A DNA stretch of 64,000 nt, taken from contig OX393555.1 of NCBI GenBank assembly GCA_947650365.1, positions 11,141,840 through 11,205,839 on the forward strand, written 5' to 3'. The position numbers and the translations under genes are program-made. This document shows, piece by piece, positions 1 to 64,000 of the stretch (its first letter is position 1; each line of letters opens with the position of its first letter). The DNA comes from Chamaelirium japonicum. Lineage: Eukaryota > Streptophyta > Magnoliopsida > Liliales > Melanthiaceae. The notes beneath the pieces are model-generated. The model saw only the letters and a program-made list of their open reading frames with translations. It had not been told where the DNA came from and did not search any database.

Positions 1-947
1 AAAGCGTGCCGGTCTCTAAGCGCTTAATCGCACTTTACACTAAACGCATAATCACACATCGCACGCTCGGTGCGTTACACCTCGCCGCATAAGCTAATTT
101 TCTCTTTTATTTGAAAAAAATAGCTCCCGATAGGGTTTGATCACTAACCTAGCTCCTACCTTGTAAGCCTCAACACTAACCAAGGAGTCACAACCATCTT
201 GTTGTAACCTTTCCCCTTAAAATAGTTAAATATTAAAGTCATTTTCAAAATCTCCAATAATCCCCCATTATTTTCAAAATACATATTTAAAAAAAAAAGA
301 TGATTTGTTTTTTAAAACAAAGTTTTCTCTTTTTCTGCCAGAATGTAATTAATTATGTATAAAGATATGCATATTTTGATTTGAACCTATCCTTAGTGTA
401 AGCATCTCAAAGTTCTATCAGAATTCTAGTAGCTACAGTTTTGAACTAGCTATCCCTATATGATAGTACCAGAGACACCACACACATAATTACTATGTAT
501 TAGTGATTACATATTTATATTTCTCACTTAGCACCGTTAATAATTTTGTACTTTTTTTATTTTTATGAATTGAATACTCCCTGAAAGAATTCCAAACTCC
601 CATGAGAGATGACACCACCTCTACGTTCATATAGATAAAGTTCTTCCGGTATTTCTGTTATATTATGAAAATAGACTGACCTCATTATGAGTTTAAAAAC
701 TCATTCCTTCAAAACTGTAACATCCAACACCATTCTTTCTAGATAAGGTTTCTCAATAGTATTTTAGTGCTGATAACCATTCACGCATCAATGACTTATT
801 TTTACCTATTGAACCTAAGATCTAGTGGTCGACTGGAGTTAGGTTGGATTTCCATCACCGGTGAATCTATCGTATAGGAATTTTAACCCTTTCCTTTTAG
901 ATATTGATCTTATCAATTTTTTTATAAGAGGCTTGTGTAAGGATCGA
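1..947. other. AT-rich intergenic DNA, no gene seen
   Basis: No coding region, RNA gene or clear element end was recognised. The stretch is AT-rich with short homopolymers. Its last 13 bases before the LINE tail (948-960) are the left copy of the LINE target duplication. Confidence 0.6.
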
Positions 948-960
948 TCAAGTTCTCACT
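948..960. repeat. LINE target-site duplication, left copy
   Basis: Thirteen bases identical to 6758-6770, lying directly beside the poly-T run that is the LINE tail. The length is typical of L1-type target-primed insertion. Confidence 0.9.
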
Positions 961-1007
961 TTTTTTTTTTTTTTTTTTTTTTTTTGGGTACATTGGATGG
1001 GTCATAA

Positions 1008-4000
1008 CTATATGACCAGGATATCTTCAGATACAAGGGCCTGTAGCCCAGGTGGGAAGTTCTGCTCCCAGTACCCACCAACCCCAGAACGTCTGGCCTG
1101 TTGAGCCAACCAATGAGATGCCGAATTGGCCGCCCTAGGAACCCACTGTATGACTACATCCTCAAGTCGTTGCCAAGTATGCATACACGACCATAGCACA
1201 TCCCGTTGCTCCTCTGATCGAGCCACCCCCAACACGAGCATATCCCGAGCGAGCCTGGCATCTGTCATAACAACCACCTTTCCACATTCTCGTTGGTGGA
1301 GCTCCTCCAAGGCGCCCTTAATTGCCCATACCTCCGCTAGAAGTGGGGAAGAAACCTGGATAACGAACGAACATGCCGCTAGCAACGAGCCCATTGGGCT
1401 AGTAAGGACCCACGCTCCACTAGCCACCTCCCCCTCAGCTCGGAACGCCCCGTCTGTCCATACCAGAAATTCTGGTCGACGCCTCGCCACCCGATGACCC
1501 CGTATCTCCATCTGAGCCTGAACACAGCACCATAACTCCTCGAGACCCGACTTGACCGCAGCCTCCACCCGACGAACGGGTGTCCGGAACAGAGTATCGC
1601 AACGAAGTTTCCACAAGACCCACAAACACATTGCCAAGATCTCACCGGGTAATGGAGTCCTCTGAACCAAATCGGCCTTCGATACAATGAGAAGGTGCTC
1701 CCAATTTTTAAACTCCACTCCTGTCACCTGGCCCACCTGGACCCAGAAATCCTGAGCACCAGGACAATCCCAAAATACATGCTGAATGTCTTCCTCCGGC
1801 TCTTGGCATCGTGGACACACTACAAACCCCCACCGTAACCTCCTTCGTAGAAGAGAGGCCGTGGGAAGGGCCCCATGCCAAACCTTCCACAAAAACACCT
1901 TAACACGGGGTGGGATTCGCAGTTGCCAAACATGGGCACCCTCCCAATCCGATTGGTGTGCAGAAGAGGACAATTGCTCATCAAGAAGAGTACATAGGAG
2001 GGCTTTATACTTTGGTCGAAATCGATCTTGCATTAGATGCGCCTCTTTACCCAATCGCACTAAACCACGAAGCCAAGTAGAGGCCTTCCGCATTTCACAA
2101 GACCTCCAATTACTCAATGAAATCTGATATTTCTCCCTCATCCAGACCGCACCCCATTGAGCTGAAGTAAGCATAGAGACAAGAACAGCCACCCCTAATT
2201 GAGCCTGTCTATCCCCAAAGCTCTGGATGTGTAACCCCCCTTGGGTTCTTTCCCTCGTAATCAACTCCCAAGAAAGTAGGTGAAGATGCCTCCGACCATC
2301 CGAGTGTCCCCACAGGAAGTTTCGACAAAGCCGGTCCATTTGGAGCAATAAACCACGGGGGAGACCCCCGGCCACCATGAAATGTGTCGGAATAGACGAA
2401 AGAACTGATTGAATCAGAATAAGTCGGCCTGCTTGCGACAACGAATTGACCTTCCACCTCGAGAGTCGCGCCTGTAATTTGCTCAAGACGAACTGAAAGT
2501 TGGCTGCCGGAACTCGAACCCCTTGAATAGGAACACCTAGATGTTTCCATGGCCCCACACCAACTGTCATCTGCAAGGATCTAGCAATCCGCTCTTGGAC
2601 CCTCCTAGGAACACTCCCAGAAAATTTCATGCTCGACTTGTGAGGATTAATCCACAAGCCAATACTCCTCCCCATCCTCCCAAACACCGCTCGTAATCCC
2701 CAAGCATCAATCTCTGTGGCTCGTGAAAAGATTAGGAAGTCATCAGCATAGGCCAAATCTGTAATTGGTTTTGGGTTCCGGGGTGTGGAAAACCCATCAA
2801 TATCCCCGTTCTTCAGGCTTTTCTCCAATTCCCAATGGAGGACTTGTGCTATAAAAAGAAATAGATAGGGAGATAGTGGATCCCCTTGCCGTAGACCACA
2901 ACTAGGGAGAAACGTTTGGGTTTCCTCACCATTAACAAGCAGCCGCAAGGATGTAGTTGTGACACATTCCATGACCCATGAGCACCAAGTTGGGTGGAAC
3001 CCCATCTGAATAAGGATCTTGTGAAGCGCATCCCACTGAACCCGATCGTATGCTTTTTCGATATCCACCTTAATAGCCATAGCAGCTCGGCGGCGAGGAG
3101 CCATCTGGATAGAATGCAATATTTCTTGGGCTAGAAGAATATTATCCCGAATGGACCGTCCGGGCAGGAAGGCATATTGTTCCTCACACACCAACCGTGG
3201 CATAACCAACCGAAGACGATTGGAGATAATTTTGGCAATGTACTTGTACCTCTGGTTACACAAACTAATTGGCCGAAAGTCCTTTGGCTCAGATGGCGAA
3301 GGGCCCTTCGGTATGAGAACCACCGATGTGTCATTCCATCCTCCCGGCATAATGCTCGACTGAAAGAAACCTTGAACCTCTCTGATCATATCATCTCCCA
3401 GAGTATCCCAAAAGGCCTTATAAAATTCCCCGTTAAACCCATCTGGCCCCGGTGATTTGTTGGCTGGTGCATTCATCACTACTCGACGAATCTCATCTGC
3501 AGTTGGCACTCTGGTGAGATAATCATTCATTTCTGGTGTTACCCGGCTTGGGATGTCCCTTAATAGTTCAAGATCAATATCGGACTCCCGCCTCCATCGA
3601 TCTTTAAAAAACTCCACTAGTACCTCCCGGATCTCGCTGGGGGACGACACTACTCGCCCACCCACATTTAAGATCCTAATACGATTCCGCTCCCTACGAA
3701 CCTTTGTGCTCAAGTGAAAAAAGGAGGTATTTTTATCCCCTACCGTGAGCGATTGCACCCGGGACTTCTGTGCCCATAGACTTTCTTGTTGCGCCAAAGC
3801 CCACTCCAATTGTGCTTGAAGCTCATCCCGAACAAGCCGGTGACTCCCCTCCACCAAGTCCTCCGGAAGACGAAACCTCCTCTCCCAAAGCACCTCGATT
3901 AATTTATGAATGTCCCCCACCTCTGTTTTGTTCCAAATGGCCAGAGCCCGTTGAACAGCCGGGAGGTTATCTGAACAATGTCCACCTCTAACCCAAGCTC

Positions 4001-4784
4001 CACTCAACACCTCATAGCAATCACTCCTATTTAGCCAGAAGTTATTGAATCGCCATGGCACATTCGAAGGACGGGTAGACTCTTTGGTTCTAATCAGTAT
4101 CGGATTGTGGTCAGAGACACACCTTGGCAAATGACGAGCCATGGTGTCGTCGACTACCAGAGTCCACGGGTTGTTAACAAAACACCGATCCAGTCGTTCC
4201 CATATTCGGTCAGAACCCGTACGATTGTTACTCCACGTGTACGCCTCCCCATTAAAGCCCACATCCCGTAATCCACTAGCCTGCAGAGCCCGCAAGAATT
4301 CTGTTGTACTAGTCGACCACCCAACAGGTCGACCTCCACACTTATCCACCTGATCTAACACACAATTGAAATCACCCAGTATACACCACGGGTGCTTCGT
4401 CCGCCCGAGTAACTGTAGTTCTGCCCAAAGACGCCGTCGCGCACGAGCTGATGTACTAGCATAGATAGTAGAAAGAATAAACGGCTTAACTGTCGGCCTA
4501 GTCACAACTAGGTGGAGGGCCTGATCGTGCCTGTGCACCTCAGTAACCAGCCCGATCTCCCTTCGCCACATACAAACTATACCTCCGGAGTACCCATCAG
4601 AATAAACATAGGCCAACTCAAATGCTCCATGGAACAGAGCCTGGACCTTCCCCACTTGATTCTCTTTAACATGACTCTCCACTAAGAGAACGAGATGAGG
4701 ATCAAAACGCCGAATCAGCAGCCGCACATGCCCCACCGCCGACGGCCTGAGTAGCCCTCGACAGTTCCAAAAGAGTAGTTTCAT
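1008..4784 (-). CDS. LINE ORF2 polyprotein (EN-RT-RNase H)
   Basis: An uninterrupted 1258-residue polyprotein that would nick target DNA and copy the LINE RNA at the nick. In order: an exonuclease-endonuclease-phosphatase fold at about 1-230 (FWNCRG at the N-terminus, GDFN near 137-140, SDHNP near 224-228); reverse transcriptase at about 480-760, with LIPKG, a GLRQGDPLSPYLF block and the catalytic YADD at about 679-682; a plant zf-RVT domain at about 950-1010 with C990, C993, H1002 and C1007; and a C-terminal RNase H type I domain at about 1107-1240 with WTDGA, a glutamate near 1151 and TDA near 1173-1175. The start ATG (4782-4784) overlaps the ORF1 stop by four bases (ATGA), which suggests coupled re-initiation. 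No stop or frameshift is seen. Confidence 0.95.
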   Translation of the reverse strand: MKLLFWNCRGLLRPSAVGHVRLLIRRFDPHLVLLVESHVKENQVGKVQALFHGAFELAYVYSDGYSGGIVCMWRREIGLVTEVHRHDQALHLVVTRPTVKPFILSTIYASTSARARRRLWAELQLLGRTKHPWCILGDFNCVLDQVDKCGGRPVGWSTSTTEFLRALQASGLRDVGFNGEAYTWSNNRTGSDRIWERLDRCFVNNPWTLVVDDTMARHLPRCVSDHNPILIRTKESTRPSNVPWRFNNFWLNRSDCYEVLSGAWVRGGHCSDNLPAVQRALAIWNKTEVGDIHKLIEVLWERRFRLPEDLVEGSHRLVRDELQAQLEWALAQQESLWAQKSRVQSLTVGDKNTSFFHLSTKVRRERNRIRILNVGGRVVSSPSEIREVLVEFFKDRWRRESDIDLELLRDIPSRVTPEMNDYLTRVPTADEIRRVVMNAPANKSPGPDGFNGEFYKAFWDTLGDDMIREVQGFFQSSIMPGGWNDTSVVLIPKGPSPSEPKDFRPISLCNQRYKYIAKIISNRLRLVMPRLVCEEQYAFLPGRSIRDNILLAQEILHSIQMAPRRRAAMAIKVDIEKAYDRVQWDALHKILIQMGFHPTWCSWVMECVTTTSLRLLVNGEETQTFLPSCGLRQGDPLSPYLFLFIAQVLHWELEKSLKNGDIDGFSTPRNPKPITDLAYADDFLIFSRATEIDAWGLRAVFGRMGRSIGLWINPHKSSMKFSGSVPRRVQERIARSLQMTVGVGPWKHLGVPIQGVRVPAANFQFVLSKLQARLSRWKVNSLSQAGRLILIQSVLSSIPTHFMVAGGLPRGLLLQMDRLCRNFLWGHSDGRRHLHLLSWELITRERTQGGLHIQSFGDRQAQLGVAVLVSMLTSAQWGAVWMREKYQISLSNWRSCEMRKASTWLRGLVRLGKEAHLMQDRFRPKYKALLCTLLDEQLSSSAHQSDWEGAHVWQLRIPPRVKVFLWKVWHGALPTASLLRRRLRWGFVVCPRCQEPEEDIQHVFWDCPGAQDFWVQVGQVTGVEFKNWEHLLIVSKADLVQRTPLPGEILAMCLWVLWKLRCDTLFRTPVRRVEAAVKSGLEELWCCVQAQMEIRGHRVARRRPEFLVWTDGAFRAEGEVASGAWVLTSPMGSLLAACSFVIQVSSPLLAEVWAIKGALEELHQRECGKVVVMTDARLARDMLVLGVARSEEQRDVLWSCMHTWQRLEDVVIQWVPRAANSASHWLAQQARRSGVGGYWEQNFPPGLQALVSEDILVI

Positions 4785-6707
4785 TGATGTAAGGAAGAAA
4801 GCAATGCAGCCGGGAGCCTCCCTCCCTTGCCAGCTCTCTTTAAGGAAAATCCCCTTAGCCCCAATTTATGCTTATGCTTGAAGGAGACCGAAGACATTTG
4901 GTCCACATTCTCGACCTCCCTCTCTTCTTTCTCTAAATCCTCCGCAGAGCTGCAACCATCGTCACTCCCTTCGACCCCCTCTTCCGGCACACTCATATCA
5001 AATTCCTTCAGCAGCATTCTCGTGTTATCCACCACCTCCTGGTGCTTAACAAACTCCGAGGCCTCAGGTGCTCCATTATCTTCCCCACGCTCAGGCGAGA
5101 AACCTGGCGGGTGCCCTGGCGAACTGGTACCCCCCTCCTCCCAACCCACCGACCTCTCATGCGCACATGGAGCTGAGGGTAATGGAGACATACCAGTAGG
5201 CATACCATGATCTGCAGAGATATCCCCAAAACTCACTTGCTGCTCATGTTCCTGGTCTCCCCGCATGGTTGGAGTCACATTGCCACCACTCGGTCCACTG
5301 CCCACTTGATCCATGCAGTTTGATGGATCACCCCTACCCGGCATGGCATCAAGATCCATCTCAGATCCTTCCATCATATCTAACGCTGCGTATCGAGACC
5401 CACGCTGCACTCCTCGTGTACTCTCCCGTGCACCTCCAAGTTGTGATTTCAATGGTGCATGCGCACGGGGAATCGACGCCATGTGGGACTTAGGATGCTC
5501 CGCCTGCTTAAACACCTCGGGGACCCGCCCACCCGCTTGGTTCCCTCGCCTCACCGTAGAACCCTTCATCTCCTCCCTAGACCCCCCCCTCCCTCCGGCC
5601 CGCCACCCCTGCCGTCGCTGTACCATCATCCAGGGGCCAAAAGGTTGTCTCAGCCCTTCGACCACCGTCCCCCGAACCCCGGCTCTCCACCACACCCCCA
5701 CCCACCGTGGCGCTCTCCGCCTCCACCATATGCCGAGCCTCAACTTCTGTATGCTCAGGAACCACGTCCAACGGCACCGCCACCGGAGCCACAAGGGGGC
5801 AATGAAGCTGCAAGTGGCCTACCTTCCCACATGCAAAGCAAATTTGAGGGACGTTCTCGTAAACAAATGGTTGGTAGAATTGAACCTAGCCATCTCCTGT
5901 TCCCACATTTGTTCCCGGCGTCAGGCTCTTTGTGAGATCAACCTCCACACATACCCTCACATATAACCCTCGATTCCCATCCAGAGTTTTGGGATCCACT
6001 CGAAGTGGTCGTCCTGCTGCCGCTGCTATATCGAGTACCAATTGTTCCTCGTGACAATCCACTAATAGTCCCTGCAGTCGGATCCACACCGGAGCACGAT
6101 CTAGGCGAGCTTGAAGCGGCTGAAAGAATGGCGACCAGCGCTGGAGTACCAGGACACGGCCATCTATCACCCATGGACTCCCTTCCCACACATCGATCAA
6201 GTCTTCCTCGAGCTCAAATCGGAAACAGAAGAATCCGTTTGGCAGATCCATCACTTGGAGACTCCCAGCACATGGCCATCTTTGCTGCACTCTCCGACGA
6301 AGAACATCCAACGGCAACTTTGGCCCCAGGAATTTCCCAACCAGTGCCTTACTCCACTTAGATTGGGACGCCTTCAGCCGAATCGGATCCAAGATCACCA
6401 TCCCTTCCACCAGGGAAGCCATCCGCGTCCGGTGCTCCTCACCTAGGTGACCATCCCACCTGGATGCCGCGCCGCCTGAAGCCACCGCCAAATAGGTCCG
6501 ACCACCCACACGCTCCCCCTTTTGGGCAACACAACCGTGGACCTCAGGCTGAAACACTGGGGTCCCTGGGGGGGAAACCCGGGTAGAAGGAAGGGGAGGA
6601 GGGGGCTGAGGAGGAGGAGGGTTGGGGGGACCGGAGGAGGAGGAGGGCATTTCTAAACCCTTTTTGCTACTACAGGCACATTGAGCCCCCGCAGCTGACC
6701 TTACCAT
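4781..6707 (-). pseudogene. LINE ORF1 (DUF4283, CCHC knuckle), disrupted
   Basis: RNA-binding ORF1 of the LINE. Reading from the likely ATG at 6705-6707 (a second ATG lies at 6648-6650), a proline-rich start leads into a DUF4283-like domain that includes a WVIDGRVL-type block, and ends at an in-frame TAG at 5886-5888. The same frame then continues without a break through a zinc knuckle (CFAC, GH, C spacing, about 5802-5844) to a stop at 5577. The rest of the protein, a Ser/Gly/Glu-rich tail ending in the TGA that overlaps ORF2, is in another frame (open from 5794 to 4781). One nonsense codon and one frameshift, the latter probably in the G-rich tract near 5577-5640, therefore separate the parts. 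In this family ORF1 coats the RNA, so this copy would need a protein supplied in trans. Confidence 0.85.
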
Positions 6708-6757
6708 GCTCACTAGGTTCCCCTGACTGAAGGCAGCAAGGGGAATCAAGGTTCCCT

Positions 6758-6770
6758 TCAAGTTCTCACT
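6758..6770. repeat. LINE target-site duplication, right copy
   Basis: Thirteen bases identical to 948-960, marking the 5' limit of the LINE. The open frame upstream of ORF1 continues past this point, so residues encoded beyond 6757 belong to flanking DNA and not to the LINE protein. Confidence 0.9.
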
Positions 6771-8985
6771 TGACTTCACATAAATGATTAAAATTATTCC
6801 TTCTCGAATCAAATGCATTTCACTTTTATTTATTCTTCTTAGAATCAAATATTTCACAAAATTTTTATTGACTTGTAATGATTCCTCTTCAAATCAAATG
6901 ATTCCTAATTGAATCATATTTTAGACTTATATGTTTAAACTTACGTTATAATAATTCCTTCTTGAATCAAATAATGAAAGAATTTTTATTTGCCGAGGTT
7001 ACCAATGAATTTACTCAATATATTCACTCTCTTGTTCAAGTTGAGCTATCGATTCCTTCTTGAATCAAATTAAAGAATGAAACTTTTTCATTCCTTTAAT
7101 TTCATTTAGACAAAAACTATTTTGTTTCTTAAAACTTATATATTTACTTTATTATCGATGATCACTATATCATCAATATATAAGTAGATAATCACTTTAT
7201 ATATGAGGTTCAACTTCCACTATAAGTTCAATAGGCACATTCCTAAATATTTATTTCTATCGCTTTCAACAGGTAGAAATGAATTTATTAGAAAATTATC
7301 TGATCAGATCCTAAGGACTTCTTTCATTTCTTTTGATTTTTACAAAACTCACTAGACTGATCGAACACTCCTTAGAGTCAACTTTTTATGAGTTCTTACA
7401 GAACTATTCCAACCGTCCCCTTCGCTTGTTCTTGTTATCCGAGATCATTATAATCTAGCAAGAATTATTTTTTCTAGTTGATTTATCCCAATAAATTGTA
7501 CTTACTTTTTAAAGATTATTATAAGTTCAAGCACCCCCTCACTTGTACGTACTTTATTTATCGAGATTTTAGAAGTTGAAGCGTCACTTCGCTTGTACTT
7601 GTTTTTACCGAAATACAGATATAGATCAAACATTTTAGTTTGTAACATCTATATCGTCAAAATCCAAGCTCCGTCTTGCTTGTATTTAATTTTTTAAAAT
7701 CCAGATATAAACCAAATCCAATTGATTTGTAGCATCTAAATTATCATTTTTGAATAACTATGGATCATTTAATGTCCAAGTCACCACTACCCGCATTTTG
7801 GGTTGTTTCTTTATAAAAAAAATTTATCTTGACTTTGGTGTTATCGGTACACTCAAGTCTTTTCGATCAAAGAATCAACACCGTTTATGCATTGCATTAA
7901 TTTATCTCAAGTAATTTCATTGAATATTTCATCAAGTCCTTTTTTAATGATATACTTTAAGATATCTAAATAAGTTAGTATCTAAGCACTATCCTTAATT
8001 ACTCGGTTATGTCGATCAACCTCGCATTAGGATTCATTTATTCTATCGATCAACCTCGATATTAAAATTTCTTTATTATATCCACCGATCTATCTAACCC
8101 AACGCACAATATTTAAGCCAGTGCTAAATGAGTAATAAATATTTTTGAAATTTTATTTGTTCAGGCCTACCTAGCCTTCACAATTTAGTATAAAACTCAT
8201 AATTAAATCATTTATCCATATGATCTAATTAGCCATATTATGATAATATAAATTTTTTCAATTGGATGATTCCATTATTCCTGGATAGAGTTCTCTACCA
8301 CCCTCCGTATAAAATCCCTCATAGTGGATCCGAATTCTTCTCTCAAATTGCTTTTGATGATTACAGTGAGAATGACTCTTGTATTACCAAGATCTTTGCT
8401 GCTACTTATACCTAGAGTATGTGCCGAAAATGTAGTTATTTGATCTTTAATTAGATCTCTGAATCTTGATATCTTTTCCAATACATAGAATTTTGAGTTT
8501 TTCATTTGGAAACAAGAAACCAAATTATGTTTAAAAATTATTGAAAAAAATGGTCAAGAAACAAAAAAAACTCACAAAAAATAACACAACATGACGTACG
8601 CGAGGCACGTGTAAAGACACTTTTTTTAAAGCGTAATTCATACCCTATAGTCTTTGACAAATCTACATGCGAATTGCCTCCCAAAAGACAACAGTTTTAT
8701 GGGACTGCACTCAACACTCGTGAAGAACCAACTTCAATGAATCTGGATACGAAATTTTCTGGCAGAGAAATCAACACAATAAAAGAGAATTTCGGAGTGA
8801 TCAATTACGCTAATTGGAGTTCATCCAACTCTCATTCATAGTGAGTTATGGGCCTTGATTTATAGGGATCGACGCACTGGCCCCTTGATATCAAATAGAA
8901 GCAATGGTTCGCATCTAACGGTTAATTACCAAACCGCCTAGGTGGTTATTCAAACCGCCCATGTGCGTCATGCTAAGTGCAAAGT
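6771..8985. other. AT-rich intergenic DNA with decayed repeats
   Basis: No gene is supported. A minus-strand frame at 8275-8523 (82 codons) resembles nothing recognised. Two decayed repeat sets are visible: an ATTC-spacer-GAAT dyad repeated at 6790-7080, and three or four diverged units of roughly 90-110 bp at about 7400-7740 built on a CACTTCGCTTGTACTTG-like core. Either could be old retroelement sequence; no protein signature remains. Confidence 0.5.
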
Positions 8986-9421
8986 GCACCTCTAAGGTGT
9001 TGATAGTCATGGTTTTGGCTAGACTCAGCCGTTGGCACACCTGTTGGTGTAGCAGGGTGCGGAAGACAAAGTGGCGACCGGGCAAAACCTAAACCAGAGG
9101 CAAGGGTCTGCGGTCAAGCACTCCCTTCCCCAAGTGGTTCGAATCTTCGGAGGAAAGTTTTTTTTGGGGGGGGGGGGGCACTACACCAATTTGAAAAATA
9201 AACTACATAAATAAACGATGGGCAAAGTTTGTCTTTTAATAAACGATGATCAATTCATAATTTTTAGTGGTAAAAAGCGACGGATATTGAAAAATGACAG
9301 ACTGAAAAACGACAGTCATTGCCCGTCATTTTTCAACAGTATTGGTGTAGTGAGGTTGCAATCTTATAACCTTTCCATCCGAACAAGTTCAAGGATGTGG
9401 ATCGCGGCGGAGCACCGCGAT
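8986..9421 (+). repeat. Dispersed repeat, left half, split by CACTA
   Basis: This stretch shares blocks such as GGCACACCTG and AAGACAAAG with 20490-20560 and, more weakly, with 55120-55180. It ends exactly at the CACTA element, and the sequence resumes at 20171. It is best read as part of an older repeat that served as the insertion target. No coding capacity was recognised. A G-run lies at about 9168-9179. Confidence 0.45.
9419..9421. repeat. CACTA target-site duplication, left copy
   Basis: GAT directly before the CACTA terminus, matched by GAT at 20171-20173. Confidence 0.85.
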
Positions 9422-9439
9422 CACTACAAAAAAAACAGT

Positions 9440-9980
9440 TATTACCGACGGACAATATCCGTCGGTAATATTAAAATTTCGTCGGTAATATTCTATAGCG
9501 ACGGAAGATATTTCCGTCGCTTGCTGTCGGGAAAGAAGGCGTCGGGGAAAACAATACGACGGACCAAATATTACCGTCGGTAATAATAATTAATACCGAC
9601 GGTAATATTAACGCCGTCGGTAATATTTAATCAATTTAAAACTAATATAATTTAGTATTGCCGACGAAATATAAGAATCCGTCGGTAATATATAACCATT
9701 TTACCGACGGGTATATTTTATACTGTCGGTAATACTATATATATTACCGACACATATATATATTACCCGTCGGTAATAATATATATATTACCGACCAAAT
9801 TCATATAACCGTCGGTAATACTATATATATTACCGACGGATATATATATTACCCGTCGGTAATAATATATATATTACTGACGGATATTATATGCCGTCGG
9901 CAAATCATTAATAATTTAAAAAAAATAAAAATATTATTACCGACGGAATAATTAATTTCCGTCGGTAATAAGTATGTTTT
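9440..9980. repeat. Left subterminal repeat region of CACTA
   Basis: Many copies of TACCGACGG or its complement CCGTCGGTA, spaced by short AT-rich tracts, often as paired inverted copies. In En/Spm elements such arrays bind the TNP1-type protein. The array stops near 9972, where AT-rich sequence with ATTACCACAA repeats begins. Confidence 0.9.
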
Positions 9981-10004
9981 TTTTTTTTAATAAATTTACC
10001 TAAA

Positions 10005-10137
10005 TAATGTTATTTAATTCCTGTGATTCAATACCACAATATATTACCACAATTTATCAAATATTACCATAATTTATAAAATATTACCTAAATTGATAAA
10101 AAATTACAGCAAATTATCAAATATTACCACAGTTCCC
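10005..10137. repeat. ATTACCACAA microrepeats, left copy
   Basis: Short AT-rich units of the form ATTACCACAA(T)ATATT. The same motif, together with a TATTTAATTCCTGTGATT block, recurs near the other end at 18715-18940 in the same orientation, so it belongs to the element body and not to flanking DNA. Confidence 0.6.
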
Positions 10138-10223
10138 GGCCGACAATTATAGACAAGAACAAAAAATAACTATATATTACAAAATAATATTTACACAATC
10201 CAGAACTGAGAGATGATACATGT

Positions 10224-10349
10224 CCTATCTCAACCACCCCCGCCCGCCACCAACGCCGGTGCTCTCATCGATCCCCTGACGCCGCCCTATCTCAACCACG
10301 CCCGCCCACCACCAACGCTGGTGCTCTCATCGATCCCCTGACGCCGCCC
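10224..10349. repeat. Two-copy 63-bp tandem duplication
   Basis: A GC-rich 63-bp segment starting CTATCTCAACCAC at 10224 is repeated at 10287 with a few substitutions. It lies just outside the satellite array. No function is recognised. Confidence 0.8.
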
Positions 10350-10379
10350 TGCTCCTGCAATTAACATGTATTTGTTAAA

Positions 10380-13300
10380 AAAATGGTTTATATCTATAAC
10401 TGAGTCTAAGCGTTAAAAAATGATAAGTTAGCGTGTTTCGATTTTGAAATAGGTTTGGATTCGATCCGATCGTAGAATTATCGGCATCCGATAATTCGAA
10501 CTTGGAATTATTCCGTATTTCGGACTTGCGAGCGGGTTCTAATTGGACATTTGACCAATTTACGCTCCGATTCACCGATTTAGAGTCTAAGTGTTGAAAA
10601 ATCATAACTTAGCGTGTTTCGGATATGAAATAGCTAGGTTTGGATTCGATCGGATCGTCATCGGATCGGCATTCGATAATTCGAACTTGGAATTATTCTG
10701 AATTTCGGACTTGCGAGTGGGTTCTAATTGGATATTTGACCAATTTACGCTCCGATTCACCGATTTAGAGTCTAAGTATTGGAAAATCATAAGTTAGCGT
10801 GTTTCGGATATAAAATAGGTTTGGATTCGATCGGATCGTCATCGGCTCGGTATCCGATAATTCGAACTTGGAATTATTCCGTATTTCGGACTTGCGAGCG
10901 GGTTCTAATTGGATATTTGACCAATTTACGCTCCGATTCACCGATTTAGAGTCTAAGTGTTGGAAAATCATAAGCTAGCGTGTTTCGGATATAAAATAGG
11001 TTTGGATTCGATCGGATCGTCATCGGCTCGGCATCCGATAATTCGAACTTGGAATTATTCCGTATTTCAGACTTGCGAGCGGGTTCTAATTGGATATTTG
11101 ACCAATTTACGCTCCGATTCACCGATTTAGAGTCTACGTGTTGAAAAATCATAACTTAGCGTGTTTCGGATATGAAATAGCTAGGTTTGGATTCGATCGG
11201 ATCGTCATTGGATCGGCATTCGATAATTCGAACTTGGAATTATTCCGAATTTCGGACTTGCGAGCGGGTTCTAATTGGATATTTGACCAATTTACGCTCC
11301 GATTCACCGATTTAGAGTCTAAGTGTTGGAAAATCATAAGTTAGCGTGTTTCGGATATGAAATAGGTTTGGATTCGATCGGATCGTCATCGGCTCGGCAT
11401 CCGGTAATTCGAACTTGGAATTATTCCGTATTTCGGACTTGCGAGCGGGTTCTAATTGGATATTTGACCAATTTACGCTCCGATTCACCGATTTAGAGTC
11501 TAAGTGTTGGAAAATCATAAGTTAGCGTGTTTCGGATATGAAATAGGTTTGGATTCGATCCGATCGTCATCGGATCGGCATCCGGTAATTCGAAGTTGGA
11601 ATTATTCCGTATTTCGGACTTGCGAGCGGGTTCTAATTGGATATTTGACCAATTTACGCTCCGATTCACCGATTTAGAGTCTAAGTGTTGGAAAATCATA
11701 AGTTAGCGTGTTTCGGATATGAAATAGGTTTGGATTCGATCCGATCGTCATCGGTTCGGCATTCGATAATTCGAACTTGGAATTATTCCGTATTTCGGAC
11801 TTGCGAGCGGGTTCTAATTGGATATTTGACCAATTTACGCTCTGATTCACCGATTTAGAGTCTAAGTGTTGGAAAATCATAAGTTAGCGTGTTTCGGATA
11901 TGAAATAGGTTTGGATTCGATCCGATCATCATCGGCTCGGCATTCGATAATTCGAACTTGGAATTATTTCGAATTTCGGACTTGCGAGCGGGTTCTAATT
12001 GGATATTTGACCAATTTACGCTCCGATTCACCGATTTAGAGTCTAAGTGTTGGAAAATCATAAGTTAGTGTGTTTCGGATATGAAATAGGTTTGGATTCG
12101 ATCCGATCGTTATCGGATCGGCATCCGATAATTCGAAGTTGGATTTATTCCGTATTTCGGACTTGTGAGCGGGTTCTAATTGGATATTTGACCAATTTAC
12201 GCTCCGATTCACCGATTTAGAGTCTAAGTGTTGGAAAATCATAAGTTAGCGTGTTTCGGATATGAAATAGGTTTGGATTCGATCCGATCGTCATCGGATC
12301 GGCATCCGGTAATTCGAACTTGGAATTATTCCGTATTTCGGACTTGCGAGCGGGTTCTAATTGGATATTTGACCAATTTACGCTCCGATTCACCGATTTA
12401 GAGTCTAAGTGTTGGAAAATCATAAGTTAGCGTGTTACGGATATGAAATAGGTTTGGATTCGATCCGATCGTCATCGGCTCGACATCCGGTAATTCAAAG
12501 TTGGAATTATTCCGTATTTCGGACTTGCGAGCGGGTTCTAATTGGATATTTGACCAATTTACGCTCCGATTCACCGATTTAGAGTCTAAGTGTTGGAAAA
12601 TCATAAGTTAGCGTGTTTCGGATATGAAATAGGTTTGGATTCGATCCGATCGTCATCGGATCGGCATCCGGTAATTCGAAGTTGGAATTATTCCGTATTT
12701 CGGACTTGCGAGCGGGTTCTAATTGGATATTTGACCAATTTACGCTCCGATTCACCGATTTAGAGTCTAAGTGTTGGAAAATCATAAGTTAGCGTGTTTC
12801 GGATATGAAATAGGTTTGGATTCGATCCGATCGTCATCGGATCGGCATCCGGTAATTCGAAGTTGGAATTATTCCGTATTTCGGACTTGCGAGCGGGTTC
12901 TAATTGGATATTTGACCAATTTACGCTCCGATTCACCGATTTAGAGTCTAAGTGTTGGAAAATCATAAGTTAGCGTGTTTCGGATATGAAATAGGTTTGG
13001 ATTCGATCCGATCGTCATCGGATCGGCATCCTGTAATTCGAAGTTGGAATTATTCCGTATTTCGGACTTGCGAGCGGGTTCTAATTGGATATTTGACCAA
13101 TTTACGCTCCGATTCACCGATTTAGAGTCTAAGTGTTGGAAAATCATAAGTTAGCGTGTTTCGGATATAAAATAGGTTTGGATTCGATCCGATCGTCATC
13201 GGCTCGGCATCCGATAATTCAAACTTGGAATTATTCCGTATTTCGGACTTGCGAGCGGGTTCTAATTGGATATTTGACCAATTTACGCTCCGATTCACCG

Positions 13301-15597
13301 ATTTAGAGTCTAAGTGTTGGAAAATCATAAGTTAGCTTGTTTCGGATATGAAATAGGTTTGGATTCGATCCGATCGTCATCGGATCGGCATCCGATAATT
13401 CGAACTTGGAATTATTCCGTATTTCGGACTTGCGAGCGGGTTCTAATTGGATATTTGACCAATTTACGCTCCGATTCACCGATTTAGAGTCTAAGTGTTG
13501 GAAAATCATAAGTTAGCGTGTTTCGGATATGAAATAGGTTTGGATTCGATCCGATCGTCATCGGATCGGCATCCGATAATTCGAACTTGGAATTATTCCG
13601 TATTTCGGACTTGCGAGCGGGTTCTAATTGGATATTTGACCAATTTACGCTCCGATTCACCGATTTAGAGTCTAAGTGTTGGAAAATCATAAGTTAGCGT
13701 GTTTCGGATATGAAATAGGTTTGGATTCGATCCGATCGTCATCGGATCGGCATCCGGTAATTCGAACTTGGAATTATTCCGTATTTCGGACTTGCGAGCG
13801 GGTTCTAATTGGATATTTGACCAATTTACGCTCCGATTCACCGATTTAGAGTCTAAGTGTTGGAAAATCATAAGTTAGCGTGTTTCGGATATGAAATAGG
13901 TTTGGATTCGATCCGATCGTCATCGGATCGGCATCCGGTAATTCGAAGTTGGAATTATTCCGTATTTCGGACTTGCGAGCGGGTTCTAATTGGATATTTG
14001 ACCAATTTACGCTCCGATTCACCGATTTAGAGTCTAAGTGTTGGAAAATCATAAGTTAGCGTGTTTCGGATATGAAATAGGTTTGGATTCGATCCGATCG
14101 TCATCGGCTTGGCATCCGGTAATTCGAAGTTGGAATTATTCCGTATTTCGGACTTGCGAGCGGGTTCTAATTGGATATTTGACCAATTTACGCTCCGATT
14201 CACCGATTTAGAGTCTAAGTGTTGGAAAATCATAAGTTAGCATGTTTCGGATATGAAATAGGTTTGGATTCGATCCGATCGTCATCGGCTCGGCATCCGA
14301 TAATTCGAACTTGGATTTATTCCGTATTTCGGACTTGCGAGCGGGTTCTAATTGGATATTTGACCAATTTACGCTCCGATTCACCGATTTAGAGTCTAAG
14401 TGTTGGAAAATCATAAGTTAGCGTGTTTCGGATATAAAATAGGTTTGGATTCGATCCGATCGTCATCGGCTCGGCATCCGATAATTCGAACTTGGAATTA
14501 TTCCGTATTTCGGACTTGCGAGCGGGTTCTAATTGGATATTTGACCAATTTACGCTCCGATTCACCGATTTAGAGTCTAAGTGTTGGAAAATCATAAGTT
14601 AGCGTGTTTCGGATATGAAATAGGTTTGGATTCGATCCGATCGTCATCGGATCGGCATCCGATAATTTGAACTAGGATTTATTCCGTATTTCGGACTTGC
14701 GAGCGGGTTCTAATTGGATATTTGACCAATTTACGCTCCGATTCACCGATTTAGAGTCTAAGTGTTGGAAAATCATAAGTTAGCGTGTTTCGGATATGAA
14801 ATAGGTTTGGATTCGATCCGATCGTCATCGGATCGGCATCCGGTAATTCGAAGTTGGAATTATTCCGTATTTCGGACTTGCGAGCGGGTTCTAATTGGAT
14901 ATTTGACCAATTTACGCTCCGATTCACCGATTTAGAGTCTAAGTGTTGGAAAATCATAAGTTAGCGTGTTTCGGATATGAAATAGGTTTGGATTCGATCC
15001 GATCGTCATCGGATCGGCATCCAGTAATTCGAAGTTGGAATTATTCCGTATTTCGGACTTGCGAGCGGGTTCTAATTGGATATTTGACCAATTTACGCTC
15101 CGATTCACCGATTTAGAGTCTAAGTGTTGGAAAATCATAAGTTAGCGTGTTTCGGATATAAAATAGGTTTGGATTCGATCCGATCATCATCGGCTCGGCA
15201 TCCGATAATTCGAACTTGGAATTATTCCGTATTTCGGACTTGCGAGCGGGTTCTAATTGGATATTTGACCAATTTACGCTCCGATTCACCGATTTAGAGT
15301 CTAAGTGTTGGAAAATCATAAGTTAGCGTGTTTCGGATATGAAATAGGTTTGGATTCGATCCGATCGTCATCGGATCGGCATCCGATAATTCGAACTAGG
15401 ATTTATTCCGTATTTCGGACTTGCGAGCGGGTTCTAATTGGATATTTGACCAATTTACGCTCCGATTCACCGATTTAGAGTCTAAGTGTTGGAAAATCAT
15501 AAGTTAGCATGTTTCGGATATGAAATAGGTTTGGATTCGATCCGATCGTCATCGGATCGGCATCCGGTAATTCGAAGTTGGAATTATTTCGTATTTA
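10380..15597. repeat. 181-bp satellite array, about 29 units
   Basis: A head-to-tail array with a period of 181 bp; two units are 185 bp because of an extra CTAG after GATATGAAATAG (near 10630 and 11180). Each monomer runs through GTGTTTCGGATATGAAATAGG, a dyad GATCCGAT-CGTC-ATCGGATC, GGAATTATTCCG, a GGACTTGCGAGCGGG block and TTAGAGTCTAAGTGTTGG. Units in the middle (about 12.6-13.1 kb) are nearly identical and the left edge (10.4-11.3 kb) is more diverged, as expected for unequal exchange. Because 181 is not a multiple of 3, the row of 68-codon frames on the minus strand is a by-product of the monomer and not a gene family. Confidence 0.95.
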
Positions 15598-15639
15598 AAA
15601 GAAAAACAGAGGCTACATCATTACCATGAGAGAGAGAGA

Positions 15640-15694
15640 GACCATTTACGATTCGATTTACTGATTTATAGTCTAAGTGTTGGAAAATCATAAG
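15640..15694. repeat. Diverged partial satellite monomer
   Basis: After a short unrelated stretch containing GAGAGAGAGA, the tail of the monomer (from ACCATTTACG to GGAAAATCATAAG) reappears with several substitutions. It marks the ragged right edge of the array beside the TNP1 gene. Confidence 0.7.
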
Positions 15695-15771
15695 TGTGAT
15701 AATATGATCAAAACTCAAATTAGTAAGATTCATATTTTTTGCTAATATTATAAAGATTAGTAAGTACCTGA

Positions 15772-17476
15772 TCATGAGGATGAGCCACCGCTAGACCGGC
15801 TTATGAATTCATTAAATTTACGCTCCAGTTCCCTGCGAGCTTCTCTTTCCTCATCGAGGGCCTTCTTCTCCGCCTCAACCCTCTGCTCGAGGGCTTGCCT
15901 CTGCTCTCGCTCCGCCTCCATCCTCTGCTCGAGGGCCTGCCTCTGCTCTCGCTCCGCGTCTAGCGCAGACTGCAGCTGAGTGATAGCACCGGTCTGGGTG
16001 TCCCGTGCCCTCGAGCGCATACCCTCTCGTCCAAAGTAGGAGGAGGGCGTGACTCCAAGGCCCGTACAGAGGACACGGCCGTGCGTGGCAGGTCTCAGCA
16101 CAGTATCCATCGCTGAGTCGACAGATACTGAGCTGGAGGAGGAGCCGGCCTCGCCCGACGGGGTCACCATAAGTCGCATCCTCTCCTATATAAAAACAAC
16201 CAATGATATTCAATGATATTTTATGGCATATGTATAAGAATATATTAACAGTAATTTAATTACTTACCACTTGCGAGGCAACCCTGTCGTCCAGAAATGC
16301 CCCATCGATACGCCGCCTCCTAGAGGCCTCAAAAAGGTCAATCCTATTAGGCTCGTGGCCCAAGGACTGTGTCTGTTGGACATATAAAATAAATAGACGA
16401 GTTAATATAACATGTATAGAGCTTTAAATAATAACAATGTTTGTATCATTTACCAGCTGCTGGGCAAGCTGGGGCATGGAGGTCCTCCCCTTCACTGGAG
16501 CAGGTGTCGTCGAGGCACTTCTATTCTGCTTGCCTATAGCAGATTTCCTCTGTATGAATCAATTAAATTTTGAAACATCAATACAAATTTTTAGTATAAC
16601 ATTAAAACAAGTACGAATCAACAAAATTATAATTATACCTGAAAGCTAGGGGTGGCCCAGTGAGCGACCAAAAACTGTAGAATGTGCAGCGGTGGCGCGT
16701 CTCTCGTCCCGGCCGCAGCCTGTACCTCCTCAGCCGGCTGGCCGACCAAGTAACCGTAGAGCTGGTAGAGCTCGTGACGGTAATCCCTATACCGCTCACC
16801 CATCGTCTTCAACAAGTCCTCCCGATGGGTGTCGGTTTCCATGTTCACCCATTTAAATTTCTCCTGTAAAATCAATTTAGAAACAAGTCATTTTATCAAA
16901 TCAAATTATAAAGAAGTACGATATTATTCTAAAATGCTTTAATGAAACTAACGTACCAAAAACTGCTGATACATCCTCTCCTTATAGGATGCATCAATGT
17001 TCTTCCACCCCCTTAACCCCACAATCGGGGCATTCCTCTCATCCCGTACTATCATGCCGACCCACGTGGCGGCGTCAGAAGCGTGCTCGCCCACAAAGGT
17101 ATGGCCGCTCCACTGTAGGGACAGCGGCTCGCGTAAGGCCGACAAGCGCCGGGCTGTCGTCACGCCCCGGTCGCCTACGTACCTGGTCGACCCTGCAAAT
17201 AAAATATACATCAGTACTGAAGAAGTATTTACAACATGTATAAAACTTTAGATCTAAACATTACCTGTGGGCGTAGACGCTGCAGCCGAGTGCTGAGCAC
17301 TGCTCGAAGCTCCGGAGGCTGCGACCACAGCAGGAGCTGGTGTGGAGAGAGGAACAGCACTACCAGATCCGGACGGCTCAGCTAGCCTCGGACCCTGGGG
17401 TGGCAGCCGGAGCGCTCTGAGCTACCCCACCCCTGCCTCTGCCTCTGCCTCTACGAACATATGACCGTGATGCCAT
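15772..17476 (-). CDS. TNP1-like protein gene (Transposase_24), six exons
   Basis: A spliced gene resembling the accessory DNA-binding protein of CACTA elements (Ptta/En/Spm, Transposase_24). By eye, with GT-AG borders: exon 1 17476-17275, exon 2 17192-16957, exon 3 16863-16639, exon 4 16549-16454, exon 5 16372-16268, exon 6 16185-15772. Exon 1 encodes an Arg/Gly-rich start (RRGRGRGRGR) and exon 2 a block ending in GWKNIDASY. Exon 5 carries the family's QTQSLGHEPNRIDLFEA-type motif, and exon 6 ends in a coiled coil of repeated EREQRQALEQR. Exon 1 appears to contain a 1-nt frameshift, since the frame from the ATG meets TGA near 17385 while the downstream half is open in another frame. Start and exon borders are inferred. 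Confidence 0.72.
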
Positions 17477-17640
17477 CTGAAACAATTTAATTTACATATG
17501 AAACAGTAAGATTTAAGATTTACATATGAAACAATATGAAACAGTTTGATTTACATATGAAACAGTATGATTTATATATGAAACAATATAAAACAATATG
17601 AACCCGCTCGCAATATGAAACAATATGAAACAATATGAAA
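17474..17640. repeat. ATATGAAACA microsatellite
   Basis: About a dozen imperfect copies of a 10-bp unit of the form ATATGAAACA, lying between the TNP1 start and the inverted satellite monomer. Confidence 0.75.
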
Positions 17641-17790
17641 CAGTTAGACTCTAAATCGGTTAATCGGATCGTAAAGTGGTCAAATATCCAATTAGAACCC
17701 GCTCGCAAGTCCGAAATACGGAATATAATTCCAAGTTCGAATTATCGGATGCCGATCCGATGACGATCGGATCGAATCCGGTAATTCGAA
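17641..17790. repeat. Inverted single satellite monomer
   Basis: The reverse complement of most of a 181-bp monomer: TTAGACTCTAAATCGG, CCCGCTCGCAAGTCCG, AATTATCGGATGCCGATCC. It is opposite in orientation to the main array about 2 kb away and directly abuts the TNP2 exon remnant. Confidence 0.85.
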
Positions 17791-17953
17791 CCTTCCTAAT
17801 CACCCTTCCGCAGTCTATACAGGGACACACAATTTTTCCATCAAGCGGTGCAAGACGCTCAAATGCAAAATCCAGAAATTTCCTGACTCCTTCTCTGTAC
17901 TCTTGGCTCATGCGATTCGAATTACGCATCCAACTCTTATCGATCGAAGACAT
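17790..17953 (-). pseudogene. TNP2 transposase first-exon remnant
   Basis: From the ATG at 17951-17953 the frame encodes an MSSIDKSWM start, then a YREGVRKFLDFAFE block and a CPCIDC zinc-type motif, matching the N-terminal transposase-associated domain of plant CACTA TNP2 proteins. Homology ends after about 53 residues, exactly where the inverted satellite monomer begins. No catalytic region of TNP2 is found elsewhere in this element. Confidence 0.75.
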
Positions 17954-17999
17954 CTTCGTCTATCTGGCTATACAACACCTGACATATAATTTCAAACAA

Positions 18000-18427
18000 T
18001 GTTATAAGACTCCGCACAATTTCGGTTTCGGTTCCCGGGTATGGAACACCGAACCAAAACTTCTACAGGCCATCCACATCCCTAATGGATGAGTGTATTA
18101 TGATGAGTAGACTAGTCACATAGTAAACCTAGGGTTGCTGGCCAGCATTTGAACTGCTGATAGTTCGAATGCTAGGCATAGCACCAAAGTTATGCGACAG
18201 TAAGTCAACAAGTCAGGGAGCCTCATCAAGTAAACACTTGGGGTCTGACGGTTCTCTCTATCGCTCGAGTAGATTTATGGCTTTAGCATACCTCATATCA
18301 CACCGAACCGACAAAAACCGACCATTTCGGTTTCGGTTTCGATTTTGATTTTTCGTAAACCGAAAAAAATATAACCGACAAAACCCACACCGAAACCGAC
18401 CGACAAAACCGACGCTCACCCTAGTCT
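18000..18427. mobile_element. hAT-like MITE remnant rich in CGGTTT
   Basis: Repeated TTTCGGTTTCGG and its complement, ending in ACCGACGCTCACCCTA, which resembles the TAGGGTGAGC-type end of plant hAT-derived MITEs. The middle (about 18090-18290) is a different repeat that also occurs at 35375-35480. The left terminus is not preserved. Confidence 0.4.
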
Positions 18428-18477
18428 AAAAACTACATTTTGCCCCCCATTCAATTCAGTTTTGATAGGATAAAAAT

Positions 18478-18693
18478 CAATGTTTTAAAACATGAAAACT
18501 CGACTCGACTCGAAACCTTAATGAGTCGAGTAGACACGACAACTCGGCTAAAACCCGACAAAACTCGAGTCGGATCGAAACTCAGCCGAGTCGGATCGAA
18601 ACTCGAGTTTTGGACCGAGTCGGATCGAAACTCAGCCGAGTCGAGTTAACTCGGCCGAGTTTCGAGTCGACTCGGCGAGTTTTAAAACAGTGT
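18478..18693. mobile_element. Fold-back MITE built on ACTCG motifs
   Basis: The left end CAATGTTTTAAAAC and the right end GTTTTAAAACAGTG are inverted copies, and the interior is a run of ACTCG/CGAGT blocks that pair with one another. About 216 bp, no coding capacity. It looks like a palindromic non-autonomous DNA element inserted in the CACTA body. Confidence 0.6.
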
Positions 18694-18714
18694 AAAAATT
18701 ACCAAATGAGGGAA

Positions 18715-18940
18715 TTAACCACAATATATTACCACAAATATATTACCACAAATTATGGTATTGTTGTAAATCATAATATATTACCACAAGATAAAAATTA
18801 CCACAATAAATTACCTAATAAAAATTACCACAATATATTACCTAAATAAATTACCACAATATATTACCACAATACCACACTATATTTAATTCCTGTGATT
18901 TTACCTAAATAAAAATTACCACAATATATTACCACAAATT
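18715..18940. repeat. ATTACCACAA microrepeats, right copy
   Basis: About ten copies of ATTACCACAATAT-like units. It is the counterpart of 10005-10137. Confidence 0.65.
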
Positions 18941-18949
18941 AACCGAAGG

Positions 18950-19124
18950 GGGAAAGGGAGGAGGAGGAGGAGCTCACCAGCGATGGTCGGCAGGCCTCGA
19001 GAAGGAGGAGGATGGGTGTCGTAGTCGGTGGCGCGAGAAAGCGGAGGGGTGGCCGGAGGTGCAAGGGAGGGGATGGGTGGCCGGCCGGAGGGGGGGTTTA
19101 GATCGAGAGAGAGAGAGACAGGTG

Positions 19125-19159
<35 letters not shown>

Positions 19160-19420
19160 AGGCTGCTAGGGAGGCCGGGGAGGGGGGGGAGGAGGCCGGG
19201 GAGAGAGAGAGAGGGCCGGGAGGCCGGGGAGGGGCGGAGGTCGGGAGGGGGATGGGTGGCCGGGAGGGGGATGGGTGGCCGGAGGGGATCGCGGGGCTGC
19301 CGGAGGGGGACGGGGTCGCCGGGGGGTCGGGTCGATGAGAGAGAGAGAGAGAGATTGAGAGAGGGGCGCGCGCCGGAGTCGAAACACAAAAAGAAAAGGG
19401 TGCAGGCTGTGGTGGTTAAG
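18950..19420. repeat. Purine-rich GGA/GA low-complexity block
   Basis: Strongly strand-asymmetric: runs of GAGAGAGAGA, GGGAGGCCGG and GGGGATGGGTGGCCGG. Long open frames on both strands here are low-complexity artefacts (Pro/Ser-rich or Arg/Gly/Glu-rich). It could be an amplified 5' leader of a captured gene, but no conserved protein block is visible. Confidence 0.6.
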
Positions 19421-19424
19421 TAAG

Positions 19425-20160
19425 GAGTTTTTACCGACGGAACTATAATTTCCGTCGGTATAATTACTTTATACCGACGGTATAATAATGTCCGTCGGTA
19501 AAAATCAGCGACGAAACTCAGGGTTCCATTTTTTCCAGAGGCTCGGGTTTTCACCCTGAGTTTCGTCGGGACAATTTTACCGACGGATATTTAATTACCG
19601 TCGGTATTGTACCGACGGACATATAATTTCCGTCGGTATAATTAGTTATGCCGACGGAAATATTTAGTCCGTCGGTAAAAACCGCCGACGAAACTCAGGG
19701 TTCCATTTTTTTCCAGAGGCTCGGTTTTTACCCTGAGTTTCGTCGGGACAATTTTACCGACGGATATTTAATTACCGTCGGTATCGTACCGACGGCCATA
19801 TAATCTCCGTCGGTATAAATATTTATACCGACGGAAATATAAAGTCCGTCGGTAATAATCTCCGACGAAACTCAGGGTTCTATTTTTTCCAGAGACTTGG
19901 TTTTTACGCTGAGTTCCGTCATGACATTTTACCGACGGTCTTTATGAAGCCGTCGGTATAAAGTATATTACCGACGGTACATATATGTACCGTCGGTATA
20001 AATAATTGTACCGACGAATACTATTTGACCGTCGGTAATAAATATGCAAAAAAAATTTAAAAAATTGAAGTTATAATACCGACGGATATTATTGTCACCG
20101 TCGGTAAAAAGTGTATTATTACCGACGGTGATAAAAATGTCCGTCGGTAAAGACCCTCTT
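19425..20160. repeat. Right subterminal repeat region of CACTA
   Basis: Dense TACCGACGG/CCGTCGGTA repeats. Within them a unit of about 177 bp is repeated three times, each time containing a hairpin: CGACGAAACTCAGGGT at 19509-19524 pairs with 19553-19568, and 19686-19701 pairs with 19730-19745; a third decayed copy is at 19863-19920. Confidence 0.9.
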
Positions 20161-20170
20161 TCTTGTAGTG

Positions 20171-20173
20171 GAT
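20171..20173. repeat. CACTA target-site duplication, right copy
   Basis: GAT directly after the TAGTG terminus, matching 9419-9421. This fixes the right boundary of the element. Confidence 0.85.
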
Positions 20174-20765
20174 GGAAGAAATATGTACGGTTGCCAGATT
20201 GACGTACGGGAAGCATCTCGATGGCACAAGTTCACTGATGGGAAACTTTTAGTTGCCGACGAATGGACTAATGGAGGTTGATGATTGGGTTATTGATGGA
20301 GGCCAGGTGCCGATGGGCAAAGGTGTGGGTTGCTGACGAGCGATGGGAGCGCAAGGGCGTGGTATATGTTTCGGCGTACCAGAGGCCGGGCGTAGTGGCG
20401 GTAGGCACAGCCGCGGGCACACTTGCGCGCGATCTAGCACGATGCGAGGCTATCAATGAAAGGCGGACAAAACGCGGTGACGGTCGTGGTGGCGACAAGA
20501 CTCAGCCATTGGCACACCTGCAGTACAGTAGGCCGGATGCAAAAGACAAAGATCTGAGTGTTGGCCAACGGGTGACAGTTTGAGGCTGTGATAGGCATGG
20601 GCAGCGACCCGGTAGCGTAGCAAAGATCGCGGATTACGGCGAGATCGTTGACAGGCGATGGACATGAGCACAAGGACATGGTAGAGTGTTGGTCGTGGTG
20701 TATGGTCAGACCGGAGAGCTTTGAGCTCTTGCTCTAGCGCCCTGTCCTCTGACCGCCTGACTGGT
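20174..20765 (+). repeat. Dispersed repeat, right half
   Basis: Continues the target repeat interrupted by the CACTA element. Blocks such as GGCACAGCCGCGGGCACAC, CTATCAATG and GTGGTGTATGGTCA are shared in order with 55020-55305, so the two places hold copies of one family. No coding region was recognised. The tail (20720-20765) resembles the SINE-like sequence at 23250. Confidence 0.45.
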
Positions 20766-21925
20766 CCCTCAAAAAAGAAACCCTAGCTAGGTAAGCTACA
20801 AGTAAAAGTCATTAGAGTAGGTTCTAACTCCTCTACATTAATGTCTCTCTCCATTATCTTGGAAAGGTGGCGCTCTGTGATCACCACATGGCTTGGCCAA
20901 CATCCCAACCGTCTAGTATAGTGAGCAGTGGTGGCTAATTACACCCGTCGGGTCCACTCTTGTAGCCAATAGGATGGTAGCATGCCAAAACAGTTTGAGT
21001 CAACACGACTGTCTTGCCAGTTACTGGAGTGGAGTCGATCTCAATGGAGAGAGCCGTTAATAGAGATGGGTCGAACCCCCATCTACTTGTACCAAGAAGA
21101 GGAAGATAATAAAGAGGGAGAGTTTTTGGATGTGGGTATTTTTCAGCAATTGGTGGGTGCCATTATTGCCCCCCCCCCCCTCTTTAATTGTATTGAGTGC
21201 CAAAAGTATTATAGGTCATGTCCTCACCAAAGTAGTGGGTGCCTTGCAAAAAAACGGTCCATTTATCTGACTCCCGACATTTTACTACTGGCCCCCACCA
21301 ATGATTAAGAAAAAGGAGGTGGATTCTATAAGTTTATAACCTTAGATGATCGGATTGGTTAAAGCCACAGCCGCTCATTTGGGACTGAATGTCCGTCCTT
21401 TTGCCCGACATTTAGGGCCGAGTGCGATTCACTATTCAGACTTGGTGTAATGGAGGGTTGTGATTTAGTTTCGGCTTTAACTTATCTTGATATATCTTCT
21501 GAGATTTTAAAGCCTAAGAAAAATATTTTCTCCAACATTACTTCCTCCTTTTTTGTTTTTTGACATCGGATCGAGGGTGTCCCGAAACCTTTCGAGCAAT
21601 AAGCCCACTTCTGACTCGGTCGGACTGATCCCTCCGAGAATGCGCACCGACCCAATCAGAAGTTTCCCTACGCATTTGCACTCTCGGATAACTTGCCCGG
21701 GGGAGAAATTGAACCCACACAATTGGATTGAGAATTAAGAACTATAGTACAAGAGCAGGAGAATGATTAATTATCTCTTTCCATGGAGTGAAAGCAATCA
21801 TCTATGTATGTTTTCATCGATCCATATAATTAATGTTGCATTTCAGCCACCTTTACTCATAGACTATATATGATATATCCTATAAATATTTATATATACT
21901 TTTAATTAACATAATATTGTTTTAA
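20766..21925. other. Intergenic DNA, no gene seen
   Basis: No feature was recognised apart from a C-run at about 21169-21180. Frames here are short and lack family signatures. The final part is the AT-rich 3' flank of the MIZ1-like gene. Confidence 0.5.
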
Positions 21926-22606
21926 TTAAGACCTCAAGAGGAATATGCTCAACTCTTGCCCACTACTCCCCACCGGATTGATCATGTGGAACGATTCCGA
22001 GTGCACCGATCCGACTACACGCTCGAAGCTTGCCCGGAGGTACATGAGATCCCCCTCACCGGACGCCGGCTCCCCCGGGACCACCCCGGCGCCAACCGAC
22101 ACCGACCGCATCAGCCTCAACACGGCGGCGTCGGCGTCGCTCATCCGCCGCCGGACCGCGAACCCCACCCTCCGGCCGTTGCAGTACATGGTCCACGCGG
22201 GGACGCCGAACAGAGAGCACGCGGCGGTGCAGGCCCGGTCGGACTCCAGCGCGATCCGGAGCAGGCCGTGCCGCATCTCGCGGGCGAGGTAGGCGGTGGG
22301 GACCGCGAACTCGAGGAGGAGGAGCGGGGCGGCGCGGGTGTCGTCCTGGAGGCAGAAGCTGACGCGGCCGCGGCGGTAGCCGAAGAAGGTGCCGGTGATG
22401 GTGGCGCTGTGGGTTGAGTCGGCGTCTCCGCCGCCGTAGTCGGAGGAGGAGTCCGGCGAGGGGTGGAAGCCGCAGCAGGGGACCATGCACTCGACGAGAG
22501 AGCGGAAGGATCGCCAGAAGCGAACGTCCTTGCTGCAGTCGACGGCGGTCGACGTGTCGATGATGTAGAGGGGTCCTCGCTGGTTCCCCAAGTCTATCAT
22601 CCTCAT
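21926..22606 (-). CDS. MIZU-KUSSEI 1-like protein (DUF617)
   Basis: An intronless gene for a 226-residue protein of the plant-specific DUF617 family, whose founder MIZ1 is needed for root hydrotropism in Arabidopsis. The domain spans about residue 68 to the end: an ITGTFFGYRRGRVSFCLQ opening, a PLLLLEFAVPT block, GLLRIALE, a WTMYCNGRRVGFAVRR core, YLRASFERVVGS, and the conserved C-terminus INPVGSSGQELSIF. The N-terminus (about 1-67) is variable, as usual, with an acidic/Ser stretch. No membrane segment is evident. The start at 22606 is the first ATG after a long CT-rich leader; a second ATG is two codons later. Third positions are strongly GC. It is the only host gene here that looks intact. 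Which family member it represents is not decidable from the sequence. Confidence 0.93.
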   Translation of the reverse strand: MRMIDLGNQRGPLYIIDTSTAVDCSKDVRFWRSFRSLVECMVPCCGFHPSPDSSSDYGGGDADSTHSATITGTFFGYRRGRVSFCLQDDTRAAPLLLLEFAVPTAYLAREMRHGLLRIALESDRACTAACSLFGVPAWTMYCNGRRVGFAVRRRMSDADAAVLRLMRSVSVGAGVVPGEPASGEGDLMYLRASFERVVGSVHSESFHMINPVGSSGQELSIFLLRS

Positions 22607-22619
22607 TCTCGTTTTAGCG

Positions 22620-22671
22620 ATAGAGAGAGAGAAAGAGAGAGAGAGAGCAAGATAGAGAGAGTAGAGAGACC

Positions 22672-22731
<60 letters not shown>

Positions 22732-22737
22732 AGTAAG
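22620..22737. repeat. (GA)n microsatellite in MIZ1-like 5' leader
   Basis: An almost pure GA tract of over 100 bp, read as CT in the gene's sense strand, directly upstream of the start codon. CT-rich leaders are common in plant genes and can bind GAGA-type (BBR/BPC) factors. Its length is probably polymorphic. Confidence 0.85.
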
Positions 22738-22785
22738 AGAGCTATAGAAAGAGAGTGTGTGTGGGACGATGAGGTGAAGGGGGGG

Positions 22786-22793
22786 TATAAATA
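22786..22793 (-). promoter_or_regulatory. Probable TATA element of MIZ1-like gene
   Basis: TATTTATA in the gene's orientation (TATAAATA on the plus strand), about 180 bp before the start codon and upstream of the CT tract. Spacing suggests a transcription start near 22760 and a leader of about 150 nt. A second GA tract lies at 22848-22873. No transcript evidence is available. Confidence 0.5.
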
Positions 22794-22842
22794 GGTAGAG
22801 GGGAAGGGTGTGACGTGAAAGAAGAAGTAGAAGAAGAGAAGC

Positions 22843-22873
<31 letters not shown>

Positions 22874-23069
22874 TGGGGGGGACCGAGGAATCATGAAGTT
22901 AAGGCAATAATTCCAGCGCACGGGGTGGCGGGGTCCATGCGACGTGCTCTCTTTGTTGGCTCTCGCGCGCGCGTGGCAAAGAGGGAGGGCTAGGGTTTTC
23001 GATCGGATGTCCATGCATGCTGATTAATTAGCCTTAATCTTGGATTTACTTGGTGATTGGATTATGTGA

Positions 23070-23310
23070 ATATAGAGTAATTTAGCTCTATGAGGTTCCC
23101 TGTTCGACCCCCGGTATGGATCATATCGCGCATGGAGCGAACATGTGATTAATCCTAATCGTTGATCTCATGTTCTCGGGATTATAGAATTAATAAATAG
23201 CGGCTAGCTGCTACCTCCTTTTGTTTCGATCTTCGGATCTATTTAAGCTCATGCTCTAGAACCTGTCCTCTGACAGCTTGGACAATTCAGCAAAAGAAAA
23301 AAAGTTAGCA
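23070..23310 (+). mobile_element. SINE-like element with Pol III B-box motif
   Basis: A head with TGTTCGACCCCCGGTATGG, close to the tRNA/SINE B box, followed by about 150 bp and a tail CATGCTCTAGAACCTGTCC that also occurs at about 20725-20760, then an A-rich stretch. The organisation fits a plant tRNA-derived SINE, but the A box and target duplication were not identified. Confidence 0.35.
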
Positions 23311-23479
23311 CGAGATAGATTTCAAGGCTTATTGTATTGGTCAATTTTATCATTCGACTCATTTAGCAAACTTAATCGAGTCTAACTAAAGAGATTTAGT
23401 TGATACTACTTAATTAGATACTCTCATTATCAACTCATCTACAACTAGGGTTGTTTTCCTCTTTTGAAGAAAACTCGGC

Positions 23480-23670
23480 ATATATGTGTTATAGAATGGG
23501 CCAAATTGCGGACCTGAGATCACTTCGATCACGATAGAAGATATCTGGAAAATTCTTCAGCAGTTTATACCATGATTGATGTCTCCCGTGTTTATCGAGT
23601 ATGCAATCAAGCAGCAAACTGGTTAGCTACAGCGTCCAAGGAGAGCACCAAACAAATCTACCAATTGATG
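23480..23670 (+). pseudogene. LINE RNase H remnant
   Basis: A frame including VYRVCNQAANWLATASKE matches the C-terminal part of plant LINE RNase H domains, in which a helix with an N-x-A-A-x-W-L-A pattern follows the last catalytic residues. The frame is open only over a short distance and no upstream reverse transcriptase is present, so this is a fragment. Confidence 0.5.
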
Positions 23671-23849
23671 AATGTGCTAAGAGCGCTTAAGGAGGTTCTA
23701 GACATGTACCTTAGCTCTTGTTTGTTTTCTCGTTCAATTGCAATGCAATGTGTAGCTGTATCGCTCCTATCGGAAAAAGGTTGGCAGTCTTCGAACTATT
23801 CTCTCTTGTGGATTAACACTTGAGAGTCCAATTTTAGGGCATATAACAA

Positions 23850-23935
23850 ACTATGAATTCGAACTTGCGACCTCCCGAGAGGGAAACGATGGGATGCAAT
23901 CGCAGTTGCTTTAATCATTGGGACATGTTGATAAG
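23850..23935 (-). mobile_element. tRNA-derived SINE head (minus)
   Basis: On the minus strand, GTCCCAATGATTAAAGCAAC (A-box-like) is followed about 30 bases later by GAGGTCGCAAGTTCGAATTC (B-box-like), the arrangement of a plant tRNA-derived SINE promoter. No 3' tail was recognised. Confidence 0.4.
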
Positions 23936-24108
23936 GGTGAACTTCTACTTGTACTAGTTTGCGCTGTTTCCTGTTCCGGGCAGGCCTGCGGATCTGATCC
24001 CATTGGGCTTAAACCTTGAAGGCAACAACAACGCTGCGACGAGGGTGGAGTCAAAGCTTTGAACCCCCTTTTGGTGCAACCAAACAAAGGCCAAGGTGAG
24101 TTGGGTTG

Positions 24109-24216
24109 CGTGTGTGTGTGGGTGTTGTGTGTGTGTGTGTGTGGTGGGGGGGGGGGGGGGGGGGGGGGGGGTGGGTGGCGGGGGGGGGGGGGGGGGGGGG
24201 GATGGGGGGGGGGGTC
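24109..24216. repeat. (GT)n and poly-G tract
   Basis: TGTGTGTGTG repeats lead into a run of G interrupted only by TGGGTGGC, ATGG and similar. At least ten G-runs of three or more occur in about 70 bp, so the plus strand could form G-quadruplexes. The exact run length in such sequence is often uncertain in assemblies. Confidence 0.85.
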
Positions 24217-24229
24217 CTCCCATCAAGAG

Positions 24230-27200
24230 ATGGGCCTATGAGCCCACAATTGCTAACACCAGCTATTGAGTGTGGGCCCATTAATCCTTTGGATGCCCAT
24301 CATCATCACTAAATCACCAAAGGGTTAAGATATATACCACCCCATTAAACCCTTTAATCACTTCATCTTAAACATCACTCCCCCCGAATTTATTGATACT
24401 AAAAGTACATAATTAAAAATTATGTAAATTCGTGGGATCAAAATGAGCAAATTAGGGCTATCTATGTTCTCTAGCCAAACACATGTTGCATGAATTTTTG
24501 TTAGTGGTTATGGACCTTGCCCTTTTGGTCCTAACTCACCATTGCTTTCCGGCAATGGAGTCGGGGCCAGCTTAACATCAAATCATTGAAAGGGGTGGTC
24601 CTCTAAAGGGTGGCGCTGACGTGGGTTTGGGCCCTCATGTTTGATTCCAGTGGTCTATGTTACCTCACGCAGTCAAGCGATCGATCGATTGATCGATCGA
24701 GAATTTTGGATATTCCATATACCATGCAGTGAATCGGGTTAACGTCATGGGGGGGATCGAGCAGAATGATCATCGGGTTCACGTGGAAAGGGATGGATCA
24801 TCACCCCCAATCGATTGAAATCCTTACACCAATGATCAATGAGTGGTTAGTTTGTTGTGTTCGATTAGCATGATCACACTTTATCGCCTTATTATCGGAT
24901 AGGAGAGGTAGCTGTGGGATCCTTCAAAGCTTCAAGTGTGGTTTTGATCGGCCATGCGTGTCGCTTCTTATCGTCTTTCTATTGTCGCTATGTTCTTCCT
25001 TTATTCTTCAATGGATAAAGGGAATAAAATTCAATTATGTGGAAATGTTGGTAATTTAATTTATCCCTACAGGACAAATTTAGTCATTATACCTGGAGGG
25101 GATGAAAATGTCCTTTTCTATTTATTTAATTGAGTGTTTTGGGCCCTCTTCTCCCCGAGGAGTACTTTCTCCTTATAAACAGAAGATATATATAAAGGAA
25201 TTAAGAGCATTAATTATCTCTCCTTCTGGTTCATCTTCCTCTGTGTGGGTTGTTCGTCCATCAAGGAGTGGAGTTTGCTGAAGGAGCTAGATATCAGAGT
25301 GCACGGTGGAAGCTAGCGATCTAGAACTATAAATTGGATCATATGCTTTCTAGTAGAAGGTGATCTAGATGTCTTTTAAAATTTAAAGCACATGCAAACA
25401 ACCTAAGGATTAATAGAAGATTATCTCATAGAATTGATGGACACTCGTGGAGAAGACCGTCGAACAAGATGAAGACTTTTTTCTTTGGCTCGGATTGAAT
25501 CCGAAGCGATTCCTTTAGATTTCTTTCTTTCTTCCTATCTCTTTTTCTTTCTCCCTCTCTCTTTTCCTAGCTTGGTGGTCGGCCTTCTTGCTTCCCCTAG
25601 GATGTGCAAAACATGTTCAGTTAGCTAGGGTTAGGAGGCCGACCATTAGGCTATAAACCCCTTAATGTGGTTGGCCCCTATTAGAATACCAAAGGAAGAA
25701 GTTTCTTCTTGGTGTCTATTCTTTCTAATAAGATAAGCCTTTCCAAAGAGGTAATCCTCATCCCTTTAGGATGCATGTGGCTGACCATGTCTAATAGAGA
25801 GGTGGACTCTCTATTAATCCGTAGCGCGTCATCCAATTCAAAAGAGAATCGCACTTATGTCTAGCCGGGTTGACTTTAAATCAACCCTAGACAATATGTC
25901 ATAGCTACTTCTAGTCTAACTAGAAAACCATTGGAGAACTAGTTAATTATCTCTCAATATCTACCATAGATAATTATGACAATGCCCTTACTTATAGGGG
26001 CCACCTCCTGAGTCCAACATGATTATGAACATAGAGGGACATGGAATCCTACTTCTACTAGGACACCTATGACTCATACTTTTTAGGAAAGTCATCTTAA
26101 CCCATTAAATGGACACCAATGATTACTTCTAAATTATAGGAATACCAACTTAGTACACTAGGAGGCTCCAGATACTTATGACATTTTCGGAAAAAGTCAA
26201 CTTAGTTCAATTTGATACTTATGACAACCCATAGAAAATAGGAGTGCCAACTTAGTCAACTCAATCATGATCTAGACAGTGATCTTAGTTTGAAGATAAC
26301 ACATAAATGACTTCCACACTTATTCACTAGTTCGCTAATTAACTCACTCCAATGGATCTTATTCACACATGCATATCCACCGTGATGCCAAATTAGAAAT
26401 CCTATACAAACAATGAATTATACTAAAGAGAGCATATATAAGGCTACATTAGAAATTCTAATATTATTAGCTACAAAACCTAATTAGTGGTACAACTAAT
26501 CTAGGTAACCATAGGGGCTCTAGTCACAATGGGTTGACCCCTTAACTAGGAATTATACTTACACTAGGATTAGAGTTTCTCTAGCCAAATAAGTGACATG
26601 GAATTTTATGGGACTCTGGTGACTCGATCTAGTTTTAATTAGGGAATGGACATGTCATCTAATAACTAAGTCATTGCTCTAATTAACTACTGCTTGAACC
26701 ACCATCAAGCTATAGTTGCACTCTAAGGTCACACAAATTACAAAAGTGACCTTTCCTACTATATTGAACTAGAACCCATCCTACATGTGATGCCCGTTTA
26801 TACTATTTGAGATCTAAGACTATCATTCTCAGTATAACTCACCCACTCAAGCCCTAATTCTCCAAGTCCTTGTGATCACCATTTTATCTTTAGTTTACCT
26901 GACCATGTATAGTGATCAGCCATTCATGAAGGTTGCTCAAAGAGACACATAGCTCCCCACGGTGAGTGAGAAATTCTCACAGCATGACTGAGTTCCCCAA
27001 CATCAAACACAAGTCACCCAATATACCCAGCTTTGATCCTACGATAGGCCTCACTGATTGGTAAGTCAAAGTGACAAACATCGAACCCAAAGTCTATAGG
27101 ACATATTGGGATTTAGGGTTAGTCAACTAGAAGTAGAGGATTATATGATGACAGTATTACAAACAAGGTCCTCTCTTTTGATTTCATTTAGTGTGTTATT

Positions 27201-27321
27201 CGTGGATCACTTGCACATCCGGGATCATTGTCATGGTGTGGTTTTTTTCTTTGGGGTTTCCACATAAAAATTAATTGTGTGCTTTACATTCTGCAAAGCC
27301 TTGTATGTTTGTTCTCATACA
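24230..27321. other. Intergenic DNA, no gene seen
   Basis: About 3 kb with no supported coding region. The segment 25100-27250, ending in a GGGGTTTCCACATAAA block, has the texture of a long terminal repeat or leader of a Ty1/copia element, but no TG...CA pair, primer-binding site or protein was found. It is left unassigned. Confidence 0.45.
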
Positions 27322-27499
27322 CGTGATGACCAAGGGCCAATAACCAATAGCCAAAAGTCAAGGCTCCTAAGGCTGTGATACCAAGATGGATAAAGTAAGG
27401 TGAGGTGTCCAAGGCCATGAGTTAGCCCCACATCACCTAGATAGAAGGAGATCCTGAGGTACTTATATAATTTTCCCTCCCAAACATAGAAGATATGTT

Positions 27500-27606
27500 T
27501 TAAAACTGTGCACCGTTATGAATCCCGCAAGAATTATGCAGTTAAGCGTGCTCGGGTGAGAGTAGTACTAAGACTGGTGACCTCCTGGGATGTCTCGTTC
27601 TGGCAC
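27500..27606 (+). pseudogene. 5S rRNA-like sequence in left Cassandra LTR
   Basis: Matches plant 5S rRNA from about position 25 to the 3' part: AGTTAAGCGTGCTCGGG (A box) and GGTGACCTCCTGGGA (C box) are clear. The first 5S part is degenerate, so it is not a functional rRNA gene. Confidence 0.85.
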
Positions 27607-27898
27607 GGGTAAAGTAGGCAATATCTTGTGTGTCTGAGGTGGATGTTACAGAATGATATATGAGTCGGTTTTCCTCGCAATTTGGGGGGGGGGGGGGGGG
27701 GGGGGGGGATTGTGACGACCAAGATCCAATAGCCAATAGTCAAAAGCCAAGACTCCTGAGACTGTTGTGCCAAGATAAATAAGGTGAGGTGAGGTGGGGT
27801 TAGGTGTTCAAGGTCATGAGTTAGCCCCACATCACCTGGATAGAAGGAGATCCTGAGCTTCTTATATAATTTTTCCTCCCAAACATAAAAGACGCTTT

Positions 27899-28006
27899 TT
27901 AAAACCGTGTGCCGCTATGGATCCCTTAAGAACTCCGTAGTTAAGCGTGCTTGGACGAGAGTAATACTAGGATCGATAACCTCCTGGAAAGTCATCGTGC
28001 ATGCAT
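27899..28006 (+). pseudogene. 5S rRNA-like sequence in right Cassandra LTR
   Basis: Contains CTCCGTAGTTAAGCGTGCTT and a diverged C box (GATAACCTCCTGGAAAGTC). It occupies the same place in the LTR as the copy at 27500. Confidence 0.85.
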
Positions 28007-28055
28007 GAACAAAACAAAGTGGACAATATCTTATGTGTTTTAGAAGGATGTTACA

Positions 28056-30140
28056 ATAATACACGTAGCCAGATTCCTTGGTTTTCACTATTGATTGAAC
28101 CTTGTGAGGAGAGGAGTGAACTGCCCCACAACATGCTAATGTAAGACCTTAAGTGGGAGTAGTTTAATGAATGAACTTAAGCAAGATAAAAATACTAACC
28201 CAATGACTATGCATTGTGCCGCCAAGCTAGGTAGACAATTGTGTGAGGTAAATTTTATTAGGTCGAGCTAGTACGTGTTCTTTCCGTATGTATTTCGGAA
28301 ACCTCCCTATTGAACCCCCTACAGACTAGGGAATTTAAGGTGGGATAGACTGTAGTGTCTGGGTGTGGCGTACGGTACGGTCATTGAAAAATTTTAAATC
28401 CGTGATTGTTGCCCGCTTGTGGGCGAATCGTGTTAATATATAATCGGCAAGACTTTATAACTCCCTGATCATTGGTTATTCTGCAATACCGTCCTCACAA
28501 GCTCCTCAATTTTAATGCTGGAGTTTTTTTTTCACACCATTAATGGGGTTTTTATTGTAAGTTTTATTCTGCTATTTGTTCATTCTACCTAGCAACCTAT
28601 GGATATTAGTTTATTGGGCACCCCAATAGCATCTCACTAAAGATTAGTTTGTTTTTTATCCCATCTAGCAATCTATAGATATTAGGGTATATTAATGTGT
28701 CTTACCTAACAAAGAGAGCCTACTAGAGAACTTGATGTCATAACAGTAGGATTTCACTAGAAAACAGTTAGTGAGTAGAGAAGCATTGGTTTTAGAACTT
28801 CACTCCCCCCCCCTCCCCCCTCATTCTATTTCATGGAAGGCCCATGGAATCCATTTCTCTTTTACCATATACTTTTCAGATAGAAACTACAAGGATCTCA
28901 ATGTCCATTCAATATCATTGTGAGAAAAAAGAAGCCCCTCATTCTTTAAGGGCCCTCTATAGTATAAGAAAGGCTTGAGTAGCACAAGCTCATGGAATTA
29001 ATGCAATCATGTCATGCCTCAGTGGAGCTAGAGGACTGGTATCAGCAAAGGAGAATGATCAGGAGGCATCATGCGCATGCTGTCATGATGTTGTGTGTAT
29101 GCACAATGACCATATTTCCCACCTTCATCACCATTCACTGAAAAAGCATCAAGTTGGACAACTTTACATATAAATTTGAGCATGGGGATCAAGTGGGGTT
29201 TGAAGGGGATAAACTACTGCTTAACTTTGCTTTGATTCCTTAATCATCTGCATTAGCCCTCTAAAGTGGCCCCTTTTGGTACTTGCGTATCATTCTCCGG
29301 TTCTCGGCATCCCATTTCCTGCCTCTTTGCTTTGTTAAGCTGAATAGACTCCCACTTAATCACACCTAAAGCTTCTTTAGTGGGTTTGCTTAATGCTAAG
29401 CTTCAATGTTGCCAACTTTAACTAAACAAAAGCCATGATGGACTCACCAATAATGGGCAAGCTAGCCATTTTGGAGAGGACATGGTGGACCAAAGAGGGA
29501 TTCTTTTGTGGTAGGATGTTCATCGCCCGGGGCCATGATAAGACAGACGCGCTCGATCATTTCTTCGAGAGTGTCGGGCCTTTAATCCTACTGCTAATTA
29601 TCAGAATAGATCGATGATCGAGTGTTATCCTGCCAAGTTTCTTGCATTTCTTGAATTGTGATTGCCATAAGGTTTTATCCTGAGAGATTCTAAGTGTCCT
29701 TTCTTAAAGTTTTCCAAGATGTGGTTCATGAATCTATGGAAGTAAACCATGTAATTAAACCAACCTATTTGGGGTTTCGTTAGCCAATATTCACTAAGGG
29801 AATTCCATGGTACCAATAGGTACCATACTGAAGTTGTGACACACCATCGGATTCCCTTTTCTTGAATCTTATGGGTCCACCTAGGATTCATCCTATGGCC
29901 CCTATTACAATATTGGGGTTATTAGCTATAGGCCCAGTATAACAATGTTGGGTTACATTAAGTCTATCGCATAGTTTTGGTTTACATGTAGTCCACGAAA
30001 TAACGTTAGATGAAGAGAATTCTTTGCTAACAGTTTTAGGTGACTAATCATTTTATTTGATTTATTTGTTCAAAATCACTGTACATCACTATTGCTATAG
30101 TGAAATCATTGTAGCTGTTACAGTGATTTGGGTTATTAGG
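28056..30140. other. Intergenic DNA, no gene seen
   Basis: No element ends, conserved protein blocks or RNA genes were recognised. A C-rich run lies at about 28805-28819. Confidence 0.5.
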
Positions 30141-30432
30141 TCAGGGTTAGGGTTCAGTAATAGGGGTGCATATATAATTTGGGTTAAGGGTTAGGTTTAG
30201 CTTTAGGGTTCACTATTCGAGGTTATAGAATTAGGCTTAGGGTTAGGGTTCACTATTTAGGTTATAGACTTAGGTTAGGGTTAGAGTTCACTAATAGGGG
30301 TATAGAATAAGGGTTATGGTTAGGTTTAGGGCTAGGGTTCACTATTTGAGGTTATAGAATTAGCTAAAGGTTTAGGGTTAACGGTTCACTATTTAGGTTA
30401 TACAATTAGGTTTAGGGTTAGGGTTTAGGTTT
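30140..30432 (+). repeat. Degenerate telomere-like repeats
   Basis: Many TTTAGGG and TTAGGG units are interspersed in a longer repeating phrase of about 55-65 bp (GGTTCACTATTTAGGTTATA followed by TTAGG runs), present about five times. The plant telomere heptamer is TTTAGGG, so this is either an interstitial telomere-derived tract or a minisatellite that resembles one. Confidence 0.7.
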
Positions 30433-30494
30433 CACAGTATGACAAAAACGTTTCGAAATTTTCCGAAACGTTTTTGTACGTCATGCCGTGAAAC
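30429..30494. repeat. Long imperfect hairpin
   Basis: GGTTTCACAGTATGAC then AAAAACGTTTCG pairs across an 8-nt loop with CGAAACGTTTTTGTAC then GTCATGCCGTGAAACC. The arms are about 28-31 bases with one short bulge. It abuts the telomere-like block and may be a tiny palindromic MITE. Confidence 0.75.
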
Positions 30495-30849
30495 CGATTT
30501 AACTAATTATATGATAATTAAATGGAAGGGCTTATGTGTTATTTTTTCAGTTGTTGAATCTATTGCAAATCCATATTTTACCGTGCATCTTTTATGATAT
30601 GTTAGTTGTACGTGTCGGAAATAGACAATTATTAAATGGACCTAGTGCAAGCTGCCCCTACAATATTTGACCAATGGGATGGAGGAAAAGAGAGTTGGAC
30701 GGTGGATGGTGAATGTGGGGTTCGGTATGGTATCAAATTTTATGTGTCGGCACCGTAGTGGAACCTTACTCACTAAAGATAATAATGCATAACGATGATA
30801 CTAGGATGATGTCTGATTAGTACAGATTGAAGGCCAAACCTATGGAGTT

Positions 30850-31065
30850 AGGACTTGTGGGAAGCAAAGTCTCTTAAAACTAGGAGCTTCTCTTGGTTAG
30901 CAATCCATGGTAGGATTCTCACTATGATCAACCTGAAGCCTAGGCACCATTCAGCGTTGTACGTCCGATGTGCGAGCGAGGGGAGGAAGATGCAGACCAC
31001 ATGCTTCTCCATTGTAGCCTCGCCTCTAGCCTATGGTTTTCTTTTGCTCTAAACCGCGGGCCTTC
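30850..31065 (+). pseudogene. LINE zf-RVT domain remnant
   Basis: Frame one gives SLKTRSFSWLAIHGRILT and, after a frameshift, frame two gives an EEDADHMLLHC block followed by SSLWF. This is the zinc-binding domain that follows reverse transcriptase in plant LINEs. No other LINE domain is nearby. Confidence 0.7.
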
Positions 31066-31069
31066 TACG

Positions 31070-31646
31070 CAGACCATATTGTCTCACCTGTTGGAAATCT
31101 AACCGTTCTAAACTAGCAAATTTAGGACTTAATCAAATTCTTAATTGCAAAATATTTATTAGATGAAATAATTTTGTTAAGCAAACAACAAATTAGTATG
31201 CAAAGACTAGTCACAATGTTTTTTATAGAAATTGTTTGCCAAGGCAGAGCGGGTTCTATGGAACCGTCATTCACCTTTCCGAACTTTTCTAAAAGAGAGA
31301 AATCCTATCTAGATTAGCACTAATTATTTGGAGTTTAGAATTAGATGCAAGTTATTTTCAATAGATCTAAAAGTAGCAAAGAAGTAGAGTTAGAAACTTT
31401 GGCTTGATGGTCGAAGCACGGTAGGTGCTGTCCCAATAAACTTATTGCCCCCCTCGTGCGGATTTTGTGGAAACAGTTTCTGGAGATACGACGACCCTGG
31501 TCAGGCGACCTCCTTCTCGTCGGCACGACTTCAAGAAGGCTTTGCGAATCTTGAAGACTTTCAGAAAACCTGCGACTCGACAAAAATCTTCTCGAAGCAA
31601 GGAGTCAGCATCGCAGCACGACTTTGATCTGAGAGAGAGAGAGAGT

Positions 31647-31699
<53 letters not shown>

Positions 31700-32335
31700 T
31701 TCTCGGAGCAAGAAGGTAGTTCACACCGCAATATTTTGATCCGAGAGAGGGAAAGAAAGAGAGAGAGGTAGGGAGCAATTCCACAATTCGCAGTGTACCT
31801 TTTCCATGGTCGCACCGGACCTTATATAGGCCTCGGGCTGTTAATGGGAGGCTGAAAGAGGGGAACGGTTCATGGGCTGCGATTAAGCCCATTAACCCCG
31901 CACTTTACTGCTCGTAAAGAGCTTGCTCGTAACGGCTAGCATGCAGCGTTTCTCGCGTAACCGCTAGTGTCCCAAATGAAAAATAATAAATGATGAAGGG
32001 CTTAAAAGCAAAAATAAAAATAAGGTAGGTGTGGACTAGCCCATTTCGGAGGTACTATCGTGTCTGGGTTCGCGGGCACACATACACAAGCCGCCCAGCC
32101 CATGCCCAAGCCCGGCTCGGCACGCACGCTCGCGCGCGTATGTGGTGTGGAGCATCCTTCTACTAGTGTTGAGTAGTGAGACAAAGGGGGAGAACCTTTT
32201 AAGTTGGTAGAAGGTTTTTCTCCAAATCGATATGTGTGACTAAACTTCCAATGGTTTTTGTGTGGTTTTCAAACACACACCCAACATCACCTACCCTATG
32301 GACTATATGGCGTAAACATAGGTGGCATCGTTCCT
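31070..32335. other. Intergenic DNA with GA microsatellite
   Basis: A GA tract at 31629-31697 is the only clear feature. Frames through it are low-complexity and not credible. The remainder shows no recognised element. Confidence 0.55.
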
Positions 32336-32344
32336 CAAGACCAT

Positions 32345-32580
32345 TTCGACGATAAATAAATAAATAAATACAAATAAGAATTAAATAATTATAGTGTCGA
32401 CGACAAATATATAACCCATCGGTAATATAATATTTTACTAACGGTCATTAAAAAGTATGTTGGTATATTATTTCTACCGACATGTATTAATTAGCCGTCG
32501 GTATAAAATATCAAAAAAATTAGTAAACAATTTAATATGTTATACCGACGGCTACATGTATATCCGTCAGAATTAATCCT
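32345..32580. mobile_element. CACTA subterminal relic
   Basis: Decayed repeats of the TACCGACGG/CCGTCGGTA family (for example AGCCGTCGGTATAAAA and TATACCGACGGCTACA), the same family as the subterminal arrays of the element at 9422-20170. No terminus is preserved. Confidence 0.7.
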
Positions 32581-32589
32581 ATTTGTACC

Positions 32590-33790
32590 GCGTATACAAC
32601 AGGACAAGGTAGAGGATTTGCATTCTCCGATCGTTCAGCCACGAGGTCTGATCGATTGGAGAAGGCCCACTCCACAGACAAAGAGTTTTGTACTTCCGAT
32701 CGATCGACCACGAGGCCTGATCGATCAGAGAACCTCCCCCTGCAGAGAAATTGCTATTTATGATCGATCAGCCGTGAGACCAGATCGATCGGAAGCCTCC
32801 ATCTGAGCCCCACGACGACCTAGATCGGACGATCCATAAATACCGTAGGAGAACTACAAACCGCATATGCCATAAGTCCTATTTATCCGTGTCTCACATG
32901 AAGAAATACATCCGATTTTTGGGCCGACTATCGATGCGACTTTGATCCAAATTTTGTTCTAGTGTTCGCCATCTCAAGAGGAAGATAAAGAGAAGAAGAA
33001 GAAGAGGAAGAACCACCATGGATCCATGCTCGTTCTCAACCAGCATCTATGTCGTCAAACCCACCATGAGCGATTAGTCCTTTTCTAGGGCTTCGGATGA
33101 AGCCCTAGCCATGTTTAGTTCTTTTTATGCTTAATTAGGGTTTTACAATTATATTTGGGGAATAGTTTGACAAGAACTTTTATTGATCATAATCTCTAGT
33201 TCTTTCCTTTTGATTTCGAATGTTTCAATGTTAATTTTTATCGTCTGGATGAACTGATCCTTCTTGTCTTGCTTTGCGCCTATTGCTTCTTCCATCTAGC
33301 AAGAGATGCAACATATCTAGGAAGACGATTCATGCTCTAAAAAGATAGACCATGCTAAACTAAGAGTGTGCATGCCATGGGCGGGATGGTAGTTATGGTA
33401 AGAGGAGACGTTCCGTGCCCCTGAAGGACGGATCGTGCCGACTGAAAATAACTCATACCGTCAAAGATGAAATTTTTTTCGTTGAAATCTATTACGATCT
33501 TCGTCGTAATAGATTGAAATGCCCCAGTAAAAATAGCAAACCCTAATTAGTATAATTGGACTAAACATTGGTTAGTGGTGGATTCTCCTCCCTAGATTCT
33601 CTCTCTCTGGTTTTCTTCGCTTAGTTTAATCGCTTAGTAGTAGTTTCGATTTAGTTTATAATCACCAAACAACTTCTATTCCCTAATTGCTTTAATTCTT
33701 AGAATTAGACCATAGTTATCCATTCACAATCCCTGGAGAACGATACATGTATTTAACCCTTACTGCAAACAATTCAGATATAAGATACCG
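32590..33790 (+). repeat. Putative Ty3/gypsy-type LTR remnant
   Basis: Starts with about three diverged copies of a unit containing GATCGATC and CACGAGGCCTGATCGATC (32620-32800). Later blocks, CCATGAGCGATTAGTCC and CCCTGGAGAACGATAC, resemble conserved stretches of plant Athila/Tat LTRs. No paired LTR or internal domain was found, so a solo or broken LTR is likely. Confidence 0.35.
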
Positions 33791-33804
33791 GTGTGATCGG
33801 AATC

Positions 33805-34760
33805 GATTAGAGCATTGGAGCCTCTTCGTCTTCAGAGCCTCCTCTTATTCAGCTTTGGTCATCAACTCGAGTGTTGGAGCTTCCTCGTCTTCAGAGCCTC
33901 CGCGTTTCTACCTTCAAGCCTCCACCATTCGACGTTTGATGCCATCCCCCCCATCCCTCTATTTATAGGTAAAGGGGGAGGATGGGAGAGATATTGCTAT
34001 GATTTTTGAATCCTTTGAATATCTCTCCCTATAACCATTGGGATTTATCTTTCTTTTTGGGAGAAAAGAATCTTTATTTCCTTTATTTTTTATAGTGGCG
34101 GTTATGAGTAAGATATGGCTCAATCTTTTGAGATATGTGCTATTTTTGTACATTTAAATCGATGGCAACACGACGTTGAATTTGGATCAATGTATAACCT
34201 GGCCCGCCAAGGGGGACTTGAGCATAGCATCAGGGAGAAGAAAATATAGCTTGCCGAGCTAGAGTAGCTTGTCGGGGCCCATCGGGGGAATGTAGGCGTC
34301 GTGGTAAAGGCTATCGGGGCTGCAGAGGAAGTGAGATCCCATGTTTTGGGTTGAATCGCTTGTACACTTTCTTTTGATTTTGGCATCTTCGGAGTTGATA
34401 AAGATTGTTGGAGACGTCAGGATGATGCCGACTCCAAGCTTTCTTCTCCTAGCTTTCTTCTTCGTGCAAGGAGTTGAAGCTTTAATCTTCTTGTACAAGA
34501 CTTTCACGTTGATGATGACTTGTGTGGGCTAAGTCGTTCTTATGGGATACGCTTTTCGCCGTCTCGTGAAGTCTTGGATTATCGAGCGTTGGAGCCTCCT
34601 CTTCTCAAACTTTGCTCTTCAACTTGAGCATTGGAGCTTCCTCGTCTTTATTGTTGTAGCGGTGGTTATAAGCAAGATATGGCTCAATTTTTTGAGATGT
34701 TAGCCATCTTTGCACATTCAAATCAATGATGACATGATGTTGAATTTAGTTTGTCGGATC
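33805..34760 (+). repeat. Diverged direct duplications
   Basis: The phrase GTTGGAGCCTCCTCGTCTTC and variants occurs at 33818, 33869, 34589 and 34629, and a stretch of about 100 bp at 34091-34190 (GGCGGTTATGAGTAAGATAT...) is repeated at 34660-34755. The spacing suggests a duplicated unit of roughly 560 bp. No gene is supported. Confidence 0.55.
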
Positions 34761-34764
34761 GAGT

Positions 34765-35485
34765 GATCGGCGTGTATCCACGGTGTATATGTCGTAGCTC
34801 GTGTGTTCTGAGCATGGATTTTCTGTATTAACATTAATAAAGATGACTTTGATTATTGCTTTAATTAGAATACTACTATGGTGTATGTTAATTCATATAT
34901 AATATAGGACCCTAGGGAACACTGTAGGCAATTGAGGCGCATGGTGGATCCATGCTTGGGAGACCCAGTGGACCGGTTTGGCATAGACCTATAACTAGTT
35001 CACAACTTTGGTGATGCCAGTCGCTTCACTGAGAATAAGCTGTTGGCAGGTAGAGAATATGGTGAAGTCTCCACCACGGGAACATGAGATTTTCATTCAT
35101 CTAATTAAGCATGATGATCGTGTTGAATAGGAACCAAGATGGTACATAGTTTAGTGATTCAGATACTGGTGCATAAACCGTCTTACTACTATAGATAATC
35201 TATCCTTAACCCTGAGGGACCATGTACACTGAGCCAATTAGTTGTGTGGTGCTTTGATATGGCAACGTGTGCGGACCTACCATAATCCAATACCACGGTA
35301 CGTTGGGTTATCCGGCTGGCGCTAGAGTGACATGTAATCCCTACAGGTTATCCGACATCCAATGTAGGATGAATGCGTCTTGATGAGTCAATCTGTCCAC
35401 ACAATTAATCAAAGCCTAGTGGTTGTCAGTATGACTGACGGCGTTCCGGATGCTAGGCATAGCACCGGAAGATATGTGGTATACA
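34765..35485. repeat. LTR-like repeat, target of second CACTA
   Basis: No coding region. The last part (35375-35480, including TGCTAGGCATAGCACC) is shared with 18090-18215 inside the first CACTA element, so it is a dispersed repeat, probably from a retrotransposon LTR. Confidence 0.4.
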
Positions 35486-35499
35486 CACTACAAGAAATT

Positions 35500-36190
35500 G
35501 CATATTTAGTGATGTTTTTCTGTGACGCAGATCCTTTTTCGTCGCTGAAAGTGCCTTTTCACGACGCAATATCTTATTCATAGCAAAATCATATCGTTAA
35601 AGGTTTTTTAGCATAGTTGAGTTCGCGCCTAGAAGGGAAAATGTTTTTGGCGATGATAAATGGCTATTTAATGACACAATAAGATGCCACTAAATTATTT
35701 ACTTTTAGCAACGAAATAAATTTTGTTGCGGAAAATTAAAAAAATTTGGTGACGGGACTAAGTGCGCTGCTAGTTACAATTGGCGACGTAGTTGTATGTC
35801 ATGAAATTTCTTGTTTTTAACAACGTTGTTTATGACGTCGCAGATTCTTAATGCCTATAAGGGGAAAGTTTTTTGCGACAATAAATGGCTATTTGGCGAC
35901 TCAAAAAGATGTCGCTAAATTATTTACTTTTAGCGACGAAATAAATTTTATCGCGAAAAATTAAAAATTTTGACGATGAGAATAAGTGTGATGCTAGTTG
36001 CAATTGGTGACGCAGTTATGCGTCGTGAAATTCCATGTTCTTGGCAATGTTATTTATGACGTCGCAAATTCTCAAATTTTTATGGCTACGTAGTTGTGCG
36101 TCGTGAAATTCCATGTTTTTGGCAATGTTGTTTATGACGTCGCAAATTCTCAAATTTTTATGGCGATGTTCTTCATACGTCGCAGAATTG
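35500..36190. repeat. Left subterminal repeats of second CACTA
   Basis: Recurrent TTTAGCGACGAAATAAATTT, GTGACGCAGTT and CGTCGCAAATTCTCAAA units. A 75-bp unit (CGTCGTGAAATTCCATG to ATTTTTATGGC) is tandemly duplicated at about 36020-36165. Confidence 0.8.
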
Positions 36191-36594
36191 TTAGGGGATT
36201 GCATGAATTTAAATCCCACAACCGTCCGATCTCGATTGGATTATCCAAACCCCAAAACTATCTTGAAGTCCTTTCCTCCATTTTCTATTCTAATCCGTCA
36301 CCGCCCTCTAGCCAAAAAGAGGCCAAGTGTCATCGGGCTGAATAGTCGATCTTTTGATTGAATATTAAATTTCATATTCATCCAATCTGTTGATATTTAT
36401 GATCTCCCTCCCACAATCTCACATTGTCATGGTGCAATCACCACAATAAAATAGACTATTTGTGACGATCAAGAGCGACATATTACACCCGTTAGATTAT
36501 AGCGATGATTTTAATCCGTTAAAAGTCAATAGTCCGTCGCAACTGATATCCCCTAACACCCCATGTTCCAAAATATGTGCCCAACAACCTCTCA

Positions 36595-37043
36595 AAAAAA
36601 AAAAAAAAAAAAAACGCACGATTGTAGGAAAAAAACAAGAGAAAAAATTAGCTCGCCTCGTGTTAAACGGGTTCGGGTTGTAAACGGGTCGACACGGTAG
36701 ACCCGTTTAATAAACGGGTCGAGTCCGGATTTTGGGTCTAGACACGGTAGACTCGAGAAGACCCGTTTAAATTTCAACGGGTCGTGTCAGGTCGGGTCTA
36801 TACGTAATCCGATACTGTAGTATGTGGTACCAGCGGATCTTATCAGATCAAGTCAGGTCGAGTCGGATCGGGTTGAGTCAAGTCGGATCGGGTCTTATCG
36901 GGTCTACCCATTTATAAACGGGTCGGGTACGGTTTTAGGTCTAGACACGATTAGTTAAACGGGTTGGGTCCGGGTAGGGGTTTTGGACACGACCCGAAAC
37001 TAGACACTACACGAACCCGACCCGACACATTGCCACCCCTAAA
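36595..37043. mobile_element. hAT-like MITE rich in GGGTCGGGT
   Basis: After an A-tract (36594-36614), repeated ACGGGTCGGGT and complementary ACCCGACCCG lead to the end TTGCCACCCCTA, the complement of a TAGGGGTGGCAA-type hAT terminus. The left terminus is not recognisable. Confidence 0.45.
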
Positions 37044-37044
37044 T

Positions 37045-37360
37045 TCTCAATCCCGCCTCCCTCACCCATCTCTATCTCCTCTGCCGCCATATTTCTCTCT
37101 CTCAATCCCGAAATACCCTCACACGTTCCCCTCTCTATCCCTCCCAAAATCCCCGCAGCCCTTCTCAATCTCTTCAGTCGCCCCTCTCCCCCGGAAAGAA
37201 GCCCTAAACTCCGATCCCTCTCCACCCCTTCCCGATCTCTTCATCTCCCTCTCTCGCCCTAGATTTCTCTCTCTTTCTATGGTGGGCAGCGCGTAGCGGC
37301 CGGAGCAAGGAGGAGGGCGTCGGGCAAAGGGGAGCCGCTGCTGGTGACCAGGTTCGCCCC
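37045..37360 (+). pseudogene. Captured gene 5' leader/first exon (possible)
   Basis: A C/T-rich leader-like stretch followed by ATGGTGGGCAGC at about 37279 and a short GC-rich segment ending CTGGTGACCAG-GTTCG, which looks like an exon end with a splice donor. It resembles the 5' part of a host gene and lies upstream of the kinase exons in the same orientation, so it may be from the same captured gene. No protein domain is visible. Confidence 0.35.
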
Positions 37361-38210
37361 CCTCTGTCTCTCTTCTTTTTTTTTTGGGTGTGATCCGATC
37401 AGCCCGACCTCATGCCTCTCCCTTTGCGGTTGTCCATTGCCGCCGGTCTTGTGGTCGACGATTTGGCAGTTGGCTGAGCCCTGGTTGATGGCAAGTTTTC
37501 CCCATTTATCTTGGTATTGGGAGTTCGTTTCATGCCATCAATGTCTTGGTATTCCATCATAGTTGGTAATAAGAACGTTGGATGTTTGCAACCATCGTTC
37601 AACTCTGCGTGAGCACTTCATTCATTTCATGGGTTATGATTGTATGCCATTTCGTTTTGAATTGAATATCCTCAGCCTAAACGGATAAAAGTTCCTTTTT
37701 GTTTTGTGAATTTTTGAGATGTTCCCCTATTGTTGTTAGAGACCTTGTGAGCTTAGTCGTTGCTACTATTACAAGATTTTGCACACTGAATGTTCTGGTT
37801 GATCAGAATGTTAATTTTTACATTTTGTATAAGTGAAGAAACTGATATATGTATGTATCTGCAATGTGATATCTTGAGGGTCTTCTCCACTTCCATTTTA
37901 TCGCCCACTGATTAATCGCTCAAGAACTACGGTAGACTTTGAGTTTTGATAATACTTCCGTTCTTGCATTGTCATATGATGTTGTTTTGCCGTGCTACAC
38001 CGTTGTTGCTTTTGTGTCATGCCATGTTCCACGCATTCCCATGTTGATATCCTTTTCCCAGCTTCAGTGAAGCAAAAATAAGTATATCTTGGTACAGTCA
38101 TATCAGAGTCAACATAGCATTTGCATCAGTGGCTGTAGTAATTTCATACCTCTCTACCTGCACTTTGATTATGTCAAAGATCTTAAGTATCTGTTTTTCT
38201 TTGTATTCAG

Positions 38211-38510
38211 GGGCTTGAATTATCTTCATCAGTGCAAACCAGACCAGATAATTCACTGCGATTTGAAGCCGAAGTAAGACGACGATGAAGCTAGACCTTA
38301 ACATAGAAAGTAGTTTCACATTGAAATATCTTTGTACTCATTGGATTATGTACTGTACTTAACCATTTGAAGTTTTGGTAAGGTGCCAGAAATATCTTGC
38401 TGGACAATGGAGGCCAGTTGAAAACATTTGAAGTTTTGGTTTGATCAAGCTATCAAAAATCTCACCAGATAAAAGCGAAATTAGTGCATCTGCGAATCAA
38501 ATTGACAGCT
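38211..38510 (+). pseudogene. Captured protein kinase exons (ILK/Raf-like)
   Basis: Exon 38211-38273 is bounded by TTGTATTCAG and GTAAG and encodes GLNYLHQCKPDQIIHCDLKPK, the catalytic loop of a Ser/Thr kinase (HCDLKPK). The next exon starts at about 38390 after CAG with NILLDNGGQLK, directly contiguous in a kinase. Further on, another frame reads GLIKLSKISPDK, so a small deletion or frameshift lies near 38435. The wording is closest to plant integrin-linked (ankyrin/Raf-like MAP3K) kinases, from memory of the family. Introns are retained, so capture was at DNA level. The fragment cannot make an active kinase. Confidence 0.7.
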
Positions 38511-38514
38511 TAAG

Positions 38515-39955
38515 TAAGTTACAGAGTTCTTTGGACCTAGATTCACATACTTAAGTGTTAATAGACCATTTTAGATTACAAAATACTTTCTATTTTTTGT
38601 AGGTCACTTAGCTATGCTTCCTTTAATCCTGTTTAACAAAAAAAGATACCTGGTTTGAACATAACATTTAAAAAATATTGTTTCTCTAAAAGAGAGTGAC
38701 TATATTTCTAATCCTGCCAATATCACTTTAATTGGCTGGTGTTCTCTTTTAGTGCAAAGATTTATATGTGATCTTACTAATAACTTACAATGGTAGAAAT
38801 CAATGTTCCTGCTCTTTTGAATTATTTTCTTAACAATTTTCCATAGTCCTCTTACTCAAGGATGGGTCCTGAAGAGTCCATTAATTTTTGTGTAAATGGA
38901 ACCCGCTATTAGGAGTTCCATCATGTGCATAATGGAGCTTATAATCATGGATCACCTACATGTGCTTTCATTTTGTATGATTTTAGAGGTTACTGCACGT
39001 TAAGTACTTGTATGCTTGCTTAATTTTTTTTATTCTGTTAAAATTAGTCTTACATTTGAGAAATTCAAAGTTTAGAGTGACATATTCAAGCTAATGAAAA
39101 ATTAGGGCTATTACACTTTAAGGTGTGTCAAGAGTCAAGACTTACAATGCTAGTCATTAGTATTTAACATGTTAGTTTTTTTTGAGAACCAATATTCAAC
39201 ATGTTTTAGAAACAAATATTTTGGAGGTTTGAGGTTAGTAAACTTTTCTCAAGCAGTAATTCTTGACCTAGATACCACATTTGTTGACATAATATGTATG
39301 CAGCGCCATCACTAATCCCTTTGGCTTAGATCGGTCATAGCCAAGTATAAGTTTGAAGGAGTTAGGTTTATGCTTGGTATTGTTTAATCTCTTGGGGCTA
39401 ACAAAAAGAGTTGACTCATATTGCACAATATTTACTTAAGACAAATTTAAGTTCCTTTTCTTTTACTGTGAAGTGGAACAAACAAGCCATAGAAAACCAG
39501 CTCAAATCCACACCGAATAGACTAGACAGTTGTCCTTTCTTAAACTTGGTGAACATAAATATGTTTGTAGTTTTCCAAATATATTGCTTGAACACTATGT
39601 TTGAAATATTCCAAATATATTGCTTGAACACTGCTTTTTAGGACACTGCTATCTAATACAAAGGCCATCATCAAGATAGTACGACAATAAGGGTCAACAC
39701 AAGTCATCTTGGGCATCAAAGTAAATGTCTCGTTACATTCAATACCATACTCCTAAGTGAAGCCACAAGATATGCCTAATGACACTCCACAGAAACATCA
39801 GAACGAGTCATCATCTTGTACAACCACTTGGTTTTTGCAGCTATGAGAATATGCCTTTTAGTAAGGGTTATATTCTTAAGTATGAGTATGCTGACTTAAC
39901 TTAATAAATCGGAGCATATATGCATACAAATGCATTCATTAAAAGCTTATATCAT
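38515..39955. other. CACTA interior, no gene seen
   Basis: AT-rich DNA between the captured kinase exons and the TNP2 fragment. It is possibly intronic sequence of the captured gene or of TNP2. The phrase CCAAATATATTGCTTGAACAC is directly duplicated at 39577 and 39610. Confidence 0.5.
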
Positions 39956-39963
39956 TTATTCCA

Positions 39964-40519
39964 GATGGTCCTGATGTGATAGTTAAACTTTACTCGGGTT
40001 GCATTTGCAATGGTGTCCGATTCCATAGTAGAGATTGCGACGACCAATGTAAAAGCCAGAATAGTGGGCTAGTTGTGGAAGGGGACCATGAAGGACGGAC
40101 GATTGTCTTATACGGATATTTGTGCAAAGTTTGGGAATTGAAGTACCTATTTGGGCATAAAGTTATTTTGTTCCAATGTGAATGGTTCCAACACCGGGAC
40201 TAGGAGATCAATACATACCGATGCACATTTCACAAGCATTGACGCCACTAGTTGGTGGTATCAAAACGACCCATTTGTCCTACCAAGTCAGGTGCAACAA
40301 GTCTTTTATGTCAATGATACTAAATTAGGTGCTCATTGGAAAGTTGTAGAACTGATCCAATATCGGGGAGTATGGGATGTACTCAAGATGGATGGTAATG
40401 AGCCCACTGATGCAAATCCTTATGTTCACAATGATGCGTTCCAACAGGACGCAACTACCGGGGTTATCCCAATTGTCATTGATGATACTAATGATGAGGA
40501 TGACGAGGATGAATTATGA
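39964..40519 (+). pseudogene. TNP2 transposase C-terminal fragment (DUF4216)
   Basis: The C-terminus of a CACTA TNP2 transposase. The first part (from 39964) reads NGVRFHSRD, later VVLYGYLCKVWEL-like and VILFQCEWF, the DUF4216 domain; after a 1-nt frame change near 40187 it continues with GTRRSIHTDAHFTSID, WWYQNDPFVL and QQVFYV, ending in an acidic tail and stop at 40517-40519. The catalytic DDE portion of the transposase is not seen upstream. It is non-functional. Confidence 0.8.
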
Positions 40520-40689
40520 GATAGATCTCGATATGGATTGTGATATGTAGTTTTTGCTTTATACATTGTTAATGGGCAAACGTTCTTAATAAATTTCTTG
40601 GTTTATATTTTATATCATTTAATATATCACAGTGCTTGTTTTATTTCTTGTTTATTTAAATTCTATCATTTTATGTATCATAGTTGCGA

Positions 40690-40830
40690 AAAAAGATCAA
40701 AGACAACAAATCTTGGGTCAAACCCGGGTGGGCAATCCATCAGATGTCAGAGTATGAGAAACAAAGAACGAAGAGGATTGAGGAGAACCAAATAAGAATG
40801 CATGTTGTAGGATTGCACCAGTAGGTAAAT
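40690..40830 (+). pseudogene. TNP1-like gene, N-terminal fragment
   Basis: One frame gives YEKQRTKRIEENQIRM, a motif found at the start of many plant CACTA ORF1/TNP1-type proteins. It lies downstream of TNP2 and upstream of the rest of the TNP1-like gene at 50.5 kb; the two halves are separated by the gypsy insertion at 41233. Confidence 0.5.
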
Positions 40831-41227
40831 TCTCGAATGAAAAAGGTAATATGTAAGATGTTGAATATTGTATTTACTTTTGTATATTTTATTTGTATAC
40901 TTCTTTTGATGAAATTAGTTTAAACAACCTCTTAATAAGTGTTTGGTTGCCTTCATGTTGTCTTCTCTTCATCTTACTTATGTTTTATTAGTATTCCATA
41001 TTAGTCAACCCCATCTTTATTTGTAATATTTGGATGATGATGATTTATAGTTTATATCCATTAGTGGTTGCCAGCTCAGGGAAGTTACTAAAGCTTCCAG
41101 GTACGTTTTGCATCATCAATTACATCTTATTTGCTTCAATTAATAAAACAGTGGGTGACCAGACCAACTCCCCCACTGGATGGGTAGGTACTTCATTAGC
41201 CATAATGAGCGAGGAGAAAGGAGAAGA

Positions 41228-41232
41228 GTGAT
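41228..41232. repeat. Ty3 target-site duplication, left
   Basis: GTGAT, matched by GTGAT at 49237-49241. Confidence 0.9.
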
Positions 41233-42859
41233 TGATGCAAAACAATGCAGGTGAAGAGAATATTATTAATTAATTGAGTAGGCAGGGCTTAACTATTAAT
41301 ATCGATACCAAGCGAGAAAATTAGTTCAAATAAATAACACGAGCAGATGCGTTGGGAACTACTGTAACAATACCGATCGCTTTCGATATCAGGTGATAAA
41401 GAACAACCCTTAAAATTACCGGCTACTAGTCCTACTTGCAATTTTTAGATTCGCAGCGCTACGGGCAGGTGAACGCTCAACCTCACGACAGGGGCAGCAG
41501 TTGGCAATGATAATATATTAGAGATCCAATGGGTGAAACACGATGGTACCTGATCGAGTAGGGGAATCCTTACTGAGGAGGTGGAGATGGTGGCGTGAGA
41601 ACGTTCTCCGGAGTCGGCAGGTCTTCCGGGCGAGGCGATGGTGGTGCTGGGGCCTCCGGGGCTGCGCTCGTCTCGGGGCATGGATTTGCAAGCAGGTAGA
41701 GGCACACGATGTTCCGATGCACCGGCGCGTCAGGGTGCCAGCGACGATGCCACTCGCTGATGCTGAGGCGGGCTTCAGCGTCACAAACCACGGTGTAGGA
41801 GATCCGTTCCACGTATTCCTCCACGCTCTCTCCTTCCGAAAATTGAAAGTCGAGGAAGGGGGAGTTGATGTCGAGGTACCCGTCTTCGTCTTCGATCATT
41901 CCATGGTCCACGTCGGGGTCCGCCATGGGAGCATGCCGGAGCGGTGAGAGGATGGTGGGTTGGTCCGGCTCGGATCGGATCGGATTGCGAGAGAGGACGA
42001 GAGGGGAGGGGATCGGGTAATGAGGGGAGGAGGGGTTCGGTTGGCTGTAAGGGAGGGGTGGGGACGGGATATCGGGCCGGGCCGGATGGAGAAGGAGGGA
42101 AAAAGGGGGGGGGGGTCGTGCGGCTGGGGCTGGGATCGGATGGGCAGCAGCAGGAGGGGGAGAGGAGGGGATCTGGGTGGGGAAGGGGTATCGGGCCGGG
42201 CCGGATGGGGAAGGAGGGAGGATTCGGGCGGCTGGGGGCTGGGATCGGGTGGGCAGCAGCAGGAGGGGAAGAGGAGGGGATCGGGGTGGGGAAGGGGGTA
42301 TCGGGCCGGGCCGGATGGGGCAGGAGGGAGGAGTCGGGCGGCTGGGGGTCGGGATCGGATGGGGAGCAGGAGGGAAAGAGGAGGGGGATCGGGGTGGGGA
42401 GACGGGCGGCACGAACAGGGAGGGAAGGGGACAGGCTCGGGGAGAGAGAGAGAGAGAGGGAGAGAGCTGAGGGCAGGCGATAGGGGCTAGGGAAAAGAAA
42501 AGGGAAAAGATTAGGGTTTCACACGCCTAATCTGATCCTAGGGTTTCACACACCTAGGCTTGGGGTTGGGGTTTCACACGCCTCACCCTGGTTCTCTCAA
42601 CATATATGTGGAGGGAAACGAAATTTTATTATTCATTCAATCAATGCCATTACATGTTCCATGGGCAGGCCTATATAAAGGCCTGCGATAACAAATGAAA
42701 ACCCCTGAAAGTCGAGGTGGGACTAAATAACACAATGCAGAAAATAAAAACAAATGCAAACATCCATGATGGTGCAGGATGTCTGATCAGAGCCATAGGC
42801 TCAGGTGGCGCCTCCTGCGCTCGTACACGCGCCATGGGCGCTGCTTGATGTCCTCATCA
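41233..42859 (-). repeat. 3' LTR of Ty3 chromovirus
   Basis: 1627 bp, very similar to 47626-49236 with scattered substitutions and small length changes in G-runs. It contains a TATA-like TTTATATA near 42670 in the minus sense and an ORF at 41570-41926. The gag-pol frame runs about 19 codons into it. Confidence 0.95.
41570..41926 (-). CDS. LTR-encoded 118-residue ORF (3' LTR copy)
   Basis: From the ATG at 41924-41926 the frame encodes an acidic protein: MADPDVDHGMIEDEDGYLDI at the start, then a block with EEYVERISYTV and SISEWHRRWHP, and a Pro-rich tail. It is in the element's sense direction. The 5' LTR carries the same ORF, same length, with a few substitutions. The family was not recognised. 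The middle part looks like ordinary folded protein and not low complexity, so it may be a captured host exon or a regulatory ORF; the flanking Pro-rich frame upstream of the ATG is low complexity. Confidence 0.5.
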   Translation of the reverse strand: MADPDVDHGMIEDEDGYLDINSPFLDFQFSEGESVEEYVERISYTVVCDAEARLSISEWHRRWHPDAPVHRNIVCLYLLANPCPETSAAPEAPAPPSPRPEDLPTPENVLTPPSPPPQ

Positions 42860-45800
42860 TTCTCCCGGGGTGGGAGAGAGCTCGACTCCGTCGAGTAAGG
42901 CTCGGTACGGCTTCGTATAGCTCCAGCAGATCCGGGTCAAGCCGTTGCAGTTCTTCTCGCTCCACCCATGTATCCTCAGATGAGGGTTTACCTTTCCAGC
43001 GAATCAGGTACCTTCGGGTTCCACCGTCTCTACCAGAGACGATCTCGTCATCTAGAATTTTATCAATGCCGTCTGCTGTGGGATTTGGGATATTTTGGGG
43101 TAGTGGAGGTAGGGAGGTGCTCTCAGAAACAGGGTCCAAGGTAGGCTCTACCAGAGGGTTACTAGGGTTGAAATTTGGGCCCTTGTAGGCCACTAAATCT
43201 TTGATATTGAAAGTCGTACTAATGCCAAAACCTTCAGGTAGGTCGATAACATAGGCATTGTCATTTATCTTCCTTAGGATCCGAAAGGGGCCGGCACTGC
43301 GTGCATGTAGTTTCTTAACAGTCCCCGAGGGAAACCGTTCCGGGCGGAGCCGGACCATCACATAATCCCCGATGTTAAAAGTTTGAACTCGTTTTCGGGC
43401 ATCGGCTCGTAATTTATAGTCAGCATTGCTCTGCTCAACCTTGTTACTGATTTCTTTATGTAGTTCATGCATGTGTGATGCAAATGCAGATGCAGACTCG
43501 GAGACTCTATGATGATTAGCCATGGGAATGAGATCTATGGGTTGCTTAGGTTTAAAACCATGGACAATTTCATGTGGACTCATGCTGGTAGTTCTATTAA
43601 CAGATGAATTATATGCAAACTCGGCTATTGACAGTTTCAGATTCCAACTCCCAACGTGTTCACCCACTAACGTTCGTAGAAGATTTCCCAAACTCCGATT
43701 GACTACCTCGGTTTGACCGTCGGTTTAGGGATGGAATGCCGTGGAAAATTGGAGCTTTGTTCCTAACTTATGCCAGAGAGTCTTCCAGAAGAAACTGGTA
43801 AACTTGACATCTCGATCCGACACGATGGTTTTGGGTAACCCATGTAACCTCATGATGCCATCAAAGAAGATTTTTGCGACGTGGGAGGCATCGGAAGTTT
43901 TAGAGCACGGGAGGAAGTGAGCCATTTTTGAGAATCGGTCGACCCCTACCAAGACCAAGTCATGTTTTCGTAGGGTTTTCGGGAGGCCGAGTACGAAGTC
44001 CATACTAATGTCCTGCCAGGGACCGTTAGGAACTGGGAGAGGGGTGTATAAGCCAGTGTTTTGCTTTCTCTGTTTGGCCGGTTGACAAGTATGACATCTA
44101 CCCACATGTCTGGCGACATCACGTTTCAGGCTCGGCCAATAAAATCGGTACTCGATGGCCTCAACGGTCTTGTTAATGCCAAAATGGCCAGCAAGACCAC
44201 CCGCATGAAGCTCCCAAATAAGGAATTCACGAAGGGATGTTCGGGGGATGCACAGCCGCCGGCCACGGAAGAGGTACCCGTTTTGCATGAGGTACCCGTC
44301 TATTTCTTGAACTGTGTTGTCTACTAGTGCAGCATAGACTTCGCCGAAATCAGGACAAGACTCGTATTCGGCCCTCAATCTTTCAAAACCTTCGACCGAA
44401 GCGGTCAACTTGGACAGAACGAACATGCGGCGACTGAGGGCGTCGACCGCCTTGTTTTCTACTCCCGCTTTATGGCGCAGGGTGAAAGTGTAGTCCTGGA
44501 GGAACTCAACCCAGCGACCATGCCGTGCGTTAAGCTTCTTCTGTGAGTAGATATACCACAGGGCCTCATGGTCAGAATAGATAACGAATTCTTATGGAAG
44601 CAGGTAGTGTCGCCAGTGGCGAAGTGATTGGATCACCGCATAGAATTCCTTACCGTAAGTGGAGTATCGCTGTCGAGTTTCATTCAACTTCTCGCTAAAA
44701 TACGCGACAGGATGACCTTCTTGGGAGAGGACGCCCCCAATGCCGATTCCAGAGGCGTCACAGACCACTTCAAAGACTTTGGAAAAATCTGGGAGGCGCA
44801 TCACAGGGGCCTCAACCATTCGCTTCTTAATTTCGAGAAAAGCCCTCGTGGCAGCACTCGTCCACTCAAACTCGCCCTTCTTTAGGCAGTATGTGATTGG
44901 GGCCGTAATGGTACTGAACCCCTTGATGAACCTCCTGTAAAAGGTGGCGAGACCGTAGAAGCTTCGGACATCCCGGATGTTCTTGGGCTCAGGCCATTCT
45001 TCAATTGCGCGGACCTTCTTCGGGTCGGCAGAAACCCCGTTGACAGAAACGACAAACCCGAGGAAGTGGACTTCGGTGGTAAGGAATGTGCACTTCTTAG
45101 GATTGGCGAACAACTCTTCCTTTCTTAGCACGGCGCAGACTTGCCGAAGATGGTCTAAATGCTGTGCTTGGGACTGGCTATAAATGAGTATGTCATCGAA
45201 GTACACCACCATAAATTTTTCCATAAAAGGGCGGAGTACTTGTGTCAGGACTCTTATGAAAGTGCTAGGCATATTGGTCAGTCCGAATGGCATAACCATC
45301 CATTCGTACAGTCCGTCCTTGGTCTTAAATGCCGTCTTCCACTCATCTCCAGGGCGGATGCGAATTTGGTGGTAACCACTCTTCAAGTCAACTTTGGAGA
45401 AGACTGTGGCTCCAGACATCAGGTCTAACAGATCATCCAAGCGAGGGATAGGAAAACGGTATTTGACCGTTATCTTATTGATGGCACGGCTGTCTATGCA
45501 CATGCGCCAGGTTCCGTCCTTCTTGGGCGTAAGTAGAGCTGGACCCGCGTAAGGACTCATGCTTTCTTTGATGAAGCCCTTCTTCAATAATTCATCAACC
45601 TGCTGCTTCAACTCGGCATGTTCTGTAGGGTTCATTCGGTAATGGGGCAGGTTGGGGAGGCTGGCTCCCGGAACCAAGTCGATGGCGTGTTGTATGTCAC
45701 GCATCGGAGGTAGTTGGTCTGGGAGGTCCTCAGGGAAGACATCGGCAAACTCTTTCAGAACTGGGGTAACCTCTAAGGGAATAACTTGGGTGGACTCTTT

Positions 45801-47549
45801 AGGAACTTCCCGGGCTGCAAGGATCATGATTGGAGCCCATTTTTCCAGCTCGAGGCTCAATTCTTTGGCGCTGATAAAACTGACGTTGCTGGTTTTCTTC
45901 TTGGAGGTGGGCTGTTGCGTAGGCTGACCACTATTGGGTTGAGAGGGTAACAATTTAATTTTCTTGCCCTCGTGCTCAAACAGGCACATGTTGGATCGGC
46001 CGTAGATGAGAACATCGTTATCGAAGAGCCAGGGCCGTCCTAGTATAACTTGACCCACATCCATCGTCAAAACATCGCACCATATCTTCTCCTGGTAGGC
46101 ACTGAAGTTTATGGGGACCAAGCATCTTTGTTTGACCTCCATTGCCGTAGAGTTGATCCAGAAGACTTGGTATGGTCGGGGATGGGGAACTGCCTTCAAC
46201 CCAGTCTTGGAGATCACAGCAGACGAAACTGCGTTAACGCAACTTCCACTGTCGATGATCACTTTGCAGTTCTTATCTCCGATTCGGGTAAAGGTGTGAA
46301 AGATGTTGGTACGCCTCCAATCATCTTGTTCTTTGGGCTGGGACAAGGCGCACCTTACAACTGACAACTTGATGGGTGACGCATACCTAAGGCAAGCTAG
46401 CGTGGGATCACTGTCATCTTCGTCGAAGTCTCCCTCGTCTTCATCGGCTTGGTACACGAAGCCGTCAACCTCTGATTCTAATGCCTCAACAGGTGTGCCA
46501 TTAATGATGTTGATTTTGACGGGGCTAGGGCAATTCGCAGCCACGTGCCCATAACCCTGGCACTTGTAGCACTTGATGAGGGGACTGACTTTGGAGAAAT
46601 CCCTTTCGGGACCCTTGCCACGGTTGTCCTTCTCATGGCTTCGACTTGTGGAGTCGGACCGTTGTTGAGATTGAGCTGGGTAGGGCCGGCTGGGGTAATT
46701 GCTTGAGGAGGATCGAGGGGCATTACTTCGGGAATCTTGGCCCCGATGAGAGTGGGTGGATCTAATACTATCGAGATCTTGCACTAAAGCGTAGGCCCTC
46801 TCTAGCTCCGTAACATCTCGAGCGAGAAGCTCGTTCCTCAGGTCCTCTCTCAGACCTGACCGAAAACGGGATAAAATCTGAACAGGGGTCTCAGTCCCTA
46901 GAACGTTGCAGCGGGTCAAGAACTCGTCAAACTTGGCGACGTAGTCCCTTGCTGACTTGTTACCTTGAGTGAATTGATGCCACTGATCTAAGAGACGCGC
47001 TTGATAGGAAAGTGGCACGTATTTCACCTTCAGTTCGTTCTTCATGGCTACCCAAGTGTCGATGGGGTCTTGGGTTCGGGCCACTCTCAAGGCTTCGACG
47101 TTAGTCAAGTATTGACTGACAGGGCCACTGAGTTTCATCGCGGCAAATCGGACCTTCCGGGGTTCCGTTAATGGGTACCAAGCAAAATACCGGTCCATGG
47201 ATTGGAGCCAGTCTAGGAAAAATTGGGGATCATGCCGACCATCGAAAGCGGGCACTTCTAGCCTGATGCTCCGGAGGTATTGTTCATCCGAATCTTGATT
47301 GTTCTGCCAAGGTGGCCGAAAATCCTGAGGGTCCATGGGTGGGGGAGTTCGAGGTGGGACTTGGTCCAGACGGTCAAAACGGGCATTTGTATCGCGCTGG
47401 TAAGCTACAAAATTTTGGTTCATTGTGGCAATCCCCTGAGCTAACTCAGCGAGTGTCCTAGCTAGGGTGTCGGGATCCATCTTGCAACTGTCAGACTCAC
47501 TAGACTCCCCTAAAAGATATGGCCTACCTCTACGGGTTGGCATGCACAA
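42801..47549 (-). pseudogene. gag-pol of Ty3 chromovirus, two nonsense codons
   Basis: One reading frame of about 1583 codons from the ATG at 47547-47549. Domains: retrotransposon gag at about 95-260; zinc knuckle CYKCQGYGHVAANC at about 327-340; aspartic protease with IIDSG at 431-435; reverse transcriptase at about 600-800 with YFDD at 783-786; RNase H from about 890. A TAA at 44592-44594 interrupts RNase H after LRHWRHYLLP, and the same frame continues. Integrase follows with an HHCC zinc finger and the first two catalytic aspartates (SMDFV, SDRDVKF); a second stop TAA at 43725-43727 falls just before its TDGQTE segment. The tail is a chromodomain (RYLIRWKGKP, EDTWV). Chromodomains of this type direct integration to particular chromatin. 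The stop at 42801 lies inside the 3' LTR. Confidence 0.92.
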
Positions 47550-47609
47550 TTAAAATGATGCTTAATGAATGTTAAGTTCGAATGCAATTACCATGCCTAC
47601 CTAAACCAT

Positions 47610-47621
47610 GCTCTGATACCA
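47610..47621 (-). other. Primer-binding site (initiator Met tRNA)
   Basis: TGGTATCAGAGC in the minus sense, four bases inside the 5' LTR, complementary to the 3' end of plant initiator methionine tRNA. It fixes the orientation of the element. Confidence 0.9.
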
Positions 47622-47625
47622 GAAA

Positions 47626-49236
47626 TGATGCGAAACAATGCAGGTGAAGAGAATATTATTAATTAATTGAGCAGGCAGGGCTTAACTATTAATATCGATA
47701 CCAAGCGAGAAAATTAGTTCAAATAAATAACACGAGCAGATGCGTTGGGAACTACTGTAACAATACCAATCGCTTTCGATATCAGGTGATAAAGAACAAC
47801 CCTTAAAATTACCGGCTACTAGTCATACTTGCAATATTTAGATTCGCAGCGCTACGGGCAGGTGGACGCTCAACCTCACGACAGGGGCAGCAGTTGGCAA
47901 TGATAATATATTAGAGATCCAATGGGTGAAACACGATGGTACCTGATCGAGTAGGGGAATCCTTACTGAGGAGGTGGAGATGGTGGCGCAGGAACGTTCT
48001 CCGGAGTCGGCAGGTCTTCTGGGCGAGGCGATGGTGGTGCTGGGGCCTCCGGGGCTGCGCTCGTCTCGGGGCGTGGATTTGCAAGCAGGTGGAGGCACAC
48101 GATGTTCCGATGCACCGGCACGTTAGGGTGCCAGCGACGATGCCACTCGCTGATGCCGAGGCGGGCTTCAGCGTCACAAATCACGGTGTAGGAGATCCGT
48201 TCCACGTATTCCTCCACGCTCTCTCCTTCCAAGAATTGAAAGTCGAGGAAGGGGGAGTTGATGTCGAGGTACCCGTCTTCGTCTTCGATCATTCCATGGT
48301 CCACGTTGGGGTCCGCCATGGGAGCATGCCGGAGCGGTGAGAGGATGGTGGGTTGGTCCGAGTCGGATCGGATCGGATTGCGAGAGAGGACGAGAGGGGA
48401 GGGGATCGGGTAATGAGGGGAGGAGGGGTTCGGTTGGCTGTAAGGGAGGGGTGGGGACGGGATATCGGGCCGGGCCGGATGGAGAAGGAGGAAAAAGGGG
48501 GGGGGGTCGTGCGGCTGGGGCTGGGATCGGATGGGCAGCAACAGGAGGGGGAGAGGAGGGGATCGGGGTGGGGAAGGGGTATCAGGCCGGGCCGGATGGG
48601 GAAGGAGGGAGGATTCGGGCGGCTGGGGGCTGGGATCGGGTGGGCAGCAGCAGGAGGGAAAGAGGAGGGGATCGGGGTGGGGAAGGGGGTATCGGGCCGG
48701 GCCGGATGGGGCAGGAGGGAGGAGTCGGGCGGCTGGGGGTCGGGATCGGATGGGGAGCAAGAGGGGAAGAGGAGGGGGATCGGGGTGGGGAGACGGGCGG
48801 CACGAACAGGGAGGGAAGGGGACAGGCTCGGGGAGAGAGAGAGAGAGGGAGAGAGCTGAGGGCAGGCGGTGGGGGCTAGGGAAAAGATTAGGGTTTCACA
48901 CGCCTAATCTGATCCTAGGATTTCACACACCTAGGCTTGGGGTTGGGGTTTCACACGCCTCACCCTGGTTCTCTCAACATATATGTGGAGGGAAACGAAA
49001 TTTTATTATTCATTCAATCAATGCCATTACATGTTCCATGGGCAGGCCTATATAAAGGCCTGCGATAACAAACCAAAACCCCTGAAAGTCGAGGTGGGAC
49101 TAAATAACACAATGCAGAAAATAAAAACAAATGCAAACATCCATGATGGTGCAGGCTGTCTGATCAGAGCCATAGGCTCAGGTGGCGCCTCCTGTGCTCG
49201 TACACGCGCCATTGGCGCTGCTCGATGTCCTCATCA
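47626..49236 (-). repeat. 5' LTR of Ty3 chromovirus
   Basis: 1611 bp, paired with 41233-42859. In the minus sense it starts TGATGAGG at 49236, has a palindromic TATA region near 49050, and would drive gag-pol transcription. Confidence 0.95.
47963..48319 (-). CDS. LTR-encoded 118-residue ORF (5' LTR copy)
   Basis: Same start, length and stop as the ORF at 41570-41926. Differences by eye are mainly substitutions (for example MADPN for MADPD at the start, and LGISEWHRRWHPN for LSISEWHRRWHPD), with no frameshift or stop. In the minus sense it lies between the TATA region and the primer site, so it would be within the transcribed leader. Confidence 0.5.
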   Translation of the reverse strand: MADPNVDHGMIEDEDGYLDINSPFLDFQFLEGESVEEYVERISYTVICDAEARLGISEWHRRWHPNVPVHRNIVCLHLLANPRPETSAAPEAPAPPSPRPEDLPTPENVPAPPSPPPQ

Positions 49237-49241
49237 GTGAT
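49237..49241. repeat. Ty3 target-site duplication, right
   Basis: GTGAT, identical to 41228-41232. Confidence 0.9.
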
Positions 49242-50330
49242 CCTCACCTAGGAATTGAATACATAACGGTGGAAGCCCCTCTCTTGTATAAACTGACGAA
49301 GGAATAATCTACGAGGACTCCAAAATCTAAAAGGTTACTTGTCACCTAATATTATTCATGGGATTTCTTTCTTTTTAGTGGGAAGAGGGGTTGGTGAGAG
49401 AAACTATAATTCACCAAGAAGTATTAGTTTTATTTTTAGTTTTAGTTTTTTCTCATTTTTAGTTTAGTTAAAATTATAATAGTCTTAGATCTGCTGCTGC
49501 AATAGAATGCCCAAAAGCATACTAGGCCTTGATGGTAAGCATTACTTTCTGGGTTTAATTTTTAAATCTGCTGCAGCAATAGAATGCCCAAAAGCCAATG
49601 CTACATTCGTTTCCGAATTATTACTTTCTGGGTTTAATTTCGGTACCATAAGCCAATGCTACAGCAATAGAAAGCCCAAAAGCCTTAAATCTGCGACTAA
49701 CAGTCTAAGAGTTGTTTTAATGTTTTTCTTGATTTATCATAAATCATACGATTTCTTTTTGTTTTCTAACTGCTATATGGCTATAGTCATTATTCATTTA
49801 GAAAAATTGTTTATGTTCAGACTTTCAGACTGAAATAGCACCCTAATCTGGATTTTTTTTACTTGATGAATCCAAGAAGTGAGGAATAGGATGCTATGTG
49901 TAGACTTCCCTAAAAATATCTCTGGAAATTGAACCTGATTTAGTAACACGTCAGCTTACAAATGAATTAGCTTGCAAGCATACTAGGCCTTGATGGTAAG
50001 CAGGGTTTAAATGTGGGGCTACTGTCTCACAGTAGTTAATATATTTATTGTTGCAACACTCCATACTTGCTCCTAAAGTTACATAATATCAGAGCGAAGA
50101 TTCATTTTCCAATGCATAATATGGCACGATCGACCTCAATAATATTTGGATGTACTTTTGTTCAATCTTTTTAGCTATGTTGTTTCTTGTTATGTTGTTC
50201 TCATATTTATTTTGTGGTTGTATGAAGAATACATTTTTTTCTTATTTATTTTAATTAGACTTGTAATAATAATACTTAATATGAAATTTTTTAATATTTA
50301 ATGTCCGTGGCTCATTTTGTTTTGTCAGGT
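49242..50330. other. CACTA interior, likely TNP1 intron; no gene
   Basis: AT-rich sequence with a direct duplication: CTGCTGCAGCAATAGAATGCCC-like units at 49490-49690, and CATACTAGGCCTTGATGGTAAGC at 49518 and 49979. No coding block was recognised. Confidence 0.5.
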
Positions 50331-50544
50331 CGCACCAATGGCTCGGACGTAAACAAACTTATCTTTCATCAGCTTTCACACCTACAGTATCTCCAATAGA
50401 GAGGACAGTCCCAACCCCAGCTTCCACAATCGTAGCATGTACTGACCCCACATAAACTTATAACTAGTCTACTGATCGAGGCCAGCAGCGTTGGTAGGAA
50501 TTATAAAATATGTTTTTATATAGAATTTTCATCTTTACTGTGTT

Positions 50545-52023
50545 ATGTATACTAAATCAAACATAATTGTGTTCTTTGCAGTCTCAACTCCGAGCACAAG
50601 GCGTGGACGGGGGCTGACCAAAGGTAAGGGAATTGAGAAGCTTGTGTCACGGTTTGGTAAGCTTCCAGTGGAGGTCCCAGAGGAGTACAATGTGCCCGTG
50701 GGGATTAATGCCCCCATCTTTTATGATGGAGTTTGAGAAAGAGATCAAAGCTGGTACACCACTATAAGGGGTTAGTTCGTGGTTTGATATTAATTGTTCT
50801 GTTAGAGAAGCAATCATACAACGAGTTTTGGTAATTGTAATTTTATTATTTAGTCATTTAATTTTTAAAATGTAATAAAATTAAATAAAAAATAAGGTAG
50901 TGGAAATAGAGAGGAGGGGGTTGTACTCAAATTTATCGATCATTATAATTATTAACACTATATTTGTAGGTTAAATTTGATATCAAGGGATATGCTGGCA
51001 ATAAAAGGGTACAAAACTGTATTGAAAATAGATGCATGAGCAAATACAGGGATTGGAAATACTAATTGCATTGAAAGTTTCAAAAGTTAGTGAAGATGAT
51101 ATTGATCCCAAAATCAAGCTACCCCGAGGAATTACAAAAGATAATTAGAAGTACTTGATCAGCTATGTATAGGCTGAGGAGAGTTTCTAGGTAACATCTA
51201 AAAGACTATTTTTTACTAAGAATTTTGTTTTAAATATTTTAGTTAATTATTTGTTCTTTCTCGTGTAGGTTAAGTCACAAAAAGCTAAAGTCAGTCGAGC
51301 ACTAGTGCCCTACAATCATGCATGTGGTTCATCCTTTTTTGCAGCAATGTTCATATTGGTGAGGTATTTTGATTTTTTAATAAAATTATTTACTTAGCAA
51401 TATTGATTAGTTAAAATTTTATATATTATATCACTAATGAAATCAGACGATAAAAAGTAACAGTCAAAAACCCTATATTACGAATTTCTATAAGAAGTCT
51501 CATTGGAGTAAGAAAAAGAATAATTGGATTCACGAGATATTCAAGAAGAATCATGTAAGTAACTGAATTATATTTTTTTCTAAATCATTATAATTTTATT
51601 TTTAATGAAACTAATTTATTTAGTTCTTATAAAAATGACAGGAAATATTTGTAGAATTGCAAGATAAATGTTTGCAGCCTGATGCAGTACCCATGAGTTA
51701 GGACATATCTATTGAAGTCATTGGCTCGAGGTCAGGGTACTTGAAAGGCTTTGGGGTAGGCCCGAATCCTTCATCATCTAGGACTGTTGATATTTTCCGA
51801 GCACAAACCGAGGAGGTGAGGAGCCTTAGAGACGAGCTAGCATCACTTAAAGGATTGAATGAAAGTCAACAGCAGCAGATTGAACACCAAAATAAAAAAA
51901 TTTGAAGAGTTTCAGGCTTTTCAATCTTTTGCGATGGATACCTTACGACGAATAGGTCTTGTTTTGGAAAGTCAGAGTAGAGACAGTTCATCGAGTGACG
52001 ATTATGCGATGCCTACTTCTTAG
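50545..52023 (+). pseudogene. TNP1-like gene (Transposase_24), degenerate
   Basis: Successive blocks of a CACTA TNP1-type protein separated by intron-like gaps: RRGRGLTKGKGIEKLVSRFG and VEVPEEYNVPVGINAPIF at 50590-50735; FDIKGYAGNKRVQ at 50969; SEDDIDPKIKLPRGITKDN at about 51090, followed by in-frame TAG codons; SRALVPYNHACGSSFF at about 51294; FVELQDKCLQPDAVPMS, SRSGYLKGFG and a coiled-coil stretch VRSLRDELASLKGLNESQQ at 51650-51880, with a frame change near 51899; and a Ser-rich end at 52020. The order and content match Transposase_24 proteins. Internal stops and frame changes make it a pseudogene. Confidence 0.7.
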
Positions 52024-52439
52024 TTAATATCTAACACATTAATATTTTTATTTTTAATATAAGGTTATTTTTTAAGTTGGTTTTTATCATTAGAAAACAA
52101 CTTAACTGCTTCATGGAAAATTAAGTGATATGTTTTTTTCATTTTTGACATAGATGAATGATTGACTTCATTGGACTACGGATGGATCATATTAGCCATC
52201 AGTTCTTACCATTTTATTTGGCATTTTAGAAAAGATACATCATTTTTAAATATGATTTTTTTTTTTTTGTAATCCATCAGTTGATGTTATGGTGTAGAGT
52301 TTTGTGTTACTAATCCTTAATAGAATTAAGTTTTTATGAATACTTGTGTACTTTTGTTTTCATTGAAATATGTGTGGATGAATGCATATTTATAAAGATT
52401 TTAAGAAAAAAATTTAAAATTTAATAAAAAATTATTTAG

Positions 52440-52930
52440 AATTTAATTTTTGGCGACGCATGTAATACATTATGTCATTGAATGCGTATATTCTGCGGTG
52501 CGATGATTGTATAGCTTAATCTATACATTTGACTCAATGGATAAATTCGACAACGTAATTATTATGTTGCGAAAAGTATACATTATGCGACGCTAAATTA
52601 TGCATTCTGCGACGCTATTATTTGTTCGCTAGAAGTTATTAGTGACACTATTAGATACGTCGCCAAATATTTTCATTTTCGATGATGTATTCAGTGTGTC
52701 GCTAATGTCCTATATATAAGCTGTTTTTGCGTTGGGGGAGATCATTTTTGCAAAGTTTTTTTATTTCAATTGGCGACACTTATTGGGTCGCGATTGGTTA
52801 AGCTTTCGGCGACGTAATTTGATCGTGTTGTTGAAAGTATTCTTAGACGGGGAATGTGTGATGTCTTGGCGACGCAGTTTGAAACGTCGCAAAAGATATT
52901 TCACGATGAATATGATCACTTTTGGCGACG
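52440..52930. repeat. Right subterminal repeats of second CACTA
   Basis: Repeated TGGCGACG, TGCGACGCTAAATTATGCA and CGTCGCAAAAG motifs like those at 35500-36190. The array ends at about 52930 with no CACTA terminus. Confidence 0.75.
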
Positions 52931-54330
52931 CTCCTAGTCAGATTATTGATCGGGATCTAACGGTGCTCCCCATCGCCCGAGTCGAATCATGACACTAGTA
53001 ATAGGAGAGACTAAAGATTATCAGAGTATAGTAAAGAATATGGTTAGAATGGAGTAATATAAGTTTATGATCAATAGAGTTCAACTTGCATCGCACTTTG
53101 GGTGGCTACGCGAGTTAATCGAATTAGGGCTGCTTAACGAAATTTTTGGTGTGTCACCGGAGCATTAATCAGGGATCCGATTGGAGTTAGAGATCCTGAA
53201 CCCTGATGGTTCCACCATATCGTTGCGTATAAGAATTGTTCCCCGACCTAGTTGGACACATTAAATGCGAAGTAGCGCGATAGAGCGCAAACCCGAAGCC
53301 TAAGAATCTAATTCACATGTGTTTAAGGGTCATAGGGGTATTTTGGTTAATACTGAAATATGACTCAGAACATATTGAATATGGATCTTAAAATGAGCAA
53401 AATAATTCCAGGAGCTCATAGGCACTGATGGAACTCGATTCCGACTAGCGTATCTTATTTTATCTCTCTATTAGCGGTATACCGATAAAAAGACGTTTTC
53501 GTCAAAGATTTCATGGAGATAAGGAAAACCCTATCCCATGACCTTATCCCCTTGGAGAAAACCGCCCCCCTCTCTTGTGGCTATCATAGGGCCGGCCACA
53601 ACTAGTTTATGCTAGCGTAAGCCACTTGAGTACCGATCTATAAAGACAAAAGGAGAGGGGGAGGAAAAAACCCTAATTTTCTCTTATTCCCCTTGAGAAA
53701 TCTAACCCCCCCTCTATCTCCTCTATGGTTTTGGCCAAGAAAAAGGAGAAAGAAGAAAGAGGAAGAAAGAATGAAGGAAAAGAGAAGGAAGAAGAAGAGA
53801 GAAAGAGAAAGAGGAGGTATTTGAGGCATGCCATCGATTTCGTTATGTACCATTCTTCGTCGGTGCGTCGTACTTGTACTCAGAGATAGGATGTTGTGGG
53901 TTCCTCCCTTCGCAAAAGATGAGGTGCTATCCGACAGCTTTTCTCTCGATTCTTGTGCTGTTCATCATCATTTCATTCTCTTCGGATCAAAGATCGATAA
54001 GGTATGATGATTCAAAACACCTAACTAGATGCATGCATGTCTTTCGTAGATCGTAGTATGCCTCTAGGGTGTTCACATATATGCTAGGATTATCGATTCA
54101 CATATAGATTGTTTGAAAGATAGATTTTAATAAAACATACACAATGAGATCCTTAGATCTATCTTTTGCTTCCGTTGTGACTCTGACAATAGGATTTAGT
54201 TCCAATAGTGTAGACATCCGAGCTACCTCCCTTGCGCATGGCGATTGTTTTCTTTGTTTTTCTTTTTTTTTCTTTCCCCTATTGTCGGCCATACCTCCCC
54301 TAAGAAAGGGGCATAGTTTTGGATAAAGCT
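52931..54330. other. Intergenic DNA, no gene seen
   Basis: The first 700 bp may be retrotransposon LTR sequence but lack a paired copy. 53640-53860 is strongly purine-biased (AGAAGAAGAG, GGAGAAAGAAG). 53860-54330 shows no conserved protein block; frames of 60-80 codons here are not credible. Confidence 0.5.
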
Positions 54331-54582
54331 GCACTTGCACGTGAAGTCAATCCCGTATGGGATTGGGACTCCCATACACACACGCTTGGCTTTATCTCTT
54401 GCTATAAAAGGAGGTGTGACCCTTTTGTACCAAGATTCGAATGGTGGAGTGGCTCATTCTCTTAGGGCTTCGAGAAATACCTTGAACAAGGAGAGAAGGA
54501 AGAGGCCGGCTGCAAGGTGGGCACGGGGGGGAGGTCGTAGGTTCGGGCGTCTCCCCCCCCCTAAGCGGATCGGCGGCTGTTG
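54331..54582 (+). repeat. Left LTR of TRIM-like element
   Basis: About 252 bp, starting TGCACTTGCACGTG and ending CTGTTGACA, with TATA box CTATAAAAGG at about 54400. It is paired with 55689-55782 plus 63870-64000. Confidence 0.65.
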
Positions 54583-55688
54583 ACATTGGCGCTCAGAGCG
54601 TCACTGCGGGCGCCCAGGACGAGAGGCAGATGGCCTGGAGCTGACTCGCAAGAAGCAGCAGTGCCGACACCCAGGGCAAATGGCAGACTGGAGGTCCGGG
54701 GAGAGGCATGGTACAATGTCTTCTCTTCCCGGGTTGTTCGGGTCTTCGAAGGAGGCTTCGAGGGGGAGGTTGCGGTCAAGCACATTTTCCCTCAGAGATT
54801 CGAGACACCGGAGGTGAGATTGGGAGGAGGGTGCGGTCTTGGCACCTCCTCCCCGGCTCGACGGATCATTGCGGTGGGCCGCGATGGCACGGGTACGTGC
54901 GGGTGTCGATCGAGGGGGAGCACCTCGATAGTACGATAAGTCGTAGATAAGCGAACTGATATGGAATGTCTATGTGTGACTGGTGAAGGTGTCGATAGGT
55001 ATCGGTGCGGGTCGCCGACGGGTGCGGTAGCAGCAGGCACGGTCGCGAACACTACTGCGATTTAGCAGGACGCGAAGGCTATCGACGGATGGCTGACAAA
55101 GACGACGACGATTGTGGTGGCGGCGGACTCAGCTGTAGGCACACCTGTGGTACAACAAGGTGTTGAAGATGAGTACAGAAGCGTTGGCCGATGTGCGACT
55201 GCTTAGGCACTAGCTGTTGTGTTGTGGTGGACGGGCGCTGGATCGGAGCGCAAGGGTGTGGTGATGATCTACCGATCAGAGCGCCGGGCGTGGTGTATGG
55301 TCACCAAAAAAAAAATTGTTATCTGTGGAGTAGCGCGCTTGCCAACAGGCGAATCACGTTAAAGAATCATGTTTGGCTACGAGACTGCAGTCTCCCCTAT
55401 CGTATGTTTATTTTCCGCGAAATCTCCAACAATGGGTATCAGAGCTCCGGTTCCAGTCCAGGAACAGGTGGCAGTTGTGCGAGATAAAGGGAGAGTAGTT
55501 GGGGGCATGGAGCAGGAGGCCTCTCTTTCATGGATTGAGGGGGAATTGTTGGGTTTGGTAGCCTATGAGGCTCGGCCCAAAGTAAACCCATCCCATTGAA
55601 ATTTGCTTGGTGCTGAAGCAAAGGCAATGGGCGATTGGATTGGGTTGGCCAAAGGGTTTGGATGAGGGTTTGGAGGGACAGAGCTACA
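54583..55688 (+). other. TRIM-like internal region, non-coding
   Basis: No retroviral-type protein is seen. The part 54960-55305 shares ordered blocks with 20390-20720. At 55405-55446 there is a CTCCAACA-ATG-GGTATCAGAGC arrangement, which is how a Ty1/copia LTR end meets a Met-tRNA primer site, so this interior may itself be assembled from an older element. Frames of 75-119 codons are not credible. Confidence 0.5.
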
Positions 55689-55782
55689 CTTGCACGTGAA
55701 GTCAATCCCGTATGGGATTGGGACTCCCATACACACACACACGCTTGGCTTTATCTCTTGCTATAAAAGGAGGTGTGATCCT
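55689..55782 (+). repeat. Right TRIM-like LTR, first part
   Basis: Matches 54331-54423 and is broken at ATCCT, the target duplication of the retrotransposon at 55783. The match resumes at 63870. Confidence 0.75.
55778..55782. repeat. Target-site duplication of 8-kb LTR element, left
   Basis: ATCCT directly before the LTR start TGTGGG; the same five bases follow the right LTR at 63865-63869. Confidence 0.92.
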
Positions 55783-56396
55783 TGTGGGTGCAAAAATTGT
55801 ACCGGACCAGATCAGAGCAGCATGGGCCCGCGCAACGGCCCAAATGGGTAAGCCCGCCTGGGCTCACATGGGCCCACTTTACGAGGCTCGCAGATCAAGC
55901 CCTACCCCTTATTGGGCCCGAACAACGGCCCAATAAGGGCCCAGCAAGGAGGCCCAGAACCAGTGCCACGTCATCAGCGCCACGTCATCACTGCCATATC
56001 GGACACGTGCCTACGCTATAAAAGGACCCCCAAGGCATCCAGGAAGGGGGTTGGTGATTCGATCAGAGGAAGAGGATTCCAGAGCAAGTGCTAGAGCTCA
56101 ATTCTCTCCTTCTTGCACTCTTCTAGTTGCTCCGTGCAACCCCACTGTACGAAGCTTCTCTCGGCCTGTCGAGAGAACGCTCAACCCTCCATACTCAAAT
56201 TATAGTGAAGATCAGGTGGCACCTCTCGCCCGGAGACGTAGGTCGTAAGGCCGAACTCCGTCACCAATCCTTGTGTCATCGCTCTTTATTCTCTCTATCT
56301 ATTCTCCCATCTCTCTAACTCTACAAACAATCCAATTCAATCAAGGCTGTGGGGGCGGGATTCTCGATCAAGGCGGCTCCGAAATTTCCCCCCACA
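55783..56396 (+). repeat. 5' LTR of 8-kb element
   Basis: 614 bp, identical in length to the right LTR, with about five substitutions by eye. It holds a 13-bp inverted repeat around CCCTTATTGGGCC / GGCCCAATAAGGG (about 55906-55939), two CCACGTCATCA copies and an ACACGTGC box at 55964-56010, and a TATA box CTATAAAAGG at 56016. Confidence 0.95.
56016..56025 (+). promoter_or_regulatory. LTR TATA box
   Basis: CTATAAAAGG, about 10-50 bases after a cluster of ACGT-core motifs (two CCACGTCATCA, one ACACGTGC). The same arrangement is at 63484 in the right LTR. The ACGT elements are typical bZIP binding sites, so stress- or ABA-type induction is possible. Confidence 0.7.
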
Positions 56397-56537
56397 ATCT
56401 TTGGCGCCGTCTGTGGGATATCGTTAGAGGTCTTACCCACACCTCTACCGACTCCTATTCAACTTGTGGTGACGAGCCACAAGTCCTTCTCCAAAATCAA
56501 CATCAACGCCATCATCACGCCGACATCAACACGCTCG

Positions 56538-56795
56538 ATGGTGAAGGCCAGCACTAACCCACCAAAGGCGGGTGCTAAACGAACAAACGATATGCTGATC
56601 GAAGAAGAACAAAAAGTCTCGGTTGCAACCAACCGAAGAAATGTTCGGGAGCGGCTGGGGCCGCAAGGCAGCCATCCAGAAGGGCACAGCGATCGGCGAG
56701 ACCCATCATCCCCGAGGCGTCGATCTGGCAAAAAACACGCTATTCAAGGGAGCAAGCCTCAGGCTACATTTGAGATCTCGACTGCTGATTTCTAG
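56538..56795 (+). pseudogene. Gag-leader-like ORF remnant
   Basis: From the ATG at 56538 a basic, low-complexity frame of about 85 codons (KRTNDMLIEEEQK, then RRRSGKKH) ends at TAG 56793-56795; directly after, the same strand reads LLKKNAALEQERDSLRKAAE, a coiled-coil typical of Tat-lineage gag N-termini. It looks like the start of a gag gene cut off by the arrays. No nucleocapsid or pol motif follows. Confidence 0.45.
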
Positions 56796-56918
56796 CTACT
56801 AAATCTCCTCAAGAAGAATGCGGCCCTCGAGCAAGAGAGGGATTCCCTAAGAAAGGCGGCTGAAAGAGCGGGGGTTATGGCCCACAACTCTCTAGCTACT
56901 GATAAAGACCGATAGAAA

Positions 56919-57690
56919 AGCTCCTAGCAACCCAGGTCAATCAAAGACCTTTGATTCCGCCCATTCAAGTCGGAAGCTCGAAGGCAATTCGGCTACGCCC
57001 TTTCAAGGCTAAAGTCCGACAAAAAGGCTCCTGGCAACCCAGGTCAACCAAAGACCTTCGATTCCGCCCATTCAAGTCGGAAGCTCGAAGGCAATTCGGC
57101 TACGCCCTTTCAAGGCTAAAGTCCGACAAAAAGGCTCCTGGCAACCCAGGTCAACCAAAGACCTTCGATTCCGCCCATTCAAGTTGGAAGCTCGAAGGCA
57201 ATTCGGCTACGCCCTTTCAAGGCAAAAGTCCGACAAAAAGGCTCCTGGCAACCCAGGTCAACCAAAGACCTTCGATTCCGCCCATTCAAGTCGGAAGCTC
57301 GAAGGCAATTCGGCTACGCCCTTTCAAGGCAAAAGTCCGATAAAAAGGCTCCTGGCAACCCAGGTCAACCAAAGACCTTCGATTCCGCCCATTCAAGTCG
57401 GAAGCTCGAAGGCAATTCGGCTACGCCCTCTCAAGGCTAAAGTACGATAAAAAGGCTCCTGGCAACCCAGGTCAACCAAAGACCTTCGATTCCGCCCATT
57501 CAAGTTGGAAGCTCGAAGGCAATTCGGCTACGCCCTTCCAAGGCGAAAGTCCGATAAAAATGCTCCTGGCAACCCAGGTCAACCAAAGACCTTCGATTCC
57601 GCCCATTCAAGTCGGAAGCTCGAAGGCAATTCGGCTACGCCCTTTCAAGGCGAAAGTCAGATAAAAATACTCCAGACAATCCAGGTCAAG
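56919..57690 (+). repeat. Tandem array A, 107-bp period, about 7 units
   Basis: Units with GGCTCCTGGCAACCCAGGTC recur at 57026, 57133, 57240, 57347, 57454 and 57561, exactly 107 bp apart, with few substitutions. Edges are more diverged. The short dyad CCTGGcaaCCCAGG is present in each unit. Confidence 0.95.
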
Positions 57691-57713
57691 CTAAACTATC
57701 AACTATACTTATC

Positions 57714-59262
57714 CGAGGTGACCAATGCCTCGGCACTCTACAAGCCCAAGGCGTAGCCCTTGGCACTCGAAGATAAAGTCCGAGGCGATCAATGCCTCGG
57801 CACTCTACAAGCCCAAGGCCCAGCCCTTGGCACTCGAAGACAAAGTCCAAGGCGACCAACTCCTCGGCACTCTACAAGCCCAAGGCCCAGCCCTTGGCAC
57901 TCGAAGACAAAGTCCGAGGCGACCAATGCCTCGGCATTCTACAAGCCCAAGGTGTAGCCCTTGGCACTCGAAGATAAAGTCTGAGGCGATCAATGCCTCG
58001 GCACTCTACAAGCCCAAGGCGTAGCCCTTGGCACTCGAAGATAAAGTCCGAGGCGACCAATGCCTCGGCACTCTACAAGCCCAAGGCCTAGCCCTTGGCA
58101 CTCGAAGACAAAAGTCCGAGGCGACCAATGCCTCGGCACTCTACAAGCCCAAGTCCCAGTCCTTGGCACTTGAAGACAAAGTCCGAGGCGACCAATGCCT
58201 CGGCACTCTACAAGCCCAAGGCCCAGCCCTTGGCACTCGAAGACAAAGTCCAAGGCGACCAACGCCTCGGCACTCTACAAGCCCAAGGCCCAGCCCTTGG
58301 CACTCGAAGACAAAGTCCGAGGCGACCAATGCCTCGGCATTCTACAAGCCCAAGGCGTAGCCCTTGGCACTCGAAGATAAAGTCCGAGGCGATCAATGCC
58401 TCGGCACTCTACAAGCCCAAGGCGTAGCCCTTGGCACTCGAAGATAAAGTCCGAGGCGACCAATGCCTCGGCACTCTACAAGCCCAAGGCCTAGCCCTTG
58501 GCACTCGAAGATAAAAGTCCGAGGCGACCAGTACCTCGGCACTCTACAAGCCCAAGTCCCAGTCCTTGGCACTTGAAGACAAAGTCCGAGGCGACCAATG
58601 CCTCGGCACTCTACGAGCCCAAGGCCTAGCCCTTGGCACTCGAAGATAAAAGTCTGAGGCGACCAATGCCTCGGCACTCTACAAGCCCAAGTCCCAGTCC
58701 TTGGCACTTGAAGATAAAGTCCGAGGCGACCAATGCCTCAGCACTCTACAAGCCCAAGGCCTAGCCCTAGGCACTCGAAGATAAAAGTCCGAGGCAACCA
58801 ATGCCTCGGCACTCTACAAGCCCAAGTCCCAGTCCTTGGCACTTGAAGACAAAGTCCGAGGCGACCAATGCCTCGGCACTCTACGAGCCCAAGGCCTAGC
58901 CCTTGGCACTCGAAGATAAAAGTCCGAGGCGACCAATGCCTCGGCACTCTACAAGCCCAAGTCCCAGTCCTTGGCACTTGAAGACAAAGTCCGAGGCGAC
59001 CAATGCCTCGGCACTCTACGAGCCCAAGGCCCAGTCCTTGGCATTCGAAGATAAAGTCCGGGGTGACCAATGCCTTGGCACTCTACAAGCCCAAGGCCCA
59101 GTCCTTGGCACTTGAAGACAAAGTCCGAGGCGACCAATGCCTCGGCACTCTACGAGCCCAAGGCCCAGTCCTTGGCATTCGAAGAAAAAGTCCGAGGCGA
59201 CCAACACCTCGGCACTCTATAATCCCAAGGCCCTACCCTTGACACATAAAGATAAAGTCCGA
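57714..59262 (+). repeat. Tandem array B, 67-bp period, about 23 units
   Basis: Units of 67 bp (68 where an extra A occurs) with two hairpins each: CCGAGGC-GACCAAT-GCCTCGG and CCAAGG-CCCAGC-CCTTGG. Sub-families differ in the second hairpin loop (GCGTAG, CCCAG, CCTAG), and a three-unit higher-order pattern is visible at 58480-58990. Frames across it on both strands are by-products. Confidence 0.95.
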
Positions 59263-59735
59263 GATGTCGTCGCCGACATATTGGCATTCGATCAAAAGTC
59301 CAGGCTTAGTCCTGTCACTCAGGTCCAAGCATTAGATTGTCAATGGCCATCACCTTTTCTCGACGACTAACGGTTCCAAGCCGGTCAGGGGGTGGTTGGT
59401 CTGACTCTGTCAGTGCGTGTCTCCACACTGGTGCAGTCGACGGTGGGTAACACAGGATAAAATGGTGCTTTCTTGATCCTGGCCAAGTCAACACCCTCGC
59501 GTGACCGTAGTACCTGGTGAATACAGTAACCAGGTACGGTAATACATTGGGTGAAGACCGGCTGGCCATCATGCGATGTCATCCTAGATTATCTCTAAGA
59601 TACCCCCTCGAATATAGCATTGTCCCTCGCCGACATCCCCGCGCACCAGCGTTTTACCGAAAAAGTATCGGTTTCGAATGGGGCTGAAATTCGAAAAACA
59701 CACTATTTTCAATACCGACACTTTTTGGCCTCTTC
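59263..59735 (+). other. Unique spacer between arrays B and C
   Basis: No tandem structure and no recognised coding block. It ends in ACACTATTTTCAATACCGACA-CTTTTTGGCC, a phrase echoed near 62941 and 63084. Confidence 0.5.
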
Positions 59736-61362
59736 TAGCAGCCTACCCCTCGGTTTCGTCAGAAAACCGAGAGGGGGGGTGTGTCGGCATCAACAAGCAG
59801 CCCACCCCTCGGTTTCGTCAGAAAACCGAGAGGGGGTGTGTGTCGGCATCAACAAGCAGCCCACCCCTCGGTTTCGTCAGAAAATCGAGAGGGGGGGTGT
59901 GTCGGCATCAACAAGCAGCCCACCCCTCGGTTTCGTTAGAAAACCGAGAGGGGGTGTGTGTCGGCATCAACAAGCAGCCCACCCCTCGGTTTCGTTAGAA
60001 AACCGAGAGGGGGTGTGTGTCGGCATCAACAAGCAGCCCACCCCTCGGTTTCGTTAGAAAACCGAGAGGGGGTGTGTGTCGGCATCAACAAGCAGCCTAC
60101 CCCTCGGTTTCGTCAGAAAACCGAGAGGGGGGGGGGGTGTGTCGGCATCAACAAGCAGCCCACCCCTCGGTTTCGTCAGAAAACCGAGAGGGGGTGTGTG
60201 TCGGCATCACAAGCAGCCCACCCCTCGGTTTCGTCAAAAAACGAGAGGGGGTGTGTGTCGGCATCAACAAGCAACCCCCCCTCGGTTTTGCAGAAAAACC
60301 AAGTGGAGAGGGGGGTGACGACACACCATCAGCACACTACTCGGTTTCGTCAGAAAACCGAGAGGGGGTGTGTGTTAGCATCAACAAGCAGCCCCCCCTC
60401 GGTTTCGCACAAAAACCGAGTGGGGAAAGGGTGACAGCACACCATCAGCAGCACACCCCTCGGTTTCGTCAGAAAACCGAGAGGGGGTGTGTGTCGGCAT
60501 CAACGAGCAACTCTCCCTCAGTTTCGCACAAAAACCGAGTGGGGAGGGGGTGACGGCACACCATCAGCACACCCTCGTTTTTGTTAGAAAACCGAGAGGG
60601 GGTGTGTGTCGGCATCAACAAGCAACCCCCCCCTCGGTTTCGCACAAAAACCGAGTGGGAGGGGTGACAGCACACCATCAGCATACCCCTCGGTTTCGTC
60701 AGAAAACCGAGAGGGGGGGTGTGTCGGCATCAACAAGCAGCCCACCCCTCGGTTTCGTCAGAAAACCGAGAGGGGGTGTGTGTCGGCATCAACAAGCAAC
60801 CCCCCCTCGGTTTTGCACAAAAACCGAGTGGGGAAGGGGTGACGGCACACATCAGCAGCACACCCCTCGGTTTCGTCAGAAAACCGAGAGGGGGGGTGTG
60901 TCGGCATCAACAAGCAACCCCCCCTCGGTTTCGCACAAAAACCGAGTGGAGAGGGGGTGACGACACACCATCAGCATACCCCTCGGTTTCGTCAGAAAAC
61001 CGAGAGGGGGGGGTGTGTCGGCATCAACAAGCAGCCCACCCCTCGGTTTCGTCAGAAAACCGAGAGGGGGGGTGTGCCGGCATCAACAAGCAGCCCACCC
61101 CTCGGTTTCGTCAGAAAACCGAGAGGAGGGGTGTGTCGGCGTCAACAAGCAGCCCACCCCTCGGTTTCGTCAGAAAACCGAGAGGGAGGTGTGTCGGCAT
61201 CAAGATGCATCCCACCACTCGGTTTCGTCAGAAAACCGAGAGGGGGGGTGCGTCGGCATCAACAAGCAGCCCACCCTTCGGTTTCGTCAGAAAACCGAGA
61301 GGGGGGTGCGTCGGCATCAACAAGCAGCCCACCCCTCGGTTTTGTCAAAACTGAGAAAAGGA
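59736..61362 (+). repeat. Tandem array C, about 59-bp period, hairpin units
   Basis: About 27 units based on CAGCCCACCCCTCGGTTTCG, TCAGAAAACCGAGAGGGGG and TGTGTGTCGGCATCAACAAG. Each unit forms CTCGGTTT-loop-AAACCGAG, extended by CACCCC/GGGGTG. Two loop types alternate in the middle (cgtcaga and cgcacaa) while the stem is kept. Confidence 0.95.
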
Positions 61363-61439
61363 GGGGGGTCTTGGATTCTATAGCAACGCTCCTCTCGATT
61401 TTAAAAAAAAAAAAGGGGGAGGGAAGTGCCGAATCCGTC

Positions 61440-62000
61440 ACGTGTGAAAGAAAGAGAGTAAAGAGAGAGAGAAGCCTGCTATCTCACCCAAGTCCAAAGC
61501 AAAGAGAGAGAGAGAAGCCGGCTCTCTCACCAAAATCCAAAGCAAATAGAGAGAGAAGTTGCTATCTGACCGTGGACCGAAGGCAATGAAAAGAAAGAGA
61601 GGAGAGCAAAGAAAGGAAAGCAAACAAAGGAAAGAGAGAGAGTGCTGCTCTCTCATCAAAAAAAGAAGAAGCCAAAGAAAGAAAAAGGGCAGAGAAAGGA
61701 AAAAAAACCCCTTCTTGCCATGCCTCCTTCCCACTCGTGCATGGATCGTGCTCTCTCATGCATGGATCGCGCTCTCTCCCTCCCACTCGTGCATGGATCG
61801 CGCCCCTCTTGCCGTGCCTCCTTCTTTGGTGTACAGCACAAACAAAAAGCCAAAGAAACAGAGCAGAGAAAGGAAAGAACGGGAAACGGAAGGAGAGAGA
61901 GAGGGCCCGACTCGTGCCCGCAGCCCCCCTCTCCGATCCGATCGGGGCCAGCCCCCCGGCCGCGACCGGCCGTCGCCAGTCTCCTCCCTCCCGTCTGCAC
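61440..62000 (+). repeat. Purine-rich AAAGAGAG/GAAAGGA region
   Basis: AAAGAGAGAGAGAAG units of about 54 bp (CAAAGCAAAGAGAGAGAGAAG at 61494) and a duplicated phrase TCGTGCATGGATCG (61735-61800). No protein. Confidence 0.7.
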
Positions 62001-62075
62001 CGCAGGAACAAGGGAGCCGCCCCGATCTCCGCCATCCCTCCTCTCTGCCGCTCCACTCGCCCTGCCACCGTCGCC

Positions 62076-62387
62076 ATGGACGCCGTCGCCGACTGGGGCC
62101 TGACTCCCCTGCATGCCGCCGACGAGGAGGTCTTCGACCTGATCAAGCGGGAGAAGCGCCGGCAGTGCCGAGGGATCGAGCTGATCGCATCGGAGAACTT
62201 CACCTCGTTCGCTGTCATCGAGGCCCTCGGCAGCTCCCTCACCAACAAGTACTCCGAGGGCATGCCAGGCGCGCGCTACTACAGCGGCAACGAGTTCACC
62301 GACGAGATCGAGAACCTCTGCCGCTCCCGCGCCCTCGCCGCCTTCCACCTCGACCCCGCCCGCTGGGGCGTCAACGTGCAGCCCTAC
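62076..62387 (+). pseudogene. Captured serine hydroxymethyltransferase 5' part
   Basis: From the ATG at 62076 about 104 residues match the N-terminus of plant cytosolic SHMT, the PLP enzyme that moves a one-carbon unit between serine and tetrahydrofolate: [14 protein letters not shown], then [20 protein letters not shown], then [19 protein letters not shown] and RWGVNVQPY. The match stops at NVQPY, before the catalytic core and the PLP lysine. About 80 bases upstream resemble its leader. The frame stays open after the match through a Pro/Ala-rich stretch to an A-tract (62540-62559). It is in sense with the LTR promoter, so a fusion transcript is possible. It cannot encode an active enzyme. 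Few, if any, disabling changes are visible in the captured part. Confidence 0.9.
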
Positions 62388-62539
62388 CTCGGCCTGGACC
62401 CCGTGCTCGCCGCCGTTCCACAGCCGCCGCCTGCGCCTCCCATGCCCGCGCCGACTGCGTCGCCCGTGCCCACCGCCTGGGCCTTGCCTGCGTCGACCTC
62501 CGCGCCGTCACTGTCGCCTGTTGTTGTGCCTTGGCGAAC

Positions 62540-62559
62540 AAAAAAAAAAAAAAAAAAAA
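62540..62559 (+). repeat. A-tract downstream of captured SHMT part
   Basis: Nineteen to twenty A between GGCGAAC and CAACAGAG. It could be a relic of a poly-A tail from an RNA intermediate or simple slippage in a purine-rich region. Confidence 0.7.
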
Positions 62560-62798
62560 CAACAGAGAAGGAAAGAGAGAGAGAGGGACTCTCTCTCACG
62601 TGAATGAAAAACAGAGAGAGAGAGGGGCGTCCGCTCTCACATGCAGGTCAAAGCCAAAGAAAGGGGAAAGAGAGAGAGAAAGGAAAGACAGAGAGAGAGG
62701 GACGTCCGCTGTCCCGTTTGAGTCAGAGCCAAAGAGGAAAGAGAGAGAGAGAAAGGAAAGAGAGAGAGAGAGAGAAAAACTGTTCTTTCACCAAAAGG
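62560..62798 (+). repeat. Purine-rich GAGAGAG/GAAAGG region
   Basis: Repeats of AAAGGGAAAGAGAGAGAG type, similar to 61440-61640, so this block flanks the captured SHMT part on both sides. Confidence 0.7.
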
Positions 62799-63115
62799 CT
62801 CTCGGTATGCTCTCGGTACCCTCTCGGTATGCACTCGGTATGCTCTCGGTACCCACTCGGTATGCACTCGGTACCCTCTCGGTATCCACTCGGTCGGAAA
62901 ACGCACTACCTTTTCGGAAACACCCCCTTGCAAAACCGAGACTTTTTGGCTTGCACCAAAAGGGTCTCGGTAACCACTCGGTATGCTCTCGGTACCCACT
63001 CGGTATGCACTCGGTACCCTCTCGGTATCCACTCGGTCGGAAAACGCACTGTTTCTTCGGAAACACCCCCTCACAAAACCGAGACTTTTTGGCTCGCGCC
63101 AAAAAGGGTCTCGGC
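62799..63115 (+). repeat. Array D: 11-bp CTCGGTA repeats and long hairpins
   Basis: Nine 11-bp units of CWCTCGGTAYS type at 62799-62897 and seven at about 62964-63040, each block followed by GGAAAACGCACT and an ACCGAGAC ... GTCTCGGT hairpin (62935-62971; 63078-63114) in which TTTTGG and CCAAAA also pair. Confidence 0.9.
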
Positions 63116-63250
63116 ATCGGCGGAAGAAGGCTCTGCTAATACGAACCGCGGCACCGACAACCCTCGCCAACCGCGCCAGGATCCTAAAGCGTTTGCACCT
63201 TGGAATCCCAGCCGACCCAGGTGGTCCTGACCCGACTGGGAGGGGGTAAC

Positions 63251-63864
63251 TGTGGGTGCAAAAATTGTACCAGACCAGATCAGAGTAGCATGGGCCCGTG
63301 CAACGGCCCAAATGGGTAAGCCCGCCTGGGCTCACATGGGCCCACTTTACGAGGCTCGCAGATCAAGCCCTACCCCTTATTGGGCCCGAACAACGGCCCA
63401 ATAAGGGCCCAGCAAGGAGGCCCAGAACCAGTGCCACGTCATCAGCGCCACGTCATCACTGCCATATCGGACACGTGCCTACGCTATAAAAGGACCCCCA
63501 AGGCATCCAGGAAGGGGGTTGGTGATTCGATCAGAGGAAGAGGATTCCAGAGCAAGTGCTAGAGCTCAATTCTCTCCTTCTTGCACTCTTCTAGTTGCTC
63601 CGTGCAACCCCACTGTACGAAGCTTCTCTCGGCCTGTCGAGAGAACGCTCAACCCTCCATACTCAAATTATAGTGAAGATCAGGTGGCACCTCTCGCCCG
63701 GAGACGTAGGTCGTAAGGCCGAACTCCGTCACCAATCCTTGTGTCATCGCTTTTTATTCTCTCTATCTATTCTCCCATCTCTCTAACTCTACAAACAATC
63801 CAATTCAATCAAGGCTGTGGGGGCGGGATTCTCGATCAAGGCGGCTCGGAAATTTCCCCCCACA
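63251..63864 (+). repeat. 3' LTR of 8-kb element
   Basis: 614 bp, preceded by the purine tract GGGAGGGGGTAAC and followed by the duplication ATCCT. About five differences from the 5' LTR: near 63272, 63286, 63299, 63752 and 63848. Confidence 0.95.
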
Positions 63865-63869
63865 ATCCT
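63865..63869. repeat. Target-site duplication of 8-kb LTR element, right
   Basis: ATCCT, identical to 55778-55782. Confidence 0.92.
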
Positions 63870-64000
63870 CTTGTACCAAGATCCAAACGGTTGAGCGGCT
63901 CATCCACGGGAAAGACCCCGAACAAGGAGAGGAGGAAGAGGCCGGCTGCAAGGTTGGTTCAAGGGGAAGGTCGTAGGTTCAGGCGCCTTCCCCCCAAGCG
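63870..64000 (+). repeat. Right TRIM-like LTR, second part
   Basis: Continues the LTR after the insertion (TTGTACCAAGATCCAAACGG onward) and matches 54428-54564. Cut by the window end. Confidence 0.75.

Follow-up and report, generated by a model that had tools for sequence, protein, structure and literature searches.

A young LTR retrotransposon of Chamaelirium japonicum, probably non-autonomous and Retand-like, with tandem arrays, exchanged modules and host gene fragments in a variable slot

The window analysed here, a whole stretch of 64,000 nucleotides of Chamaelirium japonicum DNA, contains an 8-kb element whose interior is built largely of tandem repeats, many of them palindromic, and the locus raises the question of what such an interior is for. 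A first-pass annotation had read it as a structural RNA. We instead favor, with a probability of about 0.72, a reading in which the element is a young non-autonomous copy of the Tat clade (Retand-like) that is mobilized in trans, exchanges modules with other copies and carries host cargo in a slot, its hairpins being mainly a by-product.

The outline of the element is that of an LTR retrotransposon, as first proposed: its 614-bp LTRs have TG...CA ends and differ from one another at 5 positions, and a primer-binding site (PBS), a polypurine tract and a perfect target site duplication (TSD) are present. Its parts, in window coordinates, are these.

55778..55782, unstranded: left target site duplication ATCCT, a perfect match with the right copy
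55783..56396, + strand: 5' LTR, TGTGGG...CCCACA
56400..56419, + strand: primer-binding-site region TTTGGCGCCGTCTGTGGGAT, 20 nt identical in a related pol-bearing family
56538..56795, + strand: start of gag, truncated, 85 aa (a 550-aa frame with PF03732 in sister copies L011 and L014)
56903..57689, + strand: array A, 107-bp unit, 7.4 copies, weak hairpin potential
57712..59263, + strand: array B, tandem repeat, 67-bp unit, 23 copies
59264..59736, + strand: non-repetitive spacer 'mid', also present, at 92-98% identity, in all 14 further copies examined
59737..61347, + strand: array C, units of about 59 bp in two types, stem CTCGGTTT/AAACCGAG
61424..62455, + strand: variable slot (cargo), with no match of at least 120 bp in the 14 other copies compared
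61981..62393, + strand: captured fragment of a serine hydroxymethyltransferase (SHMT) gene, 96.4% identical to gene L042
62540..62797, + strand: poly(A) tract (62540-62559, 20 nt) and GA-rich framework
62798..63115, + strand: block D, CTCGGTAnn repeats with periods of 11, 33 and 143 bp and two CCGAGAC...GTCTCGG dyads
63116..63250, + strand: conserved 3' region with the polypurine tract CTGGGAGGGGGTAAC at its end
63251..63864, + strand: 3' LTR
63865..63869, unstranded: right target site duplication ATCCT, a perfect match with the left copy

Arrays B (67 bp), C (about 59 bp) and D (11 bp) were thus recovered as the tandem repeats described earlier, together with the 107-bp array A, which had gone unnamed. 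In copy L019 the spacer amounts to 345 bp only.

A search that scored the best 40 among 3251 candidates places the LTR at 41 sites with at least 94% identity. Module order is identical in 11 full copies, four incomplete ones agree with it as far as their coverage goes, and 5-bp TSDs flank all 11 copies tested, which carry 0-7 differences between their LTRs; the family has been recently active, and the window copy is young. The view that the interior is non-coding holds for the window copy but not for the family: a gag region occurs in 5 of 15 copies, two of which (L011 and L014) keep the 550-aa open frame with PF03732, and array A lies after gag in all four further gag matches. None of the examined copies yielded a pol. 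The proposed search for an autonomous partner with the 614-bp LTR likewise returned none among the best 40 of 3251 LTR candidates or the best 40 of 2873 gag candidates, a depth at which a rare one could escape; this counts against our preferred reading. In the protein collection, homologs of the Gag comprise six legume proteins at 23-35% identity. A related element (L055/L057) has a Gag 45% identical over 538 aa to that of the window family, and encodes a protease, a reverse transcriptase, a dual RNase H and an integrase (RVT_1, RT_RNaseH, RVT_3 and integrase domains in L057), with the 20-nt PBS common to both families. Its LTR aligns with that of the window copy over only 79-120 bp at 69-73%, and this short similarity again weighs against the preferred reading. 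Judged by the related Gag and the dual-RNase-H relative, and not by a reverse transcriptase of its own, the family would be a non-autonomous member of the Tat clade. We use the label Retand-like, not Retand, because the antisense TRP28 (PF04195) ORF is absent, with no such domain in any of the 10 antisense ORFs of at least 90 aa overlapping the window element or in one from copy L010.

Comparison of the copies shows that modules have been reshuffled between them. Across 13 copies, the distances measured for different modules are nearly uncorrelated (Spearman -0.18 to 0.32), and copies that agree at 99-100% in one module can drop to 92% in a second. Five loci with SHMT cargo have LTRs 92-93% like that of the window copy and SHMT blocks that are 98.8-99.4% alike. 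Gene conversion at the DNA level could also give such exchange, a point against the preferred reading.

The features of the locus that proved most informative, the piece of captured gene (61981-62393) and its surrounding slot, had been missed in the first-pass annotation. The slot sits between array C and block D and, in the window copy, holds 413 bp of an SHMT gene, comprising 5' leader and 106 codons in sense orientation, which agrees with gene L042 on contig C134 at 96.4% in an alignment of 414 columns. Sister copies carry peroxidase, FAR1 or GT47 fragments in the same place, and one GT47 cargo encloses an antisense isoflavone-reductase-like piece with 12 nt of intron 1. Donor or donor-like genes were located for SHMT, GT47 and isoflavone reductase, the latter two on different contigs. 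A FAR1 donor-like locus (L050, 96% over 541 columns) is bordered by two stretches of about 50 bp that look alike by eye; it could therefore be a copy in its own right, and we do not count it among the established donors. The peroxidase gene L049 was likewise set aside: at only 89% similarity to the cargo, it is related to the donor. At 96% identity or more, the whole cargo was found at 9 places for SHMT, 14 for peroxidase, 7 for FAR1 and 22 for GT47; 9 of the 22 GT47 matches lack the last 10 bases, and a GT47 cargo has lost 124 bp between GGGGC repeats. Of the 12 kinds of variable region, 8 could not be matched to any host gene, which also counts against the preferred reading, and a Pfam search of further cargo frames from L009 (2), L012 (2), L020 (1) and L029 (1) gave nothing over the cut-off.

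According to the reading we prefer, RNA of the window copy would be packaged by Gag of sister copies or relatives and copied in trans by enzymes that a pol-bearing relative supplies. The interior is a series of modules, running from the leader and gag remnant through the three arrays with their spacer to the cargo slot and block D, and their observed exchange would arise most simply from template switching by reverse transcriptase among co-packaged RNAs. The same jumps, at repeats and microhomologies, could alter array length and sometimes carry the host sequence seen in the C-D slot to its place; some cargoes have since been amplified, as the copy counts indicate. The hairpins, which come mainly as a side effect of the repeat units being palindromic, might at most, and speculatively, aid pausing and jumping.

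How host sequence reached the slot is the point at which this account meets its strongest rival, in which entry occurs at the DNA level, by double-strand-break repair, small host insertions or gene conversion, and transposition spreads the cargo later. The antisense isoflavone-reductase-like piece with its 12 nt of intron, lying inside a GT47 fragment whose two donor genes are on different contigs, speaks for DNA-level entry and against the preferred reading; it also rules out an origin of all cargo from spliced sense mRNA, because such mRNA cannot yield that sequence. Alignments of the sense captures with their donor-like genes show no intron-sized gap and so do not decide between RNA and DNA. 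Against DNA-level entry, the SHMT match begins 37 nt past a TATAAAT box, and a transcript start is expected close to that distance from a TATA box, a rule with one case here. Template switching is in addition plausible in a very young, recombining, RNA-copied family, and 4 of the 5 identified fragments lie sense to the element, the orientation that passages of PMC7264820 describe as usual for transduced genes. Taken together, we regard DNA-level entry as a credible alternative that is nonetheless rather less probable than its negation. Further from our preference, and unlikely in our judgment, is the proposal that the element is a dedicated capture-and-shuffle vehicle, whose arrays would stall reverse transcriptase and whose slot would take up pieces of cellular RNA (sense, antisense and from several genes) and pass them among co-packaged copies; if true, it would parallel Pack-MULEs and Helitrons at the RNA level.

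Whether the hairpins themselves have been selected is a separate matter. The CTCGG/CCGAG dyad, said to recur in B, C and D, occurs 21/19 times in array B and 25/24 times in array C, but block D has 17/2 and array A 0/0. Each B unit forms two hairpins (CCGAGGC/GCCTCGG and CCAAGG/CCTTGG), and array C, read directly, places two loop types on one CTCGGTTT/AAACCGAG stem, just as had been described. A span-limited MFE fold of 56397-63250 contains 116 hairpins, 82 with stems of at least 6 bp, in keeping with the predicted total of well over 60. The arrays are not wholly unrelated, as they had been taken to be, with a common 34-bp alignment in B and C (3/500 shuffles) and one of 14 bp in C and D (1/500). 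Against dinucleotide shuffles, 150-nt windows gave mean folding z of -3.9 in array B and -4.3 in array C (n=10 each), compared with -0.64 (SD 1.72) in 50 background windows, 14% of which also fell below -3. Under a stricter null, in which one unit was shuffled and folded singly or tiled three times (400 shuffles each), shuffles were as stable in 3 and 11 cases for B, 1 and 4 for C, 16 and 30 for A, and 109 and 73 for D. The expected excess of hairpins over chance is therefore present in B and C and not clearly in A or D; as the units of an array are copies of one another, their stability amounts to one observation.

The first-pass annotation had taken such folding to suggest a structural role, which in its fullest form would make the arrays many binding or kissing-loop sites for a helper's Gag, raising packaging or dimerization. 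All 15 copies retain arrays B and C with folding better than shuffled controls (z <= -2.7), and mean divergence is about halved in paired relative to unpaired columns (B,.031 vs.066, p.0275; C,.041 vs.076, p.0267). This stem conservation is weak, however: the medians are closer (B,.027 vs.031; C,.036 vs.055), CpG columns of array C diverge equally (.080 paired,.079 unpaired), and when the paired set is rotated around the unit, 2/66 (B) and 7/57 (C) shifts reach an equally low value. Covariation gave no signal among 130 distinct B, 73 C and 83 A units, and the compensatory changes that had been anticipated did not exceed shuffles (B1, 3 vs 1.5 expected, 184/1000; C1, 1, 533/1000). Unit numbers vary 3- to 5-fold among copies (A 4-12, B 6-31, C 7-25), array A and block D fold near randomly, and the arrays have no match in those parts of the pol-bearing relative that were read. 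We accordingly consider selection for RNA structure improbable. Slightly less probable still is that the arrays yield hairpin or double-stranded RNA giving candidate small RNAs that silence the family or the genes carried as fragments, given stems of 6-8 bp, shorter than usual Dicer substrates, and Rfam results limited to three microRNA-family matches far under gathering scores. In its favor are the strong hairpins, the capture of gene pieces in both orientations and a precedent from rice and sorghum, whose small RNAs suggested negative regulation of some LTR-captured genes (passages of PMC3726574).

What looks like a new variation is that a non-autonomous family composed of arrays has taken up host sequence more than once at a single slot, arrays and capture each being already known; the earlier statement that no described element is so organized must be narrowed accordingly, Retand arrays and LTR gene capture being in print (PMC11963269 and passages of PMC2774510 and PMC3726574). 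The structural-RNA idea has a low probability and is not the best-supported part of the picture. To our knowledge, the mechanism by which LTR retrotransposons acquire host genes is poorly understood. Here a single family, with 0-7 LTR differences in tested copies, offers five host-gene fragments in one slot, some identifiable donors and visible later rearrangements; with young copies, several captures and identifiable donors, the capture mechanism (RNA or DNA template, repeats, hairpins) becomes testable. The element is, on this view, a natural gene-shuffling one.

Among known systems, Retand (Ty3/gypsy, Tat clade) is the nearest. The window LTR falls within the 315-1194 bp range given for Retand in a survey of recently active copies, in which all but 2 of 63 clusters have TRP28 (PMC11963269). 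Both have a Retrotrans_gag Gag, non-autonomous members and arrays before the 3' LTR that vary in length among copies (frequent but not universal in Retand), and the window family shares its PBS with a relative having two RNase H domains. It differs in that neither pol, in the copies examined, nor the antisense TRP28 ORF was found, in an interior consisting largely of three long arrays and in host gene pieces before the 3' LTR.

TR-GAG elements are non-autonomous, with LTRs and Gag only; L011 and L014 resemble them in having LTRs and a Gag frame without pol, whereas the window copy has lost nearly all of gag (85 aa) and is dominated by arrays and cargo. Dasheng/RIRE2 of rice pairs a non-autonomous gypsy family, like ours, with an autonomous partner; the searches described above yielded no such partner for the window family. 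Onsen of Arabidopsis is a Copia family with its own pol. Recombination among members of one LTR family is its point of likeness, its members recombining pairwise during bursts, and host cargo is unmentioned in the passages of PMC5668417 concerned. LARDs, for which passages of PMC7215508 claim a well-conserved RNA structure, have a large interior without protein coding and presumed trans-mobilization, as does the window copy. No LARD member is coding, whereas L011 and L014 have the 550-aa Gag frame, and the interior of the window family consists of tandem arrays and host gene pieces.

Gene-capturing LTR retrotransposons, such as maize Bs1 and those in surveys, carry host gene fragments inside a plant LTR element and spread them by transposition, as here, where the SHMT piece is an internal fragment with an identifiable donor in L042. 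The maize survey counted 425 elements with at least 189 captures and, under its conditions, none that combined fragments from two or more genes (passages of PMC2774510); Bs1 carries fragments of three (review PMC13317346), and passages of PMC3726574 give 672 and 1343 captured genes for rice and sorghum. What sets the window family apart is that several different captures occupy the same slot of one family, that one of these cargoes combines pieces of two unlinked genes, and that a given cargo can occur with different LTR variants.

The LTR retrotransposon copy at 55783..63864 is a member of a gene-capture family that is non-autonomous and Retand-like, has been active recently and recombines. 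Its parts, with arrays and repeats as delimited by Tandem Repeats Finder, are:

55783-56396, 5' LTR, 614 bp
56903-57689, array A, unit 107 bp
57712-59263, array B, unit 67 bp
59737-61347, array C, unit 59 bp
62798-63115, block D, repeats of 11, 33 and 143 bp
63251-63864, 3' LTR, 614 bp
both sides of the element, target site duplication (TSD) ATCCT
within the element, PBS-like stretch TTTGGCGCCGTCTGTGGGAT
within the element, polypurine tract (PPT)

The window corresponds to C7:11141840-11205839 in a 1.52-Gb genome with plant-like genes, and the LTRs of its copy carry 5 differences. The first-pass annotation had proposed looking for further copies with the 614-bp LTR, and a genome LTR search does place it at ≥94% in 41 places among the best 40 of 3251 candidates scored. 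We fetched 20 stretches and assembled a sample of 15 copies including the window: 11 are full, L026 has a cut 3' LTR, L021 and L027 are cut on the 3' side, and L019 retains only a 176-bp piece of 5' LTR. A perfect 5-bp TSD flanks 11/11 full copies, whose LTR pairs show 0-7 differences (K2P 0-0.0115); at a grass rate, these copies probably inserted under half a million years ago. Where covered, module order is LTR, leader, (gag), A, B, the non-repetitive spacer, C, variable region, GA-rich part, D, PPT region and LTR. Family LTRs lie in both orientations at L019 1-4907, a nested cluster. Beside the L021 element, L032 1-692 holds another LTR end, whose leader resembles that of the window copy at 79%; it is perhaps from a sister family.

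A Gag region (~1.45 kb extra after the leader) is found in 5 of the 15 copies (L010, L011, L014, L015 and L021), with PF03732 detected in L011 and L014. The frame from the leader ATG runs for 550 aa in these two, 483 in L021 and 85 in the window copy, and is interrupted in L010 and L015; in 4/4 further gag hits, array A starts ≤62 bp past the end of the gag match.

Between array C and block D lies a slot whose contents fall, by pairwise comparison of the 15 copies, into 12 kinds, some with framework parts in common. L013 is of one kind with L016, L017 with L018 and L026 with L027; for window 61424-62455, the other 14 copies compared give no match of ≥120 bp. Within this window stretch, 62076-62393 encodes the start of a serine hydroxymethyltransferase (SHMT; PF00464, 7.5e-42; SHMT4, PDB 6smr, 8.4e-52), and 61981-62393 is 96.4% identical to the SHMT gene L042. 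This match begins 37 nt past the start of a TATAAAT motif, which in this one case we take, from the usual TATAAAT spacing, to be near the expected transcript start. The L015 cargo is a peroxidase (PF00141 at 7.4e-4, below the curated cut-off; its gene relative L049 scores 1.3e-46, with 89% DNA identity to the cargo), that of L021 is FAR1 (2.6e-7), and that of L017 and L018 is GT47, with a Pfam match of 0.031, below cut-off, but gene L052 (PF03016, 3.7e-47) matches it at the DNA level. With Pfam run on selected frames (10 from the window and 8 loci, 5 from L009/L012/L020, 1 from L029), 8 of the 12 kinds yielded no identified host gene. A poly(A) run at 62540-62559 closes the GC-rich cargo part of the window copy, and L015 and L017 have similar A-rich runs at this position, as if an early cargo were a polyadenylated transcript. 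At L050 1-960, which is flanked by two similar ~50-bp stretches, FAR1 sequence precedes a frame that by eye resembles pectinesterase; the locus may be an inserted copy rather than a gene. In the diverged elements L041 and L048, the same SHMT piece and a related peroxidase piece have other fragment ends, suggesting that capture was repeated or that the pieces were trimmed later.

Locus L051 carries the GT47 cargo in an older form, which reads GT47 (L052 ~325 to 510), 168 bp of antisense isoflavone-reductase-like sequence, and GT47 again from L052 520; since it contains both, one cargo joins two genes, which lie on separate contigs, C6 and C1. The antisense piece corresponds to L053 361-528 (164/168 identical), exon 1 of L053 being isoflavone-reductase-like (best PDB match 4.9e-20). 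Because this piece is antisense and 12 of its nt fall within L053 intron 1, spliced sense mRNA is excluded as its source, and at least one cargo piece is thus not so derived. L017 lacks 124 bp of the L051-type cargo, lost between two GGGGC repeats.

The cargoes themselves recur. Counted as query matches at ≥96%, with a minority of places read, SHMT occupies 9 places (best 40 of 84 candidates scored), peroxidase 14 (best 40 of 107), FAR1 7 (best 40 of 195) and GT47 22 (31/31 scored), of which 13 span the whole query and 9 span 321/331 bases. Eight SHMT loci were cut out, the window copy among them; block D is present in 7 and an LTR in 6. Five of these LTRs are only 92-93% like the window LTR; the SHMT block is 98.8-99.4% alike. 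Pairwise distances among 13 copies show almost no correlation from one module to another (LTR, leader, spacer, PPT region; Spearman -0.18, -0.06, -0.01, 0.05, -0.10 and 0.32). For instance, L017, L018 and L019 agree at 99-100% in the leader, while in the spacer L019 is 92% like the other two.

A legume Gag query led to an abundant pol-bearing relative (16814 candidates, 107 scored), covered in the 5' parts of L055 and L056 plus 5 kb further of one (L057). It has in common with our family a 20-nt PBS and 12 nt at the LTR start; the LTRs are 69-73% alike over 79-120 bp, and Gag is 45% identical over 509-538 aa. L057 encodes protease, RT, two RNase H domains and integrase. Dual RNase H marks the Tat clade and, with that mark, Gag and PBS would place the studied family there. 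Copies of the relative are possible helpers. Arrays A-D have no match in its covered stretches (L055, L056 and L057, with the 3' part outside). From translations, its LTR seems to hold short tandem repeats (L055, L056 ~670-1650).

The first-pass annotation had taken CTCGG/CCGAG hairpins in arrays B, C and D to suggest a structural RNA role. Scored in 150-nt windows as z against dinucleotide shuffles, B and C fold more stably than controls (+ strand means -3.9 and -4.3, 10 windows each; - strand comparable); A gives -1.7 (5 windows), D -1.4 (2), the LTR -0.2 (4) and background -0.64 (SD 1.72, 50 windows, 14% below -3). Since units within one array are copies, we adopted single-unit shuffling as a stricter null: shuffles were equally stable in 16/400 (A), 3/400 (B), 1/400 (C) and 109/400 (D) cases, and shuffled units, when tiled, in 30/400, 11/400, 4/400 and 73/400. 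Mean z stays ≤-2.7 for B and ≤-2.9 for C in 15/15 copies, and CTCGG/CCGAG counts are 21/19 in B, 25/24 in C, 17/2 in D and 0/0 in A. On these grounds the hairpin observation holds for B and C and is not confirmed for D. The predicted "well over 60" hairpins were borne out, a span-limited fold of 56397-63250 containing 116, 82 with stems ≥6 bp.

Stem conservation of B and C is weak at best. Across 130 distinct B and 73 C units from the 15 copies (which carry 4-12 A, 6-31 B and 7-25 C units), paired columns diverge less than unpaired in the mean (B 0.031 vs 0.066, permutation p 0.0275; C 0.041 vs 0.076, p 0.0267), but medians are closer (0.027 vs 0.031; 0.036 vs 0.055), and shifting the paired set round the unit gives values as low in 2/66 (B) and 7/57 (C) shifts. 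Compensatory double changes show no excess over shuffles in these units. Nor are the arrays wholly unrelated: B and C have a 34-bp stretch in common (3/500 shuffles) and C and D one of 14 bp (1/500), so common descent may account for part of the shared dyad. The original observation is therefore partly right, and its structural-RNA interpretation unproven. Other repeats in the window comprise a satellite-like array at 10402-15596 (181 bp, 28.7 copies, 96% matches), degenerate TTAGGG-type repeats intermixed with a longer unit at 30135-30435, and a nearly identical 110-bp tandem block at 42103-42400 and 48495-48791, ~6.4 kb apart, a pairing that suggests duplication or an LTR pair.

Among titles and abstract openings, with few subscription papers, we found no published family in which a single slot between hairpin arrays shows several captures, which is not proof of absence. 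Capture itself is documented: maize LTR elements (425, with at least 189 gene-fragment captures; PMC2774510), LTR-captured genes in rice (672) and sorghum (1343; PMC3726574), a review of mechanisms (PMC13317346), and transduced genes usually in sense orientation (PMC7264820). Recombination at high frequency during bursts is described for Arabidopsis Onsen (PMC5668417). Retand elements (PMC11963269) nearly always have an antisense TRP28 ORF, often carry tandem arrays of unknown function near the 3' LTR, and include non-autonomous members. TRP28 is absent from 10/10 antisense ORFs of ≥90 aa in the window element, and in this our family differs from the Retand elements so described; it resembles them in its tandem arrays and in being non-autonomous.
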